From NCBI GenBank assembly GCA_947630855.1, contig CANRJF010000012.1, forward strand, positions 1-44,268: a stretch of DNA of 44,268 bases, given 5' to 3'. The notes beneath the pieces are model-generated. The model was given only the letters and a program-made list of their open reading frames with translations. It had not been told where the DNA came from and ran no database searches. The stretch comes from an uncultured Lachnospiraceae bacterium. Lineage in GTDB: Bacteria; Bacillota; Clostridia; Lachnospirales; Lachnospiraceae. Below are positions 1 to 44,268 of the stretch, one piece after another. A program made the position numbers and the translations under genes. The first letter of the stretch is position 1, and each line of letters begins with the position of its first letter.

Positions 1-70
1 TATTAGTGGCTCATTCCGCCTGGACAGGTGGCTCAGTCTATACTGGACAGGCGGCTCTGCCGCACAAGAA
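1..70. mobile_element. Possible IS21-family terminal repeats (partial)
   Basis: The left edge carries a short unit (TGGACAGGTGGCTC, then TGGACAGGCGGCTC) repeated at about 24-bp spacing, with a partial unit (GTGGCTCA) before it. Repeated TGGACAG..GGCTCA units resemble the multiple terminal transposase-binding repeats of clostridial IS21-type elements. No istA or istB coding is visible because the window starts here. The assignment is by resemblance only. Confidence 0.35.
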
Positions 71-118
71 TATTCATTTCATATACTTTTGTTTTCATTT
101 TGTTTTACCTCTGATTTC

Positions 119-223
119 CTACAATCTGTATATTGTTAATCTGTATGCAAGTTTTTGTGGCAGCCATTTTCTAAGCCTTATGTATCGCTTATTCAGTTGA
201 TAAAAGTTTTTTGATGCTTTCAT
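119..223 (-). CDS. Small basic ORF (34 aa), unknown
   Basis: This ORF follows the 14-codon ORF at 229-273 after 5 nt. It starts MKASKNFYQL and is rich in Arg, Lys and Tyr, with no recognisable domain. It has no ribosome site of its own, so it would depend on coupling to the upstream ORF. It may be an element-borne small protein or the tail of a decayed gene. Confidence 0.25.
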   Translation of the reverse strand: MKASKNFYQLNKRYIRLRKWLPQKLAYRLTIYRL

Positions 224-228
224 GATTG

Positions 229-273
229 TTATACCTCTGTATTCTCTGCTGCATTAAATTTTTTTCTTGTCAT
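229..273 (-). CDS. 14-codon ORF with a strong ribosome site
   Basis: An AGGAGGT Shine-Dalgarno lies 7 nt before ATG, followed by MTRKKFNAAENTEV and a stop. A strong SD in front of so short a frame suggests a leader peptide or the beginning of a gene that has since decayed. Nothing in the peptide identifies a function. Confidence 0.3.
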   Translation of the reverse strand: MTRKKFNAAENTEV

Positions 274-326
274 AGTGTTTACCTCCTGATTTGTTTTCTT
301 GTTATTGAGTTGATTTTTCTTGCTCA

Positions 327-382
327 ATTAAAAAGGTGTAAAGCCTATCCTTAATAATTGGATAAAAGACTTTACACCTTTT
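327..382 (-). terminator. Terminator of the 408-590 gene
   Basis: A 13-bp perfect stem (AAAAGGTGTAAAG with CTTTACACCTTTT) has an inner TATCC/GGATA stem. Read on the minus strand it ends in a T run. The GGTGTAAAG arm is the same sequence as the -35/operator region upstream of the gene, so it may also be a binding site. Confidence 0.7.
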
Positions 383-407
383 GGTTATGGTTGTAGTTAT
401 TTAGTTG

Positions 408-590
408 TTACTCTTTGATTATATCTAATTCAGTAAGATTAATACCTGATGCCGTCAAGATAACCTTTAATTCAATATAACGTCTTTTCATTCTTTTGTA
501 TGATTCAGAATCTTTTTCAGCTACCATCATATAATTTTGTAACCTTGAAAATTCTTCAACAGATATTTTTATCATTTCTTTTTCTGTCAT
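408..590 (-). CDS. Small helical protein, copy 1 (unknown)
   Basis: This ~60-aa protein has no recognised domain and a paralogue at 7302-7484. The sequence is charged and predicted helical (MTEKEMIKIS..., then KRMKRRYIELK). I chose the ATG at 590 because GGAGGT sits 7 nt upstream. An in-frame ATG at 605 preceded by GGCGGTGAT is also possible and would add five residues. The promoter is TTTACA-17-TATAAT and a terminator follows, so it is monocistronic. The two copies differ most in the middle of the protein, while the start MTEKEMIKIS and the motif LTASGxNLTE are retained, which suggests selection on the protein. It may be an accessory or regulatory protein of a mobile element; the function is unknown. 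Confidence 0.7.
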   Translation of the reverse strand: MTEKEMIKISVEEFSRLQNYMMVAEKDSESYKRMKRRYIELKVILTASGINLTELDIIKE

Positions 591-634
591 TTCTGCCACC
601 TCCATATAATCACCGCCTTTTTATTGATACCTGT

Positions 635-663
635 ATTATAAGCGGTTTTATACAAGGTGTAAA
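635..663 (-). promoter_or_regulatory. Sigma-A promoter of the 408-590 gene
   Basis: On the minus strand TTTACA, a 17-bp spacer and TATAAT are seen. The -35 lies inside GGCTTTACACC, which recurs in the terminator stem of the same gene and in the second copy (TTTACA-17-TATAAT upstream of 7484). It is a good candidate operator-promoter overlap. Confidence 0.75.
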
Positions 664-751
664 GCCTTTTATTCAATCATTAAGGAAGTTCTTTATTTAG
701 TTGTCAAGGTTCATAGAAATATATTTACTATCAAGAAATAGTGCTGTAATT

Positions 752-805
752 TTACCCTTACTGCTAAACCAGTGTTATTTATTACTAAATCAGCAGTAAG
801 GGTAA
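752..805 (-). terminator. Hairpin downstream of the 837-1121 gene
   Basis: The 14-bp perfect inverted repeat TTACCCTTACTGCT / AGCAGTAAGGGTAA lies 32 nt past the stop codon. It has a 26-nt loop and only a weak T-rich tail, so it is a probable transcript end or mRNA-protecting structure. Confidence 0.55.
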
Positions 806-836
806 TTAGAATGAACTGCCTGTTTATAATTCTAAG

Positions 837-1121
837 TTATTTAACTCTCAATACTTTAAAAGTGGATGTTTTCTTATAGGGCTTTAAATCATTTGTGTTC
901 AATGCTTCTTTTAAAGCATCTTCATTGAAAGAACTACGGCTGCTGTCTTTATAAGTAACTTTACCGTCAACTGTAATTTCTTCACTCTTTTCATTCTCTA
1001 CCATATAAAGGGTAATTTCAGATTTGATTGCATCAACTTCATTCTGTACTTGTTCTAATAAAGTTTTCATTTCCCTGTATTCCTGTACTTTTTTGTCAAG
1101 TTCTGATTTTGTAATACACAT
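837..1121 (-). CDS. Coiled-coil element protein, unknown (94 aa)
   Basis: This 94-aa protein has an N-terminal charged helix likely to form a coiled coil (residues 5-45, ELDKKVQEYREMKTLLEQV) and a C-terminal part with SEEITVDGKVTYKD. Small proteins of this shape occur in clostridial phages and conjugative elements, but I cannot name the family. GGAGGT lies 8 nt before the ATG. It is transcribed divergently from the HTH gene at 1318, and the perfect palindrome at 1190-1208 lies in the shared upstream region, so it is probably controlled by that regulator. Confidence 0.7.
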   Translation of the reverse strand: MCITKSELDKKVQEYREMKTLLEQVQNEVDAIKSEITLYMVENEKSEEITVDGKVTYKDSSRSSFNEDALKEALNTNDLKPYKKTSTFKVLRVK

Positions 1122-1189
1122 AATTCATACCTCCATTTGTTTGATTTGTATTTTTGTTTATTGCTTTGTTGCTTGCTATGGTTATAATA

Positions 1190-1208
1190 TACACTTATAA
1201 TAAGTGTA
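1190..1208. promoter_or_regulatory. Operator O1: perfect 9-1-9 palindrome
   Basis: TACACTTAT, one base, then ATAAGTGTA: a perfect palindrome between the divergent 837-1121 and 1318-1524 genes. The same sequence recurs at 1259-1277 (three mismatches) and 1619-1637 (one mismatch). A weaker half-conserved copy is at 1235-1253. It is a likely binding site for the small HTH protein. Confidence 0.75.
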
Positions 1209-1258
1209 TGTCTATTGACAATATATACAAAGTGAACACTTGATTTTTGTGTATATTG

Positions 1259-1277
1259 TTCACTTGTTATAAGTGTA
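1259..1277. promoter_or_regulatory. Operator O2 upstream of the HTH gene
   Basis: This 19-bp copy of the O1 palindrome with three mismatches (its right half is identical) lies 41 bp upstream of the HTH gene start. Binding here would give autoregulation. Confidence 0.6.
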
Positions 1278-1317
1278 TGAGTATGTTATACTTTTAAAGG
1301 GAAGGAGAGAAATAATA

Positions 1318-1524
1318 ATGTTAAAATACAAAATAGATGTATTGGAAGCTCTAAAGGAAAAAGGATATACTTCTTACAGGATTAGAAAAGATAAATTGAT
1401 TGGTGAAGCGCAACTAACAAAAATAAGAAATGGAGATATAGCAAGTAAAGAAACATTGAATACAATATGTAAATTATTGAATTGTCAACCTGGAGATATA
1501 TTGAAATATGTAAATACAGATTAA
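1318..1524 (+). CDS. Small Cro/CI-type HTH regulator
   Basis: This 68-aa protein is almost entirely one HTH domain of the short Cro/CI (HTH_26-like) type: LKYKIDVLEALKEKGYTSYR, then LIGEAQLTKIRNG (recognition region), then LNTICKLLNCQPGDILKYV, the usual end of the fold. The ATG at 1318 follows GGAGAG at a good distance, whereas the longer GTG-started frame from 1273 would run through the operator. It sits among three copies of a 19-bp palindrome, is followed by a strong terminator, and precedes the ArdC gene. It is probably the local repressor of itself, the 837-1121 gene and ardC. Confidence 0.85.
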   Translation: MLKYKIDVLEALKEKGYTSYRIRKDKLIGEAQLTKIRNGDIASKETLNTICKLLNCQPGDILKYVNTD

Positions 1525-1549
1525 AAATAATAAAAATCATACTAATATA

Positions 1550-1597
1550 TACACTTGTTTGCAGTGTGCATAATGCACTATAAACAAGTGTATTTTT
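1550..1597 (+). terminator. Rho-independent terminator after the HTH gene
   Basis: TACACTTGTTT pairs with AAACAAGTGTA, with an inner AGTG/CACT stem, followed by TTTTTT. The stem begins with TACACTT, the same half-site as the operators, so the terminator may have recruited an operator half or also bind the regulator. Confidence 0.75.
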
Positions 1598-1618
1598 TAT
1601 GCAGTTTTTATATATGCA

Positions 1619-1637
1619 TACACTCATAATAAGTGTA
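1619..1637. promoter_or_regulatory. Operator O3 upstream of ardC
   Basis: TACACTCATAATAAGTGTA differs from O1 by one base. It ends 39 bp before the ardC ATG, in the expected core promoter zone. A protein bound here would block the antirestriction gene. Confidence 0.7.
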
Positions 1638-1676
1638 TAATAACTATATCAATTAAAACAAAGGAAGGTGTTATAT

Positions 1677-2543
1677 ATGGTGGCAAACAATATCAAAACA
1701 AATGTATATCAGATGGTAACAGATAGAATAATAGCAGAACTGGAAAAAGGTAAAATACCATGGCAAAAACCTTGGACTGGATGCAGGAGCGGAGCATATA
1801 ACAGAATAAGTAAAAATCCATATTCTTTAATCAATCAAATGCTTTTAAAGCATAATGGGGAATATGCCACATTTAAACAATGGCAGCAGTTAGGCGGTCA
1901 TATCCGCAAGGGTGAGAAATCAGAAATAGTTGTATTCTGGAAGATATACGAAAAAGAAGAAATCAACGATAACGGAGAAAAGGAAATACACAAGATACCA
2001 TTACTTAGATACTATAACGTATTTCATATTTCACAGGTTGACGGAGTAGAACCGTTGGAAGAAACATTTAATAAAATAGAGCCGGTAGAATCAGCAGACA
2101 AAGTTATTATTGATTATGTGGCAAGGGAACATATAGATTTTCAGGAAATGAAAAGCAATAAAGCCTTTTACAGTCCTGTATCTGACAAAATAGTTGTACC
2201 ATTAAAAGAACAATACCAAAATATCAATGAATACTACTCAACTGCTTTTCATGAACTAACGCACAGCACAGGACATAGTACAAGGCTTGACAGATTAGAG
2301 GATAGAAAGGTTGCAGCTTTTGGAAGTGAAACGTATTCAAAAGAAGAATTAGTTGCAGAAATAGGAAGTACAGCAATTTTAAATATATTGAACATTGAAA
2401 CACCACAAACTTTTAAAAATAGTGCTGCATATATCCAAAACTGGTTACAGGTTTTAAAAAATGATAACAGATTCATTATATCAGCAGCAGCCAAGGCAGA
2501 AAAGGCAGTAAATTTCATTTTAGGCACTGATAAAGCGGAATAG
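1677..2543 (+). CDS. ArdC-type antirestriction protein
   Basis: This 288-aa protein has the two-part ArdC layout. An N-terminal ssDNA-binding domain (about residues 5-125) contains IPWQKPW, the GEYATFKQWQQLGG segment and RKGEKSEIVVFWK. A C-terminal zincin-like metallopeptidase domain follows, with FHELTHSTGH (the HExxH zinc site) and downstream acidic KEELVAEIGS. ArdC proteins travel on plasmids and ICEs and protect incoming single-stranded DNA from host restriction. AAGGAAGG lies 8 nt before the ATG; a GTG three codons earlier would overlap the SD. Operator O3 lies just upstream, which suggests a burst of expression when the element enters a repressor-free cell. The usual conjugation genes are absent. 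Confidence 0.88.
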   Translation: MVANNIKTNVYQMVTDRIIAELEKGKIPWQKPWTGCRSGAYNRISKNPYSLINQMLLKHNGEYATFKQWQQLGGHIRKGEKSEIVVFWKIYEKEEINDNGEKEIHKIPLLRYYNVFHISQVDGVEPLEETFNKIEPVESADKVIIDYVAREHIDFQEMKSNKAFYSPVSDKIVVPLKEQYQNINEYYSTAFHELTHSTGHSTRLDRLEDRKVAAFGSETYSKEELVAEIGSTAILNILNIETPQTFKNSAAYIQNWLQVLKNDNRFIISAAAKAEKAVNFILGTDKAE

Positions 2544-2586
2544 AAACAAACGGAAACAGAATAGTAGATTGAATTATATCTAAAGG

Positions 2587-2619
2587 AAGGGATGTGGCAA
2601 TATATAACATCCCTTTTTG
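2587..2619 (+). terminator. Terminator after ardC
   Basis: The 9-bp perfect stem AAGGGATGT / ACATCCCTT is followed by a T run, 44 nt after the ardC stop. Confidence 0.8.
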
Positions 2620-3047
2620 TCTGCTTCATTCACACAAGTATAAGAATCCGTTAATATATCTTGCTGTGGTTCATATTTTATATGGCAGGACAAGCAAATT
2701 TTTGTTACGTTCTATCATACAGCAGGGGCATGAGAATCACATAAGGAAGTATATAGGGGCTATTTACATAAAAATTTCAATTTTCGGTTTCGGTTTGTCT
2801 GCTGTGCGGTGTATCTCTTCCTAAACGGATTTTTAAAACTTCCGAAAATCTGATTTACCGAGAATGCTTCAACTTATAAAGCCGAATTTTCGGCTGTGAC
2901 AAAAAGTCACATCAACGATTCAATTATATACCGCCCCTGTTTCACATTCAGTATACAACACGAAAAAAGACATTCTACCATGATATTGGTAAAATGCCTT
3001 TATATAATTCGATAATATATGCTTGAAAAAGAAAACAATCGCATTTG
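2620..3047. other. Non-coding stretch with tandem hairpins
   Basis: I see no convincing gene in these 428 bases. At 2881-2894 GCCGA/TCGGC and at 2896-2910 GTGAC-AAAAA-GTCAC form two hairpins one base apart. An imperfect inverted repeat (ACATTCTACCA / TGGTAAAATGC) near 2970-2996 could end transcripts from either side. It might be an origin-of-transfer or regulatory remnant, but no nick-site motif is recognised. Confidence 0.4.
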
Positions 3048-3374
3048 TTAATATTCATTCCGCTCTTGATACTTTTTTAATTCTTCTTTCAAATCCTGTG
3101 TATATTTAAAATTGCTATAACAATTCTCACACATATTAGTCATAATGATACTATGTACATCATCCTTATTTGTGAAGGTTTTATAGCAAACTTGACACGT
3201 TTCTTCCCTTGAACTATTGCTATTTCCCATATGTGACCATAATGCTTTTATCGAAAAACACATAACAATTATCAATAGGAGAATACCTACTTTTCCATTG
3301 CCTTTTGTATTACATAATGCAACAAAAGATAAACCTATTCCTGCAATCAGAAACAATATCAATATTAGTTCCAT
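3048..3374 (-). CDS. Small membrane protein with Cys-rich tail
   Basis: This 108-aa protein begins with two hydrophobic helices (ELILILFLIAGIGLSFVAL and GILLLIIVMCFSIKALW). A soluble tail follows with CQVCYKTF and CENC, a four-Cys arrangement that could bind zinc. I place the start at 3374, where GGGGGA lies 6 nt upstream; a longer frame to 3413 has no ribosome site. It is a single gene between non-coding regions. The family is not recognised. Confidence 0.65.
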   Translation of the reverse strand: MELILILFLIAGIGLSFVALCNTKGNGKVGILLLIIVMCFSIKALWSHMGNSNSSREETCQVCYKTFTNKDDVHSIIMTNMCENCYSNFKYTQDLKEELKKYQERNEY

Positions 3375-3500
3375 ATAAAATCCCCCTTTGTAATATCTTA
3401 TTTTTAAACTCATCTTATTATAGTCATTTTCCTAACCATGGTCAAGTAAATAACCATATTTTATGCTGATACTATCAAAGAAAAAGGAAGGTTATGAAAT

Positions 3501-3719
3501 ATGATTGGTTATAGTCCATTTTGGAAAACACTGAAAAACTCTACTGAAACAACTTACACACTAATCAATAAGCATCACATTTCTAGTGCCACGATAGACA
3601 AATTGCGCAAGGATAAACCAATGAATACTACAACACTAAATGACCTATGTAGAATATTTGATTGCAGATTAGAAGAGATTGCAGAATATATACCAAATAA
3701 GAATGACCAAAAGTTATGA
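3501..3719 (+). CDS. Small Cro/CI-type HTH protein
   Basis: This 72-aa protein has the same short HTH type as the 1318 gene: FWKTLKNSTETTYTLINKH, ISSATIDKLRKDK, then LNDLCRIFDCRLEEIAEYI. AAGGAAGG lies upstream of the ATG. It is probably a DNA-binding regulator, but no palindrome like O1-O3 is seen in front of it. It is followed by a perfect 10-bp hairpin. It may control the ICE or phage remnants around it. Confidence 0.75.
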   Translation: MIGYSPFWKTLKNSTETTYTLINKHHISSATIDKLRKDKPMNTTTLNDLCRIFDCRLEEIAEYIPNKNDQKL

Positions 3720-3745
3720 CTAACAATAATTTTTTTCAATGTACG

Positions 3746-3770
3746 AATTGTCACACCGCATGTGACAATT
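3746..3770. terminator. Perfect hairpin after the HTH gene
   Basis: AATTGTCACA - CCGCA - TGTGACAATT forms a 10-bp perfect stem 27 nt after the stop. There is no T run on the plus strand, so it could equally be an operator. Confidence 0.4.
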
Positions 3771-3953
3771 TGGAAAATAACCCTTAATTGCATTTTACAC
3801 TGCTTACCCTCAAATTTATATATCCAAATACCAGAAATGAATTATGGGGGCATATACGCACATAAAATTTATATTTTATTATCTTGCCATTTAATTTAAA
3901 AACTTTGTTAAATCTTTTTACAAATTGATTCAGTTATTGAAAGTTACGTGATT

Positions 3954-4394
3954 TCATTTTTTTATATTTCTTATCATATACCTTGCATCATCCCTTGTAT
4001 CTATGAATCCTAAATGATGATAAATATGAAACGCATTTCTATAACACGCTGTTCTTAAAGACAATTCCTGTATTTCATTTTGAATGGCAGCTTCTTCAAA
4101 TTTTTGGATTAGCATTTTACCATATCCTTTCCCTTGGTATTCTGGTGTAACTGCCAAAAACTCAATATATGCCACTTTACCAAAAAACATACTTGGTGTT
4201 TCATATCCAAGAATAACACCACGCACAATTCCTTTTTCCTCTGCTGCAAATGCATATCCCTGTTTGATGCAAAAATTTACATATTCAGAAAATCCTTGGT
4301 AATACTTAATCACTCCTTCAGAATGTTCAAACGCTTTTTCATATATTGTGCCAATTATATCAATATCGCTTTCTTCTATACTTCTAATTTGCAT
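3954..4394 (-). CDS. GNAT-family N-acetyltransferase
   Basis: This 146-aa single-domain GNAT begins with MQIRSIEESDIDIIGTIYE. It has strand 4 (AYIEFLAVTPEY), the acetyl-CoA pyrophosphate loop QGKGYGKML (Q/RxxGxG/A), and the C-terminal AFHIYHHLGF typical of small GNATs. It would transfer an acetyl group from acetyl-CoA to an amine; the substrate cannot be read from sequence. GAGGAA lies 6 nt before the ATG. It is probably a passenger gene of the accessory region. Confidence 0.85.
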   Translation of the reverse strand: MQIRSIEESDIDIIGTIYEKAFEHSEGVIKYYQGFSEYVNFCIKQGYAFAAEEKGIVRGVILGYETPSMFFGKVAYIEFLAVTPEYQGKGYGKMLIQKFEEAAIQNEIQELSLRTACYRNAFHIYHHLGFIDTRDDARYMIRNIKK

Positions 4395-4475
4395 TTTGAG
4401 TTCCTCACTTTAATACATTACTTTTAAAAATATATTATAATCTTAATTGTTTTGCCATAAATTGTCAAAGTTTGA

Positions 4476-4772
4476 TTGAGGTTAAAACGGATTTTGAAGG
4501 CTCTTGAAATGAAGTATGACTTTGCAAGATGGGTAAACAGTAATTTTAAGAAATTTACAGAAAATGTGGACTTTTTTAAGGGTCACATTGATGTGAGTGC
4601 TAACAGATATGGAAGGACACAAACAGTTGATGATTATAATTTAACTGTTGAGATGGCTAAACATTTGTGCCTTATGAGTAAAACTGAAAAAGGACAGTTA
4701 TGTAGGCAACATCTTAAGGATTATGTAATTATGAATATATTGATAACTCTGCTCATGTACATTACGTTATGA
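4476..4772 (+). pseudogene. antA/antB antirepressor remnant
   Basis: The 98-codon frame resembles the N-terminal domain of phage AntA/AntB antirepressors: ALEMKYDFARWVNSNFKKF, ENVDFF, DDYNLTVEMAKHLCLMSKT, EKGQLCRQHLKD. There is no ATG at its start (only TTG) and no ribosome site. The expected upstream residues are missing, and the frame after HLKD turns into unrelated hydrophobic sequence. I read it as a fragment truncated at both ends, left by a prophage or ICE. It ends just before the arm-type repeats and the tRNA scar. Confidence 0.65.
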
Positions 4773-4778
4773 TTTTTG

Positions 4779-4825
4779 TCACGAATCCGTCACGAATTTT
4801 TAAAAATCACGAATCTATCACGAAA
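4779..4825. repeat. Four TCACGAAt/a repeats, arm-site-like
   Basis: TCACGAAT occurs at 4779, 4790 and 4807 and TCACGAAA at 4818. The units form two pairs, each pair 11 bp apart (one helical turn). They end ~105 bp before the tRNA-derived core. This is the geometry of arm-type binding sites for the N-terminal domain of tyrosine integrases. Confidence 0.55.
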
Positions 4826-4929
4826 AAAATCATAAATTTTACACTTATTTTTTGTAAATTTTATACAAAATAAAACCAAATAACACACAATAACATATAA
4901 AAATATAGGATAAATTACAGTTCGCACGG

Positions 4930-4971
4930 TTCGGGACGCAGAGGTCGCAGGTTCAAATCCTGTCGCATCGA
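4930..4971 (+). other. tRNA-Pro(CGG) 3'-half attachment-site scar
   Basis: The 3' half of a tRNA can be read: anticodon loop TTCGGGA (anticodon CGG), 3' anticodon stem CGCAG, variable AGGTC, T arm GCAGG-TTCAAAT-CCTGT, acceptor strand CGCATCG and A73. The bases before the loop do not complete the stem (GCACGG instead of CTGCG), so there is no 5' half. Such 3'-half duplicates are the core sites left by tyrosine-integrase elements inserting in tRNA genes. Confidence 0.8.
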
Positions 4972-4986
4972 CTGGGTGAAAATAGT

Positions 4987-5023
4987 GGGAAGCCTTGATT
5001 TTACAGGGACTTCCCGATTTTTT
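4987..5023 (+). terminator. Terminator-like hairpin after the tRNA scar
   Basis: GGGAAG pairs with CTTCCC across a 17-nt loop and is followed by a T run at 5018. Its position fits the original tRNA terminator carried with the attachment site. Confidence 0.55.
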
Positions 5024-5068
5024 GGTTATCAAATCTGCTTCATTTTTTTGAGAACAGTTGAGGACAAC

Positions 5069-5215
5069 TTATATTGGATGGGCAAGAGCCTTTTCCATTG
5101 CCTGTGCTGTCTGGATTGAGGATTTGCGGTTATAGCAGTAATTTCCATAAGTTGTCCGCTCATCTGTATGTCCTACCTGTTCCCAAATAATTTTCTGCCT
5201 CCCAATTATTTTATA
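5069..5215 (-). pseudogene. Tyrosine integrase C-terminal fragment
   Basis: On the minus strand, from 5182 down to a TAA at 5069-5071, the frame reads EQVGHTDERTTYGNYCYNR followed by about 18 residues. GHTD plus a tyrosine about ten residues later is the end of the catalytic domain of phage-type tyrosine recombinases. The HRxxR region and everything upstream are missing. Coding resemblance fades at ~5215, where the HipA-like gene ends, which marks the deletion or insertion joint. It lies ~100 bp from the tRNA-Pro core, as expected for an element's own integrase. Confidence 0.7.
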
Positions 5216-6416
5216 TGTTTGATTTTTTATATCCATAACTGTATATTTTTATGCCATGCTGAAATTCATTTAATAGTTGTATCTTCTTTTCATAGGCTTT
5301 GACTAATCTCTCTATTTCTTCGTCTTTGCTTGTTATATCTATGCTGAATAATTTTTTTAATTCATTGGATGTTGGTAATAATGATAAATCTACTAAGTTT
5401 GGATTTGTAATGTATTCTAATAGTTTGATTTCATTAGTTTTAAAGGATGTTATGTCTATGTCTAATAAACTATTCCCTGTTTTTATATATTGTGATTTAT
5501 AAAACATACTGTTACCGCTGTCAAATATTGGCGCTGGTTTTATAAATTCTAATGTGTTACTGTCTCTTATGATTCCAAAATTATTTAGGTGTCTGTCTGT
5601 ATTAGTTATTATGAAATCCGTTAATATTTGATACTCCATAAAGGGTCTTATATATGATATGCCTCTGTTTTCACAAATTTGGATGTATTGGTCATAATAA
5701 GATAAGCTTGAACTTTTCTTTTCACTGTTTATAATTTCTATTGCTGGTATGAACTCTGTGTTTATATCTGTAAAGTTTGGACATTCACAACCTATTACTT
5801 TGTTACCATTTGAACTTATTTGTATTAAGCTGTATGGTGTGTACTCAAATTTTCCTTGCTTTTTGTGTATTTCTGTTGCTAATACTTCACATAAACTTTG
5901 CCTGCATGATTTACCGTAATTACCCTTGACTAACCTTCTGGCACCCTGCTCATCTATTATCCATTTTTTCTTTAAATCTCCTTTTAATGATGCACTTGGG
6001 ATAAAGTTTGTTTTGCCTGCTATGTCTTTTATATCTTCCCTTAGGTCTAATGTGTAAATTGATTTAAAATTATTTGTATATAAATTTACTTCTGCCCAGG
6101 ACTTTGTTTCTTTTATTGGATTAAACCAATAATGGTCTGTCAATGACAAACCTAAATTTTGTATTAAAATATCTAAGAGTGTTTTGTCACCTATGTCCTT
6201 CTTTATATCATCCCTTGTTACCGGAATTCCTCTATTGATTATCCATTGTGCTATCTTGGATTCTAATTTTTCTGATGAGAGTGACAAAAAAGGTAGTATG
6301 TGTGTTGTTTTATCATTTACTACTATACTCTCTGTTTCTATATTTGTACCATTGTATCTAAAGAGTGCCAGCTTTGTATCCTCATGTTGTAATATAAACT
6401 CTTTATTTCTACTCAT
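5211..6416 (-). CDS. HipA-like Ser/Thr kinase
   Basis: This 401-aa protein has HipA/CtkA-type kinase hallmarks: a catalytic NTDRHLNNFG segment at about residues 272-281 (Asp and Asn of the catalytic loop) and PIFDSGNS at 297-304 (the metal-binding DxG equivalent). A preceding basic-acidic region with SLCEVLATEI may hold the ATP-site Glu. The N-terminal ~150 residues do not look like HipA's usual N domain. HipA toxins phosphorylate tRNA synthetases or translation factors; the target here is unknown. AGGAGA lies 5 nt before the ATG. It is the second gene after an 80-aa partner, 12 nt apart, probably one operon. Its 3' end overlaps the integrase scar, so its last residues may be affected by the junction. 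Confidence 0.75.
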   Translation of the reverse strand: MSRNKEFILQHEDTKLALFRYNGTNIETESIVVNDKTTHILPFLSLSSEKLESKIAQWIINRGIPVTRDDIKKDIGDKTLLDILIQNLGLSLTDHYWFNPIKETKSWAEVNLYTNNFKSIYTLDLREDIKDIAGKTNFIPSASLKGDLKKKWIIDEQGARRLVKGNYGKSCRQSLCEVLATEIHKKQGKFEYTPYSLIQISSNGNKVIGCECPNFTDINTEFIPAIEIINSEKKSSSLSYYDQYIQICENRGISYIRPFMEYQILTDFIITNTDRHLNNFGIIRDSNTLEFIKPAPIFDSGNSMFYKSQYIKTGNSLLDIDITSFKTNEIKLLEYITNPNLVDLSLLPTSNELKKLFSIDITSKDEEIERLVKAYEKKIQLLNEFQHGIKIYSYGYKKSNI

Positions 6417-6428
6417 AATATTCTCCTA

Positions 6429-6671
6429 TTAAAAATATAACTTGGCCAGTTCTTCCATTTCTGCACGTGACTGTTTTTTATATAGATGATTTTGCACACA
6501 GGATTGCAGGAGTGCTTGTTTTACCCAGCTGTCCGATTGTACTAAACTATAAGTGGTTCCACCCAGGTTCTCTATTTTCTCATTGTCTACTAATATTGAT
6601 ATTGTGCCATTATCTTCCAAGATTAGGTCTGCCTTGTGATTTTCTATTGTCTTACTTAGTAATTTTTTCAT
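6429..6671 (-). CDS. Small partner of the HipA-like kinase
   Basis: This 80-aa protein starts MKKLLSKTIENHKADLIL, with a strand-rich middle (ISILVDNEKIENLGGTTYSL) and a helical, charged end (RAEMEELAKLYF). It has no HTH, so it is not a HipB-type antitoxin. GGAG lies about 10 nt before the ATG, and the HipA-like gene follows after 12 nt. By position it should be the antitoxin or a regulatory subunit; that is inference from context. Confidence 0.6.
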   Translation of the reverse strand: MKKLLSKTIENHKADLILEDNGTISILVDNEKIENLGGTTYSLVQSDSWVKQALLQSCVQNHLYKKQSRAEMEELAKLYF

Positions 6672-6773
6672 ACTTTCTATTTCTCCGAATTTATTCCTAA
6701 ACTTATTTATCTACTTTATTATACTGCATTTTTGCTGATTTTACAATGTTTTGGCTATTCTAAAAAATATTTA

Positions 6774-6815
6774 TTTAAGCAACATATTTTTATATATTAA
6801 AAAATGTTGCTTAAA
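6774..6815. terminator. Long AT-rich hairpin
   Basis: TTTAAGCAACAT pairs perfectly with ATGTTGCTTAAA, and the AT-rich interior extends the stem. It lies upstream of the kinase operon and next to the GC-rich island, and could insulate the two. Confidence 0.5.
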
Positions 6816-6825
6816 TCAAATACCC

Positions 6826-7064
6826 CGCTGCAAGCAACGGGGTATCAAATTTGCAACGCTGCAGAGCGGCGGGGTATTTGGTCTACGCTCCGCTTCTCCG
6901 TTCCACTTCGGTCGGTTCAGAACCAACGTCCACTGGACGTTGTGAACCGGTCGGCGCTTAACGTGTGCCACCGGCACACAGCGCCCCTCGCGGCAGTCGC
7001 CAAATGTCTGCAAGCAGTCACTTGGCTCGTTGCTCGCGGGAATAAATTAAGAAGTACATTGGAA
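6826..7064. other. GC-rich hairpin island without genes
   Basis: About 240 bp stands out from AT-rich surroundings and is dense with inverted repeats: ATACCCCG...CGGGGTAT, GGTTCA...TGAACC enclosing CAACGTCCA-CTGGACGTTG, and GTGTGCC-ACC-GGCACAC inside GCGC arms. No convincing coding frame is present; the overlapping ORFs on both strands mirror the palindromes. The composition and nested palindromes suggest a REP-like or structured-RNA element. Confidence 0.6.
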
Positions 7065-7226
7065 TGGGGTGTACTTAATTATAATATCTTTGTTGTTCTA
7101 AATTCTTTCTTTTATTTGTTCTGGTGTTATAATTGAATTTAATGTGAACATAAATTCCCAAGTCTGCGCTGATAAACTATATTTTGTCTGAAAAGAAGAT
7201 TCCAGGCTGAGAATTTTTTATGCAGC

Positions 7227-7580
7227 AAAAAAGGTGTAAAATCCTGCCCCGGCAATGGGGGTATAGGGTTTACACCTATGTGTTTTTGTATTCTTTAATT
7301 GTTATTCTTTAATATAATCAATTTCAGTAAGATTAACACCTGAAGCGGTCAGTATTGCTTTTAATGATATATACCTTCTTTTCATCTTTCTGTATGTTTC
7401 TGAATCTTTTTCACAAGATATCATATAGTCTTGTATTCTATCAAACTCTTCAATTGATATTTTTATCATTTCTTTTTCTGTCATTTCTGCCACCTCCATA
7501 TAATCACCGCCTTTATATTGATATCTATATTATAAGCGGGTTTATACTGGGTGTAAAGCCTTTTATTCAATCATTAAGGA
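7227..7580. repeat. Direct repeat copy 2 (with 330-686)
   Basis: The gene, promoter and flanks are the same as at 330-686 and in the same orientation, ending at the same ATTCAATCATTAAGGA. The terminator arm differs: GGTGTAAA...TTTACACC encloses a GC-rich loop here. A third partial copy of that hairpin sequence (CTGCCCCAGCAATGAGG) lies at about 7754-7771. Confidence 0.8.
7302..7484 (-). CDS. Small helical protein, copy 2 (unknown)
   Basis: Paralogue of the 408-590 gene, ~60 aa: the start MTEKEMIKIS and the ends LTASGVNLTE and IKE are shared, and the middle is diverged. The GGAGGT site 7 nt before ATG at 7484 and the promoter TTTACA-17-TATAAT match copy 1. An alternative ATG at 7499 is in frame. 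Two divergent yet intact copies with intact signals suggest both are, or recently were, expressed. Confidence 0.7.
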   Translation of the reverse strand: MTEKEMIKISIEEFDRIQDYMISCEKDSETYRKMKRRYISLKAILTASGVNLTEIDYIKE

Positions 7581-7663
7581 TACACATTTGCCAAATGATT
7601 TGCTATTCTAATATAAATAGAGAATACCTGTTGGCAAATCATTTGGCTCACGGGTATAATTTT
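7580..7663 (+). repeat. 84-bp palindromic repeat, copy A
   Basis: It starts ATACACATTTGCCAAATG and ends GCTCACGGGTATAATTTT. Inside, GCCAAATGATTTGC and GCAAATCATTTGGC form a 14-bp perfect stem. An inverted copy lies at 30442-30520, more than 22 kb away. It begins exactly where direct repeat 2 ends. Confidence 0.75.
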
Positions 7664-7816
7664 CAAATATTCTTCAGTGAGATTTATTGAATCTGCATTT
7701 TCACATCATATATACCATTAATGGGATGACTAAGAAGAAATACTGCTGTAATTCTGCCCCAGCAATGAGGATAAGGATTTACACCATTTCTGTACCAATT
7801 AAGCATAAATGCAGAT

Positions 7817-8416
7817 TTACAAAAATGCCTCTGCTTCACTTTCGGACAATTTATATTCTTTAATAATTTCAGACTTTATCTTTGAATTTTCAAGGTTTAA
7901 ATTTTTGAGAATATTTATGGCTCCCTGTATATCTTCTTTTCGGATTTCTTTTCGGAGTTTATCCTCCCGTAATTTAATTTTAGGCTCCATAATCTCCATT
8001 AATGCATCATACATATTATCACCTTCCTTTAATTGTTCAATGATTTTCCGGTTAGCTCCGATGCAGACTTCCAGAATGGAATCCGCCAGTTCCAAGTCTG
8101 CTTTTTGGGTCATATGGCTTCTGCTGTCCAAAAGTTCCTGGATATTTTCTTTCTTTAAATGCCCCGACAGGGCTTTCAGCCATTTATGGTATTTTTCATT
8201 CAATTCTCTGGTGACAATTATCTGTGCCGGGAACATAATCGGGTCCTCTATATAGTAGATTCCCGGGTAAGGATTTGCCACCGGATATGTATGCTCTTCA
8301 AAATACCGGAATAAACCGTCTGGTTTTGCTTCGTGGATAATGGATACCGTAATATCATCTGCCTTTATGCCGCCCACTGTTTTCCCGTAGGATTTATAAA
8401 GACTTGCATATGCCAT
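7817..8416 (-). CDS. Conserved protein with disturbed 5' end
   Basis: The 199-aa frame has internal ADDITVSIIHEAKPDGLF, PYPGIYYIEDPIMFPAQ and VTRELNEKYHKWLKALSG and a helical C-terminus. I know similar sequences from Lachnospiraceae often found near Rpn-type nucleases, but I cannot assign a function. The ATG at 8416 has no ribosome site. The good site (AAAGGAG) serves an ATG at 8433 in another frame that stops after 22 codons. This points to a frameshift or small deletion near the start, so the gene may be inactive or begin differently. It is divergent from the Rpn gene at 8608. Confidence 0.55.
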   Translation of the reverse strand: MAYASLYKSYGKTVGGIKADDITVSIIHEAKPDGLFRYFEEHTYPVANPYPGIYYIEDPIMFPAQIIVTRELNEKYHKWLKALSGHLKKENIQELLDSRSHMTQKADLELADSILEVCIGANRKIIEQLKEGDNMYDALMEIMEPKIKLREDKLRKEIRKEDIQGAINILKNLNLENSKIKSEIIKEYKLSESEAEAFL

Positions 8417-8607
8417 TGTATTTTAGTTTTCATGGTAATGCTCCTTTGCTTAGTAAAATTATAGCACGTTTTTGAGATTTTACAACAGTGTAAAAGCACG
8501 CCCGTGTTCTGAAAAATGACCCTGAAAAATGACTGTTTGAATGTAGATATATCTACTTGCCAACTACATAGGCACATATTATAATAAAAACAAAAAGAGG
8601 AAATGCG

Positions 8608-9399
8608 ATGATAGAAAAAGCATTTGAGGAATTGCAAATAAAAGATGATTTCATGTTTAGCGTTATTATGAGAAATCCGAAGTTTTGTAAGCCTTTTTTA
8701 GAGAGGATACTTGGTATTAAAATATCCCACATTGAATATCCGAAGTCGCAAAAGACGATAGATGTTTCTGCGGATGCAAAAAGTGTACGTTTGGATATCT
8801 ATGTGGAAGAAGGAAAAGAAACGGTATACAATATCGAAATGCAGACAACGGAGAATAGAAACATTCCGAAAAGAACAAGATATTATCAAGGGATGATAGA
8901 CTTGAATATTTTGGAAAAAGGGGATAATTACAAAGATTTAAAACGAAGTTTTATTATTTTTATATGTACTTTTGATTTGTTTGGAGAAGGCCGACACATT
9001 TATACTTTTGAAAACCGTTGTATCCAAAATTCAAACTTGGGTCTTGGAGATGATACCACGAAGATTATTTTAAATACCAAAGGTACAATGGATGATGTTA
9101 CCCCGGAGATGAAACGGCTGCTTGATTTTATTGATGGTAAGGAGCCGAGGGATGATTTTACCAGAGAGTTAGATGAGGCAGTGCGGTCTGTTCGAGAGAA
9201 TGAGAAATGGAGGCTGGATTATATGACTTTGCAGATGAATTATCAGGAAAAATATGAGCAGGGTGTAGAGCAGGAGAAAAGACAATCTGCATTGAGGATG
9301 ATAGAAGTGGGGAAATTGTCTTTGGAAGAAATTGCATTGTATTCTGGGCTTGCCCTTGAACAAGTGATTGAATTAAAGAATAAGTTACAACCAGTATAG
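8608..9399 (+). CDS. Rpn/PD-(D/E)XK nuclease (transposase-like)
   Basis: This 263-aa protein matches the Rpn recombination-promoting nuclease/putative transposase family (PDDEXK_2): IKDDFMFSVIMRNPKFCKP, the core VRLDIYVEEGKETVYNIEMQ (Asp...ExQ of the nuclease fold), and RTRYYQGMID. The C-terminal tail is helical and charged (KYEQGVEQEKR...), ending in a small helical unit. Members cleave DNA and may raise recombination; many are degraded copies. This one is full length. AGAGGAA lies upstream of the ATG. Confidence 0.85.
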   Translation: MIEKAFEELQIKDDFMFSVIMRNPKFCKPFLERILGIKISHIEYPKSQKTIDVSADAKSVRLDIYVEEGKETVYNIEMQTTENRNIPKRTRYYQGMIDLNILEKGDNYKDLKRSFIIFICTFDLFGEGRHIYTFENRCIQNSNLGLGDDTTKIILNTKGTMDDVTPEMKRLLDFIDGKEPRDDFTRELDEAVRSVRENEKWRLDYMTLQMNYQEKYEQGVEQEKRQSALRMIEVGKLSLEEIALYSGLALEQVIELKNKLQPV

Positions 9400-9433
9400 T
9401 AATTCCCCGCGAGTTGTGAGGTGATTCATTTAT

Positions 9434-9562
9434 TATTATAACTTTTTTATGACTGATTCGAGCAGTCTCACACACTTGCTGTTTGAGATATAGAACATGA
9501 TTTACGTGTGTAAAAATGCCATTTTCATGCATATTTGCATTATATCTGTGAAGATACAGAAA
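9434..9562 (+). repeat. Structured repeat, degenerate copy
   Basis: It contains CACTTGCTGTTTGAGA, then AGAACATGATT, then AAAAATGCC...CATGCATATTTGCA and AACAGATAG, in the order seen in the copies at 22144 and 31483. The first hairpin keeps loop ACTTGCT with one mismatch in the stem. The inner GCGAAGC hairpin is lost and the outer closing stem is decayed. It lies just past the Rpn gene. Confidence 0.65.
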
Positions 9563-9660
9563 CAGATAGTTTATTTAAAATGCCGGCAGTGTAAAAGCAC
9601 GCCCATATTCTACAAAATAATTATTTGAATCTTATTGTCTGAAACGCAATATTATAGTCA

Positions 9661-9756
9661 GAAAAGGAGCAACCGCCCACAAAGTGGTTTTCCTCTCAAA
9701 ATGGCTAAAGCCTACCTGTCTCGGCAAAGTACAAGGTAGGCTTATTTATTTTTGCA
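9661..9756 (+). ncRNA. Orphan type I antitoxin-like RNA
   Basis: From GGAGCAACCGCCCACAAAGTGG to the terminator CCTACC...GGTAGG-CTTATTTATTTTT, this matches in order the antitoxin RNA at 27691-27781 (minus). The promoter is also related, but its spacer is 19 instead of 17 (TTGAAT 9625, TATTAT 9650). No toxin-like reading frame is found on the opposite strand, so the locus has lost its toxin or the RNA acts in trans. Confidence 0.55.
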
Positions 9757-9884
9757 TTGTATCCTTGGGAAAAAAGATTGTCCCGTTTGTCACATGATTG
9801 TAACATGGAAATTAAACGGGTCATTTTCAAAAACACGGAAAAATGCTATTATGTGTATTGTAAGTTAAAGAACGATTACAGGAG

Positions 9885-10190
9885 TTAGTATTCTTCCGCC
9901 TGGTTGCGGAAACACTTGGCTGTCAGCGTCAGAGCCTTTATCTGGTTTTCATTCAGGCCGTCCAGGGATATGGAGCGTTTATCCGCTGCCTCGCAGCCCA
10001 GCAGGTAATCCGTTGTCACATGGAATAAAGCAGCCAGCTTGATTAGTACGGACAGGGATGGCTGTCTTGCGGCCGTTTCGTATAGGCCAATCAGGCTTTC
10101 CGATACGCCCACCTGTGCGGCAACCTGTTTCCTTGAAAGGCCGCAGTTTTTGCGTGAAGCCTGAAGTCGTTTATTTAAACCGTTAATCAT
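9885..10190 (-). CDS. XRE-family transcriptional regulator
   Basis: This 101-aa protein has an N-terminal Cro/CI HTH (about residues 6-62: LQASRKNCGLSRKQVAAQVG, VSESLIGLYETAARQPS, LIKLAALFHVTTDYLLG) and a short helical tail (LNENQIKALTLTAKCF). AGGAGGT lies 6 nt before the ATG. It is divergent from the sigma-factor gene at 10347 with a 156-bp shared region, and could regulate it. The family is soluble and usually represses its own promoter. Confidence 0.85.
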   Translation of the reverse strand: MINGLNKRLQASRKNCGLSRKQVAAQVGVSESLIGLYETAARQPSLSVLIKLAALFHVTTDYLLGCEAADKRSISLDGLNENQIKALTLTAKCFRNQAEEY

Positions 10191-10346
10191 GAAATTACCT
10201 CCTTGTGCCAGTTAAGCGTTTTCGGAACCTTTTGGCACAGTATATTAAAAATAAAAATACAATAGGTTGCAAATAGATTCTGTATGTATCAATATTTAGT
10301 ATTACAACTATTATTTGCATTTAAACAAAAGAGGAGAAAAATTATA

Positions 10347-12017
10347 ATGAAAACTTCAGAAGATTTAGCAAAAGCCGTGCAGGCTTACAAAGACGGAAAC
10401 CAGGAGGCGTTTGCCAGGGTGTACGAGCAGTCCTACCGTTACCTTTATGTCTGCGTCATGCATGTAGTGAAGGACGAAGAAACGGTTCGGGACATGATTC
10501 AGGAAACATATCTGGAAATTGTAAAAAACATCGGGAGCTTAAATGATGTGCAGAATTTTTTAAACTGGGCGGCAGTTATCGCGAATCGGAAATGCTTTGC
10601 CTATTTAAAGAAAAACCAGAGTTTTCCAGCGGAGAATACGGACGGGAAGGTTGAGGAAATCCCGGATGATATGGCGCTGATACCTGAAGAGATGATGCAG
10701 GACAGGGAAAAACAGCGGCTTATACAGGAGATTATTGACAATTTAAGCGACATGCAGCGGTTGTGCGTAATCGGGTACTATTACAATGAGCAGAGCCAGG
10801 AGAGCCTTGCGGAGGAGTTTGGCGTACCGGTGGGCACGGTGAAATCCCATCTGAACAGGGCAAGGGCGAAAATCAAGCTGGCTGTGGAGGAACTGGATAT
10901 CAAGAAGGATACCAGGCTTTACAATGTTGCGCCGTTTATGTTTGCACTGCTGGAGGAAGAAGCAAGAAACAGCGTTTTAGAGCCCATGTCCGCCGCGCTG
11001 GTGGCATGTGCCGGAGCAGGAGCTGCAGGGAAGGCTTCGCTTATTGGAAAATTAAAAGCCCTGTGGGCAAAAATGTCCTCTGCGGCAAAGGTAAAGGCGG
11101 CAGCGGGAGCGGCGGCAGTCTGTGTTGCGGGTACCGCAGCAGCCATTGCCCTTTCAGTGCCCGAAGCTCCCGTCATATCCCAGGAAACCCAGAATCTGTT
11201 TGACCAGGTCATGCAGCTTTGCGAAGAGGGAAACCTGGAAGATTTGTGTATGCTGGATTATTCCGTGGCTGATGATGAAGAGGATTATACGGGTTCCAAT
11301 GTTATTTATTATCAGGATGAAAACGGAGAGCAGATTTCAAATAAATTTTCCCATAGGGGAAGCAAAGAAAAATCCCATGCATGGTATTATGACGGGGAGA
11401 GCCGGGAACTAAAGCCCACCCTTACGGGAAAGGGAATCCTTGTAGACGGAGATTACCTTGCAGTGGGAAATTTTGAAGACGGGCAGGCGGAAGGCAGATG
11501 TGTTTCCATTAGCACAAGGCTTATAAATGATGAAACGCCGGAATGGAAGCGGGCTCCCACAGGTATAGAAGACATCCGTGTTTCTGTGGATGAGCTGACT
11601 GTGAAAAACAGTGTGATTGCAGGTAAAGCCAGTAGAAAAGATTATACCGGGGGCAAGTCGCTTCAGCCACAGCTTATGAATACAATGACCGGAAACGTCA
11701 CTTTATATTATAAGCAGAGAAAAGAAGGCGGAAATTTTGCATGTTTCGGTTTTAACGGAAAAGTGGAATATACCAAATTCCTTAGTAGAGAAAATCCCAT
11801 AACGCAGCTTATTTATCTGAAACATGGTCATATTGACCCGGAACACTATAAAACCGTGAACGGAAAATGGGTGGATGAAAACGGGGTGCCAGTGGAAGGC
11901 ATGTCTGAAATAACACCGGAAACTGAATATGGAGTTTTTAAACTGGGTGTAAGCCCGGCCTTGTTTGACCTGGAAGCCATGGAGAAAGCCGCGGAGGAAC
12001 TGGAAAATAAATACTAA
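10347..12017 (+). CDS. ECF-type sigma factor fused to membrane domain
   Basis: This 556-aa protein has a sigma-70 region 2 at about 15-90 (EAFARVYEQSYRYLYVCV, RDMIQETYLEIVKNI) and a region 4 HTH at about 130-185 (MQRLCVIGYYYNEQSQESLA, GVPVGTVKSHLNRARAKIK). A ~60-residue linker, one hydrophobic helix at about 248-271 (AAAVCVAGTAAAIALSV) and ~285 residues of mainly beta-type extracytoplasmic sequence follow. Fusion of a sigma factor with a membrane and outer domain places sensor and effector in one chain; release by proteolysis would be needed to reach DNA. GAGGAG lies before the ATG at 10347; the upstream extension to 10284 lacks a ribosome site. It is divergent from an XRE regulator and followed by a terminator. 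Confidence 0.8.
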   Translation: MKTSEDLAKAVQAYKDGNQEAFARVYEQSYRYLYVCVMHVVKDEETVRDMIQETYLEIVKNIGSLNDVQNFLNWAAVIANRKCFAYLKKNQSFPAENTDGKVEEIPDDMALIPEEMMQDREKQRLIQEIIDNLSDMQRLCVIGYYYNEQSQESLAEEFGVPVGTVKSHLNRARAKIKLAVEELDIKKDTRLYNVAPFMFALLEEEARNSVLEPMSAALVACAGAGAAGKASLIGKLKALWAKMSSAAKVKAAAGAAAVCVAGTAAAIALSVPEAPVISQETQNLFDQVMQLCEEGNLEDLCMLDYSVADDEEDYTGSNVIYYQDENGEQISNKFSHRGSKEKSHAWYYDGESRELKPTLTGKGILVDGDYLAVGNFEDGQAEGRCVSISTRLINDETPEWKRAPTGIEDIRVSVDELTVKNSVIAGKASRKDYTGGKSLQPQLMNTMTGNVTLYYKQRKEGGNFACFGFNGKVEYTKFLSRENPITQLIYLKHGHIDPEHYKTVNGKWVDENGVPVEGMSEITPETEYGVFKLGVSPALFDLEAMEKAAEELENKY

Positions 12018-12028
12018 AAAGAGTAAAA

Positions 12029-12054
12029 AGCAGGGGCTTGTACCCTGTTTTTTT
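12029..12054 (+). terminator. Terminator of the sigma-fusion gene
   Basis: CAGGG - GCTTGTA - CCCTG followed by TTTTTTT, 12 nt after the stop. Confidence 0.8.
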
Positions 12055-12206
12055 AATGCACACGAGCGCGTAAGGAAAAATCTTCTCTGCTCGATTGGAA
12101 AAAAATAAAAAAATTTTCCATTTACTGCAACCTTTTTGCAAAAACCGCACTCTATATAGACAGAACCCTAAATATAAAGGACACGGGGGAAGGGAGGCGA
12201 TATGAA

Positions 12207-12410
12207 ATGGAGCAGATGGAAAATTTAGACGCAGAGATAAAGGAGGAATTAGAAGATATCGAAAATGTGCTGCAAATGCTGGAATTATCCCTGGAAATGA
12301 ATGAGGAGGAAGAGTCAGTAAGAAGAAGCATAAAGATTGTCCACAAAATGATACATAAATTATTAGTATATGCATTTGGCAGCCAGAAACAACTAATTGT
12401 TGAAAAATAG
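12207..12410 (+). CDS. Small acidic helical protein, unknown
   Basis: This 67-aa protein is highly acidic in its first 45 residues (MEQMENLDAEIKEELEDIE, then LEMNEEEESVRR) and ends in a more hydrophobic helix (IHKLLVYAFGSQKQLIVEK). It probably forms a helical hairpin or coiled coil. GGGAGG lies ~9 nt before the chosen ATG; an ATG at 12202 is in a frame that stops after eight codons. No family is recognised. It lies between the sigma-fusion gene and two tiny ORFs. Confidence 0.55.
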   Translation: MEQMENLDAEIKEELEDIENVLQMLELSLEMNEEEESVRRSIKIVHKMIHKLLVYAFGSQKQLIVEK

Positions 12411-12474
12411 TTCTTTCGGATGTATAATGGCTATACTGCTAACAGTAGCGAGAGGATACGAGGAGGTGATGATT

Positions 12475-12522
12475 ATGAAAACGATTAAACAGAATCCGGC
12501 AGTAAATTATGGCAGTACATAG
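12475..12522 (+). CDS. 15-residue peptide ORF with very strong SD
   Basis: AGGAGGTGAT, the full anti-SD complement, lies 4 nt before an ATG that opens MKTIKQNPAVNYGST and a stop. An SD this strong before so short a frame is unusual. It could be a signalling or leader peptide or the start of a decayed gene. A second ORF follows after 11 nt. Confidence 0.4.
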   Translation: MKTIKQNPAVNYGST

Positions 12523-12533
12523 AGTAGTAAAAT

Positions 12534-12602
12534 ATGGCTGTTTATAACAAACGGCATCCAAAAGCAATTAATAATATTTTAGAGGATATTAAGAAAATTT
12601 AA
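12534..12602 (+). CDS. 22-residue basic peptide ORF
   Basis: It encodes MAVYNKRHPKAINNILEDIK and two more residues. It has no own SD but lies 11 nt after the previous stop, so translation could be coupled. The peptide is basic and probably helical. The function is unknown, and chance is possible. Confidence 0.3.
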   Translation: MAVYNKRHPKAINNILEDIKKI

Positions 12603-12709
12603 GACATATTACAGTGTTATAAAGCCGCTTCTCCGCTTACATGCATATATGGGGTGGAGAAGAGCTTTTAACGATGTAATTAAAATTACAAAAGGAAAGG
12701 TAAAAACTT

Positions 12710-14673
12710 ATGAAGAAAAAATTATTATCAATTCTGCTTGCCATAAGTGTATGTGCAAGCACAGTTCTCTGTCCGATAGCGGGGGGGGTAATGTATATGC
12801 AGTAGATAATGCTCCGAAAACAGAAGGTGGTTTTCAATATGTAGTGTCGGAGGATGGTAAATCAGCAAGGATAACAAAATATATAGGAGGAGGAGCAGAA
12901 TCTGTAACAATTCCCAGTACTTTGGAAAGCGGAAATATAAAAGTAACCGGTATAACCGCTAATGCATTTAACAATTGCAGTGTAAATAGTATAGTAATTT
13001 CAAAAGGCATAACCAGTATAGAAGATTTTGCATTTAGCTACTGTCAGCAAGTCACGAGTATAGCGATTCCAGAAAGTGTAACAAGCATAGGGGAAAGTGC
13101 ATTTGATACTTGCAGAGGATTAACAAGCATAACGATTCCAAAAAATGTAGCAAGTATAAGAGACACTACATTTAGTGATTGCAGTAATTTAAAGGAAGTA
13201 AAATTTTCAGGAAATATTACCAGCATAGAACGCTGTGCATTTGCAGGTTGCAGGAGTTTAACGAGCATAACACTTCCTGAGAGCGTCACCAGCATAGAGG
13301 GGGGAGCATTTATGGAATGCAGCAGCTTAACCAGCATCAATATTCCAAAAGGTGTCACCTGCATAGAAGGCAGTACATTTGAAGGATGCAGCAGCTTAGC
13401 GAGCATCAATATTCCAAAAGGTGTCACTTGCATAAAAGACAGTGCATTTGCAGACTGTTGGAGTTTAACAAACATAACACTTCCTGAAGGCGTCATCAGC
13501 ATAGAAAAGTGGGCATTTGATGAATGTTACAAATTAGCGAACATAACAATACCGCCTAGTGTCACAAGTATAGGATTGAAGGCCTTTGATAATACAGCCT
13601 GGTTGGATAATGAACTTGAAAAAAATGCTTTATTGATTATAAATAATATTCTTGTTGCTGTTAATGAAAAGACAACAGGTTCAATTATCATACCAAGTGG
13701 TGTAACAAGTATCATAGGATGGGCGTTTGAAGATTGCAGCAGCATAACCGGCATAACGATACCATCAAGTGTAACCAGCATAGAAGTAGGAACCTTTGGT
13801 GGTTGCAGCAGTTTAGCCAGCATAACGATACCATCAAGTGTAATAAGCATAGGAGGTCAGGCGTTTTATGAGTGCAGCGGTTTGACGAGCATAACGATAC
13901 CATCAAGTGTAACCAGCATAGAAGGGAATGCATTTCAGGGTTGTGAATCTTTAAAAGATATCTATTATTCAGGCAGTGAAGAGCAGTGGGCAGCAGTTTT
14001 TGATGATGAAGAAGAGGAAGGCTTGAGTGACAATGTAACAATCCATTATAACAGTACTGGAAACAGTTCTCAAAATAGTAATGCTGGAAATACGGACAAA
14101 ACTGATACGTCAACATCCACGGGTAATAACCAGAACAACAATAAGGCTGTAACCGCAGTGAATGTAACCTACAAGGGAAACAGCGTAAACAATAAGACAC
14201 TGGCTATTAAAACAAAATCCAAATACACTTTTAAGGCAGAAGTTTCCCCAAGCGATGCAGTGGATAAAACAGTGACCTGGGAATCTTCCAATGGGAAGAT
14301 AGCCACGGTCAGCCCCACAGGAGTGGTGAAGGGCATTAAGAAGGGAACTGCCACCATCACGGCGAAATCTTCCAATGGAAAACAGGCTGTATTTAAAGTG
14401 AAGGTACAATCTAAGGATGTGAAAGTCTCCAAGATTTCCATTCAGGCAGAAAAAAAGGCAGTGAAGAAAGGAAAGAAGCTGAAATTAAAAGCTGTGGTAT
14501 CTCCGGCAACAGCGAAAAATACTAAGGTAAGCTGGGAATCCTCCAACAAAAATGTAGCCACCGTAAATTCCAAAGGCGTGGTAAAAGGAAAGAAGAAAGG
14601 CAAAGTTACAATTACTGCCACGGCAAAAGACGGAAGCAAAAAGAAAGCAAAAGTAAAAATCAAAGTGAAATAA
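12710..14673 (+). CDS. BspA-like LRR surface protein, frameshifted at G8
   Basis: The ATG at 12710 (AAAGGAAAGG 9 nt upstream) opens a classic signal peptide, MKKKLLSILLAISVCASTVL, but that frame stops at 12827-12829. The mature protein is in the next frame from the G tract at 12781-12788; nine or six Gs would join them and give a VYA-V cleavage site. The mature part (~625 aa) has about 15 BspA/LRR_5 repeats of the type ITIPSSVTSIEGNAFQGC, a Ser/Thr/Asn linker and two Big2-like domains (TWESSNGKIATVSPTGVVKG and VSWESSNKNVATVNSKG). The Lys-rich end may bind the anionic wall. Such proteins mediate adhesion. No LPXTG or membrane anchor is seen. A frame start at 12649 avoids the shift but lacks SD and signal peptide. 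Confidence 0.8.
12781..12788 (+). other. G8 homopolymer tract at signal-peptide junction
   Basis: Eight Gs lie within the signal peptide codons, in an otherwise AT-leaning gene. G8 puts the signal peptide and mature domain out of frame; G9 or G6 restores one frame and G7 gives an immediate TAA. This is the layout of a slipped-strand phase-variable switch, or a sequencing error in a homopolymer. Confidence 0.65.
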
Positions 14674-14679
14674 TAAGAG

Positions 14680-14712
14680 TATCCCAGGAGCTTCATAAGT
14701 TCTTGGGATATA
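14680..14712 (+). terminator. Terminator of the surface-protein gene
   Basis: TATCCCA...TGGGATA with inner GA/TC pairs, followed by TATTT, 6 nt after the stop. Confidence 0.65.
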
Positions 14713-14771
14713 TTTACGCGTGCATCCAGGCATAAGTTTGTGTTACTTACACTGCTTTTTACAATCACAAG

Positions 14772-15200
14772 TTATAGATAATTCTTAATTTTCAACACTG
14801 TCTGCTCTCCCTGCTTCTCGGTTACAAGTTCAAACAAATTCTCCCTGGTAGTAAACAGATTTTTCGGATTTCTTCCAATTATCAAATACTGGTTTTTATC
14901 ATCAACTGCAATATGTTTTCTTATATCATCATCCAGAAGCACATCCGCATTATCAATCACAATTAGCTTTTTCTCTGCAGATTTAATCATACTGGCTATG
15001 TCTCTCTGGTAATCCAGATAATTCAGGCACATAATATTTGGGTTCAAGGCCATGCACTCTTTTATAAAAGAAAATAATACCGTTTTTCCAGTTCCGGAAT
15101 CCCCAGTCAATATTGTAATATTATTTGTAAAGTTTAAATCAACAACAAAAGAAGTATGAACCGTAGAAAAATGATTCATTACAATCGGCTTACTCTTCAT
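14772..15200 (-). CDS. Small P-loop ATPase-like protein
   Basis: This 142-aa protein has a Walker A motif (GDSGTGKT, residues ~33-40) and a Walker B strand (KKLIVIDNAD, ~76-85). The sequence between them (CLNYLDYQRDIASMIKS) suits a compact AAA/ABC-like NTPase core, but no signature motif or C-terminal lid is seen. Its start overlaps the end of the DUF4869-like gene by 11 nt, so the two are translationally coupled. An NTPase with a small partner in an accessory spot suggests a defence or toxin module; this is inference only. Confidence 0.65.
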   Translation of the reverse strand: MKSKPIVMNHFSTVHTSFVVDLNFTNNITILTGDSGTGKTVLFSFIKECMALNPNIMCLNYLDYQRDIASMIKSAEKKLIVIDNADVLLDDDIRKHIAVDDKNQYLIIGRNPKNLFTTRENLFELVTEKQGEQTVLKIKNYL

Positions 15201-15633
15201 TGTTCCACCACTCCTTTAATTCTTCATAATCACAAATTTTTTTTTGCCCTGATGAAGTCTGTACATTTGCCGATTCCATTTCAAAAGAAATTAATGGATA
15301 ATCACTATAAACATTTCCTGATGTTAAACTGTATAATATCTCTAATGCATTGTTCCCACATTCCTTTAAACAAAATACTTTGTCAGGATTGTATAGTACA
15401 TTCAACACTGTCTTACATCCGGCAGACAGCTTGTCTATATCCAATATATTATCATCAAATTTTGAACGTATTTTGTACTTGCTGATTAATTTTGATTCAT
15501 CTATTATCTTTATTATTTTTTCAGCTTTGGAATCAAGTTTAGCAGAGGTGTTTTGATTAAAATAAATATCATTTAGTTCAACATATTCCATATCTTGTGG
15601 AATATCATTTTTATTCTTGAAAATTGTAATCAT
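15190..15633 (-). CDS. DUF4869-like protein
   Basis: This 147-aa protein begins MITIFKNKNDIPQDMEYVEL, with IYFNQNTSAKLD, a middle DIDKLSAGCKTVLNVLYNPD and LKECGNNALEILYSLTSGNVY, a strand-helix pattern I associate with DUF4869. The function is unknown. GGAGG lies ~8 nt before the ATG. It overlaps the upstream fragment by 4 nt (ATGA) and the ATPase gene downstream by 11 nt, so this was a three-gene operon. Confidence 0.65.
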   Translation of the reverse strand: MITIFKNKNDIPQDMEYVELNDIYFNQNTSAKLDSKAEKIIKIIDESKLISKYKIRSKFDDNILDIDKLSAGCKTVLNVLYNPDKVFCLKECGNNALEILYSLTSGNVYSDYPLISFEMESANVQTSSGQKKICDYEELKEWWNNEE

Positions 15634-15983
15634 AATACCACCTCCAACCCTATATTTTGAAACTGAGTTACAAGGCTTGTTCTTTCATAAATATGTTTCA
15701 TTTTATCACTAAGCCGTAATCTACTGTTATCAAGACCACAAACATCATTGTCCATTCGAGTTTTCCACTCACAACAAGATTTTATCCAACATTCACCGAT
15801 ATTCCCTTTTGATACTTCAAATCCTGTATTTTTTGTTAAATTAAACAGAATTTTTGCAGATAGCTGTTCTATATTGTAGCTGTCAATATGCTCACAATAT
15901 TCTGTAATTTCTTGAATATCTTTATAATTAAGTTCGCCATTTTCAATTGTATTAACAAGTTTACCTAAAAGAATTATAAATAA
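15630..15983 (-). pseudogene. Beheaded first gene of the DUF4869/ATPase cassette
   Basis: The open frame of ~117 codons has no usable start. It reads GKLVNTIENGELNYKDIQEI, YNIEQLSAKILFNLTKNTGF, GNIGECWIKSCCEWKTRMD and ends FQNIGLEVVL with a TGA that overlaps the next ATG. It opens immediately after the stop codon of the 15984-16469 gene, in the same frame, with no ribosome site. The 5' part was lost when this cassette was joined to the neighbouring gene. The rest has clear coding character, so the loss is recent. Family unknown. Confidence 0.6.
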
Positions 15984-16469
15984 TCAAGCCTTCTGATTAA
16001 ACGAACTGCCGCTTTCATTGTTTTCAAAATGAAAATATTTATCCCTGTTGTTATGGGGGAACAGCATTTCCATGTACAGATTCCCCAGTAATTCTTTTAC
16101 CTTTTCCGCGCTGACATTTTGAACATTAAATTCGCTTTTATCCATTTTCTTTAAATTTTCCAATATAATGCCAACCATCTCCCGCCTTTTTGCGGCGTCC
16201 TCTTCCTTTGATAAAGCGGGGGCGGATGTGTCATCTATGTTTTCCTTAATAATTTTCTCCATGTCTTTTATAAGTTCCTGGGAGTCCGGATCTTTTTCAT
16301 TATTCTGCTGTGCCAGCTTCCTGGCAGCCGGAACTTTGTAGAAAAGATTAATACAGGTTTTTTCAAAACATTCCGGGTCGTACTTGAATAAAAAGAAAAG
16401 GTCATCCATGGTTAAAGGCTTTTTATGGTAAATTCTAATATAAATATCTGCAAGACGTGGGTTTGTCAT
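15984..16469 (-). CDS. Conserved Lachnospiraceae protein, unknown
   Basis: This 161-aa soluble protein begins MTNPRLADIYIRIYHKKPLT. Recognisable parts are DDLFFLFKYDPECFEKTCIN and a C-terminal EKVKELLGNLYMEMLFPHNN, separated by a variable charged linker. I recall similar proteins in gut Lachnospiraceae but know no function. The start at 16469 is chosen because the frame upstream to 16898 runs through the promoter of the divergent chemoreceptor gene and looks non-coding. The ribosome site (AAGGATGGTGG) is weak. Confidence 0.65.
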   Translation of the reverse strand: MTNPRLADIYIRIYHKKPLTMDDLFFLFKYDPECFEKTCINLFYKVPAARKLAQQNNEKDPDSQELIKDMEKIIKENIDDTSAPALSKEEDAAKRREMVGIILENLKKMDKSEFNVQNVSAEKVKELLGNLYMEMLFPHNNRDKYFHFENNESGSSFNQKA

Positions 16470-16599
16470 AAGCAGTCCACCATCCTTTCCGTAATCAAAT
16501 AAGATTTGAAATAGCTGTATGTTTTGGAGTATACTATTATCATAACGCAAATTGCTGACTATGAAAACAATTTTCTGAAAATTCTTTTTTAAAAATACA

Positions 16600-16628
16600 T
16601 TGAAATAGCAAGAGGCATATTTTATACT
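16600..16628 (+). promoter_or_regulatory. Sigma-A promoter of the chemoreceptor operon
   Basis: TTGAAA, 17-bp spacer, TATACT; the -10 ends 27 nt before the ATG at 16656. Confidence 0.8.
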
Positions 16629-16655
16629 TATGTGTATGAGGGAGGAGCGTATTTT

Positions 16656-18728
16656 ATGGCGAAAATAAAAAAGGAACCAAAGAAAAAAACCAAAAATAAA
16701 GATAAATTCCAGAGGCAGAAGATGAAGGGCGGCTCTATCAGAACCCGTATGGTGGCTTCCTATGTGATAATTGCCTTGGCAGGTATTCTGGCAGTGGCGG
16801 CATTGTCCATTGCAAAGACCAGTTCCACCATGCAGAATAAGGTGGGCTCTCTTACCACGGCAATCAGCGATCAGATACGACTTGGCATTAACGGGCAATT
16901 AGACAGTATTGAGGATATTTCATCCCTGATTTTTGCGGACAGCCTTATCTGTGAATACATGGATACGGATGAATCCATTGATGATTATGAGAAGATACAG
17001 ATTCGTTCCCAGATTGAATCCACATTGCTGACCAACAGTCTGATGGACAATTTTGGGGATTTCTGCGTGATTTATTCAAACAATAAATCGGTGGGGAAAC
17101 TGGCTTCCAGCACGTCTTCTCTGTTCGGGGCGGATACACTCTATGAGAAGCTGTCGGGTTATATTGTCAGGGACACTACTCAGGATGGATGGTTTACCGG
17201 AGTGGACGGATATTTTACAAGGATGTTTTATGTTAAGCGGGTGAATGACGGGGCAATTCTTCTTGCATCCATTTATTCCGCTGATTTGGGGGCTTTAATG
17301 GAAACCTCAGACCAGATGCAGGATATGACGGTGCGTATTGTGGATGCCGATAACCGGATTATATATTCCACAATAGATGAGGAGTCAGGAGGCACGGCGT
17401 TGGATGAAAGCATTCAGGATAAAGTTTCCTCCGCCATTCGCAGTACTTTTATCCGAAGCGGGCAATTGGTAACGGTAAATACCTGCGGGGATAACTGGAA
17501 AATTGTTACCACAGTGCCTACGGATTCTATTTTGTCAGAAATATATGAGATTAGAAATTTTATTGTGATTATTGCGGTGGTTGGCGTTGTGCTAGTGGTG
17601 ATTGCAGGAACGGCATTTGCCCATTCCATTACAAAACCTATCCGCAGCATTACGGCGATTATGCAGTTGGCGGAAAATGGAGACCTTACCGTTTCAGCCG
17701 ATTTTAAGACTTTTGGCGAGCTGGATATTTTATCCAAAAGTTTTAACAGGATGATGGGACACATCTGTGAATTGTTAGACGAAGTATCTCAGGTGGCAGA
17801 TGAGATGCAGGAGCAGGTTGTTACCATTAATGATATTGCAAAGCAGTCCAGCACGATTTCCGAGAATATTACCATTGCCATGGAAGAAGTGGCAAAAGGC
17901 GCGACAACACAGTTGGATGAATCCCAGAAGACATTTGGTTCTCTGGAAACACTGGCGAATAATATTGGAAGGACAATCAGCAATGTGGAGGAAGCCAATA
18001 CCAGTTCCCGGTCTACCAGGGAAATCGGTAATAATTCCATTTCCCAGATTGAGGAATTGCGCCGGAAGACAGATGCGGTAAATGCGTCTATGAATCATAT
18101 GAATGAAACTTTTGATATACTGGTGAATGAAGTGGGCAATATTGAATCAGTGCTTTCCTTTATCCTCTCTATCAGTGAGGAGACAAGCCTGCTGGCTTTA
18201 AATGCATCTATTGAAGCCGCCAGGGCGGGAGAGGCAGGCAGAGGTTTTGCAGTGGTTGCCGGAGAAGTAAGTAAGCTGGCATCCCAGACAGAACAATCCA
18301 CCCATGATATTAATGAGGTTATTGTAAAAATCCGCCAGTATGTGAAGCAGACAGTGGATATTCTGGAGAATGCCAAGGAAGTGTTTAATGAGCAGTCTTT
18401 AATGGTTTCGGATACGGCAGATTCTTTCCAGCAGATTGTTAATTCCACGGATTTGATTAGTGAGAAAATTAGCCAGATTGGTTCGCTGACCACGGAGATG
18501 AGCACGTTAAAAGAGGAATCTTTAGATGCGACAAAAAATATATTGGAGATTACGGAACATTCTTCTGCCAATACAGAGGAAGTTTTAAGCGTCAGCATTG
18601 AAGAACTGGATATCAGCCGGAAGTTATCCAGCAAAGCGGCGGATTTAGAGCTGGCTGCATCCACGCTCCACCATTCACTCAGCAAGTTTAAAATATCAAA
18701 AGATAATTCTAAGGAGGAGGCAGAATGA
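16656..18728 (+). CDS. Methyl-accepting chemotaxis protein
   Basis: This 690-aa transmembrane receptor has a basic N-tail ([11 protein letters not shown]), TM1 at about 34-55, and a ~240-residue outer sensor of dCache shape ([19 protein letters not shown], then [16 protein letters not shown]). TM2 lies at about 300-323, then a HAMP domain ([19 protein letters not shown]) and a long cytoplasmic coiled coil. The CheA/CheW-contact hairpin tip is at ~505-545 ([31 protein letters not shown]). GGGAGGAG lies before the ATG; a frame from 16632 lacks a site. Its stop overlaps the next ATG by 4 nt. The pairing with a binding lipoprotein suggests it reads ligand occupancy of that protein. Confidence 0.92.
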
Positions 18729-19990
18729 ATCTAAATAAACGTATACTGGCAGCAGGGCTTATGGGAACAGTTTTGATTGCCTCTTTGACAGGCTGCGGTT
18801 CTTCCAGAGATATTACATTTGAAGAAGGGGAAGAGAAGACTGAACTGACTTTTTCCTGGTGGGGGCCGGATGACAGGAATGAATATACCATTGCAGCGGT
18901 AAAGGAATTTGAAAAACAGCATCCTGATATTAAGGTAAATCTGGAATACAGCGAGTTTACAGGTTTTAAGGAAAAGACGGATATTAAAATGAGGGCTCAC
19001 ACAGAAGCAGATGTGATGCAGTTAAATTATTCCTGGGTAAGCGGATATTCCCCGGACGGCACGGGATTTTATGATTTAAATTCCGTATCTGACATATTAA
19101 ACCTGGATAATTATGATGAAACCGTATTATCCTATGGTATGGTGGGAGATTCTTTAAATGCTCTTCCCATTGCCCAGAATGGACAGGTTTTTATTTACAA
19201 TAAGAATATTTATGATAAATACGGATTGGAACTTCCGGGCAGTTGGGACGATCTTTTCAGTGCGGCACAGGTTATGAGCCAGGATGGCATTTATCCTCTG
19301 GATATGGGCAGTGTGGCAATGTGGTTTACCTGCGTTGCCTATGAGGAGCAGGCTTCGGGAAAAGCCATTATCACGGAAGACGGGCAGTTTAATTTTACGG
19401 AAAAAGAACTGGGAGAGATGATTTCCTTTTATGTGGATTTGGTGGATAAAGGAGTTGTGGAGGAGATTTCCCAAAGGACGGATAATAGGTTATCAGAAGG
19501 CACATATGCAGGTACAATCCAGTGGATTAACAGTGCGGAGAAATTCGGAGGATATATTGAAGAGTCAGGAGGCACCAGTGTAGTGGGAAAAACCCCGGTT
19601 TTAAGCGGGGCATCCCGCACGGGTTTGTATGTAAGGCCGGCGACTATGTACGCAGTCAGCGCCAATACCACCCATCCCAAAGAGGCGGCGGAATTGCTGG
19701 AGTTTTTAGTGTCCAGTGAAGAAATGGCAATGGGGCAGCTTTTGGATAAAGGTATTCCTTTTAACAAGAAGGGGAAAGATATTCTGGAGAAAAATAATGA
19801 ACTGGCAGGATTAATGAATGATGCTGCAAACGAAGTGGAGGCAAATGAAACATATTTGATGAATCCAAAGTTTGAAGATTCCATTTTAAGCGATACTTTT
19901 AAAAGCGCCTGTGTCAGTGTATTATATCATGAGGCAACGGTGGAGGAAGCAGCCGCAAATGCCTACAACTTAATGAAAGAAGATTTTTAG
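18725..19990 (+). CDS. Extracellular solute-binding lipoprotein
   Basis: This 421-aa protein begins with a lipoprotein signal ending SLTGC (Cys24 lipidated). The mature part is a type 1 carbohydrate-class binding protein ([79 protein letters not shown]). It is coupled by ATGA overlap to the chemoreceptor gene and sits 3 nt before an AEC carrier. No ABC permease or ATPase follows. It may therefore serve mainly as a ligand-presenting partner of the chemoreceptor, or share permeases encoded elsewhere. The ligand is not predictable. Confidence 0.9.
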
Positions 19991-19993
19991 ACA

Positions 19994-20947
19994 ATGAATA
20001 TACAAATCATTTTAAGTCAGATGTTGATGTTGTTTGCAATGATGCTCATCGGTTATTTTTTGTGGAAAAAAGAATGGTTAGACGAGCCGGCAAACCAGAA
20101 ACTGTCAAGAATAGTAGTAAATATTTTTAACCCTCTGCTGATTGTTTATGGGGTTTTGGGAAAAGATTCCGGGGGGAATGGAACCCTTGTGTGGCAGAAT
20201 CTTCTGTTAATGGTTTTGTTTTATGTGCTGTTATGGGTATTCGGCATGGGAGTCATATGCCTGCTTGGACCCAAAAAGTCGGAACGGGATGTGTACCGTT
20301 TAATGACATTATTTCCCAATGTAGGGTTTATGGGGATTCCGGTGATTACCAGTGTTTTCGGAATGGACTGTGTTATCTATATTGCATTTTATATGCTGGG
20401 ATATAATCTTTTGCTTTACACTATCGGAATTGTACTGGCAAAAAGGGCGGCAGCCCAAAGGGAAGATTTTGTTCCCCGGGAAACGAGGGAAGGAGAGGGG
20501 GCACAGTGGAAACGTATTTTTAATGTGGGAGTGATTGCCTCTGTGGGGGCAATTGTGATTTTTGCATTTCAGATTTCCGTACCGGAACCGGTGATGAAAT
20601 TTTGCAAGTATTTTGGCAATGCCACCATTCCTTTGTCTATGATTCTGATTGGCGTGTCCATTGCAAAAGCAGATTTAAAAGTTATTTTTACTAATGGGAA
20701 AATGTATCTTTTTACGGTAATCCGTATGTTAATACTTCCTGTTGCGGTGATTCTTTTAATGAAGAACCTGCCTCTTGATTCTGTTGTGTTTGGAGTGTTT
20801 GCATTGGAACTGGCTATGCCGGTGGGAAGCATTATCACTTTAATTGCAAAAGAAAATGGTGCAGATGAAACATGCAGTACCAATGGCATTGTGTTAAGTA
20901 CTTTATGTTCCATCGTCACCATTCCCATTGTATGTATATTTTTGTAA
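19994..20947 (+). CDS. AEC-family carrier (auxin efflux-type permease)
   Basis: This 317-aa protein has about ten hydrophobic segments in two five-helix halves: LMLFAMMLIGYFLWKKEWLD, ISRIVV-like helix 2 with NIFNPLLIVYGVL, then FPNVGFMGIPVI and, near the end, LELAMPVGSIITLIAKENG, all AEC signatures. Members export or import organic anions such as malate. It lies 3 nt after the binding-protein gene and is the third gene of the operon. Its stop is only 3 bp from the stop of the convergent DUF4317 gene, so there is no room for a terminator between them. Confidence 0.9.
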   Translation: MNIQIILSQMLMLFAMMLIGYFLWKKEWLDEPANQKLSRIVVNIFNPLLIVYGVLGKDSGGNGTLVWQNLLLMVLFYVLLWVFGMGVICLLGPKKSERDVYRLMTLFPNVGFMGIPVITSVFGMDCVIYIAFYMLGYNLLLYTIGIVLAKRAAAQREDFVPRETREGEGAQWKRIFNVGVIASVGAIVIFAFQISVPEPVMKFCKYFGNATIPLSMILIGVSIAKADLKVIFTNGKMYLFTVIRMLILPVAVILLMKNLPLDSVVFGVFALELAMPVGSIITLIAKENGADETCSTNGIVLSTLCSIVTIPIVCIFL

Positions 20948-20950
20948 CAG

Positions 20951-22114
20951 CTAGATGGTTGTGTTTACTCCGTTGATGGCGGCGTGTTCGTTTTCCTCCA
21001 TGGGAATGACAAGGCATTTCTGCCCATCAATGAGCTGGGACTTAATCTGGGAAGCTTTTTCCGGTTTCACTCGGAGGATAACATCATAGGTTTTTAACGC
21101 TTTCTCTTCCTTTAATTTGCTGCCCATTGCGGCAGCTTTTTCATCTAAAATATGGTCCAGTTGAGGAAGCTCATCTTCAAATTCTTTGGCGTAGGACTCC
21201 TGGATTGTGGCGGCTGCCGGAGCAGGAACATGGTTTTCTTCCATAATTTCCCCGATAGTCTCCGATGTGATGACAACCGGTTCTGGGTTATCTTCTTCTT
21301 CCTGACTTTCAGCCATGCTTTTTAAGCCCTGCTGAATGTCGTAAAAAACATCCATAGAGGTTTCTTCGTCCCCGGAAAAGGCATTTTTTACAACGGTTTC
21401 AAATGCCTGTTTTTTCTCGGCGGCTGTCCGTTTGGAAGCACATCCTAAGACTTCCTCCACAAGTTCGTTGTGAGGTTCTTTGGGATTCTTGTGGTAGCAC
21501 AGCACAGAGTGGATATCCGTGCTGCGGTCGGTAAAGGCAGGAAAGATAAAACCTGTTTCCGGCATGCTTACAATCCAGTCCCGCAGCCTTGGGCCGATTC
21601 TGTTTTCGTCTGCTCTGTAACCCAGGCCGGGCTTGCTTAAAACCACCGGGCAGATGGCGCAGAGAAGGTATTCGTATACTTCCTCCGATTCATCCAGTTT
21701 ATTATTGTCCGTTGTTTTTATCATAACATCATAGGCATCATGGAATAAAAGAATCAGGTAATTTCCGGCATAAGAGTAATGTTCAATAACCAAATCATAA
21801 AAACGTTCCACTAAATCATCATTTTTTAAAACGCTCTGCCTAAGCGCCATAAGAAACTGCTGCCTGCCCCCCGGTGATTCTTCCTCCAAAGGAAATTCAA
21901 ATTCCAAAAGATTGTTGCCAAGAGTACCGGAAAGAGTTTTTTTGGCAATTTCCAGGTATTTATAAAATTCTTCGTCTTCCAGGTTTAAAAATGTTTCTCC
22001 GAATGTTACCACTTTATTGCGCTCACCGTCTACATAACAGCCGCACATGCGGGTAAAAGTGCAGTCTTCTTTTTTCATTCTGCGTTTTAGTTCTAAGATA
22101 TCTTTTCTGTTCAT
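20951..22114 (-). CDS. DUF4317 family protein
   Basis: This 387-aa protein has the DUF4317 start (MNRKDILELKRRMKKEDCTF, TRMCGCYVDGERNKV) and family segments such as GYRADENRIGPRLRDWIVSM, CYHKNPKEPHNELVEEVLGC and an acidic linker before ILRVKPEKASQIKSQLIDG. It is cytoplasmic with unknown function, and common in Clostridia. The start at 22114 has GAGGGA 7 nt upstream; the longer frame to 22207 would translate the structured repeat. The gene is preceded by a ~170-nt leader containing a full copy of that repeat, so expression may be controlled by the leader. Confidence 0.88.
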   Translation of the reverse strand: MNRKDILELKRRMKKEDCTFTRMCGCYVDGERNKVVTFGETFLNLEDEEFYKYLEIAKKTLSGTLGNNLLEFEFPLEEESPGGRQQFLMALRQSVLKNDDLVERFYDLVIEHYSYAGNYLILLFHDAYDVMIKTTDNNKLDESEEVYEYLLCAICPVVLSKPGLGYRADENRIGPRLRDWIVSMPETGFIFPAFTDRSTDIHSVLCYHKNPKEPHNELVEEVLGCASKRTAAEKKQAFETVVKNAFSGDEETSMDVFYDIQQGLKSMAESQEEEDNPEPVVITSETIGEIMEENHVPAPAAATIQESYAKEFEDELPQLDHILDEKAAAMGSKLKEEKALKTYDVILRVKPEKASQIKSQLIDGQKCLVIPMEENEHAAINGVNTTI

Positions 22115-22143
22115 ATATAATCCCTCGTTTTTCTTCCAGTTTG

Positions 22144-22275
22144 GTATCTGTTCAGTACCTTCACAGATATGTTGAAAAAATGCATGAAAATCGCTTCGCG
22201 ATGGCATTTTTGCACGCCTGAATCATGTTCTTACGCCTCAAACAGCAAGTGTTTGAGGCTGTCCTGAACAGTTAC
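22144..22275 (-). repeat. Structured repeat copy in the DUF4317 leader
   Basis: On the minus strand: outer arm GTAACTGTTCAG, hairpin GCCTCAAAC-ACTTGCT-GTTTGAGGC, linker with AGAACATGATTC, hairpin ATGCC-ATCGCGAAGCGAT-...CATGCAT, closing arm CTGAACAGATAC. It is nearly identical to 31483-31614 and has the same orientation relative to the downstream gene. The element ends 29 nt before the DUF4317 ATG. Confidence 0.85.
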
Positions 22276-22291
22276 CCAGTTTGTAACAAAT

Positions 22292-22320
22292 AGTATAATG
22301 CAAAAATACGTTCGATGCAA
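22292..22320 (-). promoter_or_regulatory. Sigma-A promoter of the DUF4317 gene
   Basis: TTGCAT, 17-bp spacer, TATACT on the minus strand, starting the transcript about 10 nt before the structured repeat. Confidence 0.7.
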
Positions 22321-22409
22321 GAATTAATTTGGTTACGCATAGTTTAGGTTATTTTAGGAAAAACTGTTATAGAAATACAAAAAACTAATGTATGATAAGG
22401 AGATTTCAT

Positions 22410-23462
22410 ATGAAAAGAAAAGTATTTACATTATTTTTATCTACGGTTATTGCCATGTCGGCAATAGGATGTGGAAGGGCGAACGACAATAAGGATAATA
22501 CAGGAAGTGTGGACAATACGGAAAACCAGGGGGCAGGCACTATTGGAAGTGAATCTGTAATGGAAAGTACAGAAAACGGAACAGAGTCGGATTTCAATCA
22601 ATTGCAGCTTGGCAATGCATTGGAACTTCCGGAAGGATTTGAGGGCGCGGAGGGAGAAACGGATGCCCATGGAGAGTTGGAGCAGGTGATTGCCCAGCAC
22701 TTAAATATTGCAGAGGAAGACTATCAGAATATCAGTTATTACTACAATTATGTGGATTTGAACGGAGACAGTAAAAATGAGATTCTGGTAATGGTTATGG
22801 GAGAAAGGTTAAATCAGGATGGAGGCAACCGCCTTATCTGGCTGGATGCTTCCGGTGACAGCCTTACGGCGGATTCTATTTTACAGGAGTTTACGGGAAT
22901 CAGCGCACCTGTGTATATCAGCAACCATATGACAGAGGGTTACAGGGATTTAATTTTGTGCAACAATATAGGCATGAATAATGATATAACACAGGACAAC
23001 CTGGGAACGGGCGCTGATGACACGGGAGCCACAGACAGTAATGGAGCAGGAACCGCAGAAGGCAACAGCGCAGGAACCGCAGAAGGCAACAGCACAAAAA
23101 CCGCAGAAGGCAACAGCACAAAAACCACAGAAGACAACAGCACAAAAACCACAGAAGGCAACGGAGCAGGAACCACAGAAGGCAACAGTGCGGGAACCAC
23201 AGAAAACGGCGCAACGGGAACAGCAGCAGGTAACGAAGGCCAGACAACAGAGGGCAATGGCGCTATTGGCAATGATTCAGACAGGGGACGCAGCGGTTAT
23301 GTGCTTCTGACATGGAAAGGCGACAAGTATCAGGAAATCCAGGAAGGCACAGTTTTAGAAGATTTACAAGGATATGAAGGAAGCGCAATTATCACCAATG
23401 ATATGAGCAGGGATTTCAGAGAAGACACATATCACTTTCTTGGTGAAGCTATGAATTTGTAA
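22410..23462 (+). CDS. Lipoprotein with 8-residue tandem repeats
   Basis: This 350-aa protein has a lipoprotein signal ending SAIGC (Cys21). The mature domain has ISYYYNYVDLNGDSKNEILV, an FG-GAP/EF-like D-x-N-x-D-x-x-x-E motif seen in predicted Ca-binding surface proteins, and later YVLLTWKGDKYQEIQEG. Between these halves sits a low-complexity insert of seven TxEGNS-type 8-residue repeats. AAGGAG precedes the ATG at 22410; an earlier frame start has no SD. It is monocistronic between the DUF4317 gene (divergent) and the thi operon. Function unknown; exposed and variable in length. Confidence 0.8.
   Translation: MKRKVFTLFLSTVIAMSAIGCGRANDNKDNTGSVDNTENQGAGTIGSESVMESTENGTESDFNQLQLGNALELPEGFEGAEGETDAHGELEQVIAQHLNIAEEDYQNISYYYNYVDLNGDSKNEILVMVMGERLNQDGGNRLIWLDASGDSLTADSILQEFTGISAPVYISNHMTEGYRDLILCNNIGMNNDITQDNLGTGADDTGATDSNGAGTAEGNSAGTAEGNSTKTAEGNSTKTTEDNSTKTTEGNGAGTTEGNSAGTTENGATGTAAGNEGQTTEGNGAIGNDSDRGRSGYVLLTWKGDKYQEIQEGTVLEDLQGYEGSAIITNDMSRDFREDTYHFLGEAMNL
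23046..23210 (+). repeat. 24-bp tandem repeat, about seven units
   Basis: Units of the form GCAGGAACCGCAGAAGGCAA plus four bases encode xGTAEGNS. Some units carry ACAAAA in place of GCAGGA. In-frame units allow copy-number change without frameshift. Confidence 0.85.
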
Positions 23463-23518
23463 AAACAGGTCTTGTATATCATTAAAGGAAAGTTTATAAT
23501 TAAATGCAGAATTTACAG

Positions 23519-23557
23519 GCGGGCAGGGAGACGTAAGCAAGGCGTAAACCAGCCCGC
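23519..23557 (+). promoter_or_regulatory. Hairpin leader upstream of thiD
   Basis: GCGGGC pairs with GCCCGC around an interior AGGGAGACG...CGTAAACCA, ending 29 nt before the thiD ATG. It does not contain the TPP riboswitch core (CUGAGA, ACCUGAUCUGG). It could be a small regulatory leader for the thi operon or a terminator-type hairpin of the lipoprotein gene. Confidence 0.4.
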
Positions 23558-23586
23558 AAATAATGTGGAGCAGGAGGGGAGATTTC

Positions 23587-24375
23587 ATGAAGACAGTGCT
23601 TACCATTGCAGGGAGTGATTGCAGCGGCGGGGCAGGCATTCAGGCAGATATGAAAACCATTACCATGCATGGGCTTTATGCCATGAGCGCCATAACTGCA
23701 TTGACGGCGCAAAATACCACAGGCGTGTACGGCATTTTGGATTCTACACCGGAATTTTTGGCACAGCAGTTAGACTGTATTTTTACGGATATCTATCCGG
23801 ATGCAGTAAAAATTGGTATGGTAAGTGACGGGGCGTTGATTCATGTGATTGCCGATAAACTAAAGGAATACGGGGCAGAAAAAATAGTATTGGACCCAGT
23901 GATGGTATCCACCAGCGGTTCAAAGCTGTTAAAGGATGAGGCGGCGGCAGTATTGAAAAAAGAACTGATGCCTTTAGCGGATTTAAGTACCCCTAATATC
24001 CCGGAAGCTGAAGTGTTAAGCGGTATGAAAATCGGAACAGATAAAGATATGGAGCAGGCGGCGGCAAAGATTTCCAAGGATTACGGCAGGGCAGTTCTGG
24101 TAAAGGGAGGGCACGGAAAAAATGCGGCAAATGATGTTCTCTGGGAGAATGGAAAGGCCGTATGGTTTTTTGGAGAAAAAATACAAAATCCCAATACCCA
24201 TGGCACAGGATGTACGTTATCAAGCGCTATTGCCAGCAATCTGGCATTGGGACAGCCCTTAGCGCAGGCAGTAAAAAATGCCAAAGATTATCTGTCAGGG
24301 GCATTAAAAGCAGGTCTTGATTTAGGTAAGGGTTCCGGTCCCCTGGAGCACAATTATAAAATTAACAGGAGATAG
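23587..24375 (+). CDS. thiD: HMP/HMP-P kinase ThiD
   Basis: This 262-aa protein phosphorylates hydroxymethylpyrimidine and its phosphate to HMP-PP, the pyrimidine half of thiamine. Seen motifs are GSDCSGGAGIQADMKTI (substrate and ATP fold of the ribokinase family), KIGMVSD, LDPVMVSTSG, LVKGGHG and the catalytic/anion-hole THGTGCTLSSAIAS. The start at 23587 has GGAGGGGAG upstream. It is the first gene of thiD-thiW-thiM, with 3 nt to thiW. The length is normal. Confidence 0.95.
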   Translation: MKTVLTIAGSDCSGGAGIQADMKTITMHGLYAMSAITALTAQNTTGVYGILDSTPEFLAQQLDCIFTDIYPDAVKIGMVSDGALIHVIADKLKEYGAEKIVLDPVMVSTSGSKLLKDEAAAVLKKELMPLADLSTPNIPEAEVLSGMKIGTDKDMEQAAAKISKDYGRAVLVKGGHGKNAANDVLWENGKAVWFFGEKIQNPNTHGTGCTLSSAIASNLALGQPLAQAVKNAKDYLSGALKAGLDLGKGSGPLEHNYKINRR

Positions 24376-24378
24376 AAG

Positions 24379-24888
24379 ATGGAAAAACAAAATATAAAGA
24401 AATTAACACTAACCGGAATATTTATTGCCATTTCAGTAGTAGGTTCCATGTTTTCTTTTCCCGTATTAGGCTCAAAATGCGCTCCGGTTCAGCATTTGAT
24501 GAATATAATGGGAGCTGTATTCTTAGGGCCGGGCTATGCATTGGCGGCAGCATTTATTACAAGTATAATCCGCAATCTGCTGGGGCTTGGGACGCTTATG
24601 GCTTTTCCCGGAAGCATGTGCGGAGCGCTGCTTGCAGGAGTTTTATATTATTATGGTAAAAAGCTGCCCTATGCTTATGTGGGAGAAATTTTTGGCACAT
24701 CTGTTATCGGGGGAATATTGGCTTATCCCATTGCAAAACTGATTTTAAATAACAGTCAGGCGGCACTGTTTACATTTGTATTTCCCTTTTTTATCAGTAC
24801 CTGCGGAGGGACGATTCTGGCAATTGTTCTTGTGGGCAGCATGAAAAAAAGCGGTGTTATTGACAGGCTGATAACGGAAAATATGTAA
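24379..24888 (+). CDS. thiW: ThiW, ECF-type thiazole transporter S component
   Basis: This 169-aa membrane protein has five to six hydrophobic helices and family segments LTLTGIFIAISVVGSMFSFP, KCAPVQHLMNIMGAVFLGPG, RNLLGLGTLMAFPGSMCG and LLAGVLYYYGKKLPYAYVGE. ThiW is the substrate-binding part of an energy-coupling-factor importer for the thiazole precursor and uses shared EcfAA'T modules encoded elsewhere. Its place between thiD and thiM fits import followed by phosphorylation. AGGAGA precedes the ATG. Confidence 0.92.
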   Translation: MEKQNIKKLTLTGIFIAISVVGSMFSFPVLGSKCAPVQHLMNIMGAVFLGPGYALAAAFITSIIRNLLGLGTLMAFPGSMCGALLAGVLYYYGKKLPYAYVGEIFGTSVIGGILAYPIAKLILNNSQAALFTFVFPFFISTCGGTILAIVLVGSMKKSGVIDRLITENM

Positions 24889-24921
24889 TTTACCGGAAAG
24901 ATACATAACCTAGAGGGCGAG

Positions 24922-25758
24922 ATGGAAACAAAGATATCCTATATAAAAAAGGCGGCAGAACTTTTCAGTCAGATTCAAAAAGCAAAACCTTTGGTGCATT
25001 GTATTACCAATGGGGTGACGGTAAATGACTGTGCCAATATTCTTCTGGCAGCAGGGGCGCGGCCTACAATGGCACATCACACGAAGGAAGCGGCGGAGGT
25101 TACGGCAGGGTGTGATGCATTGGTTTGTAATTTCGGGGCTACGGATGATTATGAGGCTATGCTTCTTGCGGCAAAAGAAGCCGACGCGTTGGCACATCCC
25201 ATTATTCTTGACCCGGTGGGAGCAGGAGGCTCATCCTTCCGAAGAAAAAAGATTCGGGAATTTTTTGATAAAGTCCATGTGTCATGTATCCGGGGAAATG
25301 CATCGGAAATGCTTGCCGTTTTCCGGGATGCGGGCACTGTTGTGGGAGTTGACGCCAGGGAATCCGACGAAAAAGATGTGGAAGGGCTTATCATTCAGGC
25401 ATCTGAATTTGCCAGGGAGCATGGCTGCGTCTGTGTGATTTCCGGCAGGACAGATATTATCACCGATGGAAATAAAGAGGTTCTTATTAAAAACGGAAGT
25501 CCTCTTATGTCAAAGATTACGGGTTCGGGCTGTATGTCCACAGCCCTGTTAGGAGCTTTTTTTGCCCTGGAGAAAAGCATGACTGCCGGGGCGGCAGTCC
25601 CTGTTGTTATGGGAATTGCCGGGGAACTTGCAGAGAAGGAATGCCAAAAAGAGCATAGCGGCACCATGAGTTTTAAAATGCATATGATTGACAGGATTTC
25701 CCTGTTGGAAGAAAATGATATTATAAAATATGGGAAATTGGAGATAAACAAGGATTAA
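24922..25758 (+). CDS. thiM: Hydroxyethylthiazole kinase ThiM
   Basis: This 278-aa protein phosphorylates hydroxyethylthiazole to HET-P. Motifs include PLVHCITNGVTVNDCANILL, GARPTMAHHTKEA, IILDPVGAGGSSFRR, IRGNASEML and the anion-hole GSGCMSTALLGAF. The catalytic Cys of GSGC is present. It is preceded by a 33-nt gap from thiW with GAGGGCGAG as ribosome site, and followed 15 nt later by a mini-gene. thiE, which joins both halves, is not in the window. Confidence 0.95.
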   Translation: METKISYIKKAAELFSQIQKAKPLVHCITNGVTVNDCANILLAAGARPTMAHHTKEAAEVTAGCDALVCNFGATDDYEAMLLAAKEADALAHPIILDPVGAGGSSFRRKKIREFFDKVHVSCIRGNASEMLAVFRDAGTVVGVDARESDEKDVEGLIIQASEFAREHGCVCVISGRTDIITDGNKEVLIKNGSPLMSKITGSGCMSTALLGAFFALEKSMTAGAAVPVVMGIAGELAEKECQKEHSGTMSFKMHMIDRISLLEENDIIKYGKLEINKD

Positions 25759-25773
25759 GTCAGGAGGTATAAC

Positions 25774-26025
25774 ATGAAAAAAATTGGAATGGTTGCGGCA
25801 GGTATTTTAGGAGTTATTTTTCTTGGAGCAGGAGCGGCAGCAAAGTATATAGAGAAAAAAGGGGCGGTGTCGGTTTCTGTTATTGGAAGCGGGGATGGCC
25901 CTACCAGCATTTTTCTGGCAGGAAGTCTGGGCGATGTACGTACTTTTGGCATGGGGTTAATAGGCGCGGGACTGTGCTGTTTATTGATTCTGCTGATTTT
26001 GGCGTTGAAAAATCATAAATCTTAA
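25774..26025 (+). CDS. Two-helix mini-protein with OadB-like motif
   Basis: This 83-aa protein has an N-terminal hydrophobic helix (IGMVAAGILGVIFLGAGAAA), a short outer loop with VSVIGSGDGPTSIFLAG, and a second helix (GLIGAGLCCLLILLILAL). IGxxDGPTSIF is the conserved signature of the beta subunits of Na+-translocating decarboxylases (OadB/GcdB/MmdB), which are 10-helix proteins of ~400 aa; here it stands alone. AGGAGGT precedes the ATG. It lies 15 nt after thiM, probably cotranscribed. It may be an accessory subunit or a relic. Confidence 0.75.
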   Translation: MKKIGMVAAGILGVIFLGAGAAAKYIEKKGAVSVSVIGSGDGPTSIFLAGSLGDVRTFGMGLIGAGLCCLLILLILALKNHKS

Positions 26026-26043
26026 AGAGGAGAGAAAAAAATA

Positions 26044-26072
26044 TTGCCAAATGACAGATTTCATACTAAAAT
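26044..26072 (+). promoter_or_regulatory. Sigma-A promoter of gdhA
   Basis: TTGCCA, 17-bp spacer, TAAAAT; the -10 ends 45 nt before the gdhA ATG. Confidence 0.65.
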
Positions 26073-26099
26073 GATAAAGGCATGTAGTAAGTTTTTTAG

Positions 26100-27452
<1,353 letters not shown>

Positions 27453-27482
27453 GGTATATATTAGAAATTCAATAAAATCAGA

Positions 27483-27511
27483 TTGTCTGAGCATAAAGAT
27501 TATGGTACACT
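27483..27511 (+). promoter_or_regulatory. Promoter of the small-toxin mRNA
   Basis: TTGTCT, 17-bp spacer, TACACT, ~90 bp upstream of the toxin ATG. This gives a long toxin leader, as usual for type I toxins. Confidence 0.55.
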
Positions 27512-27600
27512 ACCAACATGAGAAGTAATCAAATACAAGTTTAGCCATGCTAAAGCTGGTGGCAGCCTCCCATACTTGAAAAAGAGGGGAGGTGGTGCTG

Positions 27601-27696
27601 ATGGATACATACGAAGTCCTTAGCCTGTTATTTTTGGGCGGTTCGTTCCTCGTGGCACTGCTTGCCTATATAGATAGGAACAACAAGCGAAAATAA
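27601..27696 (+). CDS. Type I holin-like membrane toxin (31 aa)
   Basis: The 31-residue peptide MDTYEVLSLLFLGGSFLVAL... ends IDRNNKRK: a short acidic start, one hydrophobic helix and a basic tail. This is the pattern of the TxpA-like/putative holin-like toxin family, which insert in the membrane. GGAGGTGGT lies ~10 nt upstream of the ATG. The mRNA 3' end overlaps a convergent small RNA, and a 12-bp inverted repeat (27558-27569 with 27748-27759) can fold the leader with the 3' region. It is too short for standard gene callers. Confidence 0.8.
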   Translation: MDTYEVLSLLFLGGSFLVALLAYIDRNNKRK

Positions 27697-27781
27697 ATAA
27701 GCCACCTTTGTCTTAGCCGGACAGGTGACTTATTTTAATCATCTCACGAGGCTGCCACCTTGTAGGTGGTTGCTTCTCTTT
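27691..27781 (-). ncRNA. RatA-like antitoxin RNA
   Basis: The transcript starts near 27781 from a consensus promoter and ends in the hairpin CCACC...GGTGA flanked by AATAAG and CTTATT, which serves as terminator on both strands. It overlaps the toxin mRNA 3' end (stop codon included). A related RNA without toxin lies at 9661-9756. Confidence 0.7.
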
Positions 27782-27787
27782 ATGTTT

Positions 27788-27816
27788 ATTATAGTATGCT
27801 TCAGATAAATTTTCAA
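27788..27816 (-). promoter_or_regulatory. Sigma-A promoter of the antitoxin RNA
   Basis: TTGAAA, 17-bp spacer, TATAAT on the minus strand; it is the closest to consensus in the window, as expected for an abundant antisense RNA. Confidence 0.8.
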
Positions 27817-27865
27817 GGAGAAAATTGAAGATAGTTAATATGATAAAGTAAATGTTACCATTCAT

Positions 27866-27960
27866 GGCCTAACCGCTCACTTGCTGAGCGGTAGGCCCAG
27901 AACATGATTCAAGTGTGAGCAAGCCCCAATTTGCGAAGCAAATTCTTAAAATGGGCTTGC
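27866..27960 (+). repeat. Structured repeat, divergent copy with changed stems
   Basis: Hairpin 1 is GGCCTAACCGCTC-ACTTGCT-GAGCGGTAGGCC, the linker contains AGAACATGATTC, and hairpin 2 is GCAAGCCC...GGGCTTGC with inner AATTT-GCGAAGC-AAATT. Both loops are those of the 22144 and 31483 copies but the stem bases differ with pairing kept. It lies between the toxin locus and the araC terminator. Confidence 0.7.
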
Positions 27961-27967
27961 GAAGTTG

Positions 27968-28007
27968 CAATTCACGGTCTAACCGCTTGCGGTTAGACCG
28001 TGAATTG
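27968..28007 (-). terminator. 19-bp perfect hairpin after the AraC gene
   Basis: CAATTCACGGTCTAACCGC and its exact complement are separated by two bases. It ends 6 nt past the AraC gene stop. There is no clear T run, so it may end transcripts by structure or be part of the adjoining repeat. Confidence 0.55.
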
Positions 28008-28013
28008 TAATAT

Positions 28014-28880
28014 TCATTCCGGCACATGCATAGAAAACCGAAACTCCCTGGGAGAGACCCCCCTTGCCCTCTTAAAGGCATCCCCGAAATAATTTCCATT
28101 GGAAAACCCACAGGTTAAAGCAATTTCCGTAACAGTCATATTCGTTGTCAGAAGCAGTTCTTTCCCATCTTCTATCCGTACATGAGTCAAATATTCCTTA
28201 AATCCTATTCCCACAGTCTGATGAAACTTCCTGGAAAACCATGCCGGACTCATATGTGCAGTTTCCGCCACAGATTTTAAGGTCAAAGGTTCCCTGTGAT
28301 GGGCATAAATATACTGGGCTGCCTGTTGGATAATGGCGTCCCCGGCATCTAACATTTGAACAGGCTGCTCAATATCCTGACAACGCCCCAGAAAGGAAAG
28401 AAGCTGGAAAAGAAAGCTTTTCATCTGGATTTTAGAATAAGGGTCTTTTGATAAAGTTTCTTTTAACATTTGGGAAAAAAGCTGTTCTATATAGTCCTGG
28501 CGGTTTGCAGGAATGGATAATTTATGCCTGGAAAAAATGGAGTCAACCCCCTCTTTGGAACACTGGGAGGTAAAATATTCTATAAATTCAGGAATAAAAT
28601 TAACGGTAAACCGTTTTGCATACTGACCGGGGCCATATGTAGTTTTGTGAAGCTGGTAAGGGGAAAGCATAATCATATCCCCGGGGGAAAGGTAAAAAAG
28701 GGTGTGGTTAATAAACATTTTTGAATTGCCTGAAATTAAATAGTACAATTCATAGTAAGGATGGTAATGAGGTGTTCCCATGTCAAAGGCAGGGGAACGC
28801 TGGGCACGGTCCACCATAAATTCATGTACAATATTCCGGTATCTTCCCTCTGTTTTCATAAATCCTTTCTTTTCTTCCAT
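28014..28880 (-). CDS. AraC-family regulator with cupin domain
   Basis: In this 288-aa protein an N-terminal AraC-type cupin (about 25-150) has HYHPYYELYYLISGNSKMFI and LSPGDMIMLSPYQLHKTTYG. A C-terminal double HTH (about 185-285) has EPLTLKSVAETAHMSPAWFS, RKFHQTVGIGFKEYLTHVRI and VTEIALTCGFSNGNYFGDAF. It binds an effector, often a sugar, and DNA. GGGAGA lies 7 nt before the ATG. It is divergent from the MATE gene with 142 bp between them, so it is probably its activator. Confidence 0.92.
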   Translation of the reverse strand: MEEKKGFMKTEGRYRNIVHEFMVDRAQRSPAFDMGTPHYHPYYELYYLISGNSKMFINHTLFYLSPGDMIMLSPYQLHKTTYGPGQYAKRFTVNFIPEFIEYFTSQCSKEGVDSIFSRHKLSIPANRQDYIEQLFSQMLKETLSKDPYSKIQMKSFLFQLLSFLGRCQDIEQPVQMLDAGDAIIQQAAQYIYAHHREPLTLKSVAETAHMSPAWFSRKFHQTVGIGFKEYLTHVRIEDGKELLLTTNMTVTEIALTCGFSNGNYFGDAFKRARGVSPREFRFSMHVPE

Positions 28881-29022
28881 AAAATATCTCCCTAATAAGA
28901 CAAAAAATCTGTAATATAACGAAAAAATCCCAATAAAAACAGTATCATTCCTTTTATTTTTGTTATATCATAGGTCTTGCCTATTTGTAAAGAATAACAT
29001 TACAATTACGGAGGAAAGAGTT

Positions 29023-30420
29023 ATGCAGGCATCATTATCAAAAAAGGATGAAAAATTTCGGGAATTTTCCCTAAACGGCCCTATGGGGAAAGTAGTGTTA
29101 CACGTAGGGATTCCCCTGGCATTGTACCAGAGTTTAAACCAGCTTTTCAAAATATTGGACAGTTTAATGGCGGCACATATCAGTGCGTCCACAGTGTCGG
29201 CAGTGTCCTATTTATCCCAGATAAACCTGATGTTATCCGCCCTTGGCGGAGGACTTGCCGTGGGGGCAAGCATTAAGGTAAGCCAGGCATACGGGGCGGG
29301 GGATTTTGAACTGGTAAAACGCCGGGTAAGCACATTGTTTGCCATGTGTGCCCTCCTTGGGGGAGGACTGCTGCTTATCCTTGTGCCCTTTACCCCTCAG
29401 TTCCTCCGGCTTATGAACACGCCGGAGGAATTTATTACAGAAGGAAGCACTTATTTTATACTGGAATTGTTTGCACTTGTGATTATCTTCTTTAACAATG
29501 TGTACATAGCCATAGAGCGGGCAAGGGGCAATTCCAGACGAATCCTGTATTTAAATATGGCGGTAATCGTTGTAAAATTCTGTCTTACCGCATGGTTTGT
29601 CTATGGTTTAAACGGAGATATTAACATGATATCCATTGCCACAATCCTTTCCCAGCTTGTAATGTTTGGGGCGGCAATTATCAATTTAAATCAGGGAGAT
29701 AATGCTTTCGGATTTTCGTTAAAGGCAATTTCCTTTAAAGGAGAAGTGATAAAGCCCATGATTCGCCTGTCGTTTCCTGTAATAGTGGAGAAAGCGGCAT
29801 TTGCCATGGGGAAAGTGGTGGTAAATTCCATGAGTACCGTCTACGGCTCCCTTACGGTAGGGGCCCTTGGAATTTCCAATAACATTGGCGGGATTACCAC
29901 TACGCCGCAGAATGGATTTCAGGAGGGAGGCTCCGCCATTATCAGCCAGAACCTTGGCGCAGAAAAACCGAAACGGGCATTTTCGGCTTTTAAATGGACA
30001 CTGGTAATCAATATAGGAATCGGAGCGGTATTCATGAGCTTATCCCTGTTATTTTTACCGCTCATGTCCCGTTTTTTTGCCGGTGACAATGTGGAATTTG
30101 CAGAGATGATTTCAGAAATCTACCGTTTGGAGGCATTAGGCGCCATTCCTTTGGGGGTAAATGCGGCAGTACTGGGATTGCTTTACGGATTCGGAAAAAC
30201 AAAAATTACCCTGTTTATGAATTTCTGCCGTGTGTTTGTGTTTCGTGTGCCTGTGCTGTGGGCATTACAGCAGTTTACAACCCTTGGGAACGTAAGCGCA
30301 GGCATTGTTATGGCTGTGAGCAATATTGCCACCGGTACGCTGGCAGCAGTGATTGCGTTGATTGAAGTGAGAAAAATCTGCCGGGAATATAATATTAGAT
30401 TTTTTAGGGTGAAAGGGTAA
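29023..30420 (+). CDS. MATE-family efflux transporter
   Basis: This 465-aa protein has twelve hydrophobic segments in two homologous halves: ILDSLMAAHISASTVSAVSY, LGGGLAVGASIKVSQAYGAG, and in the second half TTPQNGFQEGGSAIISQNLG, which are MATE signatures. It exports cationic drugs or metabolites in exchange for Na+ or H+. GGAGGAA precedes the ATG at 29023; the frame from 28960 lacks an SD. Control by the divergent AraC regulator is likely. Confidence 0.93.
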   Translation: MQASLSKKDEKFREFSLNGPMGKVVLHVGIPLALYQSLNQLFKILDSLMAAHISASTVSAVSYLSQINLMLSALGGGLAVGASIKVSQAYGAGDFELVKRRVSTLFAMCALLGGGLLLILVPFTPQFLRLMNTPEEFITEGSTYFILELFALVIIFFNNVYIAIERARGNSRRILYLNMAVIVVKFCLTAWFVYGLNGDINMISIATILSQLVMFGAAIINLNQGDNAFGFSLKAISFKGEVIKPMIRLSFPVIVEKAAFAMGKVVVNSMSTVYGSLTVGALGISNNIGGITTTPQNGFQEGGSAIISQNLGAEKPKRAFSAFKWTLVINIGIGAVFMSLSLLFLPLMSRFFAGDNVEFAEMISEIYRLEALGAIPLGVNAAVLGLLYGFGKTKITLFMNFCRVFVFRVPVLWALQQFTTLGNVSAGIVMAVSNIATGTLAAVIALIEVRKICREYNIRFFRVKG

Positions 30421-30441
30421 CAGTATCTCAAAATATATGAT

Positions 30442-30520
30442 AAAATTATACCCGTGAGCGATTTGCCAACAGGTATTCTCTGTTTCCTAAAAAACAGCAA
30501 ATCATTTGGCAAATGTGTAT
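30442..30520 (-). repeat. 84-bp palindromic repeat, copy B (inverted)
   Basis: Read on the minus strand it gives ATACACATTTGCCAAATG, GCTGTTT...AGAGAATACCTGTTGG, and GCTCACGGGTATAATTTT, as in 7580-7663. The right stem arm is shortened here (the ATTTG of ATCATTTGGC is missing). It lies in the 144-bp gap between the MATE and nudC genes. Confidence 0.75.
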
Positions 30521-30564
30521 GCTCTGGAGTATAATAGGAACACAAAGAATGGGAGGAATCATAT

Positions 30565-31413
30565 ATGATACAGGATATTGCACCTCATAAATATCATGTG
30601 GCATATGAAAATGTGAAGCCGCAGCCTTTGGATACCATGCTGATATACAAAGAAGGCGGCATCTTATGCAGGGAAGAAGAGGGGCAGGCATATTACCCTC
30701 TGGCAGAGGACATAGAACAGGTTTATCCTGATGTTTTAAAAGCAGGAAGGTACTTATTTACCATAGATGAGATTCGCTATTTTGATTTGCCACAGGAGGC
30801 TCTTAAACCTTTTGGCAGTTGGCAGTATCTGCCAAAAGATAAAATCCGCCAGATGCGCCCTATGTGGAAAGCCTTTGCAGGGATTACAGGGTTTCAGCTC
30901 CACAACTGGTACGGGGAAAATAAGTTTTGCGGAAATTGCGGCAATAAAATGATAGAGCATCAAAAGGAGCGTGCCATGACATGCCCGTCATGCGGTCATA
31001 TAAGCTATCCTCAGATTTGCCCCAGCGTTATTGTGGCAATTACAGACGGTGAGAAGCTCCTTATGACAAAATATGCCGACAGTCATAGCAGTTTTCGAAG
31101 ATATGCGCTGGTGGCAGGATATAATGAAATTGGAGAAAGTTTAGAAGACACTGTGCGCCGGGAAGTTATGGAGGAAGTGGGTCTTAGGGTAAAAAATATT
31201 CGTTATTATAAAAGCCAGCCCTGGAGTTTTTCCGGGGCATTGCTTGTGGGATTTATCTGTGAAGTGGATGGCAGCAGGGATATTGTATTAGACAGGGAAG
31301 AATTGTCCGTTGCGGAATGGTTTAAAAGAGACGAAATGCCAAAAGAGCGTTCCAACGCCGAAATCAGCCTTACCGGAGAAATGATGCAGGCATTTGAAGA
31401 CGGAATTTTTTAA
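30565..31413 (+). CDS. nudC: NAD+ diphosphatase NudC
   Basis: In this 282-aa protein the N-terminal domain is followed by a four-Cys zinc ribbon (FCGNCGNKM and CPSCGHISYP) and the Nudix box GYNEIGESLEDTVRREVMEEVG fitting GX5EX7REUXEEXG (given here without break only over its core: RREVMEEVG). The NADH-specific SQPWSFSGAL follows. The enzyme splits NAD(H) to NMN(H) and AMP and can remove NAD caps from RNA. GGGAGGAA lies before the ATG. All key residues are present. Confidence 0.94.
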   Translation: MIQDIAPHKYHVAYENVKPQPLDTMLIYKEGGILCREEEGQAYYPLAEDIEQVYPDVLKAGRYLFTIDEIRYFDLPQEALKPFGSWQYLPKDKIRQMRPMWKAFAGITGFQLHNWYGENKFCGNCGNKMIEHQKERAMTCPSCGHISYPQICPSVIVAITDGEKLLMTKYADSHSSFRRYALVAGYNEIGESLEDTVRREVMEEVGLRVKNIRYYKSQPWSFSGALLVGFICEVDGSRDIVLDREELSVAEWFKRDEMPKERSNAEISLTGEMMQAFEDGIF

Positions 31414-31420
31414 AAATTGT

Positions 31421-31449
31421 TTGAGTTTCTTTCCATATAGCGTTATACT
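31421..31449 (+). promoter_or_regulatory. Sigma-A promoter of the signal peptidase gene
   Basis: TTGAGT, 17-bp spacer, TATACT; the transcript should start near 31456, giving a ~174-nt leader that contains the structured repeat. Confidence 0.7.
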
Positions 31450-31482
31450 AATGTGAGTGGTTTGAATAGAAGTAGAAAGGAT

Positions 31483-31614
31483 GTAACTGTTCAGGACAGC
31501 CTCAAACACTTGCTGTTTGAGGCGTAAGAATTTGATTCGGGCGTGCAAAAATGCCATCGCGAAGCGATTTTCATGCATTTTTGCATTGTATCTGTGAGGG
31601 TACTGAACAGATAC
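31483..31614 (+). repeat. Structured repeat copy in the signal peptidase leader
   Basis: The outer stem is GTAACTGTTCAG / CTGAACAGATAC. Hairpin 1 is GCCTCAAAC-ACTTGCT-GTTTGAGGC (31499-31523). The linker has AGAATTTGATTC. Hairpin 2 has TGCAAAAATGC / GCATTTTTGCA enclosing ATCGCGAAGCGAT. It ends 15 nt before the ATG at 31630, so its closing arm adjoins the ribosome site. Confidence 0.85.
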
Positions 31615-31629
31615 GAAAGGATTTCGGCA

Positions 31630-32199
31630 ATGACGAAGGAAAGTGCAAAGGATAGAAAAGTAAGGGAACAATCGGCGGTGAGGGAAATCTTGAGTTGGTT
31701 CATTACAATTATACTGGCAATAGCGGCGGCTTTAATCATTAAAAATTTCATTATTATCAATGCCAATATTCCCTCCGGCTCTATGGAAAATACCATAATG
31801 ACTCATGACAGGATATTTGGCTTCCGGCTGGCATATAAGGATAAAGCGCCAAAACGGGGAGATATTATCATATTTAAATACCCTGACAATGAAGAAGAGA
31901 ATTATGTAAAGCGTATTATAGGGCTTCCCGGAGAAACGATTACCATTGAAAACGCCCAGGTTTATATTAACGGCTCTCCTGTTCCCTTAGAGGAAAATTA
32001 TCTGAAAGAAGAGTGGACAGTTGCCACAGGCCCTTTTACATTTGAAATTCCCGAGGACAGTTACCTGGTTTTGGGAGATAACAGGAACAATTCTTTGGAT
32101 GCCAGGTATTGGGAAAATAAATATGTCAGCGCAGATAAGATTTTAGGGAAAGCAATTTTCCGTTATTATCCGGTGTCTACTGCAGGGTCGCTATACTGA
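31630..32199 (+). CDS. lepB: Signal peptidase I
   Basis: In this 189-aa protein one N-terminal TM helix (WFITIILAIAAALIIKNFII) is followed by the catalytic domain: box B with the nucleophile NIPSGSMENTI, box C RGDIIIFKYP, box D with the general-base Lys in YVKRIIGLPGETI, and box E GDNRNNSLDARYW. It cleaves Sec signal peptides at the outer membrane face. The start at 31630 follows AAAGG 9 nt upstream; a frame start at 31543 would read through the structured repeat. The leader repeat suggests post-transcriptional control. Confidence 0.95.
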   Translation: MTKESAKDRKVREQSAVREILSWFITIILAIAAALIIKNFIIINANIPSGSMENTIMTHDRIFGFRLAYKDKAPKRGDIIIFKYPDNEEENYVKRIIGLPGETITIENAQVYINGSPVPLEENYLKEEWTVATGPFTFEIPEDSYLVLGDNRNNSLDARYWENKYVSADKILGKAIFRYYPVSTAGSLY

Positions 32200-32210
32200 C
32201 GGAATATAAA

Positions 32211-32246
32211 AAACGTGTAACTTTATAATCAGTTACACGTTTTTCT
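32211..32246 (+). terminator. Terminator between signal peptidase and LTA synthase
   Basis: AAACGTGTAAC pairs with GTTACACGTTT followed by TTC TTT. It lies between the convergent genes and can work both ways (A run on the other side). Confidence 0.85.
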
Positions 32247-32256
32247 TTAACATTTT

Positions 32257-34239
32257 TTAGTACACAAAATCATTTGAACTGCGGAATACAGTGTTTCCTG
32301 AACCCATCTGGTTTACAGTAACGATATCCCCCTCTTTCACATCTTCTAAGAAAATACGCAGTCTGGAACTGTTTACAAAAACAGTATCTACCTTTTCTCC
32401 GTTTACAAAGACCTTGCTCCAGCGGGTAAAGTTCTTGCCAATTACAGTTGCATAGCCGTTTGCCGGGGAGGGCCAGATATCCGAAATACCAGTATCCTCA
32501 ACACCCATTTCTAACTCCGTTGCCGGGTATAAGTCTGCGCCGCCATATGCATAACGGCTTCCATAGAGTAAATCATACTGTAAATTGTTTAAACCGTTTA
32601 AGTATTCTTCCGTGTCAGTAGTGCCTTTATTCAAAGCGTTCTGTTCATAAGTAAATATGGTTCCTTCGTGAATATTCATGGCGTCCGTAACATTTGCCAG
32701 AAGTTCATAGGCTTTTACATCGGCGTCTTTTTTTGAAAGACCGAAATTGTTCCAGGTAGCATATTTTGTTTCAAATGTGCTGCCGGTAGCCATATCGGAT
32801 TCGCTAAGCCCAAGGCTTGGGAGATGGTCTCCGAAAAATACCACAATCGTGTTTTCATCCCGTGCTGCCAATGTGTCGGTAAGGTTCTTAATAAATTTAT
32901 CTACCTCATGAATCATGTTCACATAATATTCCCACTGGTTATTGGCTGCTTCGTCCTTTGCGCCGCTTACCCTGATTTCAGGATTTGCAAGCACTTTGTC
33001 GGTAGGATAATCCCCATGACCCTGTACCGTGATGGTGTAAACAAAATCAGGCGCATCAGGCGTTGCATCCATGGCTTTTACGGTTTCTTTAATTAAAATA
33101 TTATCTGTGGGCCAGCTTCCAAGAGGGGTATATTCCTGAATATTCATCATCTCTTTGCTGGTGAAACTGTCAAATCCCATCATGGAAAAAGCATTTGCCC
33201 TGCTGTAAAAATTACCGCCGTTGTTATGTACCACATGTGTGCCATAACCTAATTTGGAAAGATTGGAAGCGATGCTTTCACAGTCAGTCTGTTTTAAAAT
33301 TGTTTTATATGGATATTCCCCTGTGCCAAAATACTGCATACTCATGCCCGTTAAAATTTCAAATTCTGTATTGGCAGTTCCTGCCCCCACCACCGGCACG
33401 GTAAGATGCCCTGTGGTATAGTTTTTTGTCAGCTTTCTGAAATTCGGAACAGGGTCCTTTGAAAAATTAAGGTAATTTACTTCCGTGGGGTCAATAAAGG
33501 ATTCCAGCAATACAACAACCATATTGGGATTATCTTTATTTTTTGTTTCTTTCTTTTTGGATTCTTCCTTTGCGGCAAGAACTGTCTCTTTGGAATAATT
33601 TCCCGGTTTGCTCATGCCTCTGTCCACCACACTGGTGGAAAATCCGTAGACAAAACCATAGTTTTCATATCCCTGTGCAATGTTTGCAAAATAGGAAGCA
33701 AGTACATTTGTATTCTGGGCTGCCTGTGTGGTCACAGGAAGCAGCAGGAAAGGAATGGCAACTAAGGCGGGAGTTACATATTTTCTCCGTGTTCCCTGGT
33801 ACTTTGGCCCCTTTATAAACAGGAAAATGCAAAATGCCAGGAATAAACCTACCGCAATGACAACAAGGGTCGCCTCCGTGGCAGTAAAGTAATTGGTATT
33901 CTGCATGGATAACAGGTCATTAATGCATTTCAAATCCGTATATCCAAAGGGTGTAACACGGTTAGAAAGAATACAACCGTTCACCGTTCCCAGAAAAAGC
34001 CAGAAGCCGCTGATAATAACACGTCCCAAAAGCCTTCGGCGTATCAGGTATACCAGAGATAAAGATGCAAATATAATAAATGAGTTGTACACAAATGCCC
34101 AGGTATGCTGCGAAAGAAAAGAAAATGCAGATACAATGGAATGTCTGGAAATAACCTCTATGATAAATACCAGCATCATGGAAAGCAATGCGTGAAATAA
34201 CAACGAATACTTATTAAAAAATTGAATATGGCGGTTCAT
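32257..34239 (-). CDS. LTA synthase-family glycerophosphotransferase/sulfatase
   Basis: In this 660-aa protein five TM helices occupy residues 1-190, then an outer sulfatase-fold domain follows: metal-site NMVVVLLESFIDPTE, nucleophile Thr in VVGAGTANTEFEILTG, then GYGTHVVHNNGG and VVFFGDHLPSLG. The fold transfers glycerol-phosphate from phosphatidylglycerol to polymers or lipids. The last ~80 residues (DIWPSPANGYATVIGKNFTR, VFVNGEKVDTVFVNSSRLRI) look like an IPT/TIG-type Ig domain, not part of standard LtaS. GGAGG lies upstream of the ATG. It may decorate a teichoic or other surface polymer. Confidence 0.9.
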   Translation of the reverse strand: MNRHIQFFNKYSLLFHALLSMMLVFIIEVISRHSIVSAFSFLSQHTWAFVYNSFIIFASLSLVYLIRRRLLGRVIISGFWLFLGTVNGCILSNRVTPFGYTDLKCINDLLSMQNTNYFTATEATLVVIAVGLFLAFCIFLFIKGPKYQGTRRKYVTPALVAIPFLLLPVTTQAAQNTNVLASYFANIAQGYENYGFVYGFSTSVVDRGMSKPGNYSKETVLAAKEESKKKETKNKDNPNMVVVLLESFIDPTEVNYLNFSKDPVPNFRKLTKNYTTGHLTVPVVGAGTANTEFEILTGMSMQYFGTGEYPYKTILKQTDCESIASNLSKLGYGTHVVHNNGGNFYSRANAFSMMGFDSFTSKEMMNIQEYTPLGSWPTDNILIKETVKAMDATPDAPDFVYTITVQGHGDYPTDKVLANPEIRVSGAKDEAANNQWEYYVNMIHEVDKFIKNLTDTLAARDENTIVVFFGDHLPSLGLSESDMATGSTFETKYATWNNFGLSKKDADVKAYELLANVTDAMNIHEGTIFTYEQNALNKGTTDTEEYLNGLNNLQYDLLYGSRYAYGGADLYPATELEMGVEDTGISDIWPSPANGYATVIGKNFTRWSKVFVNGEKVDTVFVNSSRLRIFLEDVKEGDIVTVNQMGSGNTVFRSSNDFVY

Positions 34240-34536
34240 AAATAAATCCTCCTTGTATTAAGATTTCTTAAGGTGGCTTCATAACCTTTTTATCACACCT
34301 ACAAAAGAATAAATCCAAAATCGCAAAAAATCAATGGAAATCTTTTATAAAAATTTCTTAAGAAAACTTTAAAAATCACTCAATATGAATAAAATATGAA
34401 CAAAATAAAAAGAATAGAAGCCATTTTTAGGTGAATTAACCAAATATGGAAACGAAAAGGGGAAAATTCTTTATATCCGTGGGAATAGGAAATATGAAGC
34501 CTTTCTTAATATTCTTTTAAACTTATAGAAATATGG
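34240..34536. other. AT-rich intergenic region
   Basis: This lies between the divergent LTA-synthase and ABC-exporter genes. I see A-tracts, an AAATTTCTTAAGAAA-type palindrome near 34351-34368, and no coding frame. Promoters for the minus-strand gene must be here, but no confident -35/-10 pair stands out. Confidence 0.4.
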
Positions 34537-34565
34537 TTGACAACAGAAAAGAGATGTATTATTGT
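34537..34565 (+). promoter_or_regulatory. Sigma-A promoter of the MacAB-like operon
   Basis: TTGACA, 17-bp spacer, TATTGT, 44 nt before the TTG start at 34610. Confidence 0.75.
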
Positions 34566-34609
34566 ATTAGCATCGTGATACAAAAATATGCATCAATGGG
34601 AGGGAAAAA

Positions 34610-35365
34610 TTGGATACGTTAATCGAAGTAAAGCATTTAATGAAGATTTACAATCCGGGAGAAAATGAGGTGCGCGCGTTAAATGATGTATCTTTGACCA
34701 TTATGCGGGGGGAATTTGTGGCGATTATCGGCCAGTCAGGTTCCGGCAAATCCACATTTATGAATATGCTGGGATGTCTGGATGTGCCCACCTCCGGCAG
34801 TTATTATCTCAATGGCAAAGATGTGTCAGGGTTATTAGATGATGAACTTTCGGATATCAGAAATAAGGAAATCGGATTTATTTTCCAGGGATTTAATCTG
34901 ATACCCAACCTTACGGCGCTTGAAAATGTGGAACTGCCTTTGATTTACCGGAATGTGCCGGCAGCAAAACGCCATGAACTGTCGGTGGCGTCTCTAAAGA
35001 AAGTAGGACTGGAAAACAGGATGGACCACAAGCCTTCGGAGATGTCAGGAGGGCAGCAGCAGCGTGTTGCCATTGCAAGGGCTTTGGCAGCGGCGCCGCC
35101 GGTAATCCTGGCAGACGAGCCCACCGGAAACTTAGATTCTGCATCCAGTAAAGAAATTATGCAGATTTTAAGGGATTTATATAATGAAGGAAGGACAGTA
35201 ATTCTTATTACCCACGATAATAAGATTGCCGCCAGCGCCAAGCGGGTCATCCGAATTGTGGACGGCAAAATCGTCTCGGATACCAGCTATGGGGACAATG
35301 AAAGTATAGAAGCAATTGCAAAGAAAATAGAAGAAGAAGGAGATAAGGAGCAGGGATATGTTTAA
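34610..35365 (+). CDS. ABC exporter ATPase (MacB/LolD type)
   Basis: This 251-aa ATPase has Walker A GQSGSGKST, Q-loop IFQGFNLIPNLTALENVELP (typical of the MacB/LolD subgroup), signature MSGGQQQRVAIARAL, Walker B VILADEPTGNLDS and H-loop ITHD. It starts with TTG after GGGAGGG. It overlaps the adaptor gene by 8 nt and forms an ATPase-adaptor-permease operon. It likely exports a peptide, antibiotic or lipid. Confidence 0.93.
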   Translation: MDTLIEVKHLMKIYNPGENEVRALNDVSLTIMRGEFVAIIGQSGSGKSTFMNMLGCLDVPTSGSYYLNGKDVSGLLDDELSDIRNKEIGFIFQGFNLIPNLTALENVELPLIYRNVPAAKRHELSVASLKKVGLENRMDHKPSEMSGGQQQRVAIARALAAAPPVILADEPTGNLDSASSKEIMQILRDLYNEGRTVILITHDNKIAASAKRVIRIVDGKIVSDTSYGDNESIEAIAKKIEEEGDKEQGYV

Positions 35366-36950
35366 GAAAAAGAATGACGGTACGGACATAGAAGTAAAAA
35401 AGCCAAAAAAGAAAAGGAAAGCCTGGAAAGTGTTGGTGGCTGCCCTTCTTTTATTGGTAATCGTTTATTTTGTGGTAAATGTAATAACAAAAGACCCTAC
35501 GGAATTTCTTCCGGCAGTGGATACTACGGAGGCGGTGAAAGGGGAAATTACCGCAACTTTAGACACCAGCGGAACCATAGACAGCGAACTGGTAAGGGTA
35601 TATGCCTCCCCGGTAAATGCCCTGGTAGGGGAAGTTCCTGTGGAAGTGGGACAGAATGTAAAAAAGGGAGAGTACCTGTTAAAATATGACACCACCTCTC
35701 TGCAGAAAAGTTATGATATTGCAGAATTGCAGGCGAAGGCGGAAGAGGCCACAGGCAACGATACCCTGGCAAAATCCAATGAAAGTGCAGCGGATTTGGC
35801 AAGCAGCAGCAGCGATATCCAGACATTGCAGGCACAGATTGACACGGTAAATGCAGAGATATCCTCTTTACAGTCCCAGGCTGCTGACAATGAAAAAACC
35901 ACAAACACCAACGCATCCAAACAGGCGGAAGCAACAGAGCTGGAAGCGGCAATTGCATCTCTTGACGGAGAGATTGCAGCCTTAGAGCAGAAATACATGG
36001 AAGGAACTATTACGGAAGGGGAAATACAGCAGTTAGAGAATTTACGCAGTGAAAGGAAATCAAAGAATAAAAAGTTAAAGAAAAGGGAAAAAGACATTCA
36101 GGATTCTGCAAAACTTGCCAATAATATGGTAAATATTCAACAGGAACTGACAAAAAAGAATAATCAGCTTGCAGATTTACAAAGTAAGCTGGCGGAGGCA
36201 CAGTCCAAAAATGCCAGTGCGGAGGCAGGAATTTTATCCAGCGCGGCAAAAGCCAATATTGATTACAGCAGGCAGGCAAGCAAGCTGACATTAGAGCAGA
36301 CGGCAAATGACCTTTCCACTGCCCAGGCAGGGGTTACCGCAGATTTTGACGGGATTGTTACGGATGTGCAGGCTTCCTCCGGTACTATTGCCGCAGAAGG
36401 AACCCCGCTAATCAGCCTGGCAAGCTCCCATGATATGTGTGTGGAGATTCCGGTATCCAAATATAATCTGGAAAACGTTGAATTAGGCCAGGAAGCCGTT
36501 ATCACTTTCCAGGAAAAAGAATACCAGGGGACAGTAAGTTACATAAGCAAGATAGCGGAGAAAAGCGAGTCCGGCGGCTCTATGGTAACCATTAAAGTGG
36601 CTGTCAATAACCCGGATGACAATTTGATTCTGGGGCTGGACGCAAAGGTCAGCATTCAGCTTGGAACAAAACAGAACATTGTTATTGTTCCCATTTCAGC
36701 CGTTAATTCGGATACCAAGGGAGACTTTGCCTATGTAGTGGAAAACGGGGTTGTGAAAAAGAAGTACGTAACCGTAGGCATGGCATCCAAAGAGGAGATT
36801 GAGGTAAAAAGCGGACTTGAGGTGGGGGAAAAAGTAATTACCACAGTGGATTCTTCTATTATGGAAGGAATGGCTGTTACGGAGAATGTTCCCCAAGATA
36901 CGGAAACGCCGGGTGAAGCAGGAAACGCTGTATCTGGTACGGCAGAATAG
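35358..36950 (+). CDS. HlyD/MacA-type adaptor of the ABC exporter
   Basis: This 530-aa protein has a short basic cytoplasmic tail (VKKPKKKRKAW) and TM helix at about 24-44, then a lipoyl/biotinyl-like half (EVPVEVGQNVKKGEYLLKYD). A coiled-coil hairpin of ~180 residues rich in Gln, Glu and Ala follows (LQAQIDTVNAEISSLQSQAA, LADLQSKLAEAQSKNASAEA), with the second lipoyl half (VTADFDGIVTDVQASSGTIA) and beta-barrel domains (VSIQLGTKQNIVIVPISAV). In Gram-positives these adaptors span the wall region. It ends in an acidic tail. Nine nt precede the permease gene. Confidence 0.9.
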   Translation: MFKKKNDGTDIEVKKPKKKRKAWKVLVAALLLLVIVYFVVNVITKDPTEFLPAVDTTEAVKGEITATLDTSGTIDSELVRVYASPVNALVGEVPVEVGQNVKKGEYLLKYDTTSLQKSYDIAELQAKAEEATGNDTLAKSNESAADLASSSSDIQTLQAQIDTVNAEISSLQSQAADNEKTTNTNASKQAEATELEAAIASLDGEIAALEQKYMEGTITEGEIQQLENLRSERKSKNKKLKKREKDIQDSAKLANNMVNIQQELTKKNNQLADLQSKLAEAQSKNASAEAGILSSAAKANIDYSRQASKLTLEQTANDLSTAQAGVTADFDGIVTDVQASSGTIAAEGTPLISLASSHDMCVEIPVSKYNLENVELGQEAVITFQEKEYQGTVSYISKIAEKSESGGSMVTIKVAVNNPDDNLILGLDAKVSIQLGTKQNIVIVPISAVNSDTKGDFAYVVENGVVKKKYVTVGMASKEEIEVKSGLEVGEKVITTVDSSIMEGMAVTENVPQDTETPGEAGNAVSGTAE

Positions 36951-36959
36951 GAGGCGGCA

Positions 36960-38195
36960 ATGTCACAGTTTTATGAATACTTGAAAATGGCAGTTTCCAA
37001 CATAAAAGCCAATAAGGTAAGGTCTTTCCTTACCATGCTTGGCATTATTATCGGTATATCCTCCGTAATCCTCATTATTTCCCTGGGAAACGGGGCAAAA
37101 AATGTGGTCACGGATGAAATGTCCGGTATTGCGGCAGGACAGATTGCCCTTTATACTTATGACGATACAGGCACGTATTATATTACCAATGATGATATTG
37201 ATGCCATTGTGGAGCAGGTAGATGGCATTAAAGCCGTAAATGTATATAATTATTTTGATGGAAAATTAACCACAAGAAAAGGGGAATTTGCAGTTTCAGG
37301 CAGCGGGCAGATGTCTTCCTTTCCGTACTTTTCCAATTCCACTATTTTAAAAGGAAGATATTTTAGTGAAAACGAATACAAAGCAGGTATGCCAGTGTGT
37401 GTAATCGGTGAGGAGGATGCCATACGTCTGTTTGGCTCCACGGATGTAATCGGAATGAGCTTAGAAGTAGTGCCAAGCTGGGGAAATTCAATCACATTTG
37501 ATATTGTAGGGGTGGAGAAAAAGCCGGATGATTCTATGTTCAGCTATACATATGAAAATTCTCCGGTCAACATATATTTTCCCCTTACTGTTTTTTCCCA
37601 GATTTATGGATGGGAAATGGACGATTATTATCAGATTTACCTTTTGGCAGAAGAGGATGCGGATACTACCGCCGTGACCAGCCAGGTGGTGAGCCTTCTG
37701 GAAAAACGCCATCAGTGTTTTGGGGAAAGTATTTATCAGTATGAGAGTTTTAACGATTATATGAGCATTGTCAATACAGTAATAGGTATGGTAACCATGC
37801 TGATATCCTTAGTTGCGGCTATCTCCCTGGTCGTAGGGGGTATTGGAGTTATGAATATTATGCTGGTATCCGTTACGGAGCGGACAAGGGAAATTGGAAT
37901 CAGGAAAGCCTTAGGGGCAAAAACCCGTTCCATTATGCTTCAGTTTTTATCGGAGTCGGCAATTATCACCATGATTGGCGGGCTTATCGGAATACTTTTA
38001 GGAATCGGCGGGGCATATCTGGTGGCAAAGATTGTGGCAATGGTACAGCCGACCATGAAATTCACGCCGGCTGTGGATATCTTTACTATATTATTTACTA
38101 CTTTGTTTTCTTCCGCCATCGGTCTGTTCTTCGGAATTTACCCGGCAAGGAAAGCGGCAAAACTAAGCCCCATAGAGGCGTTGAGAAGAAATTAA
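36960..38195 (+). CDS. FtsX/MacB-type ABC permease
   Basis: This 411-aa protein has TM1 after a conserved start (MAVSNIKANKVRSFLTMLGI, IIGISSVILIISLGNGA), then an outer MacB periplasmic core domain of ~220 residues. Three C-terminal TM helices form the FtsX domain (VGGIGVMNIMLVSVTERTRE, IGIRKALGAKTRSIMLQFL, FGIYPARKAAKLSPIEALRR). It lacks the fused ATPase of E. coli MacB, which is a separate gene here. Its stop is 3 bp from the stop of the convergent kinase gene. Confidence 0.93.
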   Translation: MSQFYEYLKMAVSNIKANKVRSFLTMLGIIIGISSVILIISLGNGAKNVVTDEMSGIAAGQIALYTYDDTGTYYITNDDIDAIVEQVDGIKAVNVYNYFDGKLTTRKGEFAVSGSGQMSSFPYFSNSTILKGRYFSENEYKAGMPVCVIGEEDAIRLFGSTDVIGMSLEVVPSWGNSITFDIVGVEKKPDDSMFSYTYENSPVNIYFPLTVFSQIYGWEMDDYYQIYLLAEEDADTTAVTSQVVSLLEKRHQCFGESIYQYESFNDYMSIVNTVIGMVTMLISLVAAISLVVGGIGVMNIMLVSVTERTREIGIRKALGAKTRSIMLQFLSESAIITMIGGLIGILLGIGGAYLVAKIVAMVQPTMKFTPAVDIFTILFTTLFSSAIGLFFGIYPARKAAKLSPIEALRRN

Positions 38196-38198
38196 TTT

Positions 38199-40328
38199 TT
38201 ATTTTAATTTTTGCAATTTAGTCAGAAGTATATCAATATCAATAGGCTTTGTAAGAAAATCATTCATGCCGCTTTGCAGTGCTTTATCCTTATCTTCCTG
38301 AAATGTGTTGGCTGTACAGGCGTAGATGGGAACTTCTTTGGCGTCCGGGCGGTCCAGTTCACGTATTTTACTGGCCGCCTGGCAGCCATTTAAAACCGGC
38401 ATCTGCATATCCATAAGTACGATATCAAACTCCCACACCTGGGATTGGGCAAATTTATCTACGGCTGCCTGGCCGTTTTCTGCCAGGGTAACTTCGTAAC
38501 CTTCCTCGGTGAGGATTGCCTCTATAATTTCCGCATTCATGTTGTTATCTTCGGCTATCAGCAGTTTCACAGGTTTATGGTCTGCCCTGCTGTTGGCTTT
38601 TTCCGTGGGTTCTTCGCTGGTTTCACCGGAATGTACAGGTTCCATTTCCGCAATTTGGGAATGAAGGATTACAGTGAAAGTACTGCCGACGCCAACCTTG
38701 CTGTCAACCAGTATATCGCCTCCCATGGCATTTACAAATTCTTTACTGATTGCCATGCCAAGCCCTGTTCCCTTTATGCTGCTGGTATTTTTATTTTGTT
38801 CCTGGGTAAAACTGTCCCAGATAGTTTCCAAAAACTGGGGGCTCATGCCAATGCCGTTATCTTCACAGACGATGGTGGTGGTGACATGGTCTTTATCCGT
38901 CTGTTTCTGGGATATGGATAATTTGATTCTTCCCCCTTCCGGCGTAAATTTTGCCGCATTTCCGATTATGTTCATAAGAACCTGTTTTATCCTGACCTCA
39001 TCTCCTATAATACATGGAACGGTGATATCCTTGTTTACAACAAAATCAATGCCACGGGCGCTTATGTTGTGATGCTGCATAGACCAGATGGCATCTAACA
39101 TGGACTCCACCAGAAAGGGTTCCGGCACAAGCTGTAATTTCCCTGCCTGGAGTTTGGACATATCTAAAATGTCGCTTACCAGGGAAAGGAGATAATTTGC
39201 CGTATCATGGGCCTTTTCAATCCATGTGGACATCTGCTCTGTGTCGTTGTCCTTCACATGGGTTTTCATTAAGTGGAGCAGCCCGATAACACCGTTTAAG
39301 GGCGTTCGGATTTCATGACTCATGTTGGAGAGGAAGTCGCTTCTTGCTTTTGCTTCCGCATTTGCCTTTAATACTTTGTTATGGGAAACCATAACAAACA
39401 TCATGACAATAATAATGATAAAGATGATAATTACAAGCATTCCCATGCTTAAGAACGTAAAGGCATGGCTCTGCTCGGAAAACACTTCTTTTTCCACCAT
39501 GGGAATAAAGTACCAGACGGTGTTATCAATGGGCATAAAATAGAGAAGTTTTTCCACGCCGTTCTCGTCTGTGTAATAAAAAGAAAAGGTTTCTTTATTT
39601 GCCATTTTTTCTCTGATTGTATCATTATTCCATTTATCATCTACAACTCCTATGCTTAAAAGCTCAAACAGGTTCTGCTGTTTGCCGGAGGACTCTGTTT
39701 CCCTCACATTGACAATAAAATCCCCGTTGGGATTTACAACGCTGCTGTATCCCCGGGCTCTCCCGTCCTGTACAAAGGAAGAAATCATAATGTTATTTTG
39801 TATCTGATCCATGTTGCTGACCCCTGCAAGCGCCACGAATTTGATACCCTCTACCTGGTAATCCTCTAAACGTATGGCATAAAGCAGGGTTACTTGCTCT
39901 TCGTTGTCCTTGGTTATGTAATTATACCGCCGTACAATCTGGTCTACCTCCGGTTCAAAATACTGCAGAATATCTGTCTGCCCCGTCCCGTTAGCTGTAT
40001 AGACAGTGCCGTCTTCCGCCACAAGGTACAGGCTGTGGAAATCGCTGGAAGAGCGCTCTAACGCCATCTGTTCTCTGAGGCTTGAAAGTGTATTATGATG
40101 GGATTTCTCAAAACGTTCCTGGGTGCTGTATAGTTCATACCATTTCATGTCGATAAAAGTCTGAATAGAAACCCGGTCATGCTCTGCCAATTCACTGATG
40201 GTATTCATTGTATTATTTGCTATGGTTTCATTCATTTGGGATAAAAATAAAACGGATATGCCTATAATAATCAGGAGACAAAGAAAAAAAAGCAAGACGG
40301 ATTGTATAATTCTGTTCTTATTTTCCAT
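38199..40328 (-). CDS. Hybrid sensor histidine kinase
   Basis: In this 709-aa protein, TM1 lies near residues 10-30, then a ~245-residue outer Cache-like sensor (LYLVAEDGTVYTANGTG, YSSVVNPNGDFIVNVRETE) and TM2 at about 285-310. HisKA has phospho-His in SHEIRTPLNGVIGLL, HATPase has N-box NIIGNAAKFTPEGG and G-boxes DNGIGM and GTGLGMAI, and a C-terminal receiver has phospho-Asp in VLMDMQMPVLNG and Lys in LTKPIDID. No DNA-binding output is fused, so a phosphotransfer partner elsewhere or a non-transcriptional role is expected. It is convergent with the exporter operon. Confidence 0.93.
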   Translation of the reverse strand: MENKNRIIQSVLLFFLCLLIIIGISVLFLSQMNETIANNTMNTISELAEHDRVSIQTFIDMKWYELYSTQERFEKSHHNTLSSLREQMALERSSSDFHSLYLVAEDGTVYTANGTGQTDILQYFEPEVDQIVRRYNYITKDNEEQVTLLYAIRLEDYQVEGIKFVALAGVSNMDQIQNNIMISSFVQDGRARGYSSVVNPNGDFIVNVRETESSGKQQNLFELLSIGVVDDKWNNDTIREKMANKETFSFYYTDENGVEKLLYFMPIDNTVWYFIPMVEKEVFSEQSHAFTFLSMGMLVIIIFIIIIVMMFVMVSHNKVLKANAEAKARSDFLSNMSHEIRTPLNGVIGLLHLMKTHVKDNDTEQMSTWIEKAHDTANYLLSLVSDILDMSKLQAGKLQLVPEPFLVESMLDAIWSMQHHNISARGIDFVVNKDITVPCIIGDEVRIKQVLMNIIGNAAKFTPEGGRIKLSISQKQTDKDHVTTTIVCEDNGIGMSPQFLETIWDSFTQEQNKNTSSIKGTGLGMAISKEFVNAMGGDILVDSKVGVGSTFTVILHSQIAEMEPVHSGETSEEPTEKANSRADHKPVKLLIAEDNNMNAEIIEAILTEEGYEVTLAENGQAAVDKFAQSQVWEFDIVLMDMQMPVLNGCQAASKIRELDRPDAKEVPIYACTANTFQEDKDKALQSGMNDFLTKPIDIDILLTKLQKLK

Positions 40329-40532
40329 ATCAAAACCTCTTTATCTGTTATAATGCTTACATCATATTTCCTGAATATCTTTAAAAAACCTTATAAATTA
40401 TCATATACCACAAAAAGAAAAATGTCCATATGGTACAATCACAAAAAATATGGTATATTGTTAAAAGCATGAGTTTAACACAAGTTTTATTTATCCGCAT
40501 ATATTATACTGATGTTTAAGATGGAGAAAGAT
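40329..40532. other. Divergent promoter region
   Basis: This is AT-rich DNA between the kinase (minus) and the 40533 gene (plus). On the minus strand TATAAC near 40350 could be the kinase -10. No hairpin or repeat stands out. Confidence 0.35.
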
Positions 40533-40946
40533 ATGATATATCAGGAGCCTTTTTTGCGGATATCAGAGGAGTATGGGGGTAAGATGCCTTTTTATCTTAC
40601 CTACCCTATGTCGAATGTATACCTGACGGAAAAAGAGTATGAGAAAGATATGGAACGCATGAAAGAACTTTATCCCAAACGTATGAAAGAACTTCTTGCA
40701 TACGTAGAGGAAGAATGTGACAAAATGGAATATGAAGGCAGTATGATGTTTGATGAATATCCGGATAAAGTACTTCTCTTTAAAACGGCAAATGACATTT
40801 ATGACAATGTTATGGCTTTAGAGAAAACAGACAGGGCAGGGCGTGGGAAGGATAAAGACCTTCTGGATGTGATACAGGTTCTTTTGTATGATGAGATGTA
40901 TCGCAGACGGGGCAGGCGCAGGCGCTGCTGCAGGAAATGGTGGTAA
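40533..40946 (+). CDS. Conserved small protein, unknown (137 aa)
   Basis: This soluble 137-aa protein starts MIYQEPFLRISEEYGGKMPF. Its helical middle is Met/Glu-rich (EYEKDMERMKELYPKRMKEL, EEECDKMEYEGSMMFDEYP), and the tail is extremely basic (RRRGRRRRCCRKWW). I recall related proteins in Lachnospiraceae but no function. The start at 40533 has GGAG 5-9 nt upstream; an ATG at 40512 is also in frame. The Arg/Cys-rich end might bind nucleic acid or metal. A palindromic hairpin follows. Confidence 0.65.
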   Translation: MIYQEPFLRISEEYGGKMPFYLTYPMSNVYLTEKEYEKDMERMKELYPKRMKELLAYVEEECDKMEYEGSMMFDEYPDKVLLFKTANDIYDNVMALEKTDRAGRGKDKDLLDVIQVLLYDEMYRRRGRRRRCCRKWW

Positions 40947-40959
40947 AGGGATTACCGGA

Positions 40960-40987
40960 AATACCCCACTGATTACGGTGGGGTATT
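40960..40987 (+). terminator. Hairpin after the 40533 gene
   Basis: AATACCCCAC - TGATTACG - GTGGGGTATT, 10-bp perfect stem without a T run. It shares the ATACCCC/GGGGTAT arms with hairpins in the GC-rich island at 6826-7064. Confidence 0.5.
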
Positions 40988-41036
40988 AGCTTATGATATA
41001 ACTTGTAAAGACAGATGTACGAAAGGCGGTTGGCAA

Positions 41037-43562
41037 ATGAAAAAAGGAATGATAAATTTAGCAGTTTTAATATTTGTTTTCGTAGTTGGAGTGCTTGTAT
41101 CCGGGCAGCTTATGAATCATTCCAATGAAGATTTGACCACGGAAATGGCGGATGCCACACTTCCCATCGTATCCTTTTACATGAACGGAGAGGGTGGAAG
41201 GCAGGAGGTAAATGAACTGCGGGGTTATACATCAGAGATGCAGGCAGTTTATATGAGGGATTCCATTACAACGGTGTCCGAGGACAGGCTTCTTCCCTTA
41301 AAAATTCAGACATATGACACTAAGGTGGAGGAGATATCCTATGAAATCCGAAGCCTGGACGCAGAGCGTCTGATTGCAGATTCTAAGGTGGAGGATTATG
41401 AGGAGAAAAAGGGTAAAATTACGGCAGACCTTACAATCCAGAATCTTCTGGAAGAAAATGAAGAATATCTTTTTATTTTTAAATTAAAATGCGGCAGTGA
41501 TACGATTTATTATTATACCAGACTTATGGAGGAAAGCGGCAGTTATACAAAGGAATGTGTGGATTTTGCCATGTATTTTCATGAAAGCACATTTGACCCG
41601 GAGAAGGCAAAAGAGCTTGCCACATACTTAGAGCCCAATGCATCAGGGGACAATTCCACTTTACACAAGGTGGATATCCATTCCAGCTTAAAACAGGTGG
41701 CATGGGCGGATTTTGAAGGGGAGCGGATGACTACTCCTGTTCCCTCCATAAAAGAGGTGAATGACTCCTATGCGGTAGTAGTTCTTAATTATCTGGTGGA
41801 TTCCATAGGAATAAATGGGGAGATGGAATATTATAATGTAGAGGAGTATTTTAGAATCCGCCCCACCAGCGAACGTATGTATCTGTTAAATTACGAGAGG
41901 ACAATGAACCAGATTTTCCGGGCGGAAAACGGCGACTTCTACGATAACTATATCCAGTTGGGAATACGGGATGGCGGAGTGGAATATGCGGCTAATGAGA
42001 AAGGGAATATTGTCAGCTTTGTCCAGGAGGGAGAACTGTGGTGCTATAACGAGAGCAGCAACCAGCTTTCCCAGGTATTCAGCTTTATTGGATATGAGGG
42101 AATAGACAAAAGAGAAAATTATGGGGAGCATGATATAAAAATTATCAGCATTGACGAGACGGGAAGCATAAATTTTGTTGTGTACGGTTATATGAACTGC
42201 GGTTCCCATGAAGGGAAGGTAGGCATCTGCGTCTATCATTATGACAGTGTTGCAAATACCATTGAGGAAGAGCTGTTTATCCCCTCCACCGCCTCCTATC
42301 AGGTTATGCGGGCGGATTTAGGACAGCTTATGTATGAAAATGCCCAGGGCATCTTCTTTATTATGTTAAACGGGGCTGTTTACCGCATAGACCTTTCTAC
42401 CATGAAGGTGCAGGAATATATTATCGGACTTGCGGAAGGAAATTATGCCATATCAGATTCCCACAAATATTTTGCATGGTCTGAGGCAGATGCGGGGGGA
42501 GAGGCAACCGTTATCCAGATTATGGATTTGGATTCGGAAGAATTAAAAGAGATTTCGGGAAACGGAAGTGAGTATTTAATGCCTCTTGGCTTTATGAAAG
42601 AGGATTTTGTCTATGGGCTTGTAAGAAAAGAGGACATGCTTAAGGATATGGCGGGGAATACGGTTTTTCCTATGTACAAAGTGTGTATTATGAATCCTGC
42701 AACCACAGAGCAGTTAAAACAGTATGAAAAACCTGATTATTTTGTGTCGGATATCAGTATTCAGGATTATATTATGTACCTGGACAGGGTACAGTTTAAC
42801 GGAATGGCATATGTGGAGGCGAGCCAGGATACCATTATGAACAGGGAGGGTGACAGCACAAACATTGTAGATATCCATTCCACCATAACGGAGGTAAAAG
42901 AGACGCAGATTCAGCTTTCCATGGTGGACATGGTAAAAGAAGCATCGCCCAAAATACTCACCCCAAAAGAAGTGGTTTTTGAGAATAACAGAGAGATTGC
43001 GTTAAACAGGGAAGATGAAACAAGCAACTACTATGCATATGCCAGGGGAGATGTGCTGACGGTGACAGATGACTTAAAATCGGCAATATCCGTGGCAAAT
43101 AATGAAATGGGAGTTGTGATTGGAGAACGGCAGCAGTATATATGGAAGAGGGCAAGGAAATCCGTACAAGAACAGATTGAGGTTACCGTGGGAACGGAGG
43201 ACGCGGAAGGAACGTCCATCGCCCAGTGTGTCAGCGCAATATTAGAGAGGGAATCCATCAACATCGGCGTTACGGCATTAATCAGCCAGGGAAAGACGCC
43301 CAAAGAAATATTAGAGACTACCATGGAAAATGTCACGGCATTAGATTTAACAGGATGCCATTTGGATGAAGTGCTTTATTATGTCAGCCTGGGCAATCCG
43401 GTATTTGCCATGCAGAGTGACACGGATGCTGTTTTAGTGGTAGGGTACGATTCCCAGAATGTAATTTTGTATAATCCCCTGGAAGCTTCTTATGAAAAAA
43501 AGGGAATGGAAGACGCCAAAGAGATGGTTGAAAATGCCGGAAATGTATTTTTTGGTACATGA
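41037..43562 (+). CDS. Large exported protein, propeller plus C39-like end
   Basis: This 841-aa protein has an uncleaved-type N-terminal anchor (LAVLIFVFVVGVLVSGQL). Residues ~45-250 are beta-rich. The middle (~250-640) has repeated four-strand-like blades (IKIISIDETGSINFVVYGYM, YAISDSHKYFAWSEAD) suggesting a beta-propeller. The last ~130 residues (TSIAQCVSAILERESINIGV, LDEVLYYVSLGNPVFAMQ, DAVLVVGYDSQNVILYNP) resemble a C39/papain-like fold, but the position of the usual His (GHAxVVxGYD) is Asp. It is likely catalytically inactive or only structural. Start: AAAGGCGG upstream. Family unknown to me. Confidence 0.7.
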   Translation: MKKGMINLAVLIFVFVVGVLVSGQLMNHSNEDLTTEMADATLPIVSFYMNGEGGRQEVNELRGYTSEMQAVYMRDSITTVSEDRLLPLKIQTYDTKVEEISYEIRSLDAERLIADSKVEDYEEKKGKITADLTIQNLLEENEEYLFIFKLKCGSDTIYYYTRLMEESGSYTKECVDFAMYFHESTFDPEKAKELATYLEPNASGDNSTLHKVDIHSSLKQVAWADFEGERMTTPVPSIKEVNDSYAVVVLNYLVDSIGINGEMEYYNVEEYFRIRPTSERMYLLNYERTMNQIFRAENGDFYDNYIQLGIRDGGVEYAANEKGNIVSFVQEGELWCYNESSNQLSQVFSFIGYEGIDKRENYGEHDIKIISIDETGSINFVVYGYMNCGSHEGKVGICVYHYDSVANTIEEELFIPSTASYQVMRADLGQLMYENAQGIFFIMLNGAVYRIDLSTMKVQEYIIGLAEGNYAISDSHKYFAWSEADAGGEATVIQIMDLDSEELKEISGNGSEYLMPLGFMKEDFVYGLVRKEDMLKDMAGNTVFPMYKVCIMNPATTEQLKQYEKPDYFVSDISIQDYIMYLDRVQFNGMAYVEASQDTIMNREGDSTNIVDIHSTITEVKETQIQLSMVDMVKEASPKILTPKEVVFENNREIALNREDETSNYYAYARGDVLTVTDDLKSAISVANNEMGVVIGERQQYIWKRARKSVQEQIEVTVGTEDAEGTSIAQCVSAILERESINIGVTALISQGKTPKEILETTMENVTALDLTGCHLDEVLYYVSLGNPVFAMQSDTDAVLVVGYDSQNVILYNPLEASYEKKGMEDAKEMVENAGNVFFGT

Positions 43563-43608
43563 AGTAGAAAAAATGTATAAAATTAATAAAAAATGAGCCC
43601 ATCCTTCG

Positions 43609-43630
43609 TGGGAAATTACTAATTTTCCCA
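43609..43630 (+). terminator. Hairpin after the 841-aa gene
   Basis: TGGGAAATT - ACT - AATTTTCCCA, a compact inverted repeat 46 nt past the stop; weak tail. Confidence 0.45.
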
Positions 43631-43638
43631 AAAGTCTA

Positions 43639-43667
43639 TTGTAAAATTTTGAATAATAGGGTATATT
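43639..43667 (+). promoter_or_regulatory. Sigma-A promoter of the HPr-like gene
   Basis: TTGTAA, 17-bp spacer, TATATT, 30 nt before the ATG at 43698. Confidence 0.7.
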
Positions 43668-43697
43668 AAAGACTGTACTTTAGGAGGAAAGAAAAAC

Positions 43698-43952
43698 ATG
43701 AGCAATAAGAAAGTTGTAGTGTCAAACGTTTCAAAGGAACATGATAATCCCATTGCAGAGTTGGTACAGGTAGCCTGTCAGTTTGACAGTAATATTACAT
43801 TGGAGAGTAACAACCGGAGAATTAATGCTAAGAGCATTATGGGAATCATGGCTTTCAATCCGTCCGAGGGCATGACAGTGAATGTTATTACGGATGGCAA
43901 CGATGAACAAGAGGCATTAGTAGCAATGGAAAAATTCTTAGTATGCGAGTAA
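43698..43952 (+). CDS. HPr-like protein with altered active site
   Basis: This 84-aa protein has the HPr fold pattern. The C-terminal half is standard, with INAKSIMGIMAF containing the regulatory Ser46 of HprK and then EGMTVNVITDGNDEQEALVA. The phosphocarrier loop normally reads GLHARPA; here the aligned residues are KEHDNPI, so His15 and Pro18 remain but Arg17 is Asn. It may be a Crh-like regulator rather than a sugar phosphocarrier. AGGAGG precedes the ATG, and a Lys/Ala-rich gene follows 28 nt later. Confidence 0.85.
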   Translation: MSNKKVVVSNVSKEHDNPIAELVQVACQFDSNITLESNNRRINAKSIMGIMAFNPSEGMTVNVITDGNDEQEALVAMEKFLVCE

Positions 43953-43980
43953 CAACTGGGTTAAAAGGGAGGTAAAAATT

Positions 43981-44268
43981 ATGTCTAAAAACAAACCAGA
44001 AGTAAAATCACCTGCTACGAAGGTTGCAGGGGCAGCAGAGGCAGTAGTAAATGAAGTGAAGTCAGTAGCCGCAAAAGCTGTGGAAGCAAAGCCGGAAGTA
44101 AAGAAACCGGAAGTAAAAGAAGAAGTAAAGAAAGATGTTGCAGCAGTAAAAGAGACAGCACAGAAAGCTGTTAAGAAAGTATCAGGAAAAGCAAAGAAGG
44201 CAGCGGCAAAGCCGGTAAAAGAAAAAGTACAGCCGGAAGTTACCCTTCAGGTATTTGGAAATGAAGTT
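43981..44268 (+). CDS. DUF6465-like Lys/Ala-rich protein (3' cut by window)
   Basis: The first 96 codons are visible: an unstructured basic N-terminus of Lys/Ala/Val/Pro repeats (AAKAVEAKPEVKKPEVKEEV, KKVSGKAKKAAAKPVKEKV) like histone H1 tails, then QPEVTLQVFGNEV, which begins a compact domain I associate with DUF6465. GGGAGG lies 8 nt before the ATG. Probably DNA- or RNA-associated; function unknown. The gene continues beyond the window. Confidence 0.75.
   Translation, partial: MSKNKPEVKSPATKVAGAAEAVVNEVKSVAAKAVEAKPEVKKPEVKEEVKKDVAAVKETAQKAVKKVSGKAKKAAAKPVKEKVQPEVTLQVFGNEV

Follow-up and report, generated by a model that had tools for sequence, protein, structure and literature searches.

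A MITE with IS66-type ends and a three-hairpin core in Lachnospiraceae, a candidate mobile RNA leader

What is the palindromic repeat of roughly 130 bp that stands directly before a signal peptidase I gene in the genome of an uncultured Lachnospiraceae bacterium: a mobile element, a cis-regulatory RNA, or both? The window analysed here, which is the whole 44,268-nucleotide stretch of contig CANRJF010000012.1, contains this repeat at 31483-31614 on the plus strand and at 22144-22275 on the minus strand, and the pair, first recognized in a sequence-only reading, was borne out by an identity of 93% over 136 nt. The outer ends (GTAACTGTTCAG / CTGAACAGATAC), the loop CTTGC (given in that reading as ACTTGCT) and the GCGAAGC apex all lie where it had placed them, but the linker of the 31483 copy, claimed as AGAACATGATTC, actually reads AGAATTTGATTCGGG. 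Both full copies also carry exact 8-bp target duplications on either side (GAAAGGAT and CAAACTGG), which were absent from that reading. The features are as follows:

31475..31482, no strand: left target site duplication, 8 bp (GAAAGGAT), from sequence
31483..31494, plus strand: left terminal inverted repeat GTAACTGTTCAG, from sequence; IS66-type ends are similar
31499..31523, plus strand: hairpin 1, 10-bp stem with loop CTTGC, from fold and covariation
31524..31544, plus strand: linker, family consensus about GTAAGAANRTGATTCAGGNGT, from core alignments
31545..31584, plus strand: hairpin 2, with a 10-bp outer stem, a one-sided 3' bulge, an inner stem and a C(GAA)G cap, from fold and covariation
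31588..31614, plus strand: hairpin 3, GTATCTGT, loop GAGGGTACTGA, ACAGATAC, from sequence and DNA fold
31615..31622, no strand: right target site duplication, 8 bp (GAAAGGAT), from sequence
31630..32199, plus strand: signal peptidase I gene (PF10502) behind the element, which lies in sense, from a Pfam match
22144..22275, minus strand: second complete copy, its duplicated target (CAAACTGG in minus-strand reading) lying at 22136-22143 and 22276-22283, from sequence
20951..22114, minus strand: DUF4317 gene (PF14199) behind the second copy, the element again in sense, from a Pfam match
27854..28011, plus strand: class B copy with ends GTTACCATTCATGG ... CCGTGAATTGTAAT and the same core layout, from sequence and model match
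9434..9562, plus strand: decayed class A copy, hairpin 2 apex gone, from sequence, fold and model match

The RNA folds of both full copies were better than 200 of 200 dinucleotide shuffles (z -4.96 for 31483-31614 and -4.95 for 22144-22275), as were the DNA folds of the window copy on both strands. In the 31483 copy the 3' arm of hairpin 3 forms part of the right terminal repeat and its loop is Shine-Dalgarno-like; the DNA fold shows this hairpin, whereas in the RNA minimum-energy fold the ends of the element pair with each other, and because the two folds differ, hairpin 3 and end-to-end pairing would compete. The right duplication includes the likely Shine-Dalgarno sequence (GAAAGGA) of the gene at 31630, so that the copy appears to have inserted at the likely ribosome-binding site of the signal peptidase gene and, via the duplication, to have left GAAAGGA on each side. 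Two further copies had been proposed, each of which stands in part. The copy at 9434-9562 is real and decayed (model match 9465-9538, E 7.9e-9), but its GCGAAGC apex has been lost, and the fold of 9434-9570 is no better than shuffles (z -0.85). The copy proposed at 27866-27960 with different stems does share the core layout, but belongs to a second family and truly extends from 27854 to 28011; its stems differ from class A while its loops are the same, and no target duplication was seen at its flanks. The window also holds repeats of other kinds: a direct repeat (397-686 and 7291-7580; 290 nt, 83%), an inverted repeat (7577-7640 and 30460-30523; 64 nt, 86%), nine repeat copies at 69-nt spacing in ORF 12649-14673, which by eye encodes a leucine-rich-repeat-like protein, and 24-nt tandem repeats (23005-23258) within ORF 22392-23462, for which there was no Pfam match (E<=0.001).

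The suggestion that the repeat is a mobile palindromic element was upheld by its inverted ends and 8-bp duplications, by an IS66-family transposon that shares those ends, and by copy numbers that range from 0 to at least 56 per species within the genus taken as Butyrivibrio. Judged by its sequence features it is almost certainly a MITE, a non-autonomous DNA transposon, being short (130-158 bp) and multi-copy, with 12-bp terminal inverted repeats and without a transposase gene. Ends were recognized in 155 of 166 distinct copies, and these were flanked by 8-bp duplications that were exact in 63 of the 155 (8/8) and one base off in 28 (7/8), compared to 0 and 2 of 155, respectively, for control flanks shifted by 25 bases; the end search scored the duplication itself and the control did not, which somewhat flatters the duplication rate. 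When lengths of 7 or 9 bp were also allowed, duplications at most one base off were found for 95/155 copies from 20 genomes. One 3.2-Mb genome contains the end motif GTWACTRTTCA 378 times, compared to 16 occurrences of a reversed control. Short forms of 47-51 bp that consist of the ends and hairpin 1 only are present in genome G111 (L157, L159, L162, L163), with an exact 8-bp duplication at L159 and imperfect ones at the others. REP/BIME elements are likewise dispersed palindromes between genes, but they are moved by RAYT, a Y1 transposase that recognizes a hairpin, and are not known to leave a target duplication, whereas the MITE has true inverted ends and 8-bp target duplications, the latter of which do not fit a REP/RAYT element.

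The ends also point to the enzyme that may move the element. The IS66 family is characterized by an 8-bp duplication and GTAA-type ends, and three loci fit this hallmark with exact 8-bp duplications and ends GTAAC or GTTAC. One of them, in the genome of the window (L171:1349-3255), has ends GTAACAGTTCAGATACC, an 8-bp duplication AATAATGA and one ORF of 509 aa; the other two, L179 and L188, have ends GTTACTGTTCAC and GTTACAGTTCAC and exact duplications GCCGGAAT (L179) and GTATTAGA (L188). PF03050 (DDE_Tnp_IS66) was matched in L171 (4.8e-19) and L179 (1.2e-25), and the two transposases scored against the NCBIfam IS66 transposase equivalog reached 127 and 162 bits, below the cut-off of 180; as such sub-cut-off scores indicate a divergent branch, 'IS66-like' is the safe name. 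From the shared ends we infer that the mobilizer is very probably a single-ORF IS66-family transposase. The MITE resembles members of this family in its ends (GTWACNRTTCA) and 8-bp duplications, as seen in L171, L179 and L188, and differs from them in lacking a transposase and in having a structured core as its interior. A match to a known IS end, which the sequence-only reading had named beforehand as evidence against its proposal, was thus obtained for the outer ends, but the core was found in none of 20 loci that bear genes, or pieces of genes, for an IS66-type transposase. The rarity of a close transposase relative in core-bearing genomes counts against a simple picture of mobilization: such a relative was found in 12/299 genomes (five candidates scored in each), of which only the genome of the window also matches the core model, that is 1/47 core-bearing genomes. 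PF03050 was present in 6 of 13 core-rich genomes, and no paired ends of MITE type were found at the PF03050 loci of these genomes except at L171. Ends of class B/C type mark an apparent longer multi-copy element in the genome of the window, cut at contig ends; a search for an autonomous partner via such an end in 145 relatives gave only this same genome and one 21-base match, and the long element was not recovered. In G111, paired ends with a spacing of 0.9-3 kb were considered as candidates and rejected, since the two pairs with ORFs listed enclose apparent host genes and no transposase.

Within the genome of the window (3.93 Mb in 255 contigs, with a completeness of 94.95%) the pattern CACTTGCTGN{10,40}AGAACATGATTC has 18 matches against 0 for the reversed control, BLASTN of the 132-bp copy gave 42 matches (E<=0.01), and the covariance model R1 (86 positions, 24 pairs; E-values rough) gave 68 (E<=1), all of which may be undercounts because many contigs end inside elements. 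The copies fall into three stem families, A, B and C, with a core common to all, and a variant of family B has about 50 nt inserted in hairpin 1. The covariance-model search, which had been suggested as a check on the repeat, found further copies in relatives as well: R1 matches 47/299 Lachnospiraceae genomes (E<=0.01; 15 candidates scored per genome), representing 47 of the 298 genera sampled. In a class-wide draw of 391 genomes (model R2, 11 candidates scored in each, E<=0.001) five matched, all of them Lachnospiraceae, and no core was found outside this family. A pattern scan of named genomes returned at least 120 stretches, and the 80 matches listed include Fusicatenibacter, Butyrivibrio, Parablautia, Coprococcus, Hungatella and Limivivens, some others being labelled only bacterium, Clostridia, Eubacterium or Eubacteriales. 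In the genus taken as Butyrivibrio, 59 of 79 species match (E<=1e-4). Plasmids gave no match to the element, and phages gave two weak half-length matches (MT836459.1 and MT839789.1, unannotated faecal contigs; 53% of the copy, 79.5% identity).

The core consists of the left end, hairpin 1 (10 bp), a linker of about GTAAGAANRTGATTCAGGNGTG, hairpin 2 (8-10 bp) and hairpin 3, which ends in the right end. From genus to genus its stems take on new sequences, whereas the loops and the linker hardly change. Contrary to the earlier claim, however, the loops are not invariant across the family: among 149 usable cores, loop 1 reads CTTGC in 64 and TTTAC in 45, and the inner-stem apex of hairpin 2, above a one-sided 3' bulge, has the form C(GNA)G in 114 of 148 cores, with N taking every base (GAA 75, GCA 19, GGA 12, GTA 8 of 148). 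Several families have a symmetric GA/GA internal loop in hairpin 1, as seen from their sequences. Where the two ends differ, the inner arm of hairpin 3 follows the right end in 66 of 80 genome-position cases, compared to 11 in which it follows the left end and 3 in which it follows neither. Of 173 right-hand stretches, 76, which come from 26 genomes, have GAAGGNACTGA (with at most two mismatches) as the loop of this hairpin and 13 have GAACGNAGTGAAC, neither loop being recognized in the other 84. When 103 matches (96 distinct) were aligned to the model, 93.5% of cells were paired, two-sided changes occurred at 23 of 24 pairs and the covariation score was 0.642, compared to at most 0.110 with the partner slid by 1-3 columns; as the sequences were aligned by means of the structure itself, the count is biased, and sliding does not take this bias away, yet the gap is wide. 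In G111 (L160, L161, L163) the linker is rewritten (TATGTTAAACTGGGCCAGTGA) with loop 1 and apex unchanged, and in L034 the hairpin 1 loop is inverted (GCAAG) with its stem unchanged. Two further candidates were rejected. Loop 1 is complementary to GTAAG of the linker in some families, yet a pseudoknot between the two is sterically unlikely and inspection by eye showed no clear joint variation; a micro-ORF in the linker (RTG, 4 codons) is present in 37/135 cores, the rest having other lengths or none, and has no constant ribosome-binding site.

Does this core act as RNA or as DNA? The main alternative to an RNA is that the core is folded single-stranded DNA, to whose constant-loop hairpins a protein of the host or the transposon binds while the DNA is replicated or transposed, so that amplification rises. 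The stems are almost pure Watson-Crick, with G-U making up 52 of 2132 standard pairs (2.4%) in the mobile set, a share that we judge low for a structured RNA and that counts against an RNA role. Changes inside copy families show no preference between G-T-making (90) and A-C (84) mismatches, from which individual copies seem to drift, and this drift without strand preference is in line with DNA hairpins, as are the DNA folds of the window copy described above. The C(GNA)G apex with every N also obeys the rule reported for extraordinarily stable DNA mini-hairpins, that of GNA triloops (PMC4686876). Stem mismatches of G-T type outnumber those of A-C type by 53 to 15 among all distinct cores and by 26 to 12 among independent cases (p 0.03), an excess that the changes inside families do not share. 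Against the DNA explanation, the 20 IS66-type loci without the core and the short forms of 47-51 bp suggest that the core is dispensable for transposition. Between co-directional neighbours, 54 copies lie in sense and 29 in antisense (p 0.008; 161 of 166 copies classified), and a second sample of 67 copies, partly overlapping the first, gave 21 and 10 (p 0.07); this bias is modest, and the 29 antisense operon copies count against an RNA role.

What tips the balance towards RNA is a set of fixed copies in Butyrivibrio operons. A 381-bp query from the atpF-atpH junction matches 55/79 genomes, many of them at that junction, and of 30 atpF-atpH loci read by eye 5 have the full core (one of these loci with two in tandem), 3 have just hairpin 1, 2 have just hairpin 3, and 20 lack both hairpins. 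The stems of the atp hairpin 3 vary (AATTTC/GAAATT, AAAAAAC/GTTTTTT, AAAAATC/GGTTTTT), while its loop GACGAAGGA, which includes the Shine-Dalgarno sequence, is constant despite the stem changes. Sixteen further copies, chosen by DNA similarity to the 381-bp atp query, lie between other genes, and the longest ORFs on both sides are co-directional in 16/16. PurN, SufB, ribonuclease Z and ATP synthase delta were named from matches and purM, rpoA, rplQ, sufC, atpF and the tsaB-rimI-like gene by eye; the labels methyltransferase-like and CobW-like rest on weak matches. As a point against a leader role, the genes behind the fixed sites share no common pathway. At five of eight sites examined, with differing stems, the loop of hairpin 3 holds a Shine-Dalgarno sequence and the 3' arm of this hairpin runs up to the AUG or overlaps it (atpH, purN, sufB, the methyltransferase-like and the CobW-like gene), whereas at the other three (rplQ, rnz and a membrane-protein ORF) hairpin 3 does not serve the main gene as its ribosome-binding site. 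On this sequence evidence, the downstream gene in some rumen Butyrivibrio appears to have its ribosome-binding signal within the last hairpin. Outside these eight sites, L356 and L357 have the same core at an apparent orthologous site in two Butyrivibrio genomes, where an AGGAGG Shine-Dalgarno sequence overlaps the 3' arm of hairpin 3.

Pairing at orthologous positions has been kept by compensatory changes, as expected for a cis-regulatory RNA: across six orthologous sites with 26 variable pairs, 12 were compensatory, 5 one-sided (all G-U) and 9 broken. Six of the nine broken pairs belong to a site with one decaying copy, without which the counts are 8, 4 and 3 of 15, and one of the three remaining broken pairs is probably a misaligned column; the rnz site has no variable pair, and some of the pair changes could be conversion from other copies. 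Six Butyrivibrio leaders were folded as RNA (z -0.52 to -4.53); most of them form hairpins 1 and 3 in either the minimum-energy or the centroid structure, and two are not clearly better than shuffles (L307, z -0.52; L344, z -1.59). Folded DNA predicts neither the compensatory and G-U changes at fixed operon sites nor a ribosome-binding hairpin, and we consider it unlikely; since only RNA explains the fixed sites, RNA is favoured over DNA. The cis-regulatory RNA that the sequence-only reading had offered as a second possibility is therefore supported, though not proven, by the compensatory changes, the ribosome-binding hairpin 3 at 5/8 sites and the modest sense bias. The core probably works as a sense-strand RNA, and it may well act through translation initiation, for which the odds appear close to even without quite reaching it.

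The core is not tied to a single vehicle. In Butyrivibrio it occurs between GTWAC ends (L353, L370), between TATGAYATCTTRAAT and AAGAATGYATA with TA at both sides (G703, G764, G749 and others), and between a third type of inverted repeat, GGGGACGTATC... (L512, L513; G770), and its presence between different end types suggests that it forms a unit of its own. TA flanks are what IS630/mariner-type elements produce, and such elements may be the source of the TA-flanked type. The third type of repeat (GGGGACGTATCA...) at L512 and L513 resembles repeats near RAYT genes. A core copy downstream of an rRNA-tRNA cluster (L139, G207) has in its hairpin 3 the CATTCTTGGAT stem of the TA-flanked type. Another, in Butyrivibrio (L364), lies just before a sequence with GGTGGCACCGCGG, presumably a T-box-like motif. 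In pneumococcus, a BOX element lies between two T boxes (PMC3049150).

That the core sits between different end types in one genus also bears on the idea of an ordinary MITE, in which the hairpins arise merely as a side effect when palindromes form and templates switch, and the conserved loops reflect recent bursts. High identity within genomes, neutral-looking drift and the inverted hairpin 1 loop of L034 would all be expected on this account, which is nevertheless improbable given the pervasive two-sided changes and the recurrence of the loops and most of the linker in 26 genomes with different stems (the linker being rewritten in a few, among them G111, G222 and G256). Less probable still is an anti-polarity or antitermination RNA that acts on RNA polymerase or Rho and makes operon insertions non-silencing for downstream genes, as it would account for the frequent co-directional operon position, the sense bias and the lack of a terminator-type U run after the hairpins in the copies read but leaves the Shine-Dalgarno hairpin unexplained.

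The remark that no named RNA family with these loops was known agrees with our Rfam comparison, which found nothing above threshold in the window nor at the cores of 14 loci (only rRNA, tRNA and SpF66 matches outside the cores) and, for one copy at E<=10, three weak matches nearby, the best with E 0.85. The SpF66 match, to a streptococcal sRNA and just above threshold, lies near a core copy (L227:1896-2121). The open-access literature searched held no description of such an element in Lachnospiraceae, Butyrivibrio or Roseburia, nor as an IS66 MITE. The element is a MITE by every feature tested and its passenger core is, as far as searched, undescribed. The closest analogue known to us is the BOX element of Streptococcus pneumoniae, which is also a small modular repeat with ends resembling a host IS and a strong predicted RNA fold, is expressed and affects neighbouring genes (PMC3049150). 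Likened by these features, the present element differs in its host, in a core kept by two-sided stem changes across genera and in having more than one end type. RUP, ERIC, Correia and other bacterial MITEs are likewise short with inverted ends, thought to be mobilized in trans and able to alter mRNA (PMC3049150), and by these descriptions the three-hairpin core and linker, without an Rfam or literature match, set the present element apart.

Taken as a whole, our data fit best, and with fair probability, an IS66-mobilized MITE that carries a cis-acting RNA leader, the RNA role being deduced from the evidence above. The MITE, with 12-bp ends of the type GTWAC-TRTTCA, is moved in trans with 8 bp of target duplicated, most likely by a single-ORF IS66-family transposase. 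A sense copy within a transcript would then fold into hairpin 1 (10 bp, mostly with CTTGC or TTTAC), the fixed linker, hairpin 2 and hairpin 3, whose loop (often GAAGGNACTGA) would offer a Shine-Dalgarno-like sequence. The leader would most likely maintain or adjust translation of the downstream gene and thereby make insertions within operons tolerable. Butyrivibrio has kept copies of this kind at operon junctions, at several of which hairpin 3 resembles the actual ribosome-binding site. A broader proposal, which we put forward only tentatively, is that the core represents a new class of structured cis-acting RNA, a mobile ribosome-binding and regulatory module that travels as a passenger of unrelated small transposons (with IS66-type ends and 8-bp duplications, of the TA-flanked type, or with the third Butyrivibrio end type) and has repeatedly been fixed as an operon translation leader.

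Mobile repeats are usually regarded as a source of random regulatory noise, and here the fold of one module persists although its stems have changed in sequence across many genera of a family that is prominent in gut and rumen. In some Butyrivibrio, core genes, atpH and purN among them, seem to have acquired the module as their ribosome-binding site, and as orthologous filled, partial and empty sites exist, the birth of a cis-regulatory RNA from mobile DNA is directly testable in this family.
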